64,000 nt of DNA from Gemmatimonadota bacterium (GTDB lineage Bacteria; Gemmatimonadota; Gemmatimonadetes; Longimicrobiales; Gaopeijiaceae), in assembly GCA_007126575.1 (NCBI GenBank), contig SLBA01000002.1, forward strand, positions 1 to 64,000, in the 5' to 3' direction. Below the pieces are notes generated by a model that had not been told where the DNA came from, ran no database searches, and was given only the letters and a program-made list of their open reading frames with translations. Position 1 is the first letter of the stretch. Each line of letters opens with the position of its first letter. Made by a program: the position numbers and the translations under genes. Of the stretch, positions 1-64,000 are shown piece by piece.

Positions 1-2
1 AC

Positions 3-2186
3 ATTGAATGCGACTTTGAGGGACTGCGGTTCGAGTCCCCGCTCGGGCTCCGCTTCGGCGAATGGATGGAGCGGGAACGCTCGATCCGGATGGCCCTGCT
101 CGCCGGCGGGCTCCTCCTGCTCGTCCCCACCTTCCTCCAGCTCATCCCGGTCCATCCGGCCTGGGGTGGATGGCTGGGAGGACAGCTCGCGGCCCCCCTG
201 CGCGGTGCCCTGGGGGGCTTCGGCGCGGGGCTGTTCGTCGTGGTGCTCTTCGCGGTCCTGACCCTGGCGACCCTGGGGTGGAACCCCTTCCGGCCCGTGC
301 TCACCTGGAGCTGGAGTGGCGCGCGGGAAGGATGGACGAAAGCGGCCGACTGGCTCGAGGGCCGGGGTCCACTCTGGAGCCGTGACTCGTCCGGCGATCC
401 TTCGGATTCCGGGGAGGACGATCCGGACCCGTCGAAATCGGGGCCTTCGAAGGCCTCCCCGAAAACCGAAGACCCCGAGGCGCACGAGGAGGATGCGGAG
501 CCCGAAGGCGGATCCGAGGCCGACCTCCCCTGGGACGAGTCCCCCGCCCGGGCCCTCGTGGACGGATCGGCGGTCGGGACGCCCGGAAGCCAGCTGGACC
601 TGCTCCCAGACCCCCGCGACCCGAGGGAGCTCGAGGGCGACGAGCTCCCCTCGCTCGAGCTGCTCAAGGCGCCCTCGCGGAGGGGGCGCCGGGACATGGA
701 GCGCGAGCTGGACGCGCTGGGAGACGTCCTGGTCGAGAAGCTGCGAACCTTCAATGTCGAGAGCGAGATCGGGGGGCGGACCACGGGGCCCGTCGTGACG
801 CAGTACGAGGTGGTGCCCGCGCCGGGGGTGAAGGTGAACCGGATCGCGAACCTCGACGCCGACCTGGCGCTCGCCATGAAGGCGCGGACGATCCGGATCG
901 TGGCTCCGATCCCGGGGAAGGGGGCGGTCGGGGTCGAGATCCCGAATCCCTCGCCCGAGATCGTGCAGCTGCGCGAGATCCTCGAGGCCGACCAGTTCAC
1001 CCGCAGCCGGGCGGAGCTCCCCCTGGCGCTGGGCAAGGACCTGCACGGCGAACCCTACGTGGCCGATCTGGCGAAGATGCCGCACGCGCTCATCGCGGGG
1101 GCCACGGGCTCCGGGAAGTCGGTCTGCCTGAACACCGTGATCACCTCGCTTGTCTATCGCCACACCCCCGAGACGCTTCGGCTCCTGTTGATCGATCCGA
1201 AGATGGTGGAGCTGTCGACCTATTCCGACCTGCCCCACCTGCGGCACCCGGTGGTGACCGACCCGAAGGACGCCGCGGGGGTGCTGAAGTGGGCGGTGCT
1301 CGAGATGGAGCGGCGCTACACCCTGCTCAAGGAAAACGGGGTCCGCTCGATCGGCGAATTCAACCGCCGGCTCCGCAAGGGCAACACGATGCGCCGGGCG
1401 GAGCCGCTGGGCGAGGAGGGGGATCCGGATCGCTGGATCTACGACGACGGGGTGCTCCCCTTCATCGTGCTCGTGGTCGACGAGCTGGCCGACCTGATGA
1501 TGTCGGTCCAGTCCGAGATCGAGAAGCCGTTGACCCTGCTGGCGCAGAAGGCCCGGGCGATCGGGATCCACCTGATCGTGGCGACCCAGCGCCCGTCGGT
1601 GAATGTGATCACCGGACTGATCAAGGCCAACTTCCCCTGTCGGATTGCCTTCCGGGTGGCGTCGAAGACCGATTCGCGCACCATCCTCGACCAGAATGGG
1701 GCCGACGCCCTGCTGGGCAATGGGGACATGCTCTTCCTGCCCCCGGGCGAGAGCAGCCCGATCCGGATGCAGGGGGCGTACATCGCGACCGCCGAGACCG
1801 ACACCCTCATGGCGTGGTTCCGCGAGTTGCGCGAGCGCAAGCTCGACGAGGCCGGACTCGCACCCCTCCCGCTCGACCGCGAGGAAGACATCCTGGAGCT
1901 GGTCCGGACGGTAGAGGCCGAGGAGGCCGGCGGGGACTCCGACGCGATCGCGGGGGACTGGGACGAGCTCTTCCAGGAGGCGGCCGAGGTCTGCATCTCG
2001 AACGAGCAGGGATCGACCTCGCTCCTGCAGCGGAAGCTGCGGATCGGGTACGGGCGCGCGGCGCGGATCGTCGACCAGCTTCACGAGGCCGGGGTGGTGG
2101 GCCCCCCCGACGGCTCGAAGCCGCGGGAGCTCCTCATGACGATGGAGCAGCTGCACCGGATGCTCGCCGGCGAGGAGGACTTCTAG
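3..2186 (+). CDS. ftsK: DNA translocase FtsK/SpoIIIE (5' end outside window)
   Basis: This is an ATP-driven double-stranded DNA pump that segregates chromosome termini at the division septum. The frame is open back to base 3 with no stop, so the true start probably lies outside the window; the first ATG inside it is at 66. Counting from that ATG, two hydrophobic membrane segments (about residues 9-28 and 50-75) are followed by an acidic, Ser/Pro-rich linker (about 100-190). The RecA-like motor follows, with Walker A GATGSGKS near residue 347 and a Walker B-like LVVDELADL near 470. The C-terminal winged-helix gamma domain (about 630-690), which reads polar DNA signals in this family, is present. 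FtsK usually has four N-terminal membrane helices, so the missing pair may be upstream. The family is certain; the start is not. Confidence 0.95.
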   Translation: MECDFEGLRFESPLGLRFGEWMERERSIRMALLAGGLLLLVPTFLQLIPVHPAWGGWLGGQLAAPLRGALGGFGAGLFVVVLFAVLTLATLGWNPFRPVLTWSWSGAREGWTKAADWLEGRGPLWSRDSSGDPSDSGEDDPDPSKSGPSKASPKTEDPEAHEEDAEPEGGSEADLPWDESPARALVDGSAVGTPGSQLDLLPDPRDPRELEGDELPSLELLKAPSRRGRRDMERELDALGDVLVEKLRTFNVESEIGGRTTGPVVTQYEVVPAPGVKVNRIANLDADLALAMKARTIRIVAPIPGKGAVGVEIPNPSPEIVQLREILEADQFTRSRAELPLALGKDLHGEPYVADLAKMPHALIAGATGSGKSVCLNTVITSLVYRHTPETLRLLLIDPKMVELSTYSDLPHLRHPVVTDPKDAAGVLKWAVLEMERRYTLLKENGVRSIGEFNRRLRKGNTMRRAEPLGEEGDPDRWIYDDGVLPFIVLVVDELADLMMSVQSEIEKPLTLLAQKARAIGIHLIVATQRPSVNVITGLIKANFPCRIAFRVASKTDSRTILDQNGADALLGNGDMLFLPPGESSPIRMQGAYIATAETDTLMAWFRELRERKLDEAGLAPLPLDREEDILELVRTVEAEEAGGDSDAIAGDWDELFQEAAEVCISNEQGSTSLLQRKLRIGYGRAARIVDQLHEAGVVGPPDGSKPRELLMTMEQLHRMLAGEEDF

Positions 2187-2282
2187 ATCGGCAGGGGGGC
2201 TTCACGAACGTTCCCGGGGTGGACCGTGTATCACCGACGAACGCATCGAGACCTCCCCCCTTCCAGGGACGACACCAGCCCC

Positions 2283-2996
2283 ATGACCATCTTCGCCCGT
2301 TTTTGCGCGCATTCGGGGCTCCGCGCCCTCTCCCCGATCGTGATGATCCTTCTGATCGGGCTCTCCGCTCCCGCCCCCGCGTCCGCCCAGGCGGGTGGTG
2401 GTACGTCGTCGGTCGACGCGCTCGAGGTCCTTGAAGGGGCCGCGACCCGCTTCGCCGGCCTCGAGGGATTCTGCGCCCACTTCGACCAGCACGTGCAGAA
2501 CGACCTGCTTCGGCAGTCGTTTCGGTCGCACGGCGAGCTCTGCCAGGCCCGCCCGGACCGGTTCGCCATGCACTTCGCCGAGCCCGAGGGAGATCGGGTG
2601 ATTGCCGACGGACGCGACATCTGGATCTACTTTCCGAGCACCGACCCCGGCCAGGCCTTTCGGAGTCGGGCCTCGGCGGTCGAGGGTCGCTTCGACCTTC
2701 ATCGCGAGTTCCTGAGCGATCCCGGCGAGCGCTACGATCCGTCCTTCGAGGGGACCGAGACCGTCGGCGGGCAGGAGAGTTACCGGCTGGCACTGGAGCC
2801 GCTCCAGCCGTCGCCCTATCTTCGAGCGCGGATCTGGGTCGGCGTCGGAGACTCGCTGATCCATCGTCTCGAGATCACCGAAGACGATGGGCTGGTGCGG
2901 ACCCTGGATCTGAGCGAGATGCGGCTGAACCCCCGGATCCCCGAGGGGACCTTCGAATTCGATCTGCCGGAAGGGGTGCAGGTGATTGTCCGATGA
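2283..2996 (+). CDS. lolA: LolA-like outer-membrane lipoprotein carrier
   Basis: This is a periplasmic chaperone that accepts lipoproteins from the inner-membrane LolCDE complex and passes them to the outer membrane. The product of 237 residues starts at ATG 2283, which has AGGGA upstream and places a signal peptide at the N-terminus (hydrophobic stretch, then an Ala-x-Ala type cut before GGGTSSVD). The mature part has the LolA layout: FEQ-like FDQH near residue 50, then GELCQARPDRF, a DIWIYFP strand, and late strands ending FEFDLPEGVQV. An in-frame start at 2226 would only add a basic leader with no better ribosome site. It lies between ftsK and rimO, and the ftsK-lolA order is common in Gram-negative bacteria. 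Confidence 0.85.
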   Translation: MTIFARFCAHSGLRALSPIVMILLIGLSAPAPASAQAGGGTSSVDALEVLEGAATRFAGLEGFCAHFDQHVQNDLLRQSFRSHGELCQARPDRFAMHFAEPEGDRVIADGRDIWIYFPSTDPGQAFRSRASAVEGRFDLHREFLSDPGERYDPSFEGTETVGGQESYRLALEPLQPSPYLRARIWVGVGDSLIHRLEITEDDGLVRTLDLSEMRLNPRIPEGTFEFDLPEGVQVIVR

Positions 2997-3042
2997 GCGT
3001 CGGGCTGTGCGCCGGTGCGTCCGAGGGCGTTGGAGTGAGACG

Positions 3043-4545
3043 ATGAGTGGACGGGTGCGGACCCGCGATCTGCCCGTGTTCCCGGTGACGGCCGACCCGG
3101 TCCGTCCCGAGGTGCCGCCGAACGTGTCGGCGGTGGACCACCCGATCGACCCCGAGGGCCCCGAGGATGGGCCGCGGATCGGGCTCGTGACCCTGGGGTG
3201 CGACAAGAACACGGTCGACTCCGAGCGGATGATGGCCGCCCTGGTGGGGCACGGGGCGCGCGTGAGCTCCGAGGTCGAGGGGGCCGACGTCGTGATCATC
3301 AACACCTGCGGGTTCATCTCCGAGGCCAAGGAGCAGTCGGTCGAGGCGATCCTCGAGGCCTGTCAGCTCAAGGAGGAGGGCCGGACCCGCGCGGTCGTCG
3401 CGGTGGGGTGCATGGTCCAGCGCTACAAGAACGAGCTCGCCGCCGAGATCCCCGAGGTCGACCTCTTCCTGGGGCTGACCGAGATGCAGGGACTCGTGCC
3501 GAAGCTGCGGGAGCGGGGGCTGATTCCCGACGCGCCCGCCACCGTGCCGAACATGGAGCGCTCCCTGCGGGTCCTCTCGACCGACACCCCGCACACCTCG
3601 CACCTGAAGATCTCGGAGGGGTGCGACCACACCTGCGCCTTCTGCGCGATCCCTCACATGCGGGGGCTGCATCGTTCCGCCCCCGTCGAGGAGCTGGTTC
3701 GCGAGGCGCTCGAACTCGAGCGACGTGGAGTCCGCGAGCTCAACGTGATTTCGCAGGACACCACCTGGTACGGACGTGACCTCCGGCGCACCGCGGTGCG
3801 GGATGCGGGCCCCGGGGGCACGCCGGCGCCCACGCCACTCCTCCCCGACCTCCTTCGGGCGCTCCTGGACGGGACCTCGATCCCCTGGTACCGGCTCTTC
3901 TACATGTACCCGTCGGGGATCACGCCCGAGCTGGTGGAGCTGCTGGCCACCGAGCCCCGCCTCCTGCCGTATCTCGACATCCCGATCCAGCACGGGAGCG
4001 ATTCGATGCTCAAACGGATGCGGCGGCCCGAGCGCCAGGACACGATCCGTGATCGGGTGGGGCGGCTGCGCGACGCGGTCCCGGGCCTGGTCCTGCGGAC
4101 CACGGTGATCGTCGGGTTCCCCGGCGAGTCCGACCGGGAATTCGAGGAGATGCTCGACCTGCTGCGCGAGGTGCGCTTCGAGCGCGTCGGCGCCTTCCCA
4201 TATTCGCTCGAGGAGGGGACCCCGGCGGCCGAGATGGAGGGCCATCTCTCCGAGGGAGAGAAGCGGGAGCGCATGACCGCCCTGATGGACGTGCAGCGCG
4301 AGATCTCGTTCGAGCAGAACGAGGCCCTGATCGGTCGGACGGAGCAGCTTCTCGTCGACCGACGCACCCCCGACGACGCCGAATTCGTCGCCGAGGGGCG
4401 GACGCGCGGACAGGCCCTCGACGTCGACGGGATCACGCGAATCGTCGGGGGCACCGATGCCCCCCCGATCCCCGGTGACATGATCGAGGTCGAGATCGTC
4501 GACGCGCTCGAGTACGATCTGATCGCCGGACCCGTCCGACGCTGA
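3043..4545 (+). CDS. rimO: Ribosomal protein S12 methylthiotransferase RimO
   Basis: This radical-SAM enzyme adds a methylthio group to the conserved aspartate of ribosomal protein S12. The product of 500 residues has an N-terminal MTTase domain ([12 protein letters not shown] near residue 50 and NTCGFI near 88, each supplying cluster cysteines). The radical-SAM motif CDHTCAFC lies near residue 194, and a C-terminal TRAM domain covers about 425-498. The conserved CDKN signature separates RimO from MiaB. ATG 3043 is chosen because GGAG sits about 9 bases upstream; an upstream TTG at 2986 overlaps lolA and would add an Arg-rich leader unlike the family. The region before the first cysteine is about 45 residues long and otherwise featureless. 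Confidence 0.93.
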
Positions 4546-4579
4546 AGCCCACCCTTTCCTCTCACATCGAATCCACACC

Positions 4580-5881
4580 ATGACGGAACCATCCCAGCTG
4601 GCCGCGCAGTGGAAGCGTGCGCGTGCCGTACTCCCCGGAGGCGTCAATTCGCCGGTTCGCTCCTTCGCCTCGGTGGGCGGAGAGCCCTTCTTCGTCGAGC
4701 GGGGCGAGGGCGCCTGGCTCTACGACACCGAGGGGAAACGCTACATCGACTACATCATGTCGTGGGGGCCCCATGTCCTGGGGCACGCCCACCCCGTGAT
4801 CAACGACGCGCTCCGCGACCAGCTCGACCGGGGCACGAGCTACGGGGCCCCGACGCTCGCCGAAGTCGAGATGGCGGAGCGTCTCGTGCGGCTCGTCCCG
4901 GGGATCGAGATGGTGCGGCTGGTGAACTCGGGGACCGAGGCCACGATGAGCGCGCTGCGGGTGGCGCGCGGCTTCACGGGTCGGGACCGCTTCCTGAAGT
5001 TCTCGGGCTGCTACCACGGGCACGCCGACCCCTTCCTGGTGGCCGCCGGCTCGGGCGTGGCCACCCTCGGGCTCCCCAACTCCCCCGGGGTCCCCGAGGG
5101 TGCGGTGCGGGATACGGCCATCCTGCCCTTCAACGACCTGGACCGGGTGACCGAGCTCTTCGAGAAGGAGGGCGACGAGTTCGCCGCCATCATCCTGGAG
5201 CCGGTGATGGGCAACGCCGGGATGATCCTGCCGGAGCCGGGGTTCCTCGAGGGGCTGCGGGCGATCACGCAGGCGCACGGCGCGCTCCTGATCTTCGACG
5301 AGGTCATGACGGGGTTCCGCGTGGGGCTCGGCGGAGCCCAGAAGCACTTCGGGGTGACCCCCGACCTGACGACCCTCGGGAAGGTGATCGGGGCGGGGCT
5401 GCCCGTGGGGGCCTTCGGAGGGCGCCGCGACATCATGGAGCAGGTGGCGCCGGTCGGGCCGGTCTACCAGGCGGGCACCCTCTCCGGAAACCCGCTCGCC
5501 ACGGCGGCGGGCAATGCCCAGCTGGCATGGCTCGAGGCGAACGACCCCTACGACGCCCTCGAACAGTACGGTACCGCGCTCTCCGAAGGGCTCGTCGAGA
5601 TCTTCCGGGACCTCGGGGTCCCCGCCTCCGGTTGTGCGCTGGGTTCGATGTTCGGGGTCTTCCTGCACGAGGGGCCGGTCCGTTCCTTCGAAGAGGCCGG
5701 TGAGGCGGACCTCGAGCTCTTCGGGCGCTTCCATCGCGCCATGCTCGAGCGAGGGGTCTTCCTGGCGCCCTCTCCCTTCGAGGCGGGATTCCTCTCGGTC
5801 CGTCACGGCGATCGGGAGCTCGTCCTGACACTGAATGCGGCGCGTGAAGCCGCGGAGGCATCGATTCATGGGGCTTCTTGA
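4580..5881 (+). CDS. hemL: Glutamate-1-semialdehyde 2,1-aminomutase
   Basis: This PLP-dependent enzyme makes 5-aminolevulinate from glutamate-1-semialdehyde in the C5 route to tetrapyrroles. The 433-residue length matches the family. PLP-binding features are visible: [12 protein letters not shown] near residue 117, FDEVMTGFR near 240 with the cofactor-ring aspartate, and the Schiff-base lysine in TLGKVIGAG near 267. The ending LTLNAAREA is typical. No other haem-pathway gene is adjacent, apart from a degenerate HemW relative 16 kb downstream. The ribosome site before ATG 4580 is weak. Confidence 0.96.
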
Positions 5882-6605
5882 CCGACCAAGCTCCCGCCCG
5901 TCGGGCGGCGGCCTGAGTGTGGCGGCGCGCCTGCTGGGCGCGGCGGTGGTGATCCTGGGGGTGGTCTTCGCCCTCCTCCTTCTCCTGGGCGCGGCGCCTC
6001 TCAAGGCGCAGGGGCTCGCGGACTTCGACTACGAGAACCTGACCTTCCGGGGGCTGATGCTCGATGTCGGGTACGTGATGCCCGACGGGGTCGAGAACAC
6101 ACGGTCCCTGGGGGCCCGCATGGACCTGGGGTTCCTGGGACCGGGCGTTCGGGTCACCGCCGGGTTCTCGCGCTGGAGCTCGCGACTGGAACGGGATCGG
6201 GTCCGCAGTCTCGAGGAGTCGCTCGAATCGCTCGTCTTCGACCAGACGGGTGAGGAGGTCCAGGTCGATCTGGGACGGATCACCCTCACGGATTTCGCGA
6301 TGAACGCCGATGTGCACATGATCTGGACCGTGCCGCTGGGCGTGCTGACGTATGCCGGGGTGGGGGGTACGGCTCACGTGATGCAGGGGGGTGGGGAGAG
6401 CATCGAGGACACGTTCGTCGACGATCTCCTGGATCAGATCCGGGCCGGATTCAACGTGCACGCCGGAGTCGAGGTGCCCGTGGCGGCCGGGTTCAGGGTG
6501 GTGGGCGAGGGGCGCTGGGAGCTCGTGCAGAACTCCCCCTACCTGCAGCTTCGCATCGGGGGCCAGTACCTGTGGGGTCCCCGGATGAGCGGGGAGCCGC
6601 GTTGA
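5868..6605 (+). CDS. Hypothetical outer-membrane-type beta-barrel protein
   Basis: This 245-residue protein is not confidently assigned to a named family. ATG 5868 is preceded by GGAGG and overlaps the end of hemL by 14 bases. The N-terminus is basic, followed by a long hydrophobic stretch (about residues 20-45) ending near AAPLKAQG, which fits a signal peptide. The mature part alternates short amphipathic strands with glycine-rich turns ([59 protein letters not shown]) and ends in an aromatic strand [10 protein letters not shown]. This pattern suggests an eight-stranded OmpW/OmpX-like barrel. That is an inference from strand periodicity; there is no motif proof. Confidence 0.6.
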
Positions 6606-6618
6606 GCACCGGGGCTCC

Positions 6619-8205
6619 GTGAGGGTGCGGTCCCTTCGGGCCGCACTCCTCGGCGGGGTCCTGCATGGGGTCGCGCTCCTTCCCCCGGTGCCCGGGGTCT
6701 CGACCGGACTGGACGCTTCGGTTCGGGCGCTCCTTATCTTCGGAGGTCTGCTCCTGGCCGCCAGGGCCCTCCTTCACGCCCCCCGGCGGGTCGATGCCGC
6801 ACGGGCGGGGTTCGCCATGGGGGCGGCTTTCAGCCTTCTCGCACTCCACTGGGTTCCGTCGGCGGCCGCGCCGTGGTTCGGTGGGGTGGGAGGGCTGCTC
6901 GGGGGCCTCGTCGTCTGGAGCTTCCACGCGGCCCTGGCCGCGCTCGTCTTTGCACTGATGGCCCGGGGTCGGGAGGGCCTTCCCCTTCCCGTCGTCTTCG
7001 GGGCGGGATGGCTGCTGGTCGAGTGGCTTCCGGCCGCCCTCCCCCTCCTGCACCTGCCCCGCCCGGAGCTCGCCTCCGCCCTCGTGGGCTCTCCCGCGCT
7101 GCTCGCGCCGGCCGCCCTCGTCGGGGGAACGGCCACGATGGCGATCTGGGCCGCGGGGGCAGCCGCGCTCGTGATCCTCCTCGGCCCACCGGGAACCGAT
7201 CGCACCCCGACCGAGGCGCGACGGGTGGAGCGGAGGTCGGGTGCGGTATGGCTGGGTGGGCTGGGGGTGCTGGTTCTGCTCGCCGGTATCGGCCCGTCCG
7301 TCGGGTCCGACGGCGTCGGTGCCGGAGGGCCTGCGACGGAACCCGCCGGCCGGGGGGTCTCGGGGCTGGCGGAAATGGTCCTGGTCCAGATGCCGCTCAG
7401 CCGCGAGGCGCTCTCGGACCCGGAACTGCGACGCACCGAGATCACCCGGGGAGTGCGGGTCGGGCCCGCAGACCTCTGGCCCGAGAGCGTCCTGCCCGAC
7501 GCCCGCATCCGCCCGTCGGGGATCGGGGCGCGTCCCCCGATCGTGGGGGCCCGATGGGAGGAGGGGGGGGTCCGGTTCAACGTCCTGGTCCGTCCGGGCA
7601 CCGAGGAGTCCTCGGAGCTCGTTCACCGGAAGCGATGGCTCGTACCCGTCATCGAGCGATCCCGTCTGGTACGGCCGGGGGGCGAGGGAGCCGGCATCGC
7701 TCCGGGACCGGCCCCGGAGCCCTTCGACCATGCCGGTCGACCGGTCGGTGCCCTGATCTGCTTCGAGTTCCTCTTCCCCCGGGCGGTCGCCGAACTCCGG
7801 CGCGGGGGCGCCACCCTCCTCCTGCACGTGGGCAACGACGCCATGCTGACCGGGGGAGGCCGCATTCCGTTTCTGCATGACACTCCGCTCCTTCAGCAGG
7901 AGCGGATGCTGCGCCTGCGTGCCTTCGAGTACGGGCTGCCCGTGGTCCGGAGCAGCCTCGGGGGGTCGGCCGGGGCGTGGACCGCCCGCGGCGACGCCCT
8001 CTCCCTGACCCCCGTGCCGGGGACCGCCCGGGAGCGGGTCCGCGTCGAGCTTCCGGCGTCCGGCCCCCCGACACCGGCGACGCGCCTGGCACGCCTCTCG
8101 GCCCCCCTGGCGGGGGTGCTCCTCGGGATTGCATGGTTGAGAGTCTGGCGCCGGTCACCGGACCGGAACGGAGGACCCGGCTCGGGGGTTCCCGACCGTG
8201 GGTGA
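6619..8205 (+). CDS. lnt: Divergent apolipoprotein N-acyltransferase
   Basis: Lnt transfers the third acyl chain onto the N-terminal cysteine of lipoproteins in the inner membrane. The product of 528 residues has several hydrophobic helices over the first 200 residues and then a nitrilase-fold domain. The expected catalytic triad can be placed: Glu in LWPESVLPDAR (about 288), Lys in HRKRWLVPV (about 337) and Cys in ALICFEFLFPR (about 379). The usual sequence around the second essential glutamate (FGEYVP in the family) is replaced by VPVIERSRL. The membrane part is unusually Ala/Gly-rich, and a low-complexity segment separates the domains. It starts at GTG 6619. With lolA upstream it fits the lipoprotein maturation and sorting pathway. 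Confidence 0.75.
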   Translation: MRVRSLRAALLGGVLHGVALLPPVPGVSTGLDASVRALLIFGGLLLAARALLHAPRRVDAARAGFAMGAAFSLLALHWVPSAAAPWFGGVGGLLGGLVVWSFHAALAALVFALMARGREGLPLPVVFGAGWLLVEWLPAALPLLHLPRPELASALVGSPALLAPAALVGGTATMAIWAAGAAALVILLGPPGTDRTPTEARRVERRSGAVWLGGLGVLVLLAGIGPSVGSDGVGAGGPATEPAGRGVSGLAEMVLVQMPLSREALSDPELRRTEITRGVRVGPADLWPESVLPDARIRPSGIGARPPIVGARWEEGGVRFNVLVRPGTEESSELVHRKRWLVPVIERSRLVRPGGEGAGIAPGPAPEPFDHAGRPVGALICFEFLFPRAVAELRRGGATLLLHVGNDAMLTGGGRIPFLHDTPLLQQERMLRLRAFEYGLPVVRSSLGGSAGAWTARGDALSLTPVPGTARERVRVELPASGPPTPATRLARLSAPLAGVLLGIAWLRVWRRSPDRNGGPGSGVPDRG

Positions 8206-8274
8206 GGCGGAGGCCTCTCCGCGGATCACCCGACCCGACGTCACCCAACCCCGGCACCTCAGGAGATCGACTGA

Positions 8275-8706
8275 ATGGCAACCACGATGGAGGAACTCCT
8301 CGACGGGCTGAACAGGGACCTTTCCGCCGAGTACCAGGCCGTCATCACCTACCGCTCCTTCGCCAGTCTCGCCACGGGACCGTATCGACAGGAGCTCCGG
8401 CAGTTCTTCGAAGACGAGATTCCCGACGAACTGGGCCACGCGCAGTTCCTGGCGGACAAGATCGTCGCACTCGGAGGGACCCCCACGACCGAGGCCCTGC
8501 CCGTCACCCTCACCCGCGACAACCGGGAGATGCTCGAGATCGCGCATCGCGCCGAGTCCGAGACGATCGAACGCTATGAGAAGCGGGTCAGGCAGGCCGA
8601 GGAGCTTGGCCTCACGGCGCTCAAGGTCCGGCTCGAGGATCTGATCGTCGACGAGACCGACCACAAGGAAGAGATCGAGCGTCGCCTCAAGAACTGGAAG
8701 GAGTGA
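8275..8706 (+). CDS. Ferritin-like/bacterioferritin-type protein
   Basis: This is a small four-helix ferritin-like protein of 143 residues, probably cytoplasmic iron storage or detoxification. Diiron-ligand candidates appear in the expected order: Glu in LSAEYQAVITY (about 19), Glu/His in DEIPDELGHAQF (about 49-58), Glu in HRAESETIERYEKR (about 90-96), and Glu/His in VDETDHKEEIE (about 128-131). The start at ATG 8275 has AGGAG 10 bases upstream. A strong intrinsic terminator follows directly, so this is the last gene of its unit. Assignment between the bacterioferritin and Dps-like branches was not possible by eye. Confidence 0.85.
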   Translation: MATTMEELLDGLNRDLSAEYQAVITYRSFASLATGPYRQELRQFFEDEIPDELGHAQFLADKIVALGGTPTTEALPVTLTRDNREMLEIAHRAESETIERYEKRVRQAEELGLTALKVRLEDLIVDETDHKEEIERRLKNWKE

Positions 8707-8720
8707 AACCCCCGGCCGGG

Positions 8721-8776
8721 AGGAGGGCTGCAGCGGGGGTGAGGTTGAACCCGCTGCGGCCCTCTTCTATATTTCC
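8721..8776 (+). terminator. Intrinsic terminator after the ferritin-like gene
   Basis: The left arm at 8723-8737 (GAGGGCTGCAGCGGG) pairs with the right arm at 8750-8764 (CCCGCTGCGGCCCTC). The stem has 15 pairs with a single G-T wobble, and the loop is 12 bases. The sequence after the stem is TTCTATATTT, a weak but T-rich tail. The right arm and tail also contain the -35 and -10 elements of the next promoter. Confidence 0.8.
8745..8773 (+). promoter_or_regulatory. Promoter for rpmE embedded in a terminator
   Basis: A TTGAAC -35 (8745-8750), a 17-base spacer and a TATATT -10 (8768-8773) are visible. The expected transcript start, near 8780, leaves about 55 bases of leader before rpmE. The -35 lies at the loop/right-arm boundary of the preceding terminator, and the -10 lies in its T-rich tail. 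Confidence 0.6.
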
Positions 8777-8835
8777 CGGGCTGTACACAACGGGCCGATC
8801 CGAGGCCCGTTACTTTTCCGGACTGGAGACGAGTG

Positions 8836-9042
8836 ATGAAGCAAGGGATCCACCCCCAATACAAGCCGACGAACATCGTGTGCGCGTGCGGAACGGTGAT
8901 CGAGACCCGGACCACGCAGGACAACGAGATCCGCGTCGAGATCTGTTCCGTGTGCCATCCTTTCTACACGGGGAAGCAGCGCCTGGTCGACACGGCCGGT
9001 CGCGTCGAGCGCTTCAACCGCAAGTACGGAGACAAGAAGTAG
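8836..9042 (+). CDS. rpmE: 50S ribosomal protein L31
   Basis: This small large-subunit ribosomal protein of 68 residues is the zinc-binding form: the cysteines in VCACG (about residues 15-17) and CSVCH (about 36-39) form the C-C/C-C ligand set. The ending [10 protein letters not shown] is characteristic. ATG 8836 is preceded by GGAG; a GTG three bases earlier is also in frame. prfA follows after a short gap, an arrangement found in several phyla. Confidence 0.96.
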
Positions 9043-9053
9043 CTCTCGAAGGG

Positions 9054-9073
9054 CCGGGGGAGTTCTCCTCCGG
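9054..9073 (+). other. Hairpin between rpmE and prfA
   Basis: CCGGGGGA (9054-9061) pairs with TCCTCCGG (9066-9073) around a 4-base loop, with one wobble. No T tract follows, so this could be an attenuator or an mRNA-stabilising hairpin rather than a full terminator. Confidence 0.35.
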
Positions 9074-9109
9074 GCTTCGACTCCACTTCGCTCAGCTTCG
9101 ATCCCTCTG

Positions 9110-10204
9110 GTGACGGCTCCTCCGATCGACGACCGCCTGCTCCATCGACTCGACGACGCGGTCGAGCGGTTCGAAGCGGTCACCGTGCGCCTCGGTGATC
9201 CCGAGGTGTCGCGCGATCCGGATCGACTCCGGGATCTCGGGCGGGAGCGCTCCGAACTGGAGCCCATCGCCCGGACCTCAGGGGAGCTGCGCGGGGCGCT
9301 CGCCGAGTGGCGCGGCGCACGCGAGCTTGCCGAGGGGTCCGACGACTCCGAGATGCGTGCGCTGGCCGAGGCCGAGGTGGTCGAACTGGAGTCGCGCCTC
9401 AAGCGGCTCGCCGATCGGGCGCTGCGGCTCCTGGTTCCGAAGGATCCTCTCGCTGCCCGGGATGCGGTGCTCGAGATCCGTGCCGGAACCGGGGGCGACG
9501 AGGCGGGGCTGTTCGCTGCCGACCTCCTGCGCATGTACCGACGCTTCGCCGAATCGCAGCGCTGGACCGTGGAGCTGATCGACCTGTCGGAGGGGATCCC
9601 GGGGTCGATCCGCGAAGCGGTGGTGACGGTTCGCGGCGACGGAGCGTACGGTGCGCTGCGCTTCGAGTCCGGGGTCCACCGCGTGCAGCGGGTCCCCGAG
9701 ACCGAGAGCCAGGGGAGGATCCACACCTCCGCCGCGACCGTGGCGGTGCTCCCCGAGGCCGAGGAGGTCGAGGTGTCGATCGATCCTTCGGATCTTCGAA
9801 TCGATGTCTTTCGTTCCTCGGGGCCCGGGGGCCAGTCGGTGAACACGACCGATTCGGCGGTACGGATCACGCACCTGCCCACCGGACTCGTCGTTACCTG
9901 TCAGGACGAGAAATCACAACTGAAGAATCGCAACCAGGCGATGAAGGTCCTGCGGAGCCGGTTGCTGGACCGTGAAATCGCGGAACGGGAGGCCGAGCGC
10001 GCACGCGACCGCAAGGCGCAGGTCGGAACCGGCGACCGGTCGGCGAAGATCCGCACTTACAACTTCCCGCAGAACCGCGTCACCGACCACCGGATCGGGC
10101 TGACACTGCATCAGCTGGACCAGGTCCTGGAAGGCGACCTCTCTCCCGTGCTCGACGCACTGCGGCTGGCCGACGAGGAAGAGCGCCTCGAGGAGGTGAT
10201 GTGA
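9110..10204 (+). CDS. prfA: Peptide chain release factor 1
   Basis: RF1 reads UAA and UAG stop codons and triggers peptidyl-tRNA hydrolysis. The product of 364 residues has the catalytic GGQ in GPGGQSVNT near residue 242. The tripeptide anticodon has the RF1 form P-x-T (PET in [10 protein letters not shown]), which excludes RF2. The start is GTG 9110. The last codon and stop form ATGTGA, so prmC begins inside this gene. PrmC methylates the GGQ glutamine, so the two genes form a functional pair. Confidence 0.97.
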
Positions 10205-11247
10205 CCGAATCCCCTCCCCGATTCCGGGATCCGGTGGATCCACCGGCGGAAGGAAAGCCCTGGTCGGTGCTGCGTCTGCTTCGCTGGAGCACCCGATACC
10301 TCGAGGACAAGGGGATCACCGATGTGCGCAGCGACGTGGAGCACCTGCTGGCCGACACCCTGGAGATGCGGCGGCTCGAGCTCTACCTGCATCACGAGCG
10401 GCCCCTGAGCACGGCGGAGCTCTCGGCGTTCAGGCCTCGGCTCCTCGAACGGGCACGACGTCGGCCCTTGCAGTACATTCTCGGGGTGGCCTCTTTTCGG
10501 GAGCTGGAGCTCGAGGTCGATGAGCGGGTGCTGATTCCCCGTCCCGAGACCGAGGAGCTGGTCGAGGCGGTCCTCTCGCGGGTGCGGGAATGGGGCCGCG
10601 AGGGTCTCGAGGCGATCGATGTGGGGACGGGCAGTGGCGCCATCGCCCTCTCGCTCCTCTCGGAGGGCCCCTTTCGCCGGGTGGTCGGAGTCGACCGGTC
10701 GGGAGCGGCGCTCGATGTGGCCCGTGGGAACGCCGAGCGGCTCGGGTTGGCCGGGCGCGTCGAGTTCCTCGAGGGAGACCTCCTCGAACCCATCGGGACC
10801 GGGGTCCGGTTCGACGTACTGGTGTCGAATCCGCCCTATGTGGCCCCGGAGGAGTGGACGCAGCTGCCACCCGAGGTTCGCGACTTCGAGCCGCGGATGG
10901 CGCTGGAGGCCGGCGAAGACGGCTTGGCCTTCTATGGCCGGTTGGTGGCCGATGGGGGAAGGGTCCTTCGACCGGGTGGATTCATGGCGCTCGAGGTCGG
11001 GGCGGACCAGGCCCCCCGGGTCGTGGAGTGGATTCGAAAGCATCCCGGCTGGGAGCGGCCGGTGGTGCTTCGGGATATGGCCGGACGGGACCGGATCGTC
11101 CTCTCCGGATGGAATGGAGAAGAAGTTTCCTCAGAGCAAGGATTGACGGATGTCGAAGATCGAAGAGATGGCGAAGGAACTCGGAGAGGCCCTCGGGCGG
11201 ACCGACGAGTACAAGGCCCTGAAGCGGGCGGTGTCGGGACTCGATGA
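10201..11247 (+). CDS. prmC: Release factor glutamine methyltransferase
   Basis: PrmC is a SAM-dependent methyltransferase that modifies the glutamine of the GGQ motif in release factors. The SAM loop [11 protein letters not shown] lies near residue 140 and the catalytic NPPYV near 210. GTG 10201 overlaps the prfA stop by 4 bases. The canonical C-terminus would be around [10 protein letters not shown] (about residue 305). Here the frame continues for some 40 more residues of Arg/Gly-rich sequence and overlaps the next gene by 98 bases, ending at 11247. At 348 residues it is longer than the usual 280-290. The enzyme assignment is secure; whether the tail is functional is doubtful. Confidence 0.93.
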
Positions 11248-11509
11248 GGATCGGGAGCTGAACACGCTCAAGAACGAGCTGCAGAAGCTCGAGCAGTCGC
11301 TCGTCACGCAGCTCCAGGCTGGCCAGGAGCCTTCCGAGGAAGACCGGAATCGGTACGAGGAGATGGCCGGAGACCTCCAGTCGAAGCCCGAATACCAGCG
11401 CCTCGTCGCGGCGCAGTCGAACTTCGACAAGCTCCTGCAGAGGGTGAACGAGACCATTTCCAGGGGCATCCAGGAAGGGTCGGAAAGCCGCATCATCCTT
11501 CCCTCCTGA
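11150..11509 (+). CDS. YlbF/YmcA-family protein
   Basis: This is a small, all-helical, highly charged protein of 119 residues with the YlbF/YmcA pattern: an N-terminal amphipathic helix ([19 protein letters not shown]), a long Leu-heptad helix and a C-terminal NFDKLLQRVNETISRGI. In Bacillus these proteins form a complex with YaaT that affects RNA maturation and developmental decisions; the role here is unknown. ATG 11150 is preceded by a weak AAGGATTG. It overlaps the tail of prmC by 98 bases in another frame. Its codon and residue composition look like a real protein, whereas the overlapping prmC tail does not. Confidence 0.75.
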   Translation: MSKIEEMAKELGEALGRTDEYKALKRAVSGLDEDRELNTLKNELQKLEQSLVTQLQAGQEPSEEDRNRYEEMAGDLQSKPEYQRLVAAQSNFDKLLQRVNETISRGIQEGSESRIILPS

Positions 11510-11526
11510 CCGGACCGACTTCGCGC

Positions 11527-12219
11527 ATGGCATCTCTGAAGGACCTCCGCGGCCCGGTCTACCGGATCATCGAACCGGTGACCCGGGCCCTCGTGCGATG
11601 GGGTGTCCACCCCAATGCCCTCACCAGTTTCGGCTTTCTGGTGACGGTCTTCGCGGGGCTGCTCTACCACATGGACCACGTGCGCTGGGCGGGGTTTTTC
11701 GTGCTCCTCGGCGGGCTCGTCGATATCTTCGACGGTCGGGTGGCGCGCGAGAGCGGGCTGGCGTCGAAGTTCGGATCATTCTATGACTCGACCCTCGACC
11801 GGATGAGCGAGATCGTCGTCTTCATCGGACTGATCTCGCTCTACAATCAGTACGGGCGCGAACTCGCCGACGCCTGGATGATCTACGTGATCGCCCTGGC
11901 GATGGGGGGCTCGGTCATGGTCAGCTACACGCGGGCCCGCGCCGAGTCGCTGGGTCTCGACTGCAGCGTCGGATTCATGCAGCGGGCGGAGCGCGTGGCG
12001 CTCCTCGGGGGTGGATCCCTCTTCTTCGGGCTCATGTGGGACGGGCTCGTACTCAAGGTGGTCCTGGTCATTCTGGCGATCACCACGGTGCTTACAGCGA
12101 TCCAGCGAATCGTCTGGGTCTATCTACATGCGGCGGGCGTGCCTCTCGACGAGGCGCCGGCCCCGCCCTCCAACAACGAGCGAACGGAGTCAATCAGTGA
12201 GCGATCGACCAGAGATTAA
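11527..12219 (+). CDS. CDP-alcohol phosphatidyltransferase (probable phosphatidylinositol-phosphate synthase)
   Basis: This membrane enzyme of 230 residues joins a CDP-diacylglycerol to an alcohol phosphate. The family signature DG-x2-AR-x8-G-x3-D-x3-D is intact in the stretch that begins DGRVAR and ends SFYDSTLD (about residues 68-90). Five or six hydrophobic helices are visible, and the C-terminus is a hydrophilic Pro-rich tail. Its 3' end overlaps the inositol-phosphate synthase gene by 23 bases. By context the likely alcohol is myo-inositol phosphate, giving phosphatidylinositol phosphate. Phosphatidylglycerol-phosphate synthase remains an alternative from sequence alone. Confidence 0.82.
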   Translation: MASLKDLRGPVYRIIEPVTRALVRWGVHPNALTSFGFLVTVFAGLLYHMDHVRWAGFFVLLGGLVDIFDGRVARESGLASKFGSFYDSTLDRMSEIVVFIGLISLYNQYGRELADAWMIYVIALAMGGSVMVSYTRARAESLGLDCSVGFMQRAERVALLGGGSLFFGLMWDGLVLKVVLVILAITTVLTAIQRIVWVYLHAAGVPLDEAPAPPSNNERTESISERSTRD

Positions 12220-13516
12220 ACCGGCCACCGGCCGCCTCGGCATCCTTCTTCCCGGGTTCGGCGCCGTCGCGACCACAGTGGTCGCGGGGGTCGAGGCCGC
12301 CCGGCGTGGCCTCGCGAAGCCCATCGGCTCGCTGACCCAGCTGAACACGATCCGCCTGGGCAAGCGGACCGACGACCGGACGCCCCTCATCAAGGACTTC
12401 GTTTCACTCTCGGAGCTCGAGGACCTCGTCTTCGGCACATGGGACCCGATCCCCGACGATGGATACGAGAGCGCGTTGAACGCCGGCGTCCTCGAACGCC
12501 ACCACCTGGATCCGATGGAGGACTTCCTGCGGTCGGTCAAGCCGATGCCGGCGGTCTTCGACAAGGAATACGTCCGGCGGCTGGACGGACCGAACGTGAA
12601 GAAGGGTGAGAACAAGTTCGACCTCGCCCGGCAGCTGCGCGAGGACATCCGCCGCTTCAAGGAGGAGAACGGGTGTGAACGCCTGGTGATGGTCTGGTGC
12701 GGAAGCACCGAGATCTTCCTGCGTACGGGTGCGGTCCACGCGACGCTCGAGGCGTTCGAGCAGGGGATGCGCGACAACGACCCGGCGATCGCCCCGTCGA
12801 TGCTCTACGCGTATGCGGCGATCATGGAGGGGGTTCCGTATGCGAACGGCGCCCCGAATCTCTCGGCCGACATCCCGGCCCTGGAAGAGGCCGCCATCGA
12901 GCGGGGCGTGCCCCTTGCCGGAAAGGATTTCAAGACGGGCCAGACGATGATGAAGACGATCCTGGCCCCGGGCTTCAAGGCCCGCATGCTGGGCGTCGAG
13001 GGCTGGTTCTCGACGAACATCCTGGGCAACCGTGACGGCGCCGTCCTCGACGATCCGGAGTCCTTCAAGACGAAGGAGGAGTCGAAGCTGAGCGTGCTCG
13101 AGCACATCCTGCAGCCCGAAAAGTACCCCGATCTCTACAAGGATCTGTACCACAAGGTGCGGATCAACTACTACCCCCCGCGCGGCGACAACAAGGAGGG
13201 GTGGGACAATATCGATATCGTGGGGTGGATGGGCTACAAGATGCAGATCAAGGTAGACTTCCTGTGTCGGGACTCGATCCTGGCCGCCCCGATCATCCTC
13301 GACCTGGCGCTCTTTCTCGACCTGGCCAAGCGGTCCGGGCAGAGCGGGATCCAGGAGTGGCTGTCCTTCTACTTCAAGAGCCCGCAGACGCCCGCGGGCC
13401 TCTATCCGGAGCACGACCTTTTCATCCAGCACAAGAAGCTGAAGAACACGCTTCGCTGGCTGGGTGGCGAGGAGCCCCTGACCCACCTGGGGCTCGAGTA
13501 CTACGAGGGAGAATGA
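12197..13516 (+). CDS. ino1: Myo-inositol-1-phosphate synthase
   Basis: This enzyme makes L-myo-inositol-1-phosphate from glucose-6-phosphate with catalytic NAD. The product of 439 residues has an N-terminal Rossmann glycine-rich loop (GILLPGFGAVATTV, about 11-24). The family core is present: VMVWCGSTE near 165, MLYAYAA near 200, GKDFKTGQTMMKT near 240 and STNILGNRDG near 275. GTG 12197 is chosen because GGAG lies 8 bases upstream and the Rossmann strand then follows directly. Adjacency to a CDP-alcohol phosphatidyltransferase points to inositol lipid synthesis rather than mycothiol synthesis. The length resembles the Bacteroidota-type synthase more than the roughly 360-residue actinobacterial form; that comparison is from memory. 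Confidence 0.93.
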   Translation: MSDRPEIKPATGRLGILLPGFGAVATTVVAGVEAARRGLAKPIGSLTQLNTIRLGKRTDDRTPLIKDFVSLSELEDLVFGTWDPIPDDGYESALNAGVLERHHLDPMEDFLRSVKPMPAVFDKEYVRRLDGPNVKKGENKFDLARQLREDIRRFKEENGCERLVMVWCGSTEIFLRTGAVHATLEAFEQGMRDNDPAIAPSMLYAYAAIMEGVPYANGAPNLSADIPALEEAAIERGVPLAGKDFKTGQTMMKTILAPGFKARMLGVEGWFSTNILGNRDGAVLDDPESFKTKEESKLSVLEHILQPEKYPDLYKDLYHKVRINYYPPRGDNKEGWDNIDIVGWMGYKMQIKVDFLCRDSILAAPIILDLALFLDLAKRSGQSGIQEWLSFYFKSPQTPAGLYPEHDLFIQHKKLKNTLRWLGGEEPLTHLGLEYYEGE

Positions 13517-13520
13517 GGTC

Positions 13521-14252
13521 GTGAATCCTTCGGAGGGCCCCGACGCCGCTTCCCCCGGGGAGGGGCGTCGGGGTCTTTTCCTGGTCATCGAGGGGGTCGA
13601 GGGGGCGGGCAAGTCCACGCAGGTCGAGCGACTGGTCCAGTGGCTCGAGACCCTCGGAGTCGAAACCGTCCGGTCGCGGGAGCCGGGGGGGACGCCGCTC
13701 GGAGAGGCGGTCCGGGAGGTACTCCTCGATCGGGACGAACTCCGGATCGGGTCGGAGTCCGAGCTCTTCCTGATGCTGGCGGCCCGTGCGGCCTTCGTGC
13801 GCGACGTCGTGCGGCCGGCACTCGAGCGCGGCGCGGTGATGGTCGCGGACCGCTTCGAGTTCTCGACCTTCGCCTACCAGGGCTACGGCCGGGGGCTTCC
13901 CCTCGACGAGGTCCGGAGGCTGAACGCCTTCGCGACCGGGGGCCTTCGACCCCATCTCGTCCTCATCCTCGACCTCCCGGCGGCCGAGGGGAGGGCGCGT
14001 CAGCGGACCGCGGGTAAGGTGGACGATCGCATCGAGGCGTCGGGCGAGGGATTCCTCGAACGAGTTTCGCGCGGGTACCGACTCCTGGCCGCCGAGGATG
14101 ATCGCGCGGTCCTCGTCGATGCGCGCCTCGAGCCCGGGGGGGTCGAAGCCCGCATCCGCTCCGTGCTCGCCGCTCGATTCCCGGAACCCTTCGGTACCGC
14201 GGGGGGTTCGAGTACTTCAACTCTCACTCAACCGCCGATCCCCTCCGAATGA
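13521..14252 (+). CDS. tmk: Thymidylate kinase
   Basis: This kinase phosphorylates dTMP to dTDP in the dTTP pathway. The product of 243 residues starts at GTG 13521. The P-loop EGVEGAGKST lies near residue 24, the DR motif in ADRFEFSTFAYQG near 110, and a LID-like KVDDRIE near 168. An N-terminal extension of about 16 residues precedes the first strand. The stop overlaps the next start (ATGA). The C-terminal 20 residues (Gly/Ser/Thr-rich) are atypical. Confidence 0.94.
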   Translation: MNPSEGPDAASPGEGRRGLFLVIEGVEGAGKSTQVERLVQWLETLGVETVRSREPGGTPLGEAVREVLLDRDELRIGSESELFLMLAARAAFVRDVVRPALERGAVMVADRFEFSTFAYQGYGRGLPLDEVRRLNAFATGGLRPHLVLILDLPAAEGRARQRTAGKVDDRIEASGEGFLERVSRGYRLLAAEDDRAVLVDARLEPGGVEARIRSVLAARFPEPFGTAGGSSTSTLTQPPIPSE

Positions 14253-15979
14253 GTTCTCGACGCGCCCCCCTAGGTCCCGGAATCGTCCTCCTTCTGGCTC
14301 TCATGGCCGGGGGGTGGTTTCTGCAGCGTGGCGTGGCGCAGGAAGAGAACGTCTACCTGCAGTCGCGGCTCTTCCAGGAGGTCCTGGATCACATCTCGGA
14401 CCGATACGTCGATCAGCTCGACCGCGAGCAGCTCTACGACATCGCGATCGACGGACTGCTGAGGGAGCTCGGCGACCCGAACTCCTCGCTGTTGAACGTC
14501 AGCGACTACGAGGACTTCAGGATCCAGACCGAGGGGGACTACGGGGGCGTGGGCCTCGAGATCGTCGACCGCGACAACCTTGTGACCGTCGTGAGTCCGA
14601 TCCCCGGAACCCCCGGGGCGCGCGCGGGCATTCGAGCCGGGGACCAGATCGTCGAGGTCGACGGTGAGTCGATTCGGGGCTGGTCGAGCCAGCAGGCCGT
14701 GCAGGTGCTCCGGGGCCGTCCCGGATCCGACGTGGATGTGCAGATCCTCCGGCCGGGGGTCGAGAACCCGATTCCCTTCACCCTGACCCGACAGCAGATC
14801 CAGCTGCGCTCGGTCGCCTTCGCCACACTGCTCGACGGGGACGTAGGCTACATCCCCCTCGGGATGTTCCAGGAAAACTCGGGACGCGAGGTGCAGGCGG
14901 CCGCCGACTCCCTGCGATCCGAGGGTGCCCGCTCCTTCATCCTCGACCTGCGGGGGAACCCGGGGGGGCTGCTTGCCCAGGGGATCGGGATCACCGACCT
15001 CTTCCTTCCCCGACGGGTCCCGATCGCCGAGACCCGTGGGCAGAGCCGGGACCAGAACGAGGTGATCGAGTCTTCGAGCGACGATCGGTACGAGGGCATG
15101 CCGGTGGTGGTGCTGGTGGATCGCGGGAGCGCGTCCGCCTCGGAAATCCTGGCGGGCGCGCTGCAGGACCACGACCGTGCCCTGGTCGTTGGTGCCACGA
15201 CGTTCGGAAAGGGCTCCGTGCAGTCCCTGTTCACCCTGACCGGGGGGAACGTCCTGAAGCTCACGACCGCGCGCTGGTATACTCCTGCCGGTCGGTCGAT
15301 CGAGCGCCGGACGGACCCCGGTGAGGAACCGGAGGAGCCCGTCGAGGAGGCCCCGGCCGAGCCCGTGCCCCAGACCGTCTCGCTCGGACTCTACGGCGAG
15401 TATGTCTTTTCTCCCGACACAGCGGGTCGGCCCACGGTCGAGTCGATGGCCGGTCGCCAGCTCTACGGGGGTGGGGGGATCGTGCCCGACCTCCTCGTGA
15501 ATCCGGACACCCTTTCGCTGCGGGAGCAGCGGGCGGTTCGCGCCCTCTTCCAGCACGCCGGCATCTACACCACGGGCGTCTTCGACTTCGCCGTGGCCTA
15601 CCTCCAGCGCCAGGACTCGAACGAGGACTTCGAGGTCACCCAGGGCGACCTCGATGACCTCTACGCCCTGTTGCAGGAGCGGGGGTTCGAACTGGATCGT
15701 GAACTGTGGAACGACGCGGAGCGATTCACCCGGCTCCAGCTCGAGTCACAGATCGCCCTTCAGGGGTGGGGCGATGCCGGCCAGTTCCAGCGCCGACTCC
15801 CCAACGACCGTCCGCTGCAGCGCAGTCTCGAGATCCTTCGGGGCACCGAGGACCCCCTCGCGCTCTTTTCGCTCGGGTCCGAGCGTGCGTCGTCCGGAGA
15901 GGGATCGGGATCGGACTCAGACGCGGACGCGGGCGCCGACGAAGAGACCGGATCGGACTCGGAGTCCCCGGGTCGTTGA
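14249..15979 (+). CDS. Carboxy-terminal processing protease (S41, PDZ)
   Basis: This is a periplasmic serine protease of the CtpA/Prc family. The order is an N-terminal signal anchor (about residues 9-30), a helical N-domain, and a PDZ domain (about 95-180, with YGGVGLEI and PGARAGIRAGDQIVEV). The S41 catalytic domain follows, with its Ser in RGSASASEI near 295 and Lys in FGKGSVQS near 320. LDLRGNPGG near 235 is the conserved strand before the active site. A long C-terminal region of about 220 residues is not a recognised domain and ends in an acidic Ser/Asp/Glu-rich tail. The start overlaps the tmk stop by 4 bases. Confidence 0.93.
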   Translation: MSSRRAPLGPGIVLLLALMAGGWFLQRGVAQEENVYLQSRLFQEVLDHISDRYVDQLDREQLYDIAIDGLLRELGDPNSSLLNVSDYEDFRIQTEGDYGGVGLEIVDRDNLVTVVSPIPGTPGARAGIRAGDQIVEVDGESIRGWSSQQAVQVLRGRPGSDVDVQILRPGVENPIPFTLTRQQIQLRSVAFATLLDGDVGYIPLGMFQENSGREVQAAADSLRSEGARSFILDLRGNPGGLLAQGIGITDLFLPRRVPIAETRGQSRDQNEVIESSSDDRYEGMPVVVLVDRGSASASEILAGALQDHDRALVVGATTFGKGSVQSLFTLTGGNVLKLTTARWYTPAGRSIERRTDPGEEPEEPVEEAPAEPVPQTVSLGLYGEYVFSPDTAGRPTVESMAGRQLYGGGGIVPDLLVNPDTLSLREQRAVRALFQHAGIYTTGVFDFAVAYLQRQDSNEDFEVTQGDLDDLYALLQERGFELDRELWNDAERFTRLQLESQIALQGWGDAGQFQRRLPNDRPLQRSLEILRGTEDPLALFSLGSERASSGEGSGSDSDADAGADEETGSDSESPGR

Positions 15980-16027
15980 TCGCCCCGGTCGGACCGATCC
16001 GCCCGGACCGGCGCCCGGAGGCCTGAC

Positions 16028-16891
16028 GTGAGCCTCCTGGCGCTCCTGCTCGCCCTCGCCATGGGAGCGCTCGTCGGGGTCCTCTCGGGCCTTCTCGGCA
16101 TCGGAGGGGGCATCGTGATGGTGCCCTTCTTCTACCTCCTCATGGCGATGCCCGAATGGTCGGGGATCGTGGTGGCGTCGGAGCACCAGACCGCGCTGGC
16201 CCATGCCACCTCGCTGGCGGTGATCCTTCCCACCGCCGTCTCGGGATTCCTCTCGTACCGGCGGCTAGGCACCCTCGACTTCGACGTGGTCCTGCCCCTC
16301 GGGGTCCCGGCCGGGATCGCCGCCGTATTCGGGGCCCTGCTCGCGGTGGCGATGCCCGGGCCCCTCCTTCGGGTCGGGTTCTCGGTCCTCCTACTGGTTT
16401 CCTGCCTTCGCCTCCTCCGCTCCGACGACGGGACTTCCGTTACCGCGCATCGCGAGGCGGGCGGTGGCGTCTCGAAGGGGGCGGCGGTCGTCGGGGGCGC
16501 CGGGGTGGGACTGCTCTCGGCGCTGCTGGGGATCGGCGGGGGGATCGTGGCGATCCCGATCCTGCTCCACTGGGTGGGGCTCGAGCTCAAGCGCGTGGCG
16601 GCGGCCTCGATCGGGATCGTCGCCTTCGCGGCGCCGGCGGGGATCCTTTCCTACGCGGCCGCCGGCTGGGGAGTGGAGGGGTTGCCGGGGGGGTCGGTCG
16701 GCTACGTGGCCCTTCCCCTGGCCCTGGCGATGATCCCGGGGGCGGTCCTGTTGGCTCCCCTCGGCACCCGGATCAACCAGGCCCTGCCGGTCCGGCATCT
16801 GCGGAGGGCGTTCGGTCTCCTCATGCTCGTGGTCGGGATCCGGCTCCTCTGGACCAACCTCCCGCAGCTGCCCGGGCTGTGGACCGGATGA
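16028..16891 (+). CDS. TauE/SafE-family membrane exporter
   Basis: This polytopic permease of 287 residues has about eight hydrophobic helices and the duplicated family motif: GLLGIGGGIVMVPFF near residue 20 and SALLGIGGGIVAIPILLH near 165. Members export sulfite, sulfoacetate or related small organic anions; the substrate here cannot be read from the sequence. GTG 16028 has GGAGG 6-7 bases upstream. No sulfur-metabolism gene is adjacent. Confidence 0.88.
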   Translation: MSLLALLLALAMGALVGVLSGLLGIGGGIVMVPFFYLLMAMPEWSGIVVASEHQTALAHATSLAVILPTAVSGFLSYRRLGTLDFDVVLPLGVPAGIAAVFGALLAVAMPGPLLRVGFSVLLLVSCLRLLRSDDGTSVTAHREAGGGVSKGAAVVGGAGVGLLSALLGIGGGIVAIPILLHWVGLELKRVAAASIGIVAFAAPAGILSYAAAGWGVEGLPGGSVGYVALPLALAMIPGAVLLAPLGTRINQALPVRHLRRAFGLLMLVVGIRLLWTNLPQLPGLWTG

Positions 16892-16982
16892 GGTCGGCAC
16901 GCTGGTCGGAGCGTTACCTTTTCTGCCATGGAAGCGCCCGGAGATCCGGACCATACTCCTTCGCACGGGAACGACGAGACTC

Positions 16983-18695
16983 ATGACGGCAGACGGGAAG
17001 GCGGGGACCGTGATCCTGCGGCGGGCCTCGACCCAGGAATCCGTGCACCGCGTCCACGCCGCGGTCGTGGAGGCCGGGGGGCGGCGGATCGCGGTGCGGG
17101 GTGAGGTGGACCGGGTCACCTACATGCGCTCTGCCGCGAAGCCGTTCCAGGCGCTCCCGCTCGTCGAGGACGGTGTGGTCGAGGCGCTGGGGATTCAGGC
17201 GGATGAGCTGGCGCTCGCCTGTGGCTCCCACAGCGGAGAGCCGGAGCACGTCAGGGTGGCGGAGCGGCTCCTGGCCCGCACGGGGTTCGATGTCGGAGCG
17301 CTCGCCTGCGGGGCCCACCCTCCAATGGGGGGACCTGCCGCGGCGGCCCTCTGGAGGGAGGGAGGGGAGCCCGGGCGGATTCACAACAACTGTTCGGGAA
17401 AGCATGCCGGGATGCTCGCGCTCGTGCGTCATCGGGGGTGGGATCCCCGGGGGTACCAGGCCGCTGGGCACCCCGTCCAGGAGCGGATGGCCCACGAGAT
17501 CGCCCGGTGGACCGGGGTTCCCCGCGGGGAGCTCGTCGAAGGGGTCGACGGGTGCGGGGTGGTCTGCTTCGCGGTCCCACTCGAGGCGATGGCCCGGGCG
17601 ATGGGCGCCTTCGTGCAGGCGGCGGACACCGGAGACCCGGGTCCCGCCTCGGTGCTCGGCGCGATGACGGAGCATCCCTGGATGGTGGCGGGGACCGACC
17701 GCCTGTGCACGGAGCTCGTCGAAGCGACCCGGGGGCGGGTGGTGGCCAAGGTCGGCGCCGAGGGGGTCTATTGTGCCGGGGTACGGAGCCGGGGGCTCGG
17801 GATCGCGCTCAAGGTCGAGGACGGGGCGAAGCGTGCGGCCGAGGTCGCCCTCCTGGCGATCCTGGATCAGCTCGAGCTCCTCGACGCCGAGGCCTGGGGG
17901 CGGCTCGAGCGCTGGAGGCCGGCGCGTGTTCGCAATACGCGTGGGGAGCCCGCGGCCGAGCTGGAGCCCGATCTCGAGCTTCGGATGGTGGGCGCGAACG
18001 GGACGGGCCCCGAGGATTCCGGGGTTGAGCCGGGAGCGAGGCTTTCGTCCTCGGTGCGGGTGCTGGTGTCCCTGAGCGCCGCTCTGGCGGCGGGCGACGA
18101 CGACCGGGTTCTGGAGGCGCTCTCGACCGCCGCAGCGCTCGGGATGCAGCGCGAGGTGGAGGAGTGCCTGCTTCAGGCGCATCTCTTCGTGGGCTTCCCT
18201 CGGGCGCTCAACGGATTCGCGCAGTGGCGCTCGCTCGGCCACACAGGTGGCGACCGACCGGAGTCCGACGAGGACCGCTCGGAGTGGCCGGCTCGAGGGG
18301 AGCGGCTGTGTCGAGTGGTGTACGGGAGCGCGTACGAGGGACTGCGGGAGAACATCGGCTACCTTCATCCCGCAATGGATCGATGGATGGTCGAGGAGGG
18401 GTACGGAAAGGTGCTGGGAAGGCCGGGACTCGCCCTCAGGACCCGGGAGCTGTGCGTCGCGGCGGTCCTCGCCGTCCAGGGGGTCGGCCCGCAGCTGCAT
18501 TCACACCTGCGGGGCGCGCTGCGGGTCGGCTGCACCCCCGCCGAGGTCGACGAGGCCCTGCGCCTGGCGACCGAGGGGATCGACGTGGCCTCCGGCCGCC
18601 GTGCCTTCGAGGTCTGGAGATCGGTGGAGTCCCGGCACCGATCCGGGAATCGTTCCGACGCATCGGGCAGCGATGCGCGGAAACACATTCAATGA
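16983..18695 (+). CDS. Type-III-like asparaginase fused to a carboxymuconolactone decarboxylase-like domain
   Basis: A single 570-residue reading frame joins two families. Residues 1 to about 325 match the asparaginase II family typified by Rhizobium etli ReAV: the Ser-x-x-Lys pair at Ser50/Lys53 (MRSAAKPFQ), CGSHSGEPEHV near 80, HNNCSGKHAGM near 137, DGCGVVCF near 190 and KVGAEGVYCAG near 258. After a linker, residues about 355-555 resemble a duplicated CMD/AhpD-type helical domain: LLQAHLFVGFPRALNGF near 405, then LALRTRELCVAA and HSHLRGALRVGCTPAEVDEAL near 480-525. The AhpD CxxC is absent, as in PcaC-type decarboxylases. No stop or obvious frameshift separates the halves. Fusion of these families is unusual in my experience, and the function of the second half is unknown. 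The ATG start at 16983 has no strong ribosome site. Confidence 0.85.
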   Translation: MTADGKAGTVILRRASTQESVHRVHAAVVEAGGRRIAVRGEVDRVTYMRSAAKPFQALPLVEDGVVEALGIQADELALACGSHSGEPEHVRVAERLLARTGFDVGALACGAHPPMGGPAAAALWREGGEPGRIHNNCSGKHAGMLALVRHRGWDPRGYQAAGHPVQERMAHEIARWTGVPRGELVEGVDGCGVVCFAVPLEAMARAMGAFVQAADTGDPGPASVLGAMTEHPWMVAGTDRLCTELVEATRGRVVAKVGAEGVYCAGVRSRGLGIALKVEDGAKRAAEVALLAILDQLELLDAEAWGRLERWRPARVRNTRGEPAAELEPDLELRMVGANGTGPEDSGVEPGARLSSSVRVLVSLSAALAAGDDDRVLEALSTAAALGMQREVEECLLQAHLFVGFPRALNGFAQWRSLGHTGGDRPESDEDRSEWPARGERLCRVVYGSAYEGLRENIGYLHPAMDRWMVEEGYGKVLGRPGLALRTRELCVAAVLAVQGVGPQLHSHLRGALRVGCTPAEVDEALRLATEGIDVASGRRAFEVWRSVESRHRSGNRSDASGSDARKHIQ

Positions 18696-18707
18696 GAAGG
18701 GAAGACC

Positions 18708-19835
18708 ATGTTCGTTGACGAGGTGACCATCAAAGTCCGCGGGGGAGTCGGCGGGTCCGGTTCGGACGCGTTCCGGCGGGAGTCCTTCGTGCCCCGGGGC
18801 GGTCCGGCGGGAGGGGACGGGGGAGCCGGGGGAAGTGTGATCCTCGAGGTCGACGACCAGCTCTCGACTCTGATGGACTTCCGGTACCGGGCCGAGTACC
18901 GGGCGGAGCGGGGCCAGCACGGACAGGGAAAGAGCCGTACGGGGCGGGGGGGCGAGAACCTGGTCCTCAAGGTGCCGCCGGGGACCGAGGTCCACGACGC
19001 CCAGTCCGGGGAGTACCTTGGTGAGCTCCTCGAAGATGGCGAGCGCTTCGTCGCCGCCCGCGGAGGTCGGGGAGGCCGCGGCAACATCCACTTCACGAGC
19101 GCCACGAACCAGGCCCCCCGGACCTGGGAGCCCGGACAGGAGGGCGAGGAGCGGACCGTGCGCCTCACCCTGAAGCTCATGGCCGACGTCGGCCTCGTGG
19201 GCGAACCGAACGCGGGGAAGTCGACGCTCATCTCGGCGCTCTCGGCGGCGAAGCCCAAGGTCGCCGATTATCCCTTCACGACCCTTTCGCCGAATCTGGG
19301 GGTGGTGACGCTCTCCGGGTTTCGATCCTTCGTGCTCGCCGACATTCCCGGGATCATCGAGGGTGCGCACGAGGGCAAGGGGCTCGGCCACCAGTTCCTT
19401 CGTCACATCGAGCGCACGCGGACCCTGGCGGTCCTGGTTCCGGTGACCGAGCCCGATCCACTCGAGACCTACGAGCGCCTCCGCAGGGAGCTGCGGCAGT
19501 ATTCGCCGGAGCTCGCGGACCGGCCCCACTGCCTGGTCCTGACCAAGGTGGACCTGCTGAGCCCGGACGATCCTCCGCCCGAGCCCGATGCCCCCGAGGC
19601 GTGGGGCGTGTATGCGATCTCGTCGGTGTCCCGCAGCGGGCTCGACGCCCTGCAGGAAGGGCTGTGGAAGACCGTGATCGAGACCCGCGACGGAGAGGGG
19701 TCCGCGGTGATTCGGGAACGCGAGACCGGCGGTGCGGGTGATGAGCCCGGATCCGAGGGGGAGGACGAGGCCGTGGGGGATCCGCCGACCGGTCCGGAGG
19801 ACGAGGACGAGTGGTGGGGCGCCGACCCCCTCTGA
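18708..19835 (+). CDS. obg: Obg-family GTPase
   Basis: Obg is an essential ribosome-assembly GTPase linked to the 50S subunit and the stringent response. The product of 375 residues has the glycine-rich Obg fold at the N-terminus (VRGGVGGSG, RGGPAGGDGGAGG). The G domain has G1 GEPNAGKST near 166, a switch-I threonine in DYPFTTLSPN, G3 DIPGII near 208 and G4 TKVD near 282. The C-terminal tail is acidic (EDEDEWWG). The start lies 13 bases after the fusion gene. The last 25 bases overlap dprA. Confidence 0.96.
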   Translation: MFVDEVTIKVRGGVGGSGSDAFRRESFVPRGGPAGGDGGAGGSVILEVDDQLSTLMDFRYRAEYRAERGQHGQGKSRTGRGGENLVLKVPPGTEVHDAQSGEYLGELLEDGERFVAARGGRGGRGNIHFTSATNQAPRTWEPGQEGEERTVRLTLKLMADVGLVGEPNAGKSTLISALSAAKPKVADYPFTTLSPNLGVVTLSGFRSFVLADIPGIIEGAHEGKGLGHQFLRHIERTRTLAVLVPVTEPDPLETYERLRRELRQYSPELADRPHCLVLTKVDLLSPDDPPPEPDAPEAWGVYAISSVSRSGLDALQEGLWKTVIETRDGEGSAVIRERETGGAGDEPGSEGEDEAVGDPPTGPEDEDEWWGADPL

Positions 19836-20971
19836 TCGAGGCGGCTGAGGAGGACGCCCTCCTGGCCCTTCGGATCCTTCCCGGGGTCGGGGACCTGGGG
19901 GTAATCCGCCTTCTGTTGCGCTGGGGCTCGGCGCGCGAGGTCTGGCGGCACCCGGACGCGGTGGCGCAGGCGGGGCGTTCCGAGACCAGGGACGCCCTCG
20001 GGACTCCGAACCGTCTCCTCGACGAGGCCCGGGCGATTCGCGAGCGTTGTCTGCGGGACGGATTCCGGATCACCGGGTTCCTCGACCCGGACTACCCACG
20101 TGCTTTGCACCACCTCTACGATCCTCCCCCGGTCCTGTTCAGCTACGGTGACTTCGGGATCCTGCGCAGACCGCTGGTCGCGATGGTCGGCAGCAGGAAG
20201 GCGACGGCGACCGGCCGGCGAACGGCGGAGCGGGTCGCCGCGGAGCTGTCGGCCGAAGGGATGGGCGTGGTGAGCGGGATGGCGTTAGGGATCGACGGCG
20301 CGGCTCACAAGGGTGCGCTCCGGGGACCGGGCAGTACCGTCGCGGTGCTGGCGAGGGGACCCGATCGCGCCTACCCGGTGGCGAACGCCGGCCTCTTTCG
20401 AGCGGTGGCTCGGAAGGGGCTCCTGGTGAGCGAATTCCCCCCGGGCGAGAAGGCACGGCCGTATCACTTTCCCAGACGCAATCGGATCATCGCGGCCCTC
20501 TCGTGGGGTGTGGTGGTGGTCGAGGCCGGGCGTCGCAGTGGAGCGCTGATCACCGTGGATCACGCGCTCGACCTGGGCCGCGAGGTGATGGCGATCCCCG
20601 GATCGGTCGAATGGGAGCAGACCCGCGGTACGCATGACCTCATCCGGCGGCTCGGCTGCATCGTAACCTCGACCGACGAGATCCTGGAGTCCGTCCCCTG
20701 GGCCGCCCTCGAACTCGAGGAGGTGTCTCCCGAGCTGCTCCAGGCGGCCCGGAGGGTGGGCCGATCCAGCCCCGCCCTGCGCCTGCTCCCGGCCGAGGAG
20801 CGCCTGGGGGATCTCGTGGGGCTCGAGCCCCTCCCTCTCGAGGCGATCCTGGAGCGCTCCGGGCTGCCCGCGTCGCGGACACTCGCAGCGCTTACCCGGC
20901 TCGAAGTCGAGGGACGGATCCGACGGGAACCCGAGGGGTGGGTGCGGGTGGCGGCCTCGGGGTCCCGGTGA
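19811..20971 (+). CDS. dprA: DNA processing protein DprA
   Basis: DprA protects incoming single-stranded DNA and loads RecA during natural transformation. The product of 386 residues has an N-terminal SAM-like helical region, then the Rossmann-like core with MVGSRKATATGRRTAE near residue 124, SGMALGIDGAAHKGAL near 160 and FPRRNRIIAALS near 220. A C-terminal winged-helix-like region begins after about residue 300. GTG 19811 lies inside the end of obg. No other competence gene is seen in this window. Confidence 0.93.
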   Translation: MVGRRPPLIEAAEEDALLALRILPGVGDLGVIRLLLRWGSAREVWRHPDAVAQAGRSETRDALGTPNRLLDEARAIRERCLRDGFRITGFLDPDYPRALHHLYDPPPVLFSYGDFGILRRPLVAMVGSRKATATGRRTAERVAAELSAEGMGVVSGMALGIDGAAHKGALRGPGSTVAVLARGPDRAYPVANAGLFRAVARKGLLVSEFPPGEKARPYHFPRRNRIIAALSWGVVVVEAGRRSGALITVDHALDLGREVMAIPGSVEWEQTRGTHDLIRRLGCIVTSTDEILESVPWAALELEEVSPELLQAARRVGRSSPALRLLPAEERLGDLVGLEPLPLEAILERSGLPASRTLAALTRLEVEGRIRREPEGWVRVAASGSR

Positions 20972-22101
20972 GCACCCGGGTCGAGACCGGACGCCTCGAA
21001 GCGGCCGACGTCCCGTCCGGCACGTATCGGCACCTGTATCTGGAGGTCCCCTGGGCGGTCCGGGGCGTCCAGGAGGGGGGAGAGGGAGCGTCGGATACGT
21101 GGGCCAGACTCCTGGGGCGGGAGCGCGCGATGCGTTCGGAGCGGGGGGGCCGGGTGAGCTCCGAGTTGAGTTCGCTCCTGATCGGGGGCGCGGCCCCCGC
21201 CTCGCTGGGACGGGCGCTTCCCCGGCTCGTGCGCGGGCTTCTGCCGGCTCCGGATTCGAGCGTGGGCGAGTGGACGGTCGAGGTCGAGCCGGGATGGGCG
21301 GAGGGGGCGTCCGACGACCCCCTGTCGACGGTCGGGGCATGGCTGGAGGGTGGCGTGACCCGGCTCTGCCTTCGCGCCGACCCGGCGGCGGGCCCCGGCG
21401 GGTGGAGCGCCGAGAGGCTCACCCTGCTCGAGGGCATCGCCGATCTCGATCCCCCGGTGCTGGCGGCGGATCTCGTTCTTCGGTCGGGGGGGGAGGAGCC
21501 CGAGCCCCTTCACGATCTCCTGGATCGACTGCAACGGTCGGGTGTCTCCCACCTTTCGCTTTACGAGGATTCGGTGGGGGACGAAGATGCGGAGGATCGC
21601 TCCGGGGAGCTCTGGTGGGGGCTGCGGGAGAGGGCGTCGCAGCTGGGATTCGAGTCCACCGATGTGGTCAACCTGGCGCTCCCGGGAGCGGCCTCGACGA
21701 TGGCGATGGCGATCCAGCGTCGGTGGCCGATCCTGGGGTTGGGACCCGGGGCCCGGAGCTTCCGCAACCCGCGAAGACACTGGAACGTGCCGAGTTGGAG
21801 CCACTACCGGGCCCGGTTGTCCCGGGGGCTGGATCCACGAAGCGGCGGAGAGCTCCTCTCCGGCGACGAGGTTCGGCTCGAGCGGATCTGGTCCCGGCTG
21901 CCGACCCGGGAGGGAATGAGGGTTCCCCTCCGGCTCGGCGGAGATGACCCGAGGATTCGGGCATGGTTGCGTGCCGGCTGGATCGAGTGGCACCCGGGAC
22001 GCATACGACTGACGTCCAGGGGGATTCTCCGGCTCGACGGAATCGCGGTCGAGCTGGCCGACCTGCTCTCTGCCCCTCGACGCGGGGCCCTCGATCTCTG
22101 A
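20968..22101 (+). CDS. HemW-like protein lacking the radical-SAM cysteines
   Basis: This 377-residue product follows the HemW/HemN-like architecture from end to end. HLYLEVPW sits where HemW has its LYxHIPFC strand, then come SSLLIGGAAP (FFGGGTP in HemW), EWTVEVEPG (EITLEANPG), GVTRLCLRAD (GVNRLSLGVQ), SHLSLYED, LGLGPGARSF, SHYRARLSRGLDP and a C-terminal IRLTSRGILRLDGIAVEL. The CxxxCxxC cluster motif is absent; only one cysteine remains in the whole protein, near residue 137. Its position just before hrcA-dnaJ-prmA is the usual HemW position. It should not be able to bind a SAM-type 4Fe-4S cluster, so a radical reaction is unlikely. GTG 20968 overlaps the dprA stop. Confidence 0.75.
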   Translation: MSTRVETGRLEAADVPSGTYRHLYLEVPWAVRGVQEGGEGASDTWARLLGRERAMRSERGGRVSSELSSLLIGGAAPASLGRALPRLVRGLLPAPDSSVGEWTVEVEPGWAEGASDDPLSTVGAWLEGGVTRLCLRADPAAGPGGWSAERLTLLEGIADLDPPVLAADLVLRSGGEEPEPLHDLLDRLQRSGVSHLSLYEDSVGDEDAEDRSGELWWGLRERASQLGFESTDVVNLALPGAASTMAMAIQRRWPILGLGPGARSFRNPRRHWNVPSWSHYRARLSRGLDPRSGGELLSGDEVRLERIWSRLPTREGMRVPLRLGGDDPRIRAWLRAGWIEWHPGRIRLTSRGILRLDGIAVELADLLSAPRRGALDL

Positions 22102-22114
22102 TCTTGAGAGTACC

Positions 22115-23200
22115 ATGGCCGAATCACTGAATCCAGAGGAGTCGCGCGCGCGGCTCGGAGACGACCTGACGGAGAGAGAACGTCGGGTCCTCGACGCCGT
22201 GGTGCGTACCTACGTCGAGACGGCGGAGCCGGCGGGCAGCCGCACGGTCACCCGGCGCTTCAGTCTCGGGGTGTCGCCGGCGACCGTGCGCAACACGATG
22301 AGCGACCTCGAAGAGAAGGGGTACCTCATCCATCCGCACACCTCGGCCGGGCGGGTACCGACCGACCTCGCCTACCGGGTCTTCGTCGACCACCTGATGC
22401 AGCCGGCCGTCCTCTCGGAAGAGGACCGGCAGCGGCTCGCCAAGGAGCTCGACCGGCCCGGGTCCTCCGAGGTGGAGCGGCTGGTCCGGCGGGCCACCCG
22501 TGCCCTGGGCCTCCTCTCGCAGGAGCTCGGAGTCGCCGCGGCGCCGCGCCTGGACGCGGCCGTACTCGAGCGGCTGGAGCTCGCGAGGGTCTCGGCCACC
22601 AAGGTGCTCCTGGTTGCGCAGATCCGGAGCGGGCTGGTCCGAACCCTCTACGTCGACCTGAATACCGAAGTGCCCGATGACACCCTCGTCACGATCACGC
22701 ACCTGCTCAACGAGCGGCTCGCCGGTCTGACCCTCAGGGAGATCCGTGAGACGGTCTCGGACCGGATCCGCGATGCGCAGGCCCACGCCGACGACGCGGC
22801 CGAGGAGATCCTCAACGTCTTCATGCAGTCGGGATCCGAGCTCTTCGACTGGCCGGAGGTGGAGGGCACCGCGATCCATCTGGGGCACACGTCGGTCCTG
22901 GCCACGCAGCCCGAGTTCACGACCGGCGAGCGCCTGAAGGGGCTGATCGAACTCACCGAGCAGCACGATCTGTTCGCGGCGGTGCTCGGGGACCGCCCGC
23001 ATCCCACCGGTCTGCAGGTCACCATCGGGGGTGAGAACATGCGCGACGAACTCCGGGAGTTCACCCTCGTAACCGCGGAGTACCGCGTGGGGACCCTGAA
23101 GGGGGTCATCGGGGTCATCGGACCCACCCGCATGGCCTATGACAAGGTCATCGCGATCGTGGACTACACCTCTTCGCTGGTGAACCAGATCCTGGAGTGA
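22115..23200 (+). CDS. hrcA: Heat-inducible transcription repressor HrcA
   Basis: HrcA represses chaperone operons by binding CIRCE inverted repeats and is kept active by GroEL. The product of 361 residues has a winged-helix domain (about residues 10-90; VSPATVRNTMSDLEEKGYL is the recognition region), then the GAF-like and dimerisation parts. The ending MAYDKVIAIVDYTSSLV is characteristic. dnaJ follows after 67 bases. grpE, which usually lies between them, is missing. No CIRCE element was found upstream of hrcA or dnaJ in this window. Confidence 0.96.
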   Translation: MAESLNPEESRARLGDDLTERERRVLDAVVRTYVETAEPAGSRTVTRRFSLGVSPATVRNTMSDLEEKGYLIHPHTSAGRVPTDLAYRVFVDHLMQPAVLSEEDRQRLAKELDRPGSSEVERLVRRATRALGLLSQELGVAAAPRLDAAVLERLELARVSATKVLLVAQIRSGLVRTLYVDLNTEVPDDTLVTITHLLNERLAGLTLREIRETVSDRIRDAQAHADDAAEEILNVFMQSGSELFDWPEVEGTAIHLGHTSVLATQPEFTTGERLKGLIELTEQHDLFAAVLGDRPHPTGLQVTIGGENMRDELREFTLVTAEYRVGTLKGVIGVIGPTRMAYDKVIAIVDYTSSLVNQILE

Positions 23201-23267
23201 TCGGGTTGCGGCGGGCATCTCCCGGGGGATATCCCGGTCCCATTGCTGAATTCTCAAACCACACGAT

Positions 23268-24443
23268 ATGGCAGATTACTACGAACTTCTCGGCGTGAGC
23301 CGGGATGCGGACGAGAACACGATCAAGAAGGCGTACCGCAAGCTGGCGATGAAGTACCACCCGGACCGGAACGAGGGGACTAAGGACTCCGAGGAGCGCT
23401 TCAAGGAGATTTCGGAAGCCTACGATGTCCTCAAGGACCCCCAGCGTCGGGCCCGGTACGACCGATTCGGCAAGGAGGGGGTCAAGGGCGGTCCCGGTGC
23501 GGGCGGCCCCTTCCAGGGCTTCGATATCCAGGACGCGATCGAGATCTTCATGCGGGACTTCGGCGCGGGTGGCGGCGGCTTCGAAGAGATGTTCGGAGGC
23601 GGTCGCCGCCGTGGCCGAGGCCGTCGCAAGAGCCGGAAGGGAGAGAGCCTGAGGGTTCGGCTCCCCCTCACCCTGTCCGAAGTGGTTCACGGTACGGAAA
23701 AGACGATTCGTGTCGCTCTGCTGGAACCCTGCGAGCGATGCGACGGCTCCGGCTCGTCCGACGGAAGGGCTCCACAGCCGTGCGGCAGTTGCGGTGGAAC
23801 CGGCGAGGAGCGCGTCGCCCAGAACTCCGTCTTCGGCCAGTTCGTCTCGCTGACCACCTGCCGAACCTGTCGGGGGGAGGGGACCGTCGTTTCGAATCCC
23901 TGCTCCGCATGTCACGGTGAGGGGCGGGAGAGACAGCAGCGCGAAGTCCAGGTCGAAGTACCGGCCGGGGTCACCTCCGAGAACTACATCACCATCCGGG
24001 GGAAGGGCAACGTCGGATCGCGAGGAGGCCCCCGGGGCGATATCCTGGTGCTCCTCGAGGTCGAGTCGGACCCACGATTCTCGAGAGAGGGCAACCACCT
24101 GATCATCGACGTTCCCGTGACCTTCGCCCAGGCCGCGCTCGGAGCGGACATCGAGGTGCCCACCGTCGACGGGACCACCCCGGTCGATCTTCCGTCTGGG
24201 ATCCAGTCCGGGCAGGCGCTCAGGATCCGGGGAGAGGGCGTGCCCGATCTCAACGGAGGGGGACGGGGCGATCTGATTGCCCGAATCCGGGTTTGGACCC
24301 CGGAGCGACTCAGCTCGGCACAGGAGGAACTCTTCCGCGAACTGAAGGCGCTCGAGGACCCCGCTCCCGAGACCCCGCCCGACGAGGGATCGGGGAGCCG
24401 TCGGGGATTCTGGTCCCGCGTCAAGGAGGCCTTCACCTCGTGA
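23268..24443 (+). CDS. dnaJ: Chaperone DnaJ
   Basis: DnaJ is the Hsp40 co-chaperone that delivers substrates to DnaK and stimulates its ATPase. The product of 391 residues has a J domain with HPD near 31-33 (KYHPDRNEG), a Gly/Phe-rich segment, a zinc-binding region with four CxxCxGxG-like repeats (CERCDGSG, CGSCGGTG, CRTCRGEG, CSACHGEG; about 155-215), and two beta-sandwich substrate-binding domains. The C-terminal tail is acidic and then basic. Its stop overlaps prmA by 4 bases. Confidence 0.97.
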   Translation: MADYYELLGVSRDADENTIKKAYRKLAMKYHPDRNEGTKDSEERFKEISEAYDVLKDPQRRARYDRFGKEGVKGGPGAGGPFQGFDIQDAIEIFMRDFGAGGGGFEEMFGGGRRRGRGRRKSRKGESLRVRLPLTLSEVVHGTEKTIRVALLEPCERCDGSGSSDGRAPQPCGSCGGTGEERVAQNSVFGQFVSLTTCRTCRGEGTVVSNPCSACHGEGRERQQREVQVEVPAGVTSENYITIRGKGNVGSRGGPRGDILVLLEVESDPRFSREGNHLIIDVPVTFAQAALGADIEVPTVDGTTPVDLPSGIQSGQALRIRGEGVPDLNGGGRGDLIARIRVWTPERLSSAQEELFRELKALEDPAPETPPDEGSGSRRGFWSRVKEAFTS

Positions 24444-25321
24444 CCGGGGACGTTCCGGACCGCTGGATGGTCCTGAGGGTGCCCCGTCCCGAAGACGAGG
24501 TCCAGCGGGACCTGATGGTCGAGGCGCTCCTCGAGCTCGGTGCGCGAGGTGTCGAGGAGGGCGACGGTCGCCTGAGCGTCCACCTCCCACCCCCGCCCGA
24601 CGAACCGGAGTCCTTCGTCCGACGGGTGACCCGGGAGCTGGAACGGGTGTCCGGGACCGAGGGACTGGTCCTCGAGGTCGACTGGCAGCCGCACGAGGCC
24701 TGGGAGGACCGCTGGCGGAGTCACTTCAAACCGCGCCGGATCACCGGCCGGATCGTGGTCGCACCCAGCTGGGAGCGTCCCGAGGTCCCCCCGGGGACGA
24801 TGCTCCTGACGATCGACCCCGGCATGGCCTTCGGCACCTCGGATCACCCGACCACCCGCGGATGCATCCGGATGCTCGACCGGTGGGTACGCCCCGGGGA
24901 TCGAGTGGCCGACGTCGGCTCCGGTTCCGGGATCCTCGCGATCACCGCCGCTCTCCTCGGCGCGGCCGAGGTTCTGGCTGTGGAGCTCGACCCCTGGGCC
25001 TGTCAGGCGGCGCGAGAGAACCTTGCCCTGAACGGGGTCCAGGAGCGGGTTCGGGTTCGGGCGGCTCCGATCAGCGCGAAGGGGCTGCCCGGCGAGCCGC
25101 CCTTCGACGGCATCGTCGCCAACATCGAGAGCTCGATTCTGACCCCCCTTCTTCCCGGACTTCGAGCCGGGCTCGAGGACGGGGGGTGGCTGATCCTGAG
25201 CGGGATCCTGCGGACGGAATCCGAGGCGATCACCGCCGCCGCGAACGCCGCCGACCTGCGGCTCCAGGGGGTCGATGAGGAGGCCGACTGGTGGACGGGG
25301 GTGTTCGTCACTTCGGACTGA
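24440..25321 (+). CDS. prmA: Ribosomal protein L11 methyltransferase
   Basis: PrmA tri-methylates ribosomal protein L11. The product of 293 residues starts at GTG 24440, which overlaps the dnaJ stop. An N-terminal substrate-recognition domain is followed by the family hallmark DPGMAFGTSDHPTTR near 125, the SAM loop VADVGSGSGILAI near 157 and IVANIESSILTPLLP near 228 (the catalytic region). hrcA-dnaJ-prmA is a common gene order. Its last 14 bases overlap the end of the convergent small gene. Confidence 0.92.
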   Translation: MTGDVPDRWMVLRVPRPEDEVQRDLMVEALLELGARGVEEGDGRLSVHLPPPPDEPESFVRRVTRELERVSGTEGLVLEVDWQPHEAWEDRWRSHFKPRRITGRIVVAPSWERPEVPPGTMLLTIDPGMAFGTSDHPTTRGCIRMLDRWVRPGDRVADVGSGSGILAITAALLGAAEVLAVELDPWACQAARENLALNGVQERVRVRAAPISAKGLPGEPPFDGIVANIESSILTPLLPGLRAGLEDGGWLILSGILRTESEAITAAANAADLRLQGVDEEADWWTGVFVTSD

Positions 25322-25751
25322 CCTGTGGATCGGAACCGGCCTCGGCGGATCGGGAGCGCAGGCGCCGCCGCAGCGCGCTGCGCACCTTCCGCTCCTCTCG
25401 AAGAAGCCGTTCCCACCGTGCGAGCGCCCGGATCGACCCGGGTTCGAGGTGCTCCCCGATCCGCCGGAGCGAACTGCGGAGCCGGCCCTCGATCGAGCGG
25501 GACGCCCGGGCCTCCATCGAGGGCCGGATCAGGATCCAGCTGCGGGGTCCGGCACCCGCCCACCTTCGGCTGTTCGGCGTGAGTAGACGAAGTTGAGGGT
25601 CCCGGGCTGAAAACCGGGCGATCGATTCGACGTCGGGCGGGTCTGATTCGACCGAGGACTCGGCGATCAGTTCCTGCGCTTCGTCGATCGAAACCGCAGG
25701 GGCGGGGTGGTGTCGAAGGATTCGGACGAGGTGCTCGGGGGGAGTCTGCAT
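25308..25751 (-). CDS. Hypothetical protein, only minus-strand gene
   Basis: This 147-residue protein is of unknown family. ATG 25751 on the minus strand is preceded by a near-perfect Shine-Dalgarno GAGGAGGT five to six bases away, the strongest evidence that it is real. The N-terminal third is mixed (HLVRILRHHPAPAVSIDEAQELIAE). The middle has a beta-like segment ending RSWILIRPS, and the C-terminal third is a long Arg/Leu/Glu-rich helix. There is no signal peptide or membrane segment. It is convergent with prmA and divergent from the HIT gene. Confidence 0.6.
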   Translation of the reverse strand: MQTPPEHLVRILRHHPAPAVSIDEAQELIAESSVESDPPDVESIARFSARDPQLRLLTPNSRRWAGAGPRSWILIRPSMEARASRSIEGRLRSSLRRIGEHLEPGSIRALARWERLLREERKVRSALRRRLRSRSAEAGSDPQVSPK

Positions 25752-25930
25752 CGGGACCTCCTCGGGCTGAAGGCTGAACGAATGATCGACGGGACGCATC
25801 TCGGCCCCGGTCGCGACGGACCCCCACGATCAGGGGTTCGCAGGGGCGGGACCATGGCTGTATGAGCCCCATCCCGGCGGTATCCCGGTGCCCGAAGTGC
25901 CCATGTACCCACAATGATGGAGCGATGATC

Positions 25931-26272
25931 ATGGACTGTGTATTCTGCAGGATTGCCGCCGACGAGATCCCTTCGGACCGGGTCTTCGAGAGCGATGAAG
26001 TCCTCGCCTTCCGCGACCTGAGCCCGCAGGCCCCCACCCACGTCCTGGTGATCCCGAGGCGGCATGTGGCCTCACTCGACGCACTGGGCCCCGACGACGG
26101 CGAGCTCGCCCACCATCTCCTTCAGGGGATCCGGGAGGTGGCCGCCGCCGAGGGGCTCTCCGAGCGGGGATACCGGGTGGTCACCAACATCGGCGACGAT
26201 GGAGGGCAGAGCGTCGGTCATCTGCACTTCCACGTCCTCGGGGGCCGAAGGCTGGCGTGGCCCCCCGGCTGA
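25931..26272 (+). CDS. HIT-family nucleotide hydrolase/transferase
   Basis: This 113-residue histidine-triad protein probably hydrolyses purine nucleoside phosphoramidates (HinT-like). The active-site HxHxH is in SVGHLHFHVLGG near residue 98. The N-terminal DCVFCRIAADEIPS and the VIPRRHV strand are typical. ATG 25931 is chosen because GGAG lies 8 bases upstream; in-frame starts at 25862 and 25925 have no suitable site. Nothing in the context refines the substrate. Confidence 0.92.
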   Translation: MDCVFCRIAADEIPSDRVFESDEVLAFRDLSPQAPTHVLVIPRRHVASLDALGPDDGELAHHLLQGIREVAAAEGLSERGYRVVTNIGDDGGQSVGHLHFHVLGGRRLAWPPG

Positions 26273-26282
26273 CCCCCGGCCC

Positions 26283-26311
26283 CGAAACGACCCGCATGAC
26301 CGGTCGGTTCG
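26283..26311 (+). terminator. Hairpin after the HIT gene
   Basis: CGAAACGACC (26283-26292) pairs with GGTCGGTTCG (26302-26311) with one mismatch and a 9-base loop. Only two T bases follow before the -35 of the next promoter, so it is a weak or Rho-assisted terminator candidate. Confidence 0.4.
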
Positions 26312-26340
26312 TTGACCCCCTACGGGCCCACGGGTAGCTT
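26312..26340 (+). promoter_or_regulatory. Promoter candidate for the yqeY-like/mutS2/dnaG unit
   Basis: A TTGACC -35 (26312-26317), 17-base spacer and TAGCTT -10 (26335-26340) begin immediately after a hairpin. The leader to the GTG start at 26440 would be about 90 bases. Confidence 0.5.
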
Positions 26341-26439
26341 CCCGAAGGAGGCCCGGCGGCGGGATCGGCGGCCGGCTCCCCCGGGGTTCCGCGGTCCGAA
26401 GACATCGTCGAACCCACCGCCCATTGACTGGAGTCCACC

Positions 26440-26904
26440 GTGGCGAATCACGCTGAACAACCCGCGCCCGACGCACTGAAGGTCGAGCTCCGCACGGCCC
26501 TCGACCAGGCTCGACGCCAGCGGGACCGGCTTCGCACCACCGTCCTCTCCTCGGTCCTCTCCGAGATCCGAAACCGCGAGATCGAGGTCGGAGGAGAGCT
26601 CGACCGGGAGCAGATCCACGAGGTCCTCTCCAGGGGCACCAAGCAGCGCCGCGAGGCGGCCGAGCAGATGCGGGCCGGAGGTCGCGAGGAGCTGGCGCTC
26701 AAGGAGGAGGCCGAGTCGAAGATCCTCTCCGAGTTCCTCCCACCGGCCCTCGAAGAGTCCGAGGTCCGCGAAATGGTCCGCGAGCTGGTGGACTCGGGGC
26801 TGACCGAGATGGGTCCGCTCATGGGTCGCCTGATGCCGCAGCTGAAGGGCCGGTTTGACGGCAAGGACGCCAGCCGCATCGTTCGGGAGGAGCTCAGCGG
26901 GTGA
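26440..26904 (+). CDS. GatB/YqeY domain protein
   Basis: This 154-residue helical protein is of the YqeY family, related to the tail domain of GatB but without the amidotransferase catalytic part. Conserved elements are LRTTVLSSVLSEIRNREIE near residue 25, KQRREAAEQMRAGGR near 70, EFLPPALEESEV near 105 and MGPLMGRLMPQLKGRFDGKDASRIVREEL at the end. Its role is unclear, possibly tRNA-related. GTG 26440 has GGAG 6-7 bases upstream. The genetic neighbourhood with dnaG is common. Confidence 0.92.
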   Translation: MANHAEQPAPDALKVELRTALDQARRQRDRLRTTVLSSVLSEIRNREIEVGGELDREQIHEVLSRGTKQRREAAEQMRAGGREELALKEEAESKILSEFLPPALEESEVREMVRELVDSGLTEMGPLMGRLMPQLKGRFDGKDASRIVREELSG

Positions 26905-26908
26905 GCGC

Positions 26909-29320
26909 ATGAACCGACACGCCCTCGACGTCCTCGAGTTCGACCTCGTCCTTCGGGCCGTCGCGGCACGGGCCGGGAGTGAGTTGGGCCGGGAGGCACT
27001 CCTCTCCCGAAGTCCTCAGGCCGACCTGGCCGCCGTCACGACCGAGCTGGAACGGGTGGCCGAGGCCCGGGCCCATCTGGAACAGCATCCGGAGTGGGCG
27101 CCGCCCCTTCCCCCCGACGCCCGTCGGGCCCTTCGCGTACTCGAAATGGAGGGAGGGGTCCTCGAGGCCGAAGACCTTCTGGTGGCACTCCGCCTCCTGC
27201 AGGCCTCGGCGGGCCTCCGGCGCGCGTTGGACGAGGCCCCCGCCGAGGACGCGACGGACCCCGGCGCGGCCTCCCCGGCCCCCCGCCACCTGACCGCGAT
27301 GGGCGCGGAGCTCACGGCCTGGCCCGAAGAGGAGGCCCGCCTCGAGCGAACGGTCGACGACGAGGGCCGGATCCGGGACCGGGCCAGCCCCGAGCTCCGC
27401 TCGATCCGCACGAAGCTGCGCGCCGCCCGCTCCCGGATCGTCTCCCGGCTCGAAGCCTACCTGCGCACCCTCTCGGACCGGATCCGGGTTCCCGACGCCT
27501 CGGTCACGGTGCGCGACGGCCGCTTCGTGATTCCGATCCGACGCGAGGGGAAGTCCGAGGTCGGGGGGATCATCCACGGGGAGTCCGGGAGTGGAGCCAC
27601 CCTCTTCGTCGAGCCGCCGCTCGCCCTGCGCCTGATGAGCGAGCTCTCGGAGCTCGAACGCGACGAGGCGATCGAGGTCGAACGGATCCTGCGCGACGCC
27701 AGTGGGCGCCTGCGCGGCCGGGCCGGCGAGCTCCGACTCGCCTTCGAGGTCCTCGTGGACTTCGACACCCTCTGGGCGAGAGCGCTGACGGCCCGCGCAT
27801 GGGACGCATCCCGTCCCGAGATCCTTCCCCGGGGCGAAGAGGAGTTCGAGGTGCTCGACGGACGGCACCCCCTCCTGATCGAACAGGGAGTCGGCCCGGT
27901 CGTGCCCTTCTTCCTCCACCTGGAGGCCGACGAGCGGGCGATGGTCGTGTCGGGCCCGAACACCGGGGGCAAGACGGTCCTCCTCAAGGCCGTTGGGCTC
28001 CTCCCCCTCCTCGCCCAGACCGGCATCTTCCCTCCGGTCGGACCGGGGAGCCGCCTCCCGATCATCGAGGACGTGTTCGCCGATATCGGCGACGAGCAGT
28101 CGATCGCCGAGTCCCTCTCGACCTTCTCGGCGCACCTGGCGAATGCCCGCGAGATCCTCGAAGGGGCGGGACCCGACACCCTCGTCCTGATGGACGAGAT
28201 GGGAACGGGGACCGATCCGGCCGAGGGGGCCGCGCTCGCCCGCGCCCTCCTCGAGACCCTCGTCGAGCGGGGAGCCCGGGCCGTGGTGACCTCGCACCTG
28301 GGAGCGATGAAGCGGCTGGATCGACCCGGGAGCGGGATCGTCAACGCCTCGCTCCTCTTCGACTCGGAGCGGATCGAGCCCACCTATCAGCTCCAGAAGG
28401 GGCGTCCGGGTCGCAGCTACGGGCTCGCGATCGCTCGCCGGCTCGGCTTTCCGAGCGAGGTCCTGGATCGCGCTGAATCCCATCTTGACGAGGGGGAGAT
28501 CGAGGTCGAGGCCCTCCTGGAGCAGCTCGAGGTCAAGGAGCGCGAACGCTCGAAGGCGCTGGCCGAGGCCGAATCGCTCCGGGCCGAGGCGGAGCGGGAG
28601 CGCAGGGAGGCCGCGGTGCGCGAGGCGGAGCTTCGCGAGCGGGAGCGGACGGCGGAATCCAGGGCGAGGGAGGAGGCCCGCCAGCTCCTCCTCGACGCCC
28701 GTGCCGAGGTCGAGGACGCGATCCGGCAGGTGCGCGCGTCGGGGGCCGAGGACCAGCGGGAGGTGGAGCGCCGGGCCCGCCGGGTGGTCGAGGAGGCGGC
28801 CGAGGAGCAGCGCCTGCGCCGGCCCTCCTCCCCGGACGAGACGCGACGTGCCGGGCGGGTCGAGGTCGAGCCGGGCGCCCGGGTCCGGCTACTCGGAAGT
28901 GGCACCAAGGGGGTGGTGCGCGAGGTCGAGGACGACCGGGTGGCGATCGAGGTCGGGGGGCTGCGACTTCGGGTCGCACGCTCCGAGGTCGAGGTGATCC
29001 CGGGGGCCTCCGAATCCGAGGGCCCGAAGGCGCGTCGAGACCCCGCGAGGGGGATGAGCTCGGTTCCCGAGGTCGACGTTCGTCTCGAGGCCGACCTGAG
29101 GGGGCTTCGGGTCGGCGAGGTCGACCTGGAGCTCCGCCGCGCTCTCGACGGCGCGATCATGGGAGACCTGCACGAACTGCGGATCATCCACGGAAAGGGG
29201 ACGGGCGCGGTGAAGGCCCGGGTGCAGGAGCTGCTCGCACAGGACCCCCGCGTTCTCGAGGCCCGCCCCGGCGGGGTCGGAGAGGGTGGGGCGGGGGTGA
29301 CCGTGGCGGTCTTCCGGTGA
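26909..29320 (+). CDS. mutS2: Endonuclease MutS2
   Basis: MutS2 is a MutS paralogue that lacks mismatch recognition; it limits recombination and, in Bacillus, also rescues collided ribosomes. The product of 803 residues has a lever/clamp region, then the ATPase core with Walker A GPNTGGKTVLLK near 350, a signature segment DEQSIAESLSTFSAHL near 395 and Walker B LVLMDEMGTGTDP near 428. A long Glu/Arg coiled coil (about 525-640) follows. The C-terminal Smr nuclease domain (about 720-803) has DLRGLRVGEV and IIHGKGTGAVK. ATG 26909 is used; an in-frame start at 26855 lies inside the preceding gene. Confidence 0.95.
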   Translation: MNRHALDVLEFDLVLRAVAARAGSELGREALLSRSPQADLAAVTTELERVAEARAHLEQHPEWAPPLPPDARRALRVLEMEGGVLEAEDLLVALRLLQASAGLRRALDEAPAEDATDPGAASPAPRHLTAMGAELTAWPEEEARLERTVDDEGRIRDRASPELRSIRTKLRAARSRIVSRLEAYLRTLSDRIRVPDASVTVRDGRFVIPIRREGKSEVGGIIHGESGSGATLFVEPPLALRLMSELSELERDEAIEVERILRDASGRLRGRAGELRLAFEVLVDFDTLWARALTARAWDASRPEILPRGEEEFEVLDGRHPLLIEQGVGPVVPFFLHLEADERAMVVSGPNTGGKTVLLKAVGLLPLLAQTGIFPPVGPGSRLPIIEDVFADIGDEQSIAESLSTFSAHLANAREILEGAGPDTLVLMDEMGTGTDPAEGAALARALLETLVERGARAVVTSHLGAMKRLDRPGSGIVNASLLFDSERIEPTYQLQKGRPGRSYGLAIARRLGFPSEVLDRAESHLDEGEIEVEALLEQLEVKERERSKALAEAESLRAEAERERREAAVREAELRERERTAESRAREEARQLLLDARAEVEDAIRQVRASGAEDQREVERRARRVVEEAAEEQRLRRPSSPDETRRAGRVEVEPGARVRLLGSGTKGVVREVEDDRVAIEVGGLRLRVARSEVEVIPGASESEGPKARRDPARGMSSVPEVDVRLEADLRGLRVGEVDLELRRALDGAIMGDLHELRIIHGKGTGAVKARVQELLAQDPRVLEARPGGVGEGGAGVTVAVFR

Positions 29321-31183
29321 GTGGCGTCCGATGAGGGCTTCGCGGTGATTCCCGAAGACGTGGTCGAAGAGATCCGCGCCCGCGCCGACCTGGTCGAGAT
29401 CATCGGCGAGGTCGTCGAGCTGAAGCGGTCCGGGAAGCAGTACAAGGGGAAGTGCCCCTTCCACGAGGACCGGGCGCCCTCGTTCTACGTGACCCCCGAC
29501 CAGGGGTTCTACAAGTGCTTCGGCTGCGACGAGTCGGGAGACGTGTTCACCTTCGTGATGAAGCGGATGGGGATGGATTTTCCGGACGCGATCCGGTATG
29601 TGGGGGAAAGAAGCGGGGTCGAGGTGAGGGAGGTCTCGGCGGGCGACGAGGGGCGGGAGGACCCCCTCCGGCCCTACTACGAGGCGAACGCCTTCGCCCG
29701 AACCTTCTTCCAGGAAACCCTGGCCGACCCCGAGGCCGGGGCCGAGGCCCGGGAGTACCTGCGGGGAAGGGGGATCGACGACGAGACCCGGGAGCGATTC
29801 GGGATCGGCTACGCTCCCGACGACTGGGGGGCGCTGCGCGCCGCCGCCGAGGTGCATGGAATCGCCCGGAGCGTCCTCGTCGAGAACGGACTCCTGGTCG
29901 AGAGCGAGCGGGCGCCCGAACCCTACGACCGGTTCCGCAACCGGATCATCTTTCCGATCGAGGCGGTCGGGGGCCGGGTCGTGGGCTTCGGTGGGCGGAT
30001 CCTGGGAGCCTCGGGAAAGGGGGCGCCGAAGTACCTGAACTCTCCCGAAGGCCCGGTCTATCACAAGGGCGAGGGCCTCTACGCGCTCGGATGGAATCGG
30101 CACGCGATCCGGAAGGAGGAAGTGGCGCTCCTGGTCGAGGGCTACATGGATGTGGTGGCGCTCTCCGCGGGCGGCGTGAACCATGCCGTGGGCGTGCTGG
30201 GGACTTCGCTGACCGTCGAGCAGGCCCGGCTCCTCAAGCGGTATACCCGAAGGGTGCTCCTCCTCTTCGACTCGGACGAGGCCGGGCTGCGCGCCACCTT
30301 TCGGGGGGCCGACGTCCTCCTCGCCGCCGGGATCCACCCGTCGGTCGTGACCCTGCCCGAGGGCGAGGATCCCGATTCGGTCATCCGGAGCGAGGGCCGG
30401 GCGGGGCTCGAACGGTACCTGGACCAGGCGGTCGATGTGATCGATCGAAAACTGCAGCTCCTCGAGGAGAAGGGATTCTTTCGATCGCTGGACCGGAAGC
30501 GCACCGCCGTCGACAAGCTGCTTCCGACGCTGCGGGCCACCGCCGACGAAACCCTGCGGGACATGTACGTGTCGCGGGTCGCCGAGAAGACCGGGGTCCG
30601 ACGTGACACCCTGGAGCGCGAGATCCAGGCGGTGTCGAGCCCGGTCGGGAGAGGCGAGGGGCGCTCGGCCTTCAACCCGAGGAGCGGAGCCGGGTCCGGC
30701 CGGGGGCGGGAGCCCGGGAGCGGGCGGTCGAAGGGGCGGCTTCGGCATCCGCCTCCGGACCTCGGCGCCGAGCGTCAACTGCTCCTCGTGCTCCTCCAGG
30801 CGAGGGACTGGCTGGACCGCGCGCTCGAGCGGATTGGCCCGGGGGAGTTTCAGAACCCGGTCTATCAGGCCATCTTTCAGGCGTTGGTCGACGAGCCGGA
30901 GTTGACGGCTCCCCCGCCCGGGATGGCTCCCGAAGCCGTACGCACCATGGAGCAGCTGCTGGGGCACCCCGAGGAACTCGAGCATACCCAACGGGTCTTT
31001 GAAGAGTCGATCGCAAGTCTTCGGGATCGAAGTCTCCGCGTGCGCGAGGTGGAGCTCCGGAAGGCCCTCAACGCGGCCGAAAGCCCGGAGGAGGAGCGGG
31101 AGCTTCTCGAGGAGCTGCAGAGGCTCCAGAAGGATCGCCCCGGGCGGTGGAATGTGGTTCGGCGGGAACGACCCGCGGACTGA
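29321..31183 (+). CDS. dnaG: DNA primase
   Basis: DnaG makes RNA primers for replication. The product of 620 residues has the N-terminal CHC2-type zinc finger (CPFHEDRAPSF and YKCFGCDESGD, about 45-70). The catalytic core and Toprim domain follow, with LLVEGYMDVVAL near 270 and LLFDSDEAG near 320. A helical C-terminal region probably binds the replicative helicase. GTG 29321 starts directly after the mutS2 stop. rpoD, often the neighbour of dnaG, is not present. Confidence 0.96.
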   Translation: MASDEGFAVIPEDVVEEIRARADLVEIIGEVVELKRSGKQYKGKCPFHEDRAPSFYVTPDQGFYKCFGCDESGDVFTFVMKRMGMDFPDAIRYVGERSGVEVREVSAGDEGREDPLRPYYEANAFARTFFQETLADPEAGAEAREYLRGRGIDDETRERFGIGYAPDDWGALRAAAEVHGIARSVLVENGLLVESERAPEPYDRFRNRIIFPIEAVGGRVVGFGGRILGASGKGAPKYLNSPEGPVYHKGEGLYALGWNRHAIRKEEVALLVEGYMDVVALSAGGVNHAVGVLGTSLTVEQARLLKRYTRRVLLLFDSDEAGLRATFRGADVLLAAGIHPSVVTLPEGEDPDSVIRSEGRAGLERYLDQAVDVIDRKLQLLEEKGFFRSLDRKRTAVDKLLPTLRATADETLRDMYVSRVAEKTGVRRDTLEREIQAVSSPVGRGEGRSAFNPRSGAGSGRGREPGSGRSKGRLRHPPPDLGAERQLLLVLLQARDWLDRALERIGPGEFQNPVYQAIFQALVDEPELTAPPPGMAPEAVRTMEQLLGHPEELEHTQRVFEESIASLRDRSLRVREVELRKALNAAESPEEERELLEELQRLQKDRPGRWNVVRRERPAD

Positions 31184-31209
31184 ACTGGTGACCAGAATCG
31201 GATGGGTGG

Positions 31210-32028
31210 ATGACCAAGACAACGACCATGGGCTCTCTGAGGGAGCTCCAGAAGCTGGATCGAAGGATGTCGGAGATCCGGAGCAGGATCCGCGACTTCG
31301 ACCCCCTGCTCGCCGAAGTCGAGGAGCCCGCGCTGCGTCTCGAAGACGAGCACGGGAAGGCGTCGACACGGCTGGAGCAGATGAAGACCGACGCTCGACG
31401 ACTCGAGCGCAGCGCCGACGACAAGCGCGCGCGGGCCAAAAAGCTTGAGGAGCGCCAGACCCAGGTCACGAATCTGCGCGAGGAGACCGCGGTCAAGACC
31501 GAACTCGAGATGGTCGAGCGCTCGATCGAGGCCGACGAGCAGGAGGCGATGCAGCTCCTCGAGCAGGTGCGCCAGAACGAGCTTCTCGTCGAAGAGTTGC
31601 AGGAGCAGGCCGATGCGGCTCGCGCCGAGGTGCTCCCCCGTCAGGAGGAGCTCCTGGGTGAGCGCTCGGGGCTCGACGAGTCCCTCGCGGAGCTGTCTGC
31701 CCGGCGGGACACCCTGCTCGGGATGCTCGGGACGCGGGAGCGCCAGGTCTACGAGAGCTTCCACGGATCCGGCCGGGCCGTGGTCGTGGCCGCGCTGACC
31801 GAGGACGGCGCCTGCGGCCACTGCTTCGGCATCGTGCCCCTTCAGCAGCAGAACGAGATCCGCAGAGACGAGGGCCTGCACCGCTGCGAGGCCTGCGGGG
31901 TGATCCTGACCAGCGAGCCCGAGGAGGAACTCGACCCCGAGCCGGTCGTGCCGGCCGGGTCCGACGATTCCGGGGCGTCTTCCGAGACCGATGATGTCGA
32001 GGCCTCGGAGGCCTCCGTCGACTCGTGA
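31210..32028 (+). CDS. Coiled-coil protein with C-terminal C4 zinc ribbon
   Basis: This 272-residue protein resembles the zinc-ribbon coiled-coil family (CT398/CdsZ-like). Residues about 10-170 form a long heptad coiled coil rich in Glu, Arg and Leu. A C4 ribbon follows, with CGHC near 201-204 and CEAC near 225-228, separated by the typical FGIVPLQQQNEIRR. An acidic, disordered tail closes the protein. Members bind nucleic acids or secretion components; the role here is unknown. The stop overlaps recJ by 4 bases. Confidence 0.85.
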   Translation: MTKTTTMGSLRELQKLDRRMSEIRSRIRDFDPLLAEVEEPALRLEDEHGKASTRLEQMKTDARRLERSADDKRARAKKLEERQTQVTNLREETAVKTELEMVERSIEADEQEAMQLLEQVRQNELLVEELQEQADAARAEVLPRQEELLGERSGLDESLAELSARRDTLLGMLGTRERQVYESFHGSGRAVVVAALTEDGACGHCFGIVPLQQQNEIRRDEGLHRCEACGVILTSEPEEELDPEPVVPAGSDDSGASSETDDVEASEASVDS

Positions 32029-33782
32029 CCCCGACCGCGGCGCCCTCTCTCCCGCCGCCGCCGCCGCCACGCTGGGAACTGCGCCCCGCGCCCTCCGACG
32101 AGGTGGTCTCCCGCCTCGTCGATGCGCTCTCGCTGCCCCGGGCGCTCTGCGCGGTCCTGGCCGGGCGGGGGATCCACGAGCCCGGCCCGGCGCGGGACTT
32201 CCTGCGTCCGCGCATCGAGGAGATGCACCCGCCCGTGCGGCTCGCCGATGCCGGACGGGCGGTCGAGCGACTGGAACGGGCGATCGACCGGGGCGAGACG
32301 ATCTTCGTGCATGGCGACTACGATGTGGACGGGGTCTGCTCTGCCGCCCTGCTCACTCGGTCCCTGCGCTCTCTGGGGGCGACCGTGGTTCCCTTCGTCC
32401 CGCACCGCCTGCGCGACGGCTACGACCTGAGCCGGTCCGGGGTCGAGCGCGCCCAACGGGCCGGGGCCACCCTCCTGGTGACCTGCGACGCCGGGATCGT
32501 CGCGCACGACGCCATCCGGTACGCGGGCGAACTCGGGATCGATGTCGTGGTCACCGACCACCACACCCCGGGCGCCACCCTCCCTGCGGCGGTGGCGGTG
32601 GTGAACCCGAACCGGACCGACTGCACCTACCCCGACAAGGGACTCTGCGGGGCCGGCGTCGTCTTCAAGCTCATGGAGCTCCTCTTCGAGCGGCGCGGGC
32701 GGGACCGGCAGCTCCTCCTGCCGCACCTCGACCTGGTCGCGCTGGCCACGATTGCCGATCTCGTCCCCCTGGTGGGCGAGAACCGGATCTTCGCCCGCTT
32801 CGGCCTCCGATACCTGGCCCACACCTCGAAGGAGGGGCTGCGGGCCCTTCTCTCGGTCTGCGGAATGGAACGGTCGACCGGAGACGGATCCCTCGAGGCC
32901 GGGCAGGTCGGATTCCAGCTTGCGCCCCGAATCAACGCGGCGGGACGCCTGGGCGACGCGGGCGATGCCCTGGAGCTCCTCCTGACCGAGAACCGGGATC
33001 GGGCCCGAAGACTGGCCGACGAACTGGATCGGCTCAACACCGAGCGCCGGGCCGAGGACCAGCGTACGCTCGACGAGGCGCTCCGGACGCTGGCGCTCAG
33101 CTTCGACCCCGCCGACGACTTCGGGGTGGTCCTCGCCGGAGAGGGGTGGCACCCCGGCGTCATCGGAATCGTCGCCTCACGGGTCGTCGAGCGGATCCAC
33201 CGACCGGTCGTGCTGATCGCCCTCGACGGCGACGCGGGCCGGGGCAGTGCCCGGTCGATCCCGGAGCTTCACCTCTACGATGCGCTCCTCGCGTGCGACG
33301 AGCACCTGGATCGGTTCGGCGGCCACCGGCAGGCTGCGGGGATGGATGTGCGCAGGAGCTCGGTCGATCCCCTCCGCCTGGCCTTCAACCACGCGGTGCG
33401 CACGCAGCTGTCCGGGTCGGTCCCCGCCCCCCGGCTTCGGGCGGACCTCCGGCTCTCGCTCGACGAGGCGACCCCCGAGCTGCATCACTGGCTCGACTAC
33501 CTCGGACCCTTCGGGATGGGCAACCCGCGCCCGGTCTTCGTGGCCCGCGACGCCGAGATCCAGGGGGCCCCCATGGAGGTCGGGCGCGGGCACCTGAAGC
33601 TGCGGCTCGCCGCCGACCGAGGCTCGGTCGAGGCGATCGGCTTCGGGCTGGCGGAGCGTCTCCCTCCACAGTCGCTCCCGCGCCGGGTGGAGCTCGCCTT
33701 CCAGCTTCGCGAAAACGAGTACCGGGGGCGTCGGACCCTGCAGGCCCGACTCATGGACCTGCGTCCCGGTGGGAGTGCCTGA
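32025..33782 (+). CDS. recJ: Single-stranded-DNA exonuclease RecJ
   Basis: RecJ is a 5'-3' single-strand exonuclease used in recombination and repair. The product of 585 residues has the DHH phosphoesterase motifs: HGDYDVDGVCSAA near 98, CDAG near 155, and TDHHTPG near 181. The DHHA1 part has GRGSARSI and a FGGHRQAAGMD-type motif near 430, followed by an OB-fold C-terminus. GTG 32025 overlaps the previous stop. Confidence 0.95.
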   Translation: MTPTAAPSLPPPPPPRWELRPAPSDEVVSRLVDALSLPRALCAVLAGRGIHEPGPARDFLRPRIEEMHPPVRLADAGRAVERLERAIDRGETIFVHGDYDVDGVCSAALLTRSLRSLGATVVPFVPHRLRDGYDLSRSGVERAQRAGATLLVTCDAGIVAHDAIRYAGELGIDVVVTDHHTPGATLPAAVAVVNPNRTDCTYPDKGLCGAGVVFKLMELLFERRGRDRQLLLPHLDLVALATIADLVPLVGENRIFARFGLRYLAHTSKEGLRALLSVCGMERSTGDGSLEAGQVGFQLAPRINAAGRLGDAGDALELLLTENRDRARRLADELDRLNTERRAEDQRTLDEALRTLALSFDPADDFGVVLAGEGWHPGVIGIVASRVVERIHRPVVLIALDGDAGRGSARSIPELHLYDALLACDEHLDRFGGHRQAAGMDVRRSSVDPLRLAFNHAVRTQLSGSVPAPRLRADLRLSLDEATPELHHWLDYLGPFGMGNPRPVFVARDAEIQGAPMEVGRGHLKLRLAADRGSVEAIGFGLAERLPPQSLPRRVELAFQLRENEYRGRRTLQARLMDLRPGGSA

Positions 33783-33785
33783 GCC

Positions 33786-34370
33786 GTGCCGCGAATCATC
33801 GCCGGGGAGTGGGGAGGGCGCCGGCTCCAGACCCCCGCGGGGCGGGAGGTGCGCCCCACCACCGACCGGGTTCGAGAGGCGTGGATGTCGGCGCTGCACC
33901 CCGCCCTTCCCGGAGCGCGCGTGCTTGACCTGTTCGCGGGGTCGGGCGCCCTCGGGCTGGAATGTCTGTCGAGGGGCGCCGCCGAGGTGGTCTTCGTGGA
34001 GAGGTCCCGCCCGGTGCTCGAGGTCCTGCGTCGGAACATCGAGGCGCTGGGAGCGGGACCCCGCTGCCGGGTGGTGACGGGCGACGTCTTCACCGAGATC
34101 GAACGGATCTCGCCTCCCTTCGACCTGGCCCTGGCCGACCCGCCCTACGGGAGCGGGCTCGCGGGCCGGCTCCTGGAGTCCTTCGAGCGCACCCCCTTCG
34201 CCGCGGAGCTCTGGCTCGAGCACTCCCGCAGCGAGGCCCTGCCCCCGGTGTCCCTCCGGCGTCAGCGCCGCTACGGTGATACTCTCCTGAGCACGATCAC
34301 CGCCCCCGATCCCGCAGCCCGCGAGGATCCCGCTTTCCCCCGGACCCCAGCCGAGGAATCCATCCCATGA
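33786..34370 (+). CDS. rsmD: 16S rRNA (guanine966-N2)-methyltransferase
   Basis: This SAM-dependent methyltransferase of 194 residues acts on G966 of 16S rRNA. Family marks are RIIAGEWGGRRL at the N-terminus, RPTTDRVREA near 22, the SAM loop LDLFAGSGALGLE near 46 and the catalytic DPPYGSGL near 118. GTG 33786 follows recJ by three bases; the stop overlaps coaD. rsmD-coaD is a widespread pair. Confidence 0.94.
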   Translation: MPRIIAGEWGGRRLQTPAGREVRPTTDRVREAWMSALHPALPGARVLDLFAGSGALGLECLSRGAAEVVFVERSRPVLEVLRRNIEALGAGPRCRVVTGDVFTEIERISPPFDLALADPPYGSGLAGRLLESFERTPFAAELWLEHSRSEALPPVSLRRQRRYGDTLLSTITAPDPAAREDPAFPRTPAEESIP

Positions 34371-34873
34371 CTCGACCCGGCACGCTCACGGCCCTCTATC
34401 CCGGCTCCTTCGATCCCGTGACGCTGGGCCATGAGGACATCGCCCGACGGACCCTGCGGGTCGCCGACCGGGTGATCGTCGCCGTGGCCGCGGCGTCAAC
34501 GCATGCGAAGACTCCGGCCTTCCCCCTCGAGGAACGCCTCGAAATGCTTCGCGAGGTCTTCGCCGACGAGCCCCGGATCGAGTGCACGAGCTTCGAGGGG
34601 CTCCTCGTCGACTTCGTGCGGGAGAGCGGGGCGGGGTTCGTGGTCCGTGGGCTCCGCGCCGTGTCGGACTTCGAGTACGAGTTTCAGATGGCCCAGATGA
34701 ATCGCGAGATGGATCCGGACATGGAGTTCATCTTCCTGACGCCCGATGTGAATCTCGCCTTCTTGTCGGCTTCGCTGGTGCGTGAGGTCGCCCGGCTCGG
34801 GGGAGACGTCTCTCCCTTCGTTTCGCCGTCCGTTCTGAAGCGGCTCCGCGCGACCTTCGGGGGGCGCACGTGA
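34367..34873 (+). CDS. coaD: Phosphopantetheine adenylyltransferase
   Basis: CoaD catalyses the penultimate step of coenzyme A synthesis. The product of 168 residues has YPGSFDPVTLGHEDI at the start, containing the TxGH nucleotidyltransferase motif, FVVRGLRAVSDFEYE near 88, and FLTPDVNLAFLSASLVREVARLGGDVS near 122-148. The family length is normal. It is coupled by 4-base overlaps to rsmD and pta. CoaD and Pta both concern CoA thioesters. Confidence 0.96.
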   Translation: MTRPGTLTALYPGSFDPVTLGHEDIARRTLRVADRVIVAVAAASTHAKTPAFPLEERLEMLREVFADEPRIECTSFEGLLVDFVRESGAGFVVRGLRAVSDFEYEFQMAQMNREMDPDMEFIFLTPDVNLAFLSASLVREVARLGGDVSPFVSPSVLKRLRATFGGRT

Positions 34874-35862
34874 GCTTTCTCGAGAAGCTGCGTGCCCGGG
34901 CCCGCGATCGTCCCCGCACGATCGTCTTTCCCGAAGGTGAAGAGCCGCGGACCCTCATGGCGGTCGCCGAGATTCAGGCCGAGGGACTCCTGACTCCGGT
35001 CCTCCTCGGCGATCGGGATCGGATCCTCGACGAACTCGCCGATGTCGGGGGCGATCCCGACACCGTCCGGGCGGTCGATCCGCGGATCACCGAGGGCACC
35101 GGCGGGCTGGTGGCGCATCTCTGGGACCGTCGCCGGGCGAGGGGAATGTCCGAGGCCGACGCACGACAGCGGGTTCGGGACCCCCTCTTCCGGGGGGCGC
35201 TGATGGTGGCTACCGAGGCGGTGGACGGATCGGTCGCGGGCGCCGTCCATTCCACCGGAGACGTCCTGCGGGCGGCGCTCTGGTGCGTCGGCCCGACCGA
35301 CGGGATCGAGACGATCTCCTCGTCCTTCTACATGATCGTCGACGACTTTCGGGGGAGGGGCCCCGAGGTGCTCACCTTCACCGACTGTGCCGTCGTGCCC
35401 GATCCGACCGGCCCGCAGCTGTCGCAGATCGCCGCGGCGGCCGCCCGGGCGCGGCGGTCGGTCGTGGGAGACTCCCCGGTGGTCGCCTTTCTTTCGTACT
35501 CGACCCGCGGGAGCGCCGGGGGTGCCTCGGTGCAGCGGGTTCGGAAGGGGCTCGAGCTCTTTCGGGACATGGAGCCCGGGATCCCCTCCGACGGGGAGTT
35601 CCAGGGCGATGCGGCGCTCATCGAGGCCGTGGCCCGCCGCAAGGCCCCCGACTCCGCGGTCGGAGGCGACGCGAACGTCCTGGTGTTCCCGAACCTCGAC
35701 GCCGGCAACCTCGCCTACAAGCTGGTGGAACGACTGGCCGGGGCCCGCGCGATCGGACCGGTGGTGCAGGGGCTGGCGAGGCCGTGCAACGACCTCTCGA
35801 GGGGGTCGTCGCCGGGCGACATCGTGGACGTGGCCTGCATCACCTCGCTCATGGCTCGATGA
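34870..35862 (+). CDS. pta: Phosphate acetyltransferase
   Basis: Pta interconverts acetyl-CoA and acetyl phosphate. The product of 330 residues is of the short, single-domain type: TIVFPEGEEPRTL near 18, AGAVHSTGDVLRAAL near 125, a TDCAVVPDPT strand near 175, AFLSYSTRGSA near 207 and VFPNLDAGNLAYKL near 275. No acetate kinase gene is adjacent. GTG 34870 overlaps the coaD stop. A short CCCCC/GGGGG hairpin with a GAGA loop lies at 35865-35879, just after the stop. Confidence 0.94.
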   Translation: MSFLEKLRARARDRPRTIVFPEGEEPRTLMAVAEIQAEGLLTPVLLGDRDRILDELADVGGDPDTVRAVDPRITEGTGGLVAHLWDRRRARGMSEADARQRVRDPLFRGALMVATEAVDGSVAGAVHSTGDVLRAALWCVGPTDGIETISSSFYMIVDDFRGRGPEVLTFTDCAVVPDPTGPQLSQIAAAAARARRSVVGDSPVVAFLSYSTRGSAGGASVQRVRKGLELFRDMEPGIPSDGEFQGDAALIEAVARRKAPDSAVGGDANVLVFPNLDAGNLAYKLVERLAGARAIGPVVQGLARPCNDLSRGSSPGDIVDVACITSLMAR

Positions 35863-36017
35863 GGCCCCCGAGAGGGGGGTGGGCGCAGCGTCTTGCCCCG
35901 TCCTCGACATTTTGAATAGTTTTTGACTACGTTTCAGGCATACTGGCACGCTCCGGGAGCTCCGGAGCCCAAATCCGCCCGCGCGCTCCCGGCGCCGGGC
36001 ACGCAAAGGGAGCATTC
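35863..36017 (+). promoter_or_regulatory. Intergenic region with AT-rich promoter candidate
   Basis: The gap holds a small GC hairpin (35865-35879) and then an unusual AT-rich patch (about 35909-35940) in an otherwise GC-rich surrounding. A TTGCCC (35893-35898), 18-base spacer and TAGTTT (35917-35922) is the best fit to the TAnnTT -10 seen elsewhere in the window. A TTGACT at 35923 has no matching -10. The promoter would drive the STAS/kinase/phosphatase unit. Confidence 0.4.
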
Positions 36018-36350
36018 ATGGCCTTTCAGGTGAACCGAGAAGGGGATGTGGTGGTGATCGATGTGGATGGCCAGCTCATCGTGGGAAACCGTCAGGAGTT
36101 GAAGCAGACGATTCTCGACCAGGTCGAATCCGGAGAGCGCAAGTTCCTCGTCGACTTCACCCACACCGGATACATCGACTCCTCGGGGCTGGGAGTGCTG
36201 GTGAGCCTCTCGAAGAAGATCCGGGAGCAGGGAGGCGAACTTCGGCTCTCGACGCTGAACGAGGATCTCCGGACCCTCTTCGAGCTCACGAAGCTCGACA
36301 CCCTCTTCCGAATCGCGGATTCCCGCGAGGAGGGCCTGAAGGGCTTCTGA
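36018..36350 (+). CDS. Anti-sigma factor antagonist (STAS domain)
   Basis: This single STAS-domain protein of 110 residues is of the SpoIIAA/RsbV type. The phosphorylatable serine lies in YIDSSGLGVL near residue 55-56, with the family strand VIDVDGQLIVGNRQEL before it. In partner switching the unphosphorylated form sequesters an anti-sigma kinase. The matching kinase and PP2C phosphatase follow directly. Confidence 0.92.
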   Translation: MAFQVNREGDVVVIDVDGQLIVGNRQELKQTILDQVESGERKFLVDFTHTGYIDSSGLGVLVSLSKKIREQGGELRLSTLNEDLRTLFELTKLDTLFRIADSREEGLKGF

Positions 36351-36359
36351 GCGAGACGG

Positions 36360-36381
36360 GCCGGGAGCGGACCGTCCCGGC
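36360..36381 (+). other. Hairpin between STAS and kinase genes
   Basis: GCCGGGA (36360-36366) pairs perfectly with TCCCGGC (36375-36381) around an 8-base loop, with no T tract. It may adjust expression between the antagonist and the kinase. Confidence 0.3.
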
Positions 36382-36439
36382 AGCAGGCCCTTCGGAATCC
36401 TCCGTGGGGTGATGGATTCGATGAGCACCGGGAGGCAGG

Positions 36440-36880
36440 ATGGATCGAGAACTGGTGTTTGAACTCCCGAACGACCTCCAATGCATCGAGGAGGCGGTGG
36501 AGTTCGTGGTGGGACGCTGTGCCACCTGCGAGGAGACGGGCCGGAAGCTCCGGTTCAACTTCCGGGTGAGCTTCACCGAGGCCCTGGCCAACGCAATGAT
36601 CTACGGGAATGGCCGGGATCCCTCGAAGCGGGTGCGGGTCGAGGTCGCCCTGCGGGGAAGTGCTCTCAAGGCCCGGGTGATCGACCAGGGGCACGGGTTC
36701 GATCGGGCCACGGTGCCCGACCCCACGGCGCCCGAGAACATCGAATGCCCCGGGGGCCGGGGAATCTTCCTGATGCGCAAGCTGATGGACGAAGTCTACT
36801 TCAACGAGCGCGGGAACGCGGTGACCCTCATCCTGCGCCTGCCCGAGACCGAACCGATCAGGCGAGAGGCATCCGCATGA
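36440..36880 (+). CDS. Serine/threonine anti-sigma kinase (HATPase_c, RsbW-like)
   Basis: This 146-residue GHKL kinase is of the SpoIIAB/RsbW type. The N-box FTEALANAMIYGN lies near 46-58, the G1 box VIDQGHGFD near 85 and the G2 box GGRGIFLMRKLMD near 107. Such kinases hold a sigma factor and phosphorylate a STAS partner. ATG 36440 has GGGAGG upstream. The stop overlaps the phosphatase gene. No sigma factor gene is adjacent, so the target may be encoded elsewhere or may not be a sigma factor. Confidence 0.92.
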   Translation: MDRELVFELPNDLQCIEEAVEFVVGRCATCEETGRKLRFNFRVSFTEALANAMIYGNGRDPSKRVRVEVALRGSALKARVIDQGHGFDRATVPDPTAPENIECPGGRGIFLMRKLMDEVYFNERGNAVTLILRLPETEPIRREASA

Positions 36881-38460
36881 CCCCAGAGCGCACCACTCGG
36901 GAGCTGGTTCCCGAGTCGGTGTCGCAGGTGATCGAGGAGTTCCGCCGGTCCTTTCAGCTCGACCTGCACCTCTGGCTTCCGCGCGAGGCCGATTCGTCCT
37001 TCCACCTCTTTCCGGTCGAGGAGATCGAGGGCGAGCCGTCTCCGGACTCTCTCCTGCTCGCCGTGCCGACTCGGGCCGGAGTCGAACTCACCCTCGAACT
37101 GCGATGCCCGAAGGGCGGCACCGATGTGACCGCCGCCGGGGTCCTGCGCGCCACCCTCGAGCAGCTCTACGAGTGCGTCGAGGAGATCCGCTTCTTCACG
37201 TACGAGGTCTCGGAGCGGTACGAGGAGATCAACCTCCTCTACTCGATCGCCGAGACCCTGGGGTCGCTGCTCAGCCTCAAGGACGCGGCGAAGCTGATCC
37301 TCACCGAGGTCTGCGACGTCATGGGGGCCGGGCGGGGCTCGCTCTGGGTGTACCAGCCCGAAGACGACCACCTGAAGCTGATCGCCTCGGTCGGCGACCG
37401 GGGCCTCCTGGGGCCGATCGGAATCGGCGACGCCACGGCGGTCACCAGCCAGGTGTTTCGCGAGGGGCGCGCCCTCATCCTCACCACCGACCACATGGGC
37501 GCGAATGGCGAGGATGGCTCCGGCAGCTCGGCGACCATCGGGGATTCCGTCCTCTCGGTGCCGATCCGGTTCACCCCCCCGACCGGCCAGCCGCGCACCG
37601 TCGGGGTGATCAACCTGATCGGGCGTCGCCGGGGGGGGCGCTTCACGGCCTCCGACCAGAAGCTGCTTTCGGCGATCGCCTCGCAGGTCGGCTCGGCGCT
37701 CGAGAACAACCGCCTCATGCGGGAGTCGGTCGAACGGGAGCGTGTGACCCGCGAGATGGAGCTCGCCCACGACCTGCAGATGAAACTCCTGCCCGCGGTC
37801 GGAAGCTTCGATCCGGAGCGCGTCGCGGCCCGGGTCCAGCCCGCCGAGGTGGTGGGAGGGGACTTCTACCACTTCTTCCAGCTTCCCGGGGGCCGCTTCG
37901 GGGTCATGATCGGCGACGTGTCGAGTCACGGGTTTCCGGCGGCGCTCATCATGGCGCTCGCGCTCAGCGCGGCGACGATCTACGCCTCGCAGCACGAGGC
38001 GCCCGAGGCCGTCCTCTCCGAAATGGGCGAGGCCCTTCGGGACGAGCTCGAGAGCACCGAGATGTACCTGACCCTCTTCTACGGTGTGCTCGATCCTGAG
38101 CGCGGGGAGCTGGTCTACGCCAACGCCGGGCACCCGCACGCCTTCATGATCCGGGGCGATGGATCGAAGGAGCGGCTCGAGGCGCTGAACCTCCCGATGG
38201 GGATCGTTCCCGGCGACGAGTACGAGGCGGCTCGTGTCCCGTGGACGCCGGGCACCGACCTCCTCTTCCTGTTCACCGACGGACTCTCCGATACCCTCCT
38301 GGCCACCTCACGCATGGCGGCCGAGCAGCGGGTGGTGCGGATGGCGTCACGCCTGCGCCATCAGCGGGCGGACGAGATCGTCGACGCGCTCTTTGCCCTC
38401 GATGGAGGGGGCGAGGGAACTGACGGCGACGACCGGACCGCGATCGTCCTTCGCCTCTAG
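36877..38460 (+). CDS. GAF-domain PP2C phosphatase (SpoIIE/RsbU-like)
   Basis: This 527-residue sensor phosphatase probably dephosphorylates the STAS protein two genes upstream. The order is an N-terminal region without a clear domain (1-115), a GAF domain (about 120-275, with AAKLILTEVCDVMGAGRGSLWVY), a short coiled linker (REMELAHDLQMKLLP) and a PP2C/SpoIIE domain (about 300-527). Metal-binding aspartates lie in EVVGGDFYHF, IGDVSSHG, FTDGLSD and DDRTAIVL. ATG 36877 overlaps the kinase stop. The GAF domain suggests a small-ligand or redox input. Confidence 0.92.
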   Translation: MTPERTTRELVPESVSQVIEEFRRSFQLDLHLWLPREADSSFHLFPVEEIEGEPSPDSLLLAVPTRAGVELTLELRCPKGGTDVTAAGVLRATLEQLYECVEEIRFFTYEVSERYEEINLLYSIAETLGSLLSLKDAAKLILTEVCDVMGAGRGSLWVYQPEDDHLKLIASVGDRGLLGPIGIGDATAVTSQVFREGRALILTTDHMGANGEDGSGSSATIGDSVLSVPIRFTPPTGQPRTVGVINLIGRRRGGRFTASDQKLLSAIASQVGSALENNRLMRESVERERVTREMELAHDLQMKLLPAVGSFDPERVAARVQPAEVVGGDFYHFFQLPGGRFGVMIGDVSSHGFPAALIMALALSAATIYASQHEAPEAVLSEMGEALRDELESTEMYLTLFYGVLDPERGELVYANAGHPHAFMIRGDGSKERLEALNLPMGIVPGDEYEAARVPWTPGTDLLFLFTDGLSDTLLATSRMAAEQRVVRMASRLRHQRADEIVDALFALDGGGEGTDGDDRTAIVLRL

Positions 38461-39317
38461 TGGCGGGCCCCCCCTCTTCCGGTCGCCGTCCGAAGCGGGC
38501 CCTCGGTCAGAATTTCCTGGTCGACGGCAACATCCAGCGTCGGATCGTCGAGCTCGCCGCCATCGATCCCGACGACGCGGTGCTCGAGATCGGTCCCGGA
38601 AGAGGCGCGCTCACGGGACTCCTGGCGGAGCGGGCCGGGCAGCTGACCCTGGTGGAGCTCGACGACCTCATGGCCGAGGAGCTCGAGGCGCGGTTCCGCG
38701 ACACCGATCATGTGCGGGTCCTCCACGCCGACATTCTCGAGACCCGCCTCTCGGAGGTCACCTCGGACCCCTCTTCGCTGCGCGTGATCGGCAACATTCC
38801 CTACAACATCACCACCCCGATCCTCTTCCACCTGCTCGAGGGGCCCCGTCCCGCCGATATCCTCCTGATGGTGCAGAAGGAGGTCGCCGAGCGGATCGCG
38901 GCGGTCGAGGGCACCTCGGGCTACGGTGCGCTCTCGGTGGGGGTGCAGACGGTCGCCGAGGTCGAGACCGTCCTGCGCGTTCCCCCGGGGGCCTTCCGCC
39001 CCCGCCCGCGGGTCGAGTCCGCGGTGGTCCGGATCCGGCCTATCCGGCCCCTTCCCCTGAGCCCCGACGAGGAGCACCGGCTGCGCACACTCACCCGCGC
39101 CGTCTTCCAGTGGCGACGAAAGCAGCTGCGTCGGACCCTGCGGGATCACCCGGACCTGGCGCTCCCCCCGGAGCGGCTCGAGAGCCTCGGCGAGACCCTC
39201 GACCTGCAGCGCCGACCCGAGACCCTGAGTCCGACCGAGTTCATCGAACTCTCCCGCTGGCTCTTTCCCGGGAGCCCGGAGTCGGATCCCTCGGTCGAGG
39301 GTGACATTGACGGGTGA
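38460..39317 (+). CDS. rsmA: 16S rRNA dimethyladenosine transferase
   Basis: RsmA (KsgA) dimethylates two adenines in the 3' hairpin of 16S rRNA. The product of 285 residues has KRALGQNFLVD near 12, the SAM loop LEIGPGRGALTGLL near 42 and the catalytic NIPYNITTPIL near 113. The C-terminal helical domain has FQWRRKQLRRTL. GTG 38460 shares one base with the phosphatase stop. The -35 of the rex promoter lies at the end of this gene. Confidence 0.95.
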   Translation: MAGPPSSGRRPKRALGQNFLVDGNIQRRIVELAAIDPDDAVLEIGPGRGALTGLLAERAGQLTLVELDDLMAEELEARFRDTDHVRVLHADILETRLSEVTSDPSSLRVIGNIPYNITTPILFHLLEGPRPADILLMVQKEVAERIAAVEGTSGYGALSVGVQTVAEVETVLRVPPGAFRPRPRVESAVVRIRPIRPLPLSPDEEHRLRTLTRAVFQWRRKQLRRTLRDHPDLALPPERLESLGETLDLQRRPETLSPTEFIELSRWLFPGSPESDPSVEGDIDG

Positions 39318-39336
39318 TCCCGGAGCTTTCTACCTT
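39307..39336 (+). promoter_or_regulatory. rex promoter
   Basis: A TTGACG -35 (39307-39312), 18-base spacer and TACCTT -10 (39331-39336) precede rex. The predicted start near 39343 falls inside the Rex operator, so bound Rex would block initiation. Confidence 0.55.
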
Positions 39337-39339
39337 GGG

Positions 39340-39357
39340 TTGTGAATCTATTCACAA
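39340..39357 (+). promoter_or_regulatory. Rex operator
   Basis: TTGTGAATCTATTCACAA is a perfect inverted repeat matching the established Rex consensus TTGTGAAnnnnTTCACAA. It lies about 58 bases before the rex start, which indicates autoregulation by NADH/NAD ratio. Confidence 0.9.
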
Positions 39358-39414
39358 GCGGGCTCGACTCCTTCGGGCCCGACGTGTCGCTCCCACCTTC
39401 CGGATCCCTTCGAC

Positions 39415-40056
39415 GTGCCCTCCCCAGATCGGAAAATCTCGGAGTCCACGGTCCGCCGCCTCTCGGCCTACCTTCGAAGCCTCGAGGCTCTCGAAGCCTC
39501 CGGCGCCGAGATGGCCTCCAGCGGGGAGCTGGCCCGACGGGCGGGCACGACGGCCCCGCAGGTCCGAAAGGACCTGTCGACCTTCGGGTCGTTCGGGAAG
39601 CGGGGCCTCGGGTACCCGGTTGTCCCCCTCATCGGGAGCCTCGAGGCGATCCTGGGGCTCACCCGGGAGTGGCGGGTCGCCCTCCTGGGCGCCGGGCGCG
39701 TCGGCGCGGCCCTGCACACCTACCCCTTCTTCCGGGAGCGCGGGTTCCGCATCGTGGCGATCTTCGACAACGACCCCGAGAAGGTCGGACTCCGCTGGGA
39801 CGACACCACCATCCGCCACATCGACGAACTCGAGAGCGTGCTCGCCGGAGAGGCCGTCGAGATCGCGATCCTCACGGTCCCCGCGGCACCGGCCCCCGCA
39901 CTCGCGGACCGAGTCGTCCGGGCGGGGGTGGGGGCCATCTTGAACTTCGCCCCGGCCCGGCTCGAGCTTCCCCCGCACGTCGTCGTCAACGAGGTGAACC
40001 TTGCGATGGAGCTTGAACTGCTCTCCTTCGCGCTCACCCGAAGCGAGCCCCGGTGA
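39415..40056 (+). CDS. rex: Redox-sensing transcriptional repressor Rex
   Basis: Rex senses the NADH/NAD ratio and releases DNA when NADH is high. The product of 213 residues has an N-terminal winged helix (ISESTVRRLSAYLRSLEAL; TTAPQVRKDLSTFGSFGKRGLGY). A Rossmann domain follows, with LLGAGRVGAAL near 92 and FDNDPEKVG near 117. A C-terminal swapped helix (VVVNEVNLAMELELLSFAL) closes it. GTG 39415 is the first start that gives the full winged helix. A perfect Rex operator lies upstream. Confidence 0.95.
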   Translation: MPSPDRKISESTVRRLSAYLRSLEALEASGAEMASSGELARRAGTTAPQVRKDLSTFGSFGKRGLGYPVVPLIGSLEAILGLTREWRVALLGAGRVGAALHTYPFFRERGFRIVAIFDNDPEKVGLRWDDTTIRHIDELESVLAGEAVEIAILTVPAAPAPALADRVVRAGVGAILNFAPARLELPPHVVVNEVNLAMELELLSFALTRSEPR

Positions 40057-40874
40057 CCGCCCCACAGAGGGGAGGCTCGCTTCTCGAGCGTGCGGGACTG
40101 GCCCTCGCCCACACCCCCCTGCACACCCTCGACCTGGCCCGGCAGGTCCTGAAGCTGAAGGGGGGAAACGCATCGGCGGCGTCGGCGGCCGTCTTCGCCC
40201 TCCTCGGGGCCGATCCCCGCTTCACGGTCGACAGCGAGGGGGTCTGGCGTCTCGCCGAGGGGGCGTCTCCACCGGGCACGCCTCTGCGCGAGCTGGAGTT
40301 CGCCGTGGTCGACGTGGAGACGACCGGAGGGGGCTACGGCCGGGGACACCGGGTCACCGAGGTCGCCGTCGTTCCGGTCATTCGGGGGCGGATCGGCGAG
40401 GCCTACCGGACCCTCGTGCATCCCGGTCGGAGCATCCCCCCGCGCATCCAGGCGCTCACCGGGATCAATGACGCCATGGTCCGGGGTGCCCCTCCGTTCG
40501 ACGTCATTGCCGACGACCTCAGAGAGGTGCTCGAGGGTCGGATCTTCGTGGCCCACAACGTTTCGTTCGACTGGGGATTCATCCGCGAAGAGCTGCTGGC
40601 CGCCCGGGGTGACGCGCCCGAGCTCGAGCGCCTCTGCACGGTCAAGATGGGCCGCCGACTGGTCCCGGGACTCCGAAGCTACGCTCTGGACGCCCTGACC
40701 CGACACTTCGAGATTTCGATTCACGATCGCCACCGTGCCTTCGGCGATGCACTCGCGACCGCCCGGCTCCTCCTCCTGCTCATCGAACGGGCCGAGAGCG
40801 AGGGGGTCGGGGATCTCGAGCGACTCCAGCACCACCTGTCGGCGCGGAAGGCGACGAAGCGACGCCGGGGCTGA
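40053..40874 (+). CDS. DEDDh 3'-5' exonuclease (DNA polymerase III epsilon-like)
   Basis: This 273-residue exonuclease has the DEDDh motifs: VVDVETTG near 85, AHNVSFDWGFI near 168 and HDRHRAFGDALATARLL near 228. An N-terminal extension of about 75 residues (helical, then a short DPRFTVD-SEGVWRL winged-helix-like stretch) precedes the nuclease fold. This extension is seen in some PolC/epsilon-like proteins. It could be the replicative proofreading subunit or a repair nuclease. GTG 40053 overlaps the rex stop, so its level may follow Rex control. Confidence 0.88.
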   Translation: MTAPQRGGSLLERAGLALAHTPLHTLDLARQVLKLKGGNASAASAAVFALLGADPRFTVDSEGVWRLAEGASPPGTPLRELEFAVVDVETTGGGYGRGHRVTEVAVVPVIRGRIGEAYRTLVHPGRSIPPRIQALTGINDAMVRGAPPFDVIADDLREVLEGRIFVAHNVSFDWGFIREELLAARGDAPELERLCTVKMGRRLVPGLRSYALDALTRHFEISIHDRHRAFGDALATARLLLLLIERAESEGVGDLERLQHHLSARKATKRRRG

Positions 40875-40926
40875 CCGCAGGCATGCCCCCGGCGCTCTCC
40901 ATCCATCGAACGTCGAGGAGCGGGCC

Positions 40927-41877
40927 ATGACCCAGGACCAGAATCCCAAGAAGACCAAGCCGGAATCCGCCGAGGGGGATCCGCCGGGTTTTCCGACCGC
41001 GTCCGGGTTTCCCCTCGTGCGGTCGCTCGATCTCGGAGCCTTCCGCGTCCACGCCATCGAGGCGGGCCTCCAGCGACTCGACGGGGGCGCGATGTTCGGG
41101 GTCGTGCCCCGGCCCCTCTGGGAGCGACGCATCGCCCCCGACGCGCGCAACCGCATCCCGCTGGCGCTGCGCTGCCTCCTGGTCGAGGCCCCCGAGGCGC
41201 TGATCCTGGTCGATACCGGGGTCGGGAACAAGGGCGACGACCAGTTCCGGCGCATCTACGGCATCGAGAACGAGGGCGACCCGGCCGAGGGCGCCCCCAC
41301 CCGACTGGAACTCGGGATTCGCGAGGCCGGTCACGAGCCGTCGGACATCGACATCGTCCTGATGACCCACCTCCACTTCGATCATGCGGGTGGGGGAACG
41401 ACGCGGCGCGACGACGGCGAGATCGTGCCCTCCTTTCCGGGAGCCCGCTACGTGGTCCACGAAGAGGAGTTCCGGTTCGCCGGGAGCCCCAACGAGCGCA
41501 TACGGGCCTCGTACCTGAGCGAGAACCTGGAGCCGATCTCGCGCTACAACCTGTGGGATTTCGTCGGGACCGACGCCGAGATCACCGGGGGCCTCCGCCT
41601 CGTGCACACGCCCGGCCACACCCCCCATCACCACTCGGTGCTCCTGGAGTCCGGGGGGGAGAGGGCGTGCTTCCTCGCCGATCTCTGCCCGACTACCGCG
41701 CACCTGCCACTCCCCTGGATCATGGGCTACGATCTCGAGCCCCTGGTGACGCTGGAATCCAAGCGCGAGACCTGGGAGCGCGCGCTGCACGAGGACTGGC
41801 TCCTGATCTTCGAGCACGACCCGGTCATCGCCTGGGGCCGCCTGGCCGAGGATCGTCGCTCGCTGCGTGGGGAGTGA
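40927..41877 (+). CDS. Metallo-beta-lactamase-fold hydrolase
   Basis: This 316-residue hydrolase has the metal site THLHFDHAGG near 147-156, a later His in HTPGHTPHHHSV near 235, an Asp in FLADLCPTTAH near 255 and a His in EHDP near 298. ATG 40927 has GAGGAG upstream. The overall order resembles quorum-quenching or organophosphate-type MBL enzymes, but the substrate is not assignable. It ends its unit before a terminator/promoter junction. Confidence 0.88.
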   Translation: MTQDQNPKKTKPESAEGDPPGFPTASGFPLVRSLDLGAFRVHAIEAGLQRLDGGAMFGVVPRPLWERRIAPDARNRIPLALRCLLVEAPEALILVDTGVGNKGDDQFRRIYGIENEGDPAEGAPTRLELGIREAGHEPSDIDIVLMTHLHFDHAGGGTTRRDDGEIVPSFPGARYVVHEEEFRFAGSPNERIRASYLSENLEPISRYNLWDFVGTDAEITGGLRLVHTPGHTPHHHSVLLESGGERACFLADLCPTTAHLPLPWIMGYDLEPLVTLESKRETWERALHEDWLLIFEHDPVIAWGRLAEDRRSLRGE

Positions 41878-41938
41878 GGGGGGGAGCGGGCCTCGGTAAG
41901 GCAGAGTCCGCGAGAGCCCCCGAGGGGCACAGGGTTCG

Positions 41939-41970
41939 CCCCGAAAGGGTGACCTCTCCGGGGATTTTTC
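41939..41970 (+). terminator. Intrinsic terminator after the MBL gene
   Basis: CCCCGAAAGG (41939-41948) pairs with CCTCTCCGGGG (41953-41963) with one bulge and one mismatch around a GTGA loop, followed by a five-T run (41965-41969). The same bases also hold the -35 of the thiolase promoter. Confidence 0.6.
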
Positions 41971-41977
41971 CTATCTT
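41949..41977 (+). promoter_or_regulatory. Promoter candidate for the thiolase unit
   Basis: A GTGACC -35 (41949-41954), 17-base spacer and TATCTT -10 (41972-41977) are visible. The leader to ATG 42094 would be about 110 bases. The -35 occupies the loop and right arm of the preceding terminator. Confidence 0.5.
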
Positions 41978-42093
41978 TCTCTGGCTGCGGTGGAGACGGC
42001 GTCCGCACATCCCTCCGCCCGAGCCCGGATCCACGATCCGTCTCACCTTTCAGGCAGTTTCCGAACCCATATAGAACGCAAAGGAGTCCAGTC

Positions 42094-43305
42094 ATGGCCG
42101 ACCCGTCCCGCATCCCAGTGATCGTGAGCGGCGCACGTACCCCCGTCGGTCGCTTTCTGGGGGGGCTGAGCCCGCTCGCCGCCACCCAGCTGGGGGCCCA
42201 GGCGGTGAAGGCGGCGGTCGAGCGCTCGGGGATCGATCCCGAGCTCGTCGACGAGGTCATCCTGGGCAACGTCGTTCAGGGGGGAGGGGGGCAGGCTCCG
42301 GCACGCCAGGCGGCGATCCACGCGGGACTTCCGGCCACGATCCCCGCCGTTACGGTCAACAAGGTCTGCGGGTCCGGGCTGAAGGCCGTCATGCTCGCAG
42401 CCCAGGCGATCCGGGCGGGAGACATCCGTGCGGCGGTCGCGGGTGGGTTCGAGTCGATGTCGAACGTCCCCTTCTACGCCCGCGGACTTCGCAACGGGGT
42501 CAAGTTCGGAGACCAGACCCTCCAGGACGGGTTGATCTACGACGGTCTCTGGTGCTCCTTCGGGAACTGCCACATGGGCGGCCATGCCGAGTACACGGCG
42601 GCCAGGGCCGGCATCACCCGCGAAGACGCCGACGCCTTCGCGCTCGACTCCCATCGCAAGGCGGTCGCGGCCATCGAGGGAGGCAAGTTCGACCGCGAGA
42701 TCGTCGCGGTCGAGATCGAGGGCCGCCGCGGCACCACCCGGATCGATCGCGACGAGTCGCCGCGAGCCGATACCTCGATGGAGGCCCTCGGCCGGCTTCG
42801 CCCAGCCTTTTCGAACGATGCGCCGGACGGGATCGACCCGCTGGTCGTCACGGCCGGAAACGCTCCGGGGCTGAACGATGGTGGGGCGGCGCTGGTGGTG
42901 ACTTCGCTCGAGTTCGCGCAGGCCCACGGGCTCGAGGTGCAGGCCCGGATCCGGGGGTACGCCGCGGGCGGGACCGAGCCGAAGGATCTCTTCTTCGCGC
43001 CGATCGCCGCGGTCCGGAACCTTATGAAGCGCGACGGCACGACGATCGACGACTACGACCTCTTCGAGGTGAACGAGGCCTTCGCGGTGCAGGCGATCGC
43101 GGACATGCGGGAGCTCGAGATGGACCCGGAGCGCGTGAACGTGCACGGTGGGGCCGTCGCGCTCGGCCATCCGATCGGGTGCTCGGGAGCGCGGATCCTC
43201 ATCACCCTCCTGCACGCGATGGAGGACCGGGGCGTGGAGTCGGGAATGGCGACCCTGTGTCTGGGGGGTGGGAACGCGGTCGCCCTGTCGGTGACCCGCG
43301 ACTGA
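42094..43305 (+). CDS. Acetyl-CoA acetyltransferase (thiolase)
   Basis: This thiolase of 403 residues condenses or cleaves acetyl-CoA/acyl-CoA. The nucleophilic cysteine lies in NKVCGSGLKAV near 92, the His of NVHGGAVALGHPIGCSGARI near 355 and the second cysteine in CLGGGNAVAL near 390. The sequence around the active site is of the biosynthetic, short-chain type. ATG 42094 has AAAGGAG upstream. With the dehydrogenases that follow it forms a short-chain acyl-CoA module. Confidence 0.95.
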   Translation: MADPSRIPVIVSGARTPVGRFLGGLSPLAATQLGAQAVKAAVERSGIDPELVDEVILGNVVQGGGGQAPARQAAIHAGLPATIPAVTVNKVCGSGLKAVMLAAQAIRAGDIRAAVAGGFESMSNVPFYARGLRNGVKFGDQTLQDGLIYDGLWCSFGNCHMGGHAEYTAARAGITREDADAFALDSHRKAVAAIEGGKFDREIVAVEIEGRRGTTRIDRDESPRADTSMEALGRLRPAFSNDAPDGIDPLVVTAGNAPGLNDGGAALVVTSLEFAQAHGLEVQARIRGYAAGGTEPKDLFFAPIAAVRNLMKRDGTTIDDYDLFEVNEAFAVQAIADMRELEMDPERVNVHGGAVALGHPIGCSGARILITLLHAMEDRGVESGMATLCLGGGNAVALSVTRD

Positions 43306-43339
43306 CGGCTCTCGCGCTCGGACCGACGCAGGGGGCCGG

Positions 43340-43732
43340 ATGAGAGGGATCGGCTACCACGGCACCGCTCTGGGGGCGGCCCTCGGGATCGGGGCGGTCT
43401 GTGGCCTCGCGGCGGCGGGGCTTTCGAGCCTCGAGCTGCGCGGCGGGCTGATGCAGATGCAGTCGACGGGGGAGCTCTGGCTCCTCTGCGTCTTCACGGC
43501 CGGGGTCCTCGCGATCCTCCTGGGCCTGTCGACGATGATCGGAGGGTGGCCGGGGTCCGGCACACTGCGGGATCGGCTCGACGGCTTCCTGGGCCCCGAC
43601 CCGGGGGCCGGAGACGGCGGTCCGCGGGAGCGCTCGACCGGACCCGGGCACGGGGGTCGGGCCGGGGCCTGGATGATCGAGGTCGGGGGAGGCCTCCTCG
43701 GCCTCTACCTGATCGGATGGATGATCGGATGA
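43340..43732 (+). CDS. Hypothetical small membrane protein
   Basis: This 130-residue protein has no recognised family. Hydrophobic segments lie at about residues 8-28, 45-68 and 108-130, separated by a Gly/Pro-rich hydrophilic loop. ATG 43340 follows GGGGGCCGG. It sits between thiolase and 3-hydroxyacyl-CoA dehydrogenase on the same strand and is probably co-transcribed. No function can be assigned. Confidence 0.6.
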
Positions 43733-43811
43733 ACAACGGGATGAAGCCCGGAGCACGCCTCCGGAGTGGACCGACAGACATACACTCACAGGCGGGTTGA
43801 GGACGACGGTT

Positions 43812-44675
43812 ATGGCAGATGGAATCGGGAAGGTGACCGTGATCGGGAGCGGGACGATGGGCAACGGGATCGCCCACGTCTGCGCCCAGAGCGGGCTGAG
43901 GGTGGCCCTTGTGGACCTCGAGGAGTCGTACCTGGAGCGGGCGCGCGCCACGATCGAGAAGAACCTCGACCGACAGGTGAAAAGGGAGATCCTCTCGGCC
44001 GGGGAGCGAGATGCCGCGCTCGGCCGGATCGAGTTCACCACGGATCGGGGTGTCGGAGTCGAGGGCTCGGGCCTCGTGGTCGAGGCGATTCCCGAGCGGG
44101 CCGAGCTCAAGTACGAGCTCTTCTCCGACCTGGACCGCCTCGCGGCACCCGAGACGATCCTGGCCACGAACACGTCGTCGATCTCGATCACCGAGATCGC
44201 GGCCTGCACCGAACGACCCGAGAAGGTCATCGGGATGCACTTCATGAATCCGGTCCCGGTCATGAAGCTCGTCGAGGTGATCCGGGGTCTGGCGACCGAC
44301 GACGCGACGACCGCGACGGTGATGGAGCTGTCCCGGGCACTGGGCAAGACTCCGGTCGAGGTGAACGACTATCCCGGATTCGTCTCCAACCGCGTCCTCA
44401 TGCCGATGATCAACGAGGCGGTCTTCGCCCTCATGGAGGGGGTGGCCGAGACCGAGGCGATCGACACCGTCATGAAGCTGGGGATGAATCACCCGATGGG
44501 CCCCCTGGCGCTGGCCGACCTGATCGGCCTCGACACCTGCCTCAACATCCTCGAGGTGCTCCACCGGGAGCTCGGAGATGACCGGTACCGCCCCTGCCCC
44601 CTCCTCCGGAAGTACGTGGCGGCGGGCTGGCTCGGACGAAAGAGCGGCCGTGGCTTCTACCGCTACGAGGGCTGA
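43812..44675 (+). CDS. 3-hydroxybutyryl-CoA dehydrogenase
   Basis: This NAD(P)-dependent 3-hydroxyacyl-CoA dehydrogenase has 287 residues, the stand-alone length. The Rossmann loop [13 protein letters not shown] lies near residue 10, the catalytic His in [16 protein letters not shown] near 143, and [16 protein letters not shown] near 190. ATG 43812 is preferred over TTG 43797 because the Rossmann strand follows directly. It reduces acetoacetyl-CoA made by the thiolase or runs in reverse during degradation. Confidence 0.94.
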
Positions 44676-44676
44676 G

Positions 44677-45879
44677 ATGGCCACGATCGCTCCCGAGGCC
44701 CTCGAGATCCGCGCGATGGCGCGCGAATTCGCCGACGGCGAGATCCGTCCGCATTCGGCCGCCTGGGACGCCGATCGCGAACTGCCGATCGAGATCTTTC
44801 GGAAGCTCGGGGAGCTGGGGTTCCTCGGGATGGGAGTCCCCGAGGAGTACGGGGGGCTCGACCTGGATCTTCCCACGGCGCTCCTCGCCCTCGAGTCGCT
44901 CTCGTGGGGGGACGCGTCGGTCGCCCTCACGGTTTCGGTCCATGGCGGCCCCGTCGTCCGGGCACTCCTGGAGCACGGCACCGAGGCGCAGCGCAGCCGA
45001 TGGCTCCCCGAACTGGCCACCGGCGAGACGCTCGCGGCCTTCGCCCTCTCCGAGAAGGACGCGGGCAGCGACCCCACCGCGCTCACGACGAAGGCCGAGC
45101 GCACGAGCGACGGGTGGTCGCTCTCTGGCCGCAAGCGGTGGGTGACCAATGGCGACCGTGCCGGGCTCCTCCTGGTCTTCGCCCGGACGGGCGAGGGGCG
45201 CAAGGAACTGTCCGCCTTCCTCGTTCCGCGATCGACGCCGGGGATCGCCAACGTCGGCAGGGAGCGCACCCTTGGGATGTCGGCCTCGGAGACCCTCTCG
45301 CTGGAGTTCTCCGACGTCGAGCTGTCGGGCGATGCCCTCCTCGGCGAAGCCGGGAAGGGCTGGGAGGTGGCTCGGAGCTGCCTGGTCGTGGGGCGCCTGT
45401 CGGTGGCTGCCCAGGCGGTCGGGATCGCCCAGGCGGCCTACGAGCACGCGATCCGGTACGCCCGGGAACGCGAGCAGTTCGGGCACGCCCTCTCGGAGTT
45501 CGGTGCGATTCGCGAAAAGCTCGCCGGGATGGCGCTGCGGATCGAGCAGTCGCGCACGCTCCTCCTGGCCACCGCGGGTCGATGGGAGGATCGCGGGTCC
45601 GGCGAGGGTGCTGGCGGACGTCCGTCCGACGACGACGCCCTTCACCTCCCCGCCTCGCTCGCTTCGGCGGCGGCCCTGGCGAAGATCTCGGCCAGCGAGA
45701 CCGCCATGTGGGTGACCGACGAGGCCGTACAGATCTTCGGCGGCTACGGGTACATGCGGGACTACCCGGTCGAGAAGCTGATGCGCGACGCCAAGGGCAC
45801 CGAGATCTACGAAGGTTCGAACGAGGTCCTGCGCTGGCTGGTCGCACGGGATCTCCTGAACGAGGTCGAGGGCCGCTGA
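44677..45879 (+). CDS. Acyl-CoA dehydrogenase
   Basis: This FAD-dependent acyl-CoA dehydrogenase of 400 residues has FALSEKDAGSDPTALTT near 125, KRWVTNGDRA near 155, REREQFGHALSEF near 265 and the catalytic glutamate in IYEGSNEVLRW near 378. An insertion of about 20 Gly/Asp-rich residues (around 310-330) is not typical of the family. The substrate is short- or branched-chain by context, since a leucine-type dehydrogenase follows. ATG 44677 starts two bases after the previous stop. Confidence 0.94.
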   Translation: MATIAPEALEIRAMAREFADGEIRPHSAAWDADRELPIEIFRKLGELGFLGMGVPEEYGGLDLDLPTALLALESLSWGDASVALTVSVHGGPVVRALLEHGTEAQRSRWLPELATGETLAAFALSEKDAGSDPTALTTKAERTSDGWSLSGRKRWVTNGDRAGLLLVFARTGEGRKELSAFLVPRSTPGIANVGRERTLGMSASETLSLEFSDVELSGDALLGEAGKGWEVARSCLVVGRLSVAAQAVGIAQAAYEHAIRYAREREQFGHALSEFGAIREKLAGMALRIEQSRTLLLATAGRWEDRGSGEGAGGRPSDDDALHLPASLASAAALAKISASETAMWVTDEAVQIFGGYGYMRDYPVEKLMRDAKGTEIYEGSNEVLRWLVARDLLNEVEGR

Positions 45880-45985
45880 GTCCCCGATCGCGAATGCACG
45901 ACGACGCACCGGCGGGATTCCCGATGAACCCCGCCTTCGACGAAGAGCAGGATCACACGCCACGCGTAACCTGGAGCCGTTCAGG

Positions 45986-47041
45986 ATGAACGTTTTTGAG
46001 CACCTCGCCGAACATGGTCACGAGCAGGTCGTCTTCTGGTCGGAGCCCGAGCTGGGCTACCGCGGAATCATCGCCATCCACGACTCGACGCTGGGACCCG
46101 CTCTGGGCGGAACCCGCTTCTGGAATTACTCCTCGGACCAGGAGGCGCTGACGGACGTCCTGCGTCTCTCTCAGGGGATGACCTACAAGGCCTCGATCGC
46201 CGGGGTGAACCTCGGGGGCGGCAAGTCGGTCATCATCGGAGACAACAAGACCCGCGACCGGGAAATGATCTTTCGTGCGCACGGTCGAGCCGTGGAGTCG
46301 CTGGGCGGGCGCTACTACACCGCCGAAGACGTAGGGACCTCGGTCGACGACATGGAGTTCGTGCGGATGGAGACCGACTCCGTGGTGGGCATCTACGGGG
46401 GCTCCGGGGATCCGTCCCCGATCACGGCCTACGGGACCTACCAGGGAATCCGCGCCTGTGCCCAGCGCACCTGGGGGTCCCCCGCCCTCGAGGGCAAGCA
46501 CGTGACCGTGCAGGGTCTCGGCAACGTCGGGTACCACCTCTGCGCCTTCCTGCACGAGGAGGGGGCTCGCCTCACGGTGACCGACATCGACCAGGACCGA
46601 ATCGCGCGGGCCCGCGAGGAGTTCGGCGCGCAGTCCGTGGGTCCGGATGAGATCTATGCCGTCGACGCCGACATCTTCGCCCCCTGCGCCCTCGGAGCCA
46701 TCGTCAACGACGACACCCTCAAGGTGCTGAAGGTGCAGATCGTGGCCGGTGCCGCGAACAATCAGCTCGCCGAGCCCCGCCACGGGCAGGAACTCCACAG
46801 CCGCAAGGTGCTCTACGCCCCCGACTACGTGATCAACGCGGGGGGACTGATCAACGTCTACGGTGAGCTCCACGACTGGAGCGCCGACCGCAGCAAGCGG
46901 AAGGCGGGTGAGATCTACGCGACCCTCCTTCGGATTTTCGAGCTGGCTGAAGAGGAAGGTGTGCCGAACGCCGTCGCCGCCGACCGGGTCGCCCAGGCCC
47001 GCATCGACAAGGTGCGTCACCTCTCCCGCAGCTACCTGTGA
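45986..47041 (+). CDS. Leucine/valine-type amino acid dehydrogenase
   Basis: This NAD-dependent dehydrogenase of 351 residues is of the Glu/Leu/Phe/Val family. [15 protein letters not shown] lies near 32-46, the catalytic lysine in GGGKSVI near 79, [11 protein letters not shown] near 115 and the NAD loop [11 protein letters not shown] near 173. GPALGGTR is the leucine/phenylalanine dehydrogenase pattern rather than that of glutamate dehydrogenase. It deaminates branched-chain amino acids, which suits the acyl-CoA dehydrogenase upstream. ATG 45986 has only a weak ribosome site. The stop overlaps glyA. Confidence 0.9.
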
Positions 47042-48345
47042 ACGGGGCGACGGGGGTGGTCGGGGTCGAGGGCGGAGCGGTCACCTACCCGCATCTCGAG
47101 GCGGCGGACCCCGAGATCTTCGCGGCCGTGCGGGCCGAATGTGCCCGGCAGTCGGAGCAGCTGGAGCTGATCGCCTCCGAGAATTTCGTCTCCCGCTCGG
47201 TGCTCGAGGCCGTGAGCACGGTGCTTACGAACAAGTACGCCGAGGGACTCCCCGGCAAGCGGTACTACGGCGGGTGCGAGTTCGTGGATGTCGTCGAGAA
47301 CCTGGCACGGGACCGGGCGAAGCAGCTCTTCGGGGCCGACCACGTCAACGTGCAGCCCCACTCCGGCGCCCAGGCGAACATGGCCGTCTACCTGGCCTTC
47401 CTGAAGCCCGGAGACCGGCTGCTGGGCATGGACCTGAGCCATGGGGGTCACCTGACCCACGGCTCGCACGTCAACGCGTCGGGGATCCTCTACGACGTGT
47501 CGGCCTACGGGGTGCGTGAGGAGGACGGTCGGATCGATTACGACGCCGTCCGCAGACAGGCGCTCGAACTTCGACCGACGATGATCGTGGCGGGCGCGAG
47601 CGCCTATCCGCGGCAGATCGACTTCGAGGCCTTCGGGGCGATCGCCCGCGAGGCGGGCGCGGTTCTCCTGGTGGACATGGCGCACATCGCGGGGCTGGTG
47701 GCGACGGGGGTGCATCCGAGCCCGGTTCCGCACGCCGATGTCGTGACCACCACCACCCACAAGACGCTTCGGGGTCCCCGCGGCGGGATGATCCTCTCGA
47801 AGGCCGAGCACGCCCGTGCGGTCGACAAGGCGGTCTTCCCCGGCACGCAGGGTGGCCCCCTGATGCACGTCATCGCCGGAAAGGCGGTGGCCTTCGGCGA
47901 AGCCCTCCAGCCGGCCTTCACTACCTATGCACGCCAGGTCGTGTCGAACGCCCGGGCGCTCGGCGAGGCGCTGATGGAGCAGGGGTTCCAGCTCGTTTCG
48001 GGTGGAACCGACACCCACCTGGTCCTGGTCGACCTGCGGGATCGCGGGGAGCTGACGGGGAAGGTGGCGGAGCAGGCGCTCGAAGCCTCGGGACTCACCG
48101 TCAACAAGAACACCGTGCCGGGCGAGACCCGCTCGCCCTTCGTGACGTCCGGACTTCGCATCGGGACCGCCGCGCTCACGACCCGAGGGATGGGCGAGGA
48201 CCAGATGCGCCAGATCGGTCACTGGATTTCTCGGGTGCTCTCGGCGCCCGAGGACCCGGCGGTCCGGGACACCGTGCGCGGCGAGATCCGGAAGCTCTGC
48301 ACGGGTTTTCCCCTTTATCCGGATTTCCCGGGCGGGGCCGACTGA
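47038..48345 (+). CDS. glyA: Serine hydroxymethyltransferase
   Basis: GlyA interconverts serine and glycine with tetrahydrofolate as one-carbon carrier. The product of 435 residues has LIASENFVS near 44, the PLP lysine in [14 protein letters not shown] near 242 and GTQGGPLMH near 270. About 15 extra residues precede the usual N-terminus. GTG 47038 overlaps the amino acid dehydrogenase stop. Confidence 0.97.
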
Positions 48346-48405
48346 TGGGACCGGCCCCGGAGCCCGACACTGGCGTGCCGACGGCTCGGATGTGAGATTC
48401 CCCGC

Positions 48406-48786
48406 ATGACCGACGTGCAATTCGCAGACGAGATCCTCGATCGCCTCAGGGAGCGGAACCCCCGCTTTCATCCGAAGGCGTACGTGTTTCTGTTGTCGGC
48501 GCTTCAGCACGTCCTGAAGGATCTGGACAAGCCGCGCCACATCACCGGGGCCGAACTGGCCGGGGGCGTGCGCGACCTCGCGATCCGAAAATTCGGTCCC
48601 ACGGCCCGCTCGGTGCTCGAGCACTGGGGGATCCATCGAACCGACGACCTGGGCGAAATCGTCTTCGCACTGGTCGAAGCCGAAGTTCTGGTCGCCGAGG
48701 AGGGGGACCGGCCCGAGGATTTCCGGAACCTCTTCGATTTCGAGGAAGAGTTCGAACGGAACTATCCCTGGGCCGCCGGGGGTTGA
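48406..48786 (+). CDS. Minf_1886-family conserved hypothetical
   Basis: This 126-residue protein is of a conserved family of unknown function. FADEILDRLRERNPRFHPKAYVFLLSALQHVL at the N-terminus, the segment AGGVRDLAIRKFGP in the middle and an acidic FDFEEEFERNYPW ending are recognisable. It is soluble, with no signal peptide. It lies after glyA without an evident ribosome site. Confidence 0.75.
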   Translation: MTDVQFADEILDRLRERNPRFHPKAYVFLLSALQHVLKDLDKPRHITGAELAGGVRDLAIRKFGPTARSVLEHWGIHRTDDLGEIVFALVEAEVLVAEEGDRPEDFRNLFDFEEEFERNYPWAAGG

Positions 48787-48863
48787 ACCGAGGACGGAGC
48801 CGAGCCGCCGGGTGAGGACGCCGCGGACGGTGGTGGCTTCCCTGCTGCCGGGAGGGGTGGAGT

Positions 48864-49061
48864 ATGGAGGGTGAAACGCGGTTTCCCGCATGTCAGAAGT
48901 GTGATGCAGGGCTTCTGATCCCGCTGTCCGACTATGGCCGAGAGGGTGCGCCGATCCGCTACAAGGCGTGGGTCTGTTCCAATCCCGAGTGCGGCTTCAA
49001 CATCCGGATCGACAACGGAGAGATCACCTTCGGGCGCGCGATCGGCCAGAGCTACAAGTGA
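48864..49061 (+). CDS. Small zinc-ribbon-like protein
   Basis: This 65-residue protein has two cysteine pairs, CQKC near 10-13 and CSNPEC near 38-43, which could bind one zinc, and a short C-terminal beta hairpin (IRIDNGEITFGRAIG). ATG 48864 has GGAGGGG upstream. The stop overlaps the NAD(P)HX repair gene by 4 bases. The function is not known; nucleic-acid binding is possible. Confidence 0.7.
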   Translation: MEGETRFPACQKCDAGLLIPLSDYGREGAPIRYKAWVCSNPECGFNIRIDNGEITFGRAIGQSYK

Positions 49062-50686
49062 TCCCTCCGGCATCGGGGTCCGGGTCCCCCCGACCCCTGT
49101 TCGCACGAAGCCCGCTGCCCCTTCCGACCGGCTCCGAGTCGGCGGCCTTCGACCGGGAGGCGATCGAGAACCGGGGGGTGCCCTCTCCGGTGCTCATGGA
49201 GAACGCAGGGCGAAGCGCCGCCCTCGTGCTGGACTCACTTTCGCCCCGAACCCCGATCTGTGTTCTGGCCGGTCCCGGTCATAACGGGGGCGATGGGATC
49301 GTGCTCGCCCGCACCCTCCACCTGGCCGGCCGCGATGTGCGGGTGGTGGTCGTCGGGGACCGGCAGGACCCCGATCCCCTTCTTCACGGGCACTCCCCGG
49401 CCCTGATCCGGATCGACGCCGAGTCGCCGGTCGAGGACTGGGAGGCGGTCGAGGTCGCTCTGGCGGAGTGCCCGGTGCTGGTCGACGCCCTCCTCGGCAC
49501 CGGGGTTCGTGGCGCCCCCCGGCCCCCCTTCGGTCGCATCCTCGCCGAGCTCGGAGCCCGCCGCACGCGGGGGGCCCGGATCGTGGCTCTCGACCTTCCC
49601 TCGGGCGTCGACGCCGATACGGGGGCGGCTCCCGGTGGCCTTCCCGGTGCCGACCTGACCCTCACCTTCGGCGCGCCCAAGCTCGGATGCCTCCTTCACC
49701 CGGGGCGGGCGATGAGCGGACGGATCGTGGCGCTCGAGATCGGCTTTCCCCCCTGGCCCGAGGGTGCGGCGGGGGCGGAGCTGATCACGCCGGAATGGGC
49801 GGGAACTCGGGCGCCCCGGCGGGCGCTCCGGAGTCACAAGAAGGGCGAGGGGCGACTCCTCCTGCTTGGAGGGGCGCCGGGGATGGGGGGAGCGATCATC
49901 ATGGCGGCCCGCGCTGCGCTGCGGGCCGGGGCCGGCTACGTGCGGGTCGCCTCTCACCCGGATCAGGTCCGGCTCCTGCACGCCACGGTGCCCGAGGCGG
50001 TCGTCGTCGACGCCTCGGACACCGACGCCTTCATGGAGGCCCTCTCCGACTCCGACGCCCTCGCGGCTGGTCCCGGAATGGGAAGGGGGACCCTGGCGGC
50101 GTCCCTCGAACGTGCGCTCGAGTCCCTGCCCTCAAGCGTTCGTATCCTCCTCGATGCCGACGCCCTCACTCTCCTGGCCTCGGGGGACCTCCCACGGTGG
50201 GCGGAGCGGATCCCGGACGGGGGCAGCGGAGCCCGACTGCTCACACCGCACCCGGGCGAGGCTTCGGCGCTCCTCGGAATCGAGGCGAGCGCGATCGTTG
50301 CGGATCCCCTGCGGCATGCGCGGGAGTGCGCCCAACGGTGGGGGGCGACGGTACTTCTCAAGGGGACCCCGTCGGTGGTGGCGCACGGCCGTCCGGGACG
50401 GGTTCGGGTCTCGCTCAGCGGGTCCTCGGAGTTCGCCCGGGCGGGGATGGGCGATGTCCTGACCGGGGTGTCGGGGGCGCTCCTGGCCCGGGGGCTCGGT
50501 GCTCCCGACGCGGCGGCTCTCGCGCTTCACTGGACGGGGCGGGCCGCCGATCACCTCGCGATGGGCCCCGCGCTTCTCCCCGGAGACGTGACCGATGCGC
50601 TTCCCGCGGCGATGGGCGAGACGGGTCCCGGATCGACCGATCTGTCGCTGCCCTTCGTGCTCCTCGACCTGCCCCCGGCGCACTGA
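49058..50686 (+). CDS. nnrD: Bifunctional NAD(P)H-hydrate epimerase/dehydratase
   Basis: This metabolite-repair enzyme restores NAD(P)H from its hydrates. The product of 542 residues has an N-terminal epimerase (about 20-225, with VLAGPGHNGGDGIVLAR near 68 and DLPSGVDADTG near 183). The C-terminal ADP/ATP-dependent dehydratase (about 245-530) has GGAPGMGGAIIMAARAALRAGAGYV near 272, LLTPHPGE near 393 and AGMGDVLTGVSGALL near 465. GTG 49058 overlaps the preceding stop. The first 20 residues are Pro/Ser-rich. Confidence 0.93.
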   Translation: MIPPASGSGSPRPLFARSPLPLPTGSESAAFDREAIENRGVPSPVLMENAGRSAALVLDSLSPRTPICVLAGPGHNGGDGIVLARTLHLAGRDVRVVVVGDRQDPDPLLHGHSPALIRIDAESPVEDWEAVEVALAECPVLVDALLGTGVRGAPRPPFGRILAELGARRTRGARIVALDLPSGVDADTGAAPGGLPGADLTLTFGAPKLGCLLHPGRAMSGRIVALEIGFPPWPEGAAGAELITPEWAGTRAPRRALRSHKKGEGRLLLLGGAPGMGGAIIMAARAALRAGAGYVRVASHPDQVRLLHATVPEAVVVDASDTDAFMEALSDSDALAAGPGMGRGTLAASLERALESLPSSVRILLDADALTLLASGDLPRWAERIPDGGSGARLLTPHPGEASALLGIEASAIVADPLRHARECAQRWGATVLLKGTPSVVAHGRPGRVRVSLSGSSEFARAGMGDVLTGVSGALLARGLGAPDAAALALHWTGRAADHLAMGPALLPGDVTDALPAAMGETGPGSTDLSLPFVLLDLPPAH

Positions 50687-50690
50687 GCCG

Positions 50691-51691
50691 ATGAGCACCG
50701 GGGGTAGGGAGCGCGACGCCGTGCGCCTCGGGCCGGGGGGCGAGTTCCAGACGATCCGTTCGTTCCTCGCAGCGCTTCCCGCCGCGCCGGGCGTTCGCGT
50801 CGGCCCCGGCGACGACGCGGCGGTCCTCGATGGGGGGATCGCTCTCTCGACCGACATGGCCGTCGAGGGGGTCCACTTCCGGTTCGACTGGGTTACACCG
50901 GCAGAGGCTGGATACCGGGCGTGTGCGGCGGCGCTCTCGGACCTCGCGGCGATGGCGGCTCATCCCGTCGGGGTCCTCGTCTCCCTGGCCGTTCCCGGCC
51001 CGGGGGGAGCGGCCTCCCTTCCGATCATGGGCGGAGTGCGCGAACTCCTCGACGCCCTGCAGGTGCCCCTTCTCGGGGGAGACCTCACCCGCTCTCCCGG
51101 CCCGGTCGTGATCGATGTCGTCGCGGTCGGCCGGGCGGAGCACCCCCTCCTCCGGCGCGGGGCCCGACCCGGTGACGAGCTCTGGGTCACCGGCCGGCTG
51201 GGCGCCGCGGCCGCCGCGGTGGCCCAGTGGGAACGGGGGCTCGAGCCCCCTCCGGAGCTGAGGGAGCGCTTCGTACGACCTACGCCCAGACTCGCCGAGG
51301 CCCGCCATCTGGCCTCGGCGCTGGGGGCCAGCGCCGGGCTGGACCTCTCCGACGGTCTGGCCGGAGACGGCGGCCACCTGGCGGCGGCCTCGGGCGTCGG
51401 GCTGGTGATCGACGCGTGGCGGATCCCCCTGCACCCCGCGGTGGCCTCCGAGGGCCCCGGGATCGCGCTTCACGGGGGCGAGGACTTCGAACTCCTGGTG
51501 ACCATTCCCCCCGACCATCCCGGGGCAGAGGTAGAGAATTTTCGCGAACGGTTCGATCTTTCCCTCACCCGGATCGGCACGGTCGAGCCGGGTCGAGGTC
51601 TCCGGATTCGCGATGTGCCCGGAGGAGAACCCCGCCGGCCGGAGCGCGGGGGCTGGGACCACTTCAACGAAGCCGAAGAAGAGGAGCAGGG

Positions 51692-51695
<4 letters not shown>
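50691..51695 (+). CDS. thiL: Thiamine-monophosphate kinase
   Basis: ThiL phosphorylates thiamine monophosphate to the active diphosphate. The product of 334 residues has VGPGDDAAVLDGG near 40, STDMAVEGVHF near 55, the strand LGGDLTRSPG near 120 and GLDLSDGLAGDGGHL near 218, with GGEDFELL near 262. ATG 50691 is used because an upstream in-frame start lies inside the preceding gene and gives a Cys/Arg-rich leader. The stop overlaps the plsC-like gene. Confidence 0.94.
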
Positions 51696-54092
<2,397 letters not shown>

Positions 54093-54108
54093 CCTTTCTG
54101 TCTCTTCT

Positions 54109-54182
54109 GCCGGAGTAGCTCAGGTGGTTAGAGCAGCGGAATCATAATCCGCGTGTCGGGGGTTCGAGTCCCTCCTCCGGCA
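54109..54182 (+). tRNA. tRNA-Met(CAT)
   Basis: A full cloverleaf is present. The acceptor stem is GCCGGAG/CTCCGGC with discriminator A. The D arm contains GCTCAGGTGGTTAGAGC, the anticodon stem is GCGGA/TCCGC with loop ATCATAA (anticodon CAT), and the T arm is GGGGG-TTCGAGT-CCCTC with one wobble. CCA is not encoded. The paired first acceptor base argues against initiator tRNA. Elongator Met is most likely; a lysidine-modified tRNA-Ile is the alternative because tilS lies 1.6 kb downstream. Confidence 0.95.
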
Positions 54183-54214
54183 CTCGATGATCGATCGGAG
54201 TGCCGCGCAGTGTG

Positions 54215-54250
54215 AAGCCCCCCGGGTCCATGACTCGGGGGGCTTTCCAT
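54215..54250 (+). terminator. tRNA-Met terminator
   Basis: AAGCCCCCCG (54215-54224) pairs perfectly with CGGGGGGCTT (54236-54245) around an 11-base loop, followed by a short T-rich tail. It closes the tRNA transcript. Confidence 0.85.
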
Positions 54251-54372
54251 CTGCGGGGACCGTCGGACATCGTCGGGGATGCCCCGATCCCCGAAGGGAC
54301 GTATGTTGAGAGCACGCGGCCCGGCGGATCCACTCCGGCGGACCGAACCCCCAACCCGAATGTCTCCGGACG

Positions 54373-54882
54373 ATGACCGAAACCACTGCCGAGCAGCTCC
54401 TCGAAGCCCGACGCGCCCGAATCCAGAAGCACACGGGACGCCCCCTTCGCGCACCCGCGGTCCCCGAGGCGGACGAGCCCCTCACCGAGAGGCAGCACGA
54501 ATACCTCCTCGAAGAGGCGCAGGAGCTCTACTGGAACGACCTGGAGTGGGAGAACATCACCGAAGAGGAGCGGATGGAGGGAGGGCCCGTACCGGAGCTC
54601 ACCTTCCCCGGGGTGCTCGCCTTCGTCCGGGGACTCCTCCTGACCGAGGTGCCCTCGGACTCACCGGTCGGACCCTCGCCCCGACCCCAGGTCGTCGAAG
54701 CCTTCCTCCGATTCCTTTCCGGCCGGATCGTCGAGCTCCGGGCCGCGGCGCATGGGGAGGTCGGCGAAGAGGGTGATCGTGCGGCACTGGAACTCCGCAT
54801 GACCGAAGGGCTCCTCGATCGCGTGCTCATGACCTTCCACGGGATCCAGACCGAAGACGTCGGTCCCCTGGGGGACGAGTAG
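54373..54882 (+). CDS. Hypothetical conserved-looking protein
   Basis: This 169-residue soluble protein is of unknown family. It is rich in Glu and Leu, with a distinctive ELYWNDLEWENITEEER near residue 51. A helical stretch (FPGVLAFVRGLLL) is followed by EAFLRFLSGRIVELRAAAHGE, and it ends with an acidic tail. There is no signal peptide, membrane segment or cysteine motif. A TATGTT at 54302-54307 could be its -10, but no good -35 pairs with it. Confidence 0.65.
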   Translation: MTETTAEQLLEARRARIQKHTGRPLRAPAVPEADEPLTERQHEYLLEEAQELYWNDLEWENITEEERMEGGPVPELTFPGVLAFVRGLLLTEVPSDSPVGPSPRPQVVEAFLRFLSGRIVELRAAAHGEVGEEGDRAALELRMTEGLLDRVLMTFHGIQTEDVGPLGDE

Positions 54883-54935
54883 GCCCGACGCCACGGGCCT
54901 CTAACCCACCTCAGTTCACAGGGAGGGCCTTCCGC

Positions 54936-55784
54936 ATGTCCCGCCGCCCCGGTCACCCGTACCTGGCAGGCGCCCCCCTCCTCTTTGCGCACCGGGGAGG
55001 AGCTCGACTGGCTCCCGAGAACACCATGGCGGCCTTCCGCTCCGCGGTCGAGGACTGGGGCGCCGACGTCCTCGAACTCGACGTGCACTCGACGCGCGAC
55101 GGCGAACTCGTGGTCATCCACGATCCCACCGTCGACCGCACCACCGACGGGTCGGGGGCCATTCGGGAGATGGAGTGGGCCCAGGTGGCCGAACTCGACG
55201 CCGGGTATCACTTCGATGACCTTCGGGGGCAGACTTCCTTTCGGGACCGAGGGGTCCGGATTCCCCGGCTCGAAGAGCTCCTCGAAGCGCTCCCCGGGGT
55301 GCGACTGAACATCGACGCCAAGGGCCCCGAGAGCGCCCGCCCGCTCATGGAGATGGTCCTTCGGCATGGGGCCGAGCACCGGGTGCTGCTCGCCTCGGAG
55401 CACGAGGAGGGACGCGCCGACCGGATGGGGTACCCCGGTCCCGTCTCGGCTTCCCGGCGGCAGATCCAGTGGTTCTACCTCCTGCATCGACTCCCGGGGG
55501 GCGGGCCCTACACGCCCCGCACCGACGCGCTGCAGGTCCCCTACGTCTGGGAGGGCCGACAGGTCACGACCCCCCGGTTCATTCGCGAAGCGCACCGCCG
55601 GAACCTCCCGGTCCATGTCTGGACCATCGACGACCCGAAGCTCATGCGGACCCTCCTGGAATGGGGCGCCGACGCGGTCCAGACCGACCGACCCGACCAT
55701 CTCGCGAGGGTACTGCACGAGATGCACGGCCGACCCCTGCCTCCCGCGGCGCTCGAGCGGGCGGAGGGCGTCGACTCGCCATGA
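54936..55784 (+). CDS. Glycerophosphodiester phosphodiesterase
   Basis: This GDPD-family enzyme of 282 residues releases glycerol-3-phosphate from phospholipid head groups. AHRGGARLAPENTMAAF near 17-33 holds the catalytic His. ELDVHSTRDGELVVIHDPTVDRTTDG near 47-73 has the metal ligands and the second catalytic His. LNIDAKG lies near 126, and a late WTIDDP strand near 230. There is no signal peptide, so it is probably cytoplasmic. ATG 54936 has GGGAGGG upstream. Confidence 0.94.
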   Translation: MSRRPGHPYLAGAPLLFAHRGGARLAPENTMAAFRSAVEDWGADVLELDVHSTRDGELVVIHDPTVDRTTDGSGAIREMEWAQVAELDAGYHFDDLRGQTSFRDRGVRIPRLEELLEALPGVRLNIDAKGPESARPLMEMVLRHGAEHRVLLASEHEEGRADRMGYPGPVSASRRQIQWFYLLHRLPGGGPYTPRTDALQVPYVWEGRQVTTPRFIREAHRRNLPVHVWTIDDPKLMRTLLEWGADAVQTDRPDHLARVLHEMHGRPLPPAALERAEGVDSP

Positions 55785-57265
55785 GCGCGTGGCGAGCGGG
55801 CGAGCTCGAGCGGCACCTGGCCCGGACGATCCGCGAGGGTGGATGGTTCGCGGGGGGGGAGCCGGTGGTGGTCGCCCTCTCCGGAGGCGTCGATTCGCTG
55901 GCCCTCCTCGACCTCCTCCATGAGGGGCTCGAGGCGGTGGCCCCCGAGCTTCCGCGACTCGAGCTGCACCCGGCGCACTTCGATCACCGCATGCGGGCGG
56001 AGAGCACGGACGAGGCGGACCGGCTCGAGGCCGTCATGAAGCGACGGGGGCTTCCCCTTCATCGGGGTGTGGCCCCGGCCCCCCCGCGCTCCGAGGCCGA
56101 GGCTCGTAGCCTCCGCTTCCGCTTCCTTCGGGGGGTTCGGGACGAGGTCGGAGCGCGCTGGATCCTCCTCGGGCACCACGCCGACGACCAGCGCGAGACC
56201 GTGCTCTTCCGGATCCTTCGCGGAACCGGTATCCGCGGCCTTCGCGGCATGGAGCCGTGCCGGCCCCCCGACCTCCTGCGCCCCCTCCTCGAGGTCGACC
56301 GCGCGGTGATCCGGGCGCACGCCGAGCGACGGGGGCTCGAACCGATCGAGGACCCGTCGAACCGGGATCCGGCCTTCGCCCGCAACCGCATCCGGCACGA
56401 ACTCCTCCCCCTCGCCCGCCAGGTCCATCCCGGGGCGCCCGCGGCGATCCTGCGTCTCTCGCGGCGAGCCCGCGAGGTCGAGGCGGTCCTCGACACCCTG
56501 CTCGGCCCCGAGGTGGACCGTCTCCTCGAACGCGGGGAGATCGCCGCCAACGCCCGCGGGGGCCTCGAGGGTCCGGGCGAGATCCCGGTTGCCCGCGACG
56601 ACCTCCTCTCCTATCCTCCCCCGGTTCGGTCCGAGCTCCTGAGAGCCGTGGCGGAGAGGCTGGGATCCCGCCTCTCGGAAGCCGGAACCGGGGCGGCGCT
56701 TGAGTTTATCAGCGAAGGTTCGAGCGGGGGGGCGATCGAGCTTCCGGGGTCCGTGGTCCTCGTGCGGGACTTTTCACTCCTGCGCTTCCGACGTCGGGTG
56801 TCGGACCCGGGAAGCGAGGGGGAGGCGTCCGAGGCGCTGATCCCCCTCGGGTCGTCCGAAGCCGGATCGGTCGAGCTCCGGCTCGGACGGTCGCTATGGC
56901 GGGTGGTGTGGGGCCCCCGGGCTCCCGGCAAGGGGTCGCAGCCCTCCGGTGCACCCCTTCCGCTCGAGCCGGGCGGTGCGGGTTGGACCGCCGCCTTCCG
57001 TCGCGGGGACCTGCACCCCCCGCTTCGGGTACGGGGTCGAGCGCCCGGAGACCGGGTGCCGCTGGGAAGCGGCCGGAAGAAGCTGAAAAAGCTCCTGGGG
57101 GAGTTGCGGATTTCCCGGGGCGACCGAGATCGACTGCCCCTCCTGGTGGACGGGAGCGGCCTTGTACTCTGGATTCCGGGTCACTGGCGGGCACCGCTCG
57201 CCGCCCCGGACACACTCTCTGAAACCTGGACGATCGGGGTAATTGATGTCGGCGACGGCGCCTGA
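55781..57265 (+). CDS. tilS: tRNA(Ile)-lysidine synthase
   Basis: TilS converts the wobble cytidine of the CAU-reading tRNA-Ile to lysidine. The product of 494 residues has the PP-loop ALSGGVDSLALLDLL near 32-46, HFDHRMRAEST near 67, LGHHADDQRETVLFRILRGTG near 129, and IEDPSNRDPAFARNRIRHELLP near 188. The C-terminal substrate domain ends near RVPLGSGRKKLKKLL. ATG 55781 overlaps the GDPD stop. hpt and ftsH follow in the classic tilS-hpt-ftsH order. Confidence 0.94.
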   Translation: MSAWRAGELERHLARTIREGGWFAGGEPVVVALSGGVDSLALLDLLHEGLEAVAPELPRLELHPAHFDHRMRAESTDEADRLEAVMKRRGLPLHRGVAPAPPRSEAEARSLRFRFLRGVRDEVGARWILLGHHADDQRETVLFRILRGTGIRGLRGMEPCRPPDLLRPLLEVDRAVIRAHAERRGLEPIEDPSNRDPAFARNRIRHELLPLARQVHPGAPAAILRLSRRAREVEAVLDTLLGPEVDRLLERGEIAANARGGLEGPGEIPVARDDLLSYPPPVRSELLRAVAERLGSRLSEAGTGAALEFISEGSSGGAIELPGSVVLVRDFSLLRFRRRVSDPGSEGEASEALIPLGSSEAGSVELRLGRSLWRVVWGPRAPGKGSQPSGAPLPLEPGGAGWTAAFRRGDLHPPLRVRGRAPGDRVPLGSGRKKLKKLLGELRISRGDRDRLPLLVDGSGLVLWIPGHWRAPLAAPDTLSETWTIGVIDVGDGA

Positions 57266-57803
57266 GCAGGTCGCGCACCGCGCGGGAGCGAACACCTTTC
57301 GACACGTGGTCTTCTCGCAGGGGCAGATCGCGACCCGCGTGGCCGAGATGGGAGCGGGCATCAGCGACCACTATCCCGCGTCGGAGCCGCTGCTGGTGTT
57401 GGGGCTCCTCAAGGGCTCCTTTATATTCATGGCGGATCTGGTGCGCACGATTCACCGTCCGCTCCATCTCGATTTCCTCGTGGCGTCGAGTTACGGAAAG
57501 GCGACCGTCTCTTCGGGACGGGTGAATCTGCTCTACGATCCGGACACGTCGTTCGAGGGCAAGCACCTTCTGATCGTGGAAGACATCATCGACAGCGGGA
57601 ATACGCTCAAGCAGCTGCTTCCCGACCTGCGGAGGCGCGGCGCGAAAAGCGTCGAGGTGTGCGCGCTTCTGCACAAGCGCCTGGTGGCGCTCGAGCCCGA
57701 GGCCCGGTGGGTCGGATTCGACTGTCCCGACGAATTCGTCGTCGGATACGGTCTGGATCACGCCGAGGACTTTCGGCACCTCCCGTTCATCGGGAGTCTC
57801 TGA
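57246..57803 (+). CDS. hpt: Hypoxanthine phosphoribosyltransferase
   Basis: Hpt salvages hypoxanthine and guanine to IMP and GMP using PRPP. The product of 185 residues has LLVLGLLKGSFIFMADL near 48, the PRPP loop IVEDIIDSGNTL near 110, and VGFDCPDEFVVGYGLDHAEDFRHLP near 155-180. The ATG start at 57246 overlaps the end of tilS. The length is normal. Confidence 0.95.
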   Translation: MSATAPEQVAHRAGANTFRHVVFSQGQIATRVAEMGAGISDHYPASEPLLVLGLLKGSFIFMADLVRTIHRPLHLDFLVASSYGKATVSSGRVNLLYDPDTSFEGKHLLIVEDIIDSGNTLKQLLPDLRRRGAKSVEVCALLHKRLVALEPEARWVGFDCPDEFVVGYGLDHAEDFRHLPFIGSL

Positions 57804-57861
57804 CATTCGGGGCCGCTAGGCTCCGGCGGGCTCCGGCCCGGCAACCGAATCTGCGTTTCCT

Positions 57862-59891
<2,030 letters not shown>

Positions 59892-59895
<4 letters not shown>

Positions 59896-60857
59896 ACCGG
59901 GCTCCGTCGCGGTGGGACGGGGCGCAGGGTCGGGGGTGGCGGATCCGAGGGGGCGTCCTGCCCCTCGATCGTCCCCTGGTCATGGGGATCCTGAACCTGA
60001 CACCCGATTCCTTCTCGGACGGGGGCGAACTGCCCACGGTGGACCGGGTCCTGCAACGGGCCGAACGCCACCTGGACGAGGGCGCCGCGCTCCTCGACTT
60101 CGGCGGTGAGTCCACCCGGCCCGGGGCGGACGAGGTGCCGGAGGCCGAAGAGATCCGCAGGGTCGTGCCGGCGATCGAGGCGGTCGCCCGCCGCTGGACG
60201 GTCCCGATCTCGATCGACACCCGGCGGTCCGAGGTCGCGCGGGCTGCCCTGGATGCCGGGGCGCACATCGTCAACGACGTGTCGGGGTTCGACTTCGACC
60301 CGGAGCTCGCCGGGGTCACCGCCCGCGCCGGCGCCGGCGCCGTGGTCATGCACATGCGGGGGACCCCGCAGACGATGACGTCCCGGGCGGAATACCCCTC
60401 GCTCATGGAGGACCTGGCCCGTGAACTCGGCGAGGCGGCCCGGCGGGGGCTGGACGCGGGCCTTCCCCCCGAGGCGATCGTCCTCGACCCGGGGCTCGGC
60501 TTCGCCAAGACCGCGTCGCAGAGCCTGCAGATCATCCGGGACCTCGCCGACCTCTCGGAGCTGGGATACCCGCTCCTCGTCGGACCGTCGCGCAAGAGCT
60601 TCCTGGGCGAGGTCCTGGACCGCCCCCCGGCCGGGCGGGTCACCGGCACCGCGGTCGCCTGCGCGCTCGCCCTGCTCGGTGGGGCCCGCATCTTTCGCGT
60701 ACACGACGTGCGGGCCACCCTCGAGGCGCTGCAGGTGGCGACCGCGATCCGCACGGCGGACCCGCAGGAGGGCCGTGGGGTTAATCAGAGAGCGGACTCC
60801 GGTGAGCGTCATCGGGGCGGCTTGACCCCCGGGCGGAAGGCGAGGACGACGAGGTGA
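59892..60857 (+). CDS. folP: Dihydropteroate synthase
   Basis: FolP joins p-aminobenzoate to the pterin in folate synthesis. The product of 321 residues has [15 protein letters not shown] near 31-45, [14 protein letters not shown] near 68, [14 protein letters not shown] near 108, IVNDVSGF near 127, [10 protein letters not shown] near 199 and [10 protein letters not shown] near 230. It carries a C-terminal extension of about 30 mostly hydrophilic residues. ATG 59892 overlaps the ftsH stop; the stop overlaps cdaA. folP-cdaA is a frequent pairing. Confidence 0.95.
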
Positions 60858-61660
60858 ACTGGCTCTGGGAGCAGTTCCGGCTGTTGGGGCCGGGCTGGGG
60901 AGATCTGGTCGAGATCACGATCGTCGCGATCCTGACCTACCGGATCCTCCTGCTGCTGCAGCGCACCCGGGCGATGCAGATGATGCTGGGAGTCGGGCTT
61001 CTCGTCGGGTTCTATGCCCTGGCGGTCGTTCTGAACTTCGAACTCATCCGGACGGTGCTCGAGACACTCTTCCAGTACGGGGCGATTGCGGCGCTGGTGG
61101 TGTTTCAGCCCGAGTTGCGGGCGGCCCTGGCCCGAATGGGGCAGAGCCAGTTCTTCCGGATCTTCATTAAGATCCAGAGCCGCGAGATCGTCGACGAACT
61201 GGTCGAAGCGGTCGAAAAGCTCTCGAGGACGAGTACGGGGGCGATCATCGCACTCGAACAGGAGGTCGGGCTGGACGAATATGCGCAGACGGGGCGACCG
61301 GTTCAGGCGAAGGTCTCGGCCGATCTTCTGACCACGATCTTCACCCCGTACTCGCCGCTGCACGACGGAGCAGTGATCATCGCCGGGGACTCGATCAAGG
61401 CGGCGGGAGCGATCCTGCCACTGACCCAGACTCCCCTGGCGGACAAGTCGCTCGGCACCCGCCACCGGGCCGCGATCGGTCTGTCCGAGGAGTCCGACGC
61501 CTTCGTCATCGTGGTCAGCGAGGAGACCGCCCGCATCTCGATCGCGCGGCGCGGTCACCTGGAACTCGGGGTCACCCCCGAGCAGCTCCGGGAGGCCCTC
61601 GAGGGGGTGGAGCCGGAAGGCTCGAAGTCCTCGTGGCTTTCCTCGGTGAAGGGATCGTGA
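60854..61660 (+). CDS. cdaA: Diadenylate cyclase CdaA
   Basis: CdaA makes the second messenger c-di-AMP at the membrane. The product of 268 residues has three N-terminal hydrophobic helices (about 15-85). The DAC domain has LHDGAVII near 172 and the RHR motif LGTRHRAAIG near 202. The usual CdaR (YbbR) regulator and glmM do not follow; the exbB operon starts about 140 bases downstream. GTG 60854 overlaps the folP stop. Confidence 0.95.
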   Translation: MNWLWEQFRLLGPGWGDLVEITIVAILTYRILLLLQRTRAMQMMLGVGLLVGFYALAVVLNFELIRTVLETLFQYGAIAALVVFQPELRAALARMGQSQFFRIFIKIQSREIVDELVEAVEKLSRTSTGAIIALEQEVGLDEYAQTGRPVQAKVSADLLTTIFTPYSPLHDGAVIIAGDSIKAAGAILPLTQTPLADKSLGTRHRAAIGLSEESDAFVIVVSEETARISIARRGHLELGVTPEQLREALEGVEPEGSKSSWLSSVKGS

Positions 61661-61678
61661 GACGTTACGAGTTCGTGT

Positions 61679-61707
61679 TTGACACTGCCGGGGATGGCGG
61701 ATACATT
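61679..61707 (+). promoter_or_regulatory. Promoter of the exbB-tonB operon
   Basis: A consensus TTGACA -35 (61679-61684), 17-base spacer and TACATT -10 (61702-61707) are visible in the gap after cdaA. The leader to the exbB start is about 90 bases. No Fur-like box was recognised. Confidence 0.7.
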
Positions 61708-61802
61708 GGCGGCTTCAATCCCCGAATCCAACAATCCTGTGTGTACGCTGGGAGCGGGCGGGCCGACCCGCCTCCGAGCCTGAGTGAGAAAAGGAGCCCG
61801 GT

Positions 61803-62591
61803 TTGAACGGTTTCGAGTACAATCTTCTGACCCTTTTCGCGGACGGCGGTCCGATGATGTACGCGCTGCTGCTCTGTTCGCTGGTGGCGCTCGGCGTGAC
61901 GATCGCGAAGGCGTGGACACTCTGGGTCGCCCATCGTGACACGCAGAGGATCCTGGACGAGGTGAGGGAGTTGAGCGAGGCGGGCCGGTTCCGTGAGGCG
62001 ATCCGTCTCACGAGTGAAACTCCGGGTCCCGCGGCGGCAATCCTCCTCGCCGGACTCCGCCGGATCGAAAAGGGGCGTGTCCACGAAAACGAGATCGAGC
62101 AGGCGATCAACACCGCCGGTACGATCGAGCTGGGCTTCCTGGAGCGGGGACTCGTGATCCTGGCGACGGTCGCGAACGTCGCCCCGCTGATGGGCTTCCT
62201 GGGGACGGTGGCCGGAATGATCATGGCCTTCGCCTCGATCGAGGAGATGGGCAACGTGGATCCCTCCGCGGTGGCGGCCGGAATCAAGGTCGCCCTGCTG
62301 ACCACGGCGACCGGGCTCCTGATTGCGATTCCCGTCAACGTGGCCTACAACTTCTTCGTGACCCGGGTCGACAAGCTGATCATGGACATGGAGCAGGGGA
62401 CCCAGCAGCTCCTCAACCTGGTGTGGGACATGGAACAGGACGGGCGCCTCGAGGTGATCGATTCCCGGGTCCCGGTCTCGGCCGGAGGCGGCATGCGAGG
62501 CCCGGTCGACCAGGTGTCACCGACGGCGAGTCCCCCGGCACCGGACCTCGACAGCGACTCCGACGTGCACCCCTCGGACGCCGGGGAGTGA
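61803..62591 (+). CDS. ExbB/TolQ-family proton channel
   Basis: This is an inner-membrane proton channel of 262 residues that powers TonB or Tol. Three transmembrane segments lie at about 17-37, 118-140 and 158-182, with the family core (TVANVAPLMGFLGTVAGMI near 122) and the motif GIKVALLTTATGLLIAIP near 160. TTG 61803 is preferred because AAAGGAG lies 5-6 bases upstream and an N-terminal helix precedes the first membrane segment. It is the first gene of an exbB-exbD-exbD-tonB operon. Confidence 0.92.
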   Translation: MNGFEYNLLTLFADGGPMMYALLLCSLVALGVTIAKAWTLWVAHRDTQRILDEVRELSEAGRFREAIRLTSETPGPAAAILLAGLRRIEKGRVHENEIEQAINTAGTIELGFLERGLVILATVANVAPLMGFLGTVAGMIMAFASIEEMGNVDPSAVAAGIKVALLTTATGLLIAIPVNVAYNFFVTRVDKLIMDMEQGTQQLLNLVWDMEQDGRLEVIDSRVPVSAGGGMRGPVDQVSPTASPPAPDLDSDSDVHPSDAGE

Positions 62592-62711
62592 CCGGAGCGC
62601 GAATGACCTGACACGGGCGCGGATCCCGAAGCGGGTCCGAGGCCGGAACTTCGACGGTTGGTACCCGGTATCAACCCTTACAAGACCATCGCTGGAGATT
62701 GGAGAGATTAC

Positions 62712-63134
62712 GTGGCGATCCTGAGCAAGAAGACCAAGGTCAGTGACGAGATACCTTCCTCGTCCATGGCGGACATCGCGTTCCTCCTGCTGATCTTCTT
62801 TCTGGTAACGACGGTGTTTCCCAAGGACCAGGGGCTGCAGATCGTGCTGCCCGAGGCCCAGGAAGAGGTCGAGGTGTCGCAGCGCAACATCCTGCACATC
62901 AACATTCAGACCGACGGTTCCGTCCTCTACCGACGGGGCGACAGTCAGCAGGAGACACGGGTCGCCCCCGCCGCGATGGAGGACATCTGGCGGATGGAAG
63001 TGGCGCAGAATGAGAACCTGATCGCCGGTGTGCGCACGCATCCCGAGGCCCAGCACCGCTACATGGTGCAGGTGCTCGATGCGCTGCAGACCGCCGGCGC
63101 GACCAGAATTTCGCTCCAGATGGGAGAGGGTTGA
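62712..63134 (+). CDS. ExbD-family biopolymer transport protein (first copy)
   Basis: This 140-residue ExbD/TolR protein has a basic N-terminal stretch, one transmembrane segment with the channel aspartate in SMADIAFLLLIFFLVTTVF (about 19-37), and a periplasmic domain. GTG 62712 has GGAGAGAT about 7 bases upstream and gives a start matching the second copy. An upstream TTG at 62658 is less likely. Confidence 0.9.
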   Translation: MAILSKKTKVSDEIPSSSMADIAFLLLIFFLVTTVFPKDQGLQIVLPEAQEEVEVSQRNILHINIQTDGSVLYRRGDSQQETRVAPAAMEDIWRMEVAQNENLIAGVRTHPEAQHRYMVQVLDALQTAGATRISLQMGEG

Positions 63135-63136
63135 CG

Positions 63137-63586
63137 ATGCCGCTCAGGAATAGTGGGCTCGAGCGAAAGTCGAAGGCGTCTGACCAGATTCCGAGTTCTT
63201 CTCTGGCCGACATCGCCTTCCTGCTCCTGATCTTCTTCATGGTCACGACGGTGTTCCGCCAGGAGAGGGAGCGCCCGATCGAGTGGCCTTCGGCGCAGGC
63301 CACGGAGCAGATCGACGAGAAGCGCCAGAACATCATGTACATCTGGATCGAGCAGGACGGAGGGATCTTCATCAACGATCAGCCGGTCGCGATGTCCGAT
63401 GTCTCCAGTCTGGTGGCGCCCGCCTGGATCGACTCCCAGCGGCGGCTGCGCATTTCACTGCGAGCCGACGCACGTGCCCCGTACCGCTTCGTGGACGGGG
63501 TGATGGAGGAGATCAAGGCCGGAGGAGCCATCTACGTGGTATTCGCCACGGATCTTGAACGCCGTATGGCAAGGGAGAGACGATGA
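63137..63586 (+). CDS. ExbD-family biopolymer transport protein (second copy)
   Basis: This second ExbD/TolR protein of 149 residues parallels the first: KSKASDQIPSSSLADIAFLLLIF with the channel aspartate near residue 26, then a longer periplasmic domain with WIEQDGGIFINDQPV. ATG 63137 has GGAGAGGG upstream. Paired ExbD subunits are common in Bacteroidota-type Exb systems. The stop overlaps tonB. Confidence 0.9.
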   Translation: MPLRNSGLERKSKASDQIPSSSLADIAFLLLIFFMVTTVFRQERERPIEWPSAQATEQIDEKRQNIMYIWIEQDGGIFINDQPVAMSDVSSLVAPAWIDSQRRLRISLRADARAPYRFVDGVMEEIKAGGAIYVVFATDLERRMARERR

Positions 63587-64000
63587 GTACTGAGCCCCAA
63601 ACCCAGGCACCGGAGGAGGAGCTTCCTTTCGAGACCGCGAACGATCGCTTCAAGCGGTCATTCGGATCGTGGTTCTGGGGGTCCATGACGGCCGCAGTGC
63701 TGCTGCATGCGGCGGTGATGTTCCTCTTTCCGAACATGTCGACCGCGGACGTTAGCTTCACGATGGACGAGTTCGAGGTCATGGACCTGCCACCGGAGAT
63801 CGAGATTCCGCCTCCGCCCGAGCAGATTCAGCGCCCGGCCAACCCCGTCGTGACCGACGCGCAGATCGACGAGGACATCACGATCGCGCCGACGACCTTC
63901 GAGGATAACCTCCCGGACGATCTGCCTCCGCCGCGCAGCGACGGTGGCGCCGACCTGTCCGAGCAGCCGCAGTTCACGCCACACGACGTGAGTCCGCGAA
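63583..64000 (+). CDS. tonB: TonB-like energy transducer (3' end outside window)
   Basis: This is the N-terminal 139 residues of a TonB-family protein that runs off the window. There is a cytoplasmic leader of about 30 residues, one transmembrane anchor (about 35-52, SMTAAVLLHAAVMFLF) and the start of a Pro/Glu-rich periplasmic stalk (LPPEIEIPPPPEQIQRP). ATG 63583 overlaps the second exbD stop. The C-terminal receptor-binding domain is not visible, so the call rests on the anchor, the proline-rich stalk and the operon. Confidence 0.8.
   Translation, partial: MSTEPQTQAPEEELPFETANDRFKRSFGSWFWGSMTAAVLLHAAVMFLFPNMSTADVSFTMDEFEVMDLPPEIEIPPPPEQIQRPANPVVTDAQIDEDITIAPTTFEDNLPDDLPPPRSDGGADLSEQPQFTPHDVSPR

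Follow-up and report, generated by a model that had tools for sequence, protein, structure and literature searches.

Does one gene of this Gemmatimonadota genome join an asparaginase to a carboxymuconolactone decarboxylase (CMD)-family domain, and what would the added domain contribute? The gene lies in a stretch of 64,000 nucleotides, referred to here as the window, and the original prediction had described it as such a fusion. Such a fusion links the class 3 asparaginases, which are studied for therapy, with an orphan family of two-repeat CMD proteins whose gene constantly adjoins obg, the gene of a ribosome GTPase, in Gemmatimonadota. None of the papers searched mentions asparaginase, CMD and Gemmatimonadota together, and fusions go unmentioned in a large survey of asparaginases from bacteria; public domain-architecture tables may already list the architecture.

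Two domains in one frame

The fused gene and its N-terminal features are as follows.

16983..18695, forward strand: fused gene, a single uninterrupted frame of 570 residues from an ATG start to a TGA end, class 3 L-asparaginase plus two-repeat CMD-family domain (frame, Pfam, AF2)
17016..17966, forward strand: asparaginase domain, residues 12-328 (Pfam; alignment to ReAIV/ReAV; Foldseek)
17973..18047, forward strand: linker, residues 331-355, of which 340-350 are predicted to be disordered (AF2, pLDDT < 50)

The encoded protein runs from an Asparaginase_II half through a short disordered linker into a two-repeat CMD-family domain. Pfam matched both families in the full protein, so that the predicted CMD similarity of the C-terminal half holds. 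The motifs on which the prediction rested are also intact, with Ser50/Lys53, DGCGVVC (189-195) and KVGAEGVYC (256-264) in the asparaginase half and FPRALNGF (405-412), TRELCVAA (487-494) and HSHLRGAL (506-513) in the CMD half. Structure prediction with AF2 gives confident folds for both halves (mean pLDDT 92.9 for the full protein, two confident domains). The pTM of the full model is only 0.71, however, and with residues 340-350 of the linker disordered, the relative placement of the two domains is undefined.

A sequencing error between two genes could have produced a spurious fusion. Instead, the assembly of a sister species (L002/L046) carries a 570-residue frame of identical length, with zero indels and 81% identity to the window protein, and a third species (L003/L047) has a fused version of 602 residues. 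Measured against the sister species, dN/dS is approximately 0.16 in the asparaginase domain, 0.25 in the CMD half and 0.8 in the linker. Both domains are under purifying selection, which, together with the indel-free frame of the sister species, rules out an assembly error or frameshift as the source of the fusion. By its dN/dS the linker appears nearly unconstrained, although it too has no indel between the two species. Family profiles, the predicted structure, the selection on both domains and the related sequences all support the fusion in one frame. A separate CMD protein may be made from an internal start in addition to the fusion.

Within the N-terminal half, PF06089 (Asparaginase_II) covers residues 12-328 with an E-value of 1.1e-113, and Foldseek aligns the fold with ReAV and ReAIV of R. 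etli at TMt 0.89-0.91. The half had been called a ReAV-type asparaginase. All the ReAV motifs are present, but the nearest solved structure by sequence is ReAIV (E 3e-62, 214 bits) and not ReAV (E 1e-47, 166 bits). The whole N-terminal fold, both Ser-Lys pairs and the zinc ligands are shared with ReAIV (PDB 8cly) and ReAV (PDB 7os3), whereas identity in the structural alignment is approximately 33-38% and those enzymes have no C-terminal CMD domain. Catalytic and zinc-binding roles have been assigned to individual ReAV residues, and its Cys249 is prone to oxidation (PMC8602277). Alignment places eight of eight such positions in the fused protein: the pairs Ser50/Lys53 and Ser82/Lys256 (ReAV Ser48/Lys51 and Ser80/Lys263), the zinc ligands Cys137, Lys140 and Cys191 (ReAV Cys135, Lys138 and Cys189), and Cys242 as the equivalent of Cys249.

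On residues and predicted fold the asparaginase assignment is strong, and the activity itself is predicted. The most likely reaction of the N-terminal half is hydrolysis of L-asparagine, yielding aspartate and ammonia, through the serine mechanism of class 3 enzymes, in which Ser50-Lys53 would form the nucleophile pair and Ser82-Lys256 the substrate pair, with zinc held at Cys137/Lys140/Cys191. The genome has one Asparaginase_II copy, one member of another asparaginase family (PF00710) and several asparagine synthase matches.

The CMD half and its divided motif

The C-terminal half comprises three features.

18048..18242, forward strand: CMD repeat 1, residues 356-420, which keeps E393-E394-x-L-L-Q398...GFPRALN and is missing the Glu-His pair
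18270..18422, forward strand: two long helices before repeat 2, residues 430-480, with conserved Cys443, His462 and Tyr474
18423..18641, forward strand: CMD repeat 2, residues 481-553, which keeps R488-E489 and QLxSHLRGAL (Gln504, His508) and is missing E..Q..GFP

Pfam CMD (PF02627) matches in two stretches, the best of them at residues 465-545 (E 6.8e-17), and the CMD family profile matches all 31 relatives. Modelled alone, the half reaches a pLDDT of 93.3 and a pTM of 0.90; the AF2 model comprises approximately 200 residues, folded as two homologous four-helix repeats with two long helices between them. The duplication read from the sequence was confirmed by profile-profile comparison of the repeats, which align in register (probability 94%, E 1e-7). 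The predicted fold is all-helical, Foldseek gives TMt 0.89 for 2af7 and TMq 0.70 for the two-repeat 4g9q, and both solved-structure matches of this half are called carboxymuconolactone decarboxylases.

Comparison with these structures indicates how the family motif has been split. The gamma-carboxymuconolactone decarboxylase-like 2af7 of Methanothermobacter superposes on repeat 2 and the two preceding helices at 30% identity, and both keep Arg-Glu and QLxSHxRGALNaG. However, 2af7 holds both motifs in one repeat of approximately 120 residues, whereas the fused CMD half divides them, with E-E-x-L-L-Q...G-F-P-x-A-L-N in repeat 1 and R-E-L...Q-L-x-S-H-L-R-G-A-L in repeat 2. PDB 4g9q also has two CMD repeats per chain, but it is 19% identical and, according to the profile match, carries the motif halves in reverse order. 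Among the 31 relatives, Glu394, Gln398, His462, Tyr474, Arg488, Glu489, Gln504 and His508 are invariant, and Cys443 and Cys491 nearly so.

This conservation bears on a rival reading in which the CMD half serves chiefly for assembly, and three-fold CMD/AhpD rings and asparaginase dimers would together build a larger particle. ReAV forms homodimers (PMC8602277), most AhpD-like proteins are trimers or hexamers of three-fold symmetry (PMC3141380), and the linker is flexible, all of which fit such a role. An inert scaffold, however, would have no need of putative active-site residues that vary little or not at all across 31 sequences, and the asymmetry of the repeats may have altered the interface. 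We regard a mainly structural role as unlikely.

Redox coupling, another role once proposed for this half, is disfavoured. In its fullest form the CMD half would be an AhpD-like partner that shields the zinc site and reactive cysteine of the asparaginase from oxidation. AhpD does belong to the CMD family, two cysteines of the half (Cys443 and Cys491) are nearly invariant, and Cys242 corresponds to the oxidation-prone Cys249 of ReAV. AhpD of Mycobacterium tuberculosis further shares the superfamily and the equivalents of Glu118 and His137 with the same spacing of 19, here Glu489 and His508. Both of its catalytic cysteines are nevertheless replaced: the AhpD pattern E-x11-C-x2-C-x3-H reads E489-x11-V501-x2-Q504-x3-H508, in agreement with the original prediction that the CxxC pair is absent. 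The half therefore has the Glu/His part of the AhpD relay and neither cysteine, and the missing CxxC excludes it from AhpD and led us to reject an AhpD-type redox role; the AhpD model TIGR00777 scores 15.3 bits against a cut-off of 191.95. Cys443 and Cys491 belong to different helices, with 48 residues between their positions, and the fused relatives L045 and L074 have no Cys249 equivalent, L045 having no Cys491 either. We consider the protective redox partner very unlikely.

A literal carboxymuconolactone decarboxylase step is also disfavoured. For carboxymuconolactone decarboxylase proper, PMC3141380 states that no active site had yet been established. The best named match of the half is TIGR02425 (PcaC, E 1.7e-13) and the nearest structures carry the CMD annotation, which would suit a true 4-carboxymuconolactone decarboxylase of aromatic degradation. 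The PcaC score of 50.8 bits is far under the cut-off of 155.7, though. No intradiol dioxygenase (PF00775) was found in the genome (G000, 96.5% complete), while four control genomes do match, and the conserved neighbourhood, when checked, held no aromatic-degradation pathway genes. A PcaC identity was rejected on the sub-cut-off score and the missing protocatechuate pathway, and is the least probable of the readings considered.

Gene neighbourhood and origin of the fusion

Three neighbouring genes are relevant here.

16028..16891, forward strand: TauE/SafE permease gene, upstream, whose linkage to the fused gene is not constant
18708..19835, forward strand: obg GTPase gene, 12 bases downstream of the fused gene (Pfam GTP1_OBG; synteny across the phylum)
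20938-22101, forward strand: gene between dprA and hrcA, with no Pfam match and no CxxxCxxC

Positions 12011-24443 of the window form a string on one strand, reading inositol-phosphate synthase - tmk - S41 protease - (TauE) - asparaginase/CMD - obg - dprA - HemW-like - hrcA - dnaJ, in an order kept across much of the phylum.

A survey of 121 Gemmatimonadota genomes, each at least 90% complete, found the asparaginase in 103 and the CMD family in 80; 75 have both, 28 the asparaginase without CMD, 5 CMD without the asparaginase and 13 neither. Two of the 80 CMD matches are weak (G071 and G084), and in G084 the match is also distant from the asparaginase gene. Where both genes occur, they are adjacent on the same strand in 64 of the 75 genomes. 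Of 80 loci fetched with a CMD alignment, 73 have obg as the next gene after CMD, and in nearly all CMD-less loci read obg directly follows the asparaginase. Separate genes upstream of obg thus have the same families, order and strand as the window, but encode two proteins in place of one. The gaps between them are mostly -11 to +96 bases, and many pairs overlap by 4-11 bases, as in translational coupling.

The original prediction treated the two families as not known to be fused. The fusion is real, but the taxonomic survey places the families side by side, as separate adjoining genes, in most of the phylum, so that two neighbours have merged locally and the combination is not an exotic one. 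The fused state, which occurs in some uncultured Gemmatimonadota, is represented by 8 distinct sequences, with 3-5 inferred state changes: a tree of 101 rows needs 5 changes, at least 3 of them forced by well-supported branches, although reversals could account for some and the placement of the long branch L045 is unsure. The fusion probably arose more than once, and the best reading is that two genes, neighbours of long standing, merged repeatedly.

Beyond Gemmatimonadota, one other phylum has the CMD family in 7 of 146 genomes, with no adjoining asparaginase or obg in the six genomes whose loci were read (flanks of approximately 1.2-2 kb). A plasmid search matched only the asparaginase half, with no record spanning 80% of the query, and the viral contigs searched gave no match. 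The bins L081, L095 and L101, titled BD2-11 clade, Gammaproteobacteria and Candidatus Kuenenia, carry the Gemmatimonadota cluster, nest inside the phylum in the tree and are probably mislabelled. In a 'Deltaproteobacteria' genome (L108/G262), the CMD family occurs without any class 3 asparaginase and its frame overlaps a spermidine-synthase-like frame. An apparent CMD-Obg fusion in L073 was rejected as the product of a stretch of N in the assembly. One lineage (L138-L141; G068, G095, G097 and G064) has a gene of approximately 200 residues between asparaginase and CMD; this lipoprotein-like frame occurs on either strand and was set aside as uninformative about function.

Coupling of the halves and proposed function

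We consider it rather probable that the fused protein is a bifunctional, co-produced enzyme pair formed from merged neighbours of the asparaginase - CMD - obg - dprA cluster. We infer both activities, the chemistry of the CMD half and a benefit from the 1:1 ratio. The C-terminal half would fold on its own and act as a non-redox enzyme of the CMD family, probably by acid-base catalysis through Glu489/His508 of repeat 2, perhaps completed by Glu394/Gln398 of repeat 1. The flexible linker would tether the halves and so fix their ratio; a direct chemical hand-over between them is neither required nor indicated.

The pairing is not obligatory, as each gene has been lost without the other. A mirror-tree test of asparaginase against CMD found no co-evolution beyond what common ancestry explains (partial r -0.03, p 0.63). 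Independent losses and this null result make a selectively neutral merger a serious rival, in which a stop loss or small frame change between coupled neighbours joined functionally unrelated halves and was tolerated because each product can fold by itself. In keeping with such an event, the genes of many relatives overlap by 4-11 bases or sit a few dozen bases apart, and the neighbours belong to a long, vertically inherited housekeeping string (tmk-S41-asn-CMD-obg-dprA-hrcA-dnaJ). However, the fused state appears at no fewer than 3 places on the tree and is retained between relatives approximately 58% identical, and the two genes co-occur above chance (odds ratio ~7, p 7e-4, uncorrected for kinship). 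We regard neutrality as possible but doubtful. A closed large particle combining two-fold and three-fold enzymes, or a CMD half that processes the product of an amidohydrolase acting beyond plain asparagine, seems quite improbable.

The fusion and the conserved neighbourhood offer a concrete starting point for finding what substrate the CMD protein uses. The fused protein is also a ready test of how a natural C-terminal domain affects asparaginase assembly and stability.

A further observation concerns the gene at 20938-22101. In relatives the position between dprA and hrcA holds what we take, from this position and from features of the family, to be a HemW-like radical SAM gene. HemN_C has no match in the whole genome. 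CxxxCxxC is present in 63 of 71 homologues, and those without it belong mostly to the close clade of the window (L046, L054, L061, L068, L084 and L097). The gene may encode a relative of the radical SAM proteins that has been kept although its iron-sulfur cysteines are gone.
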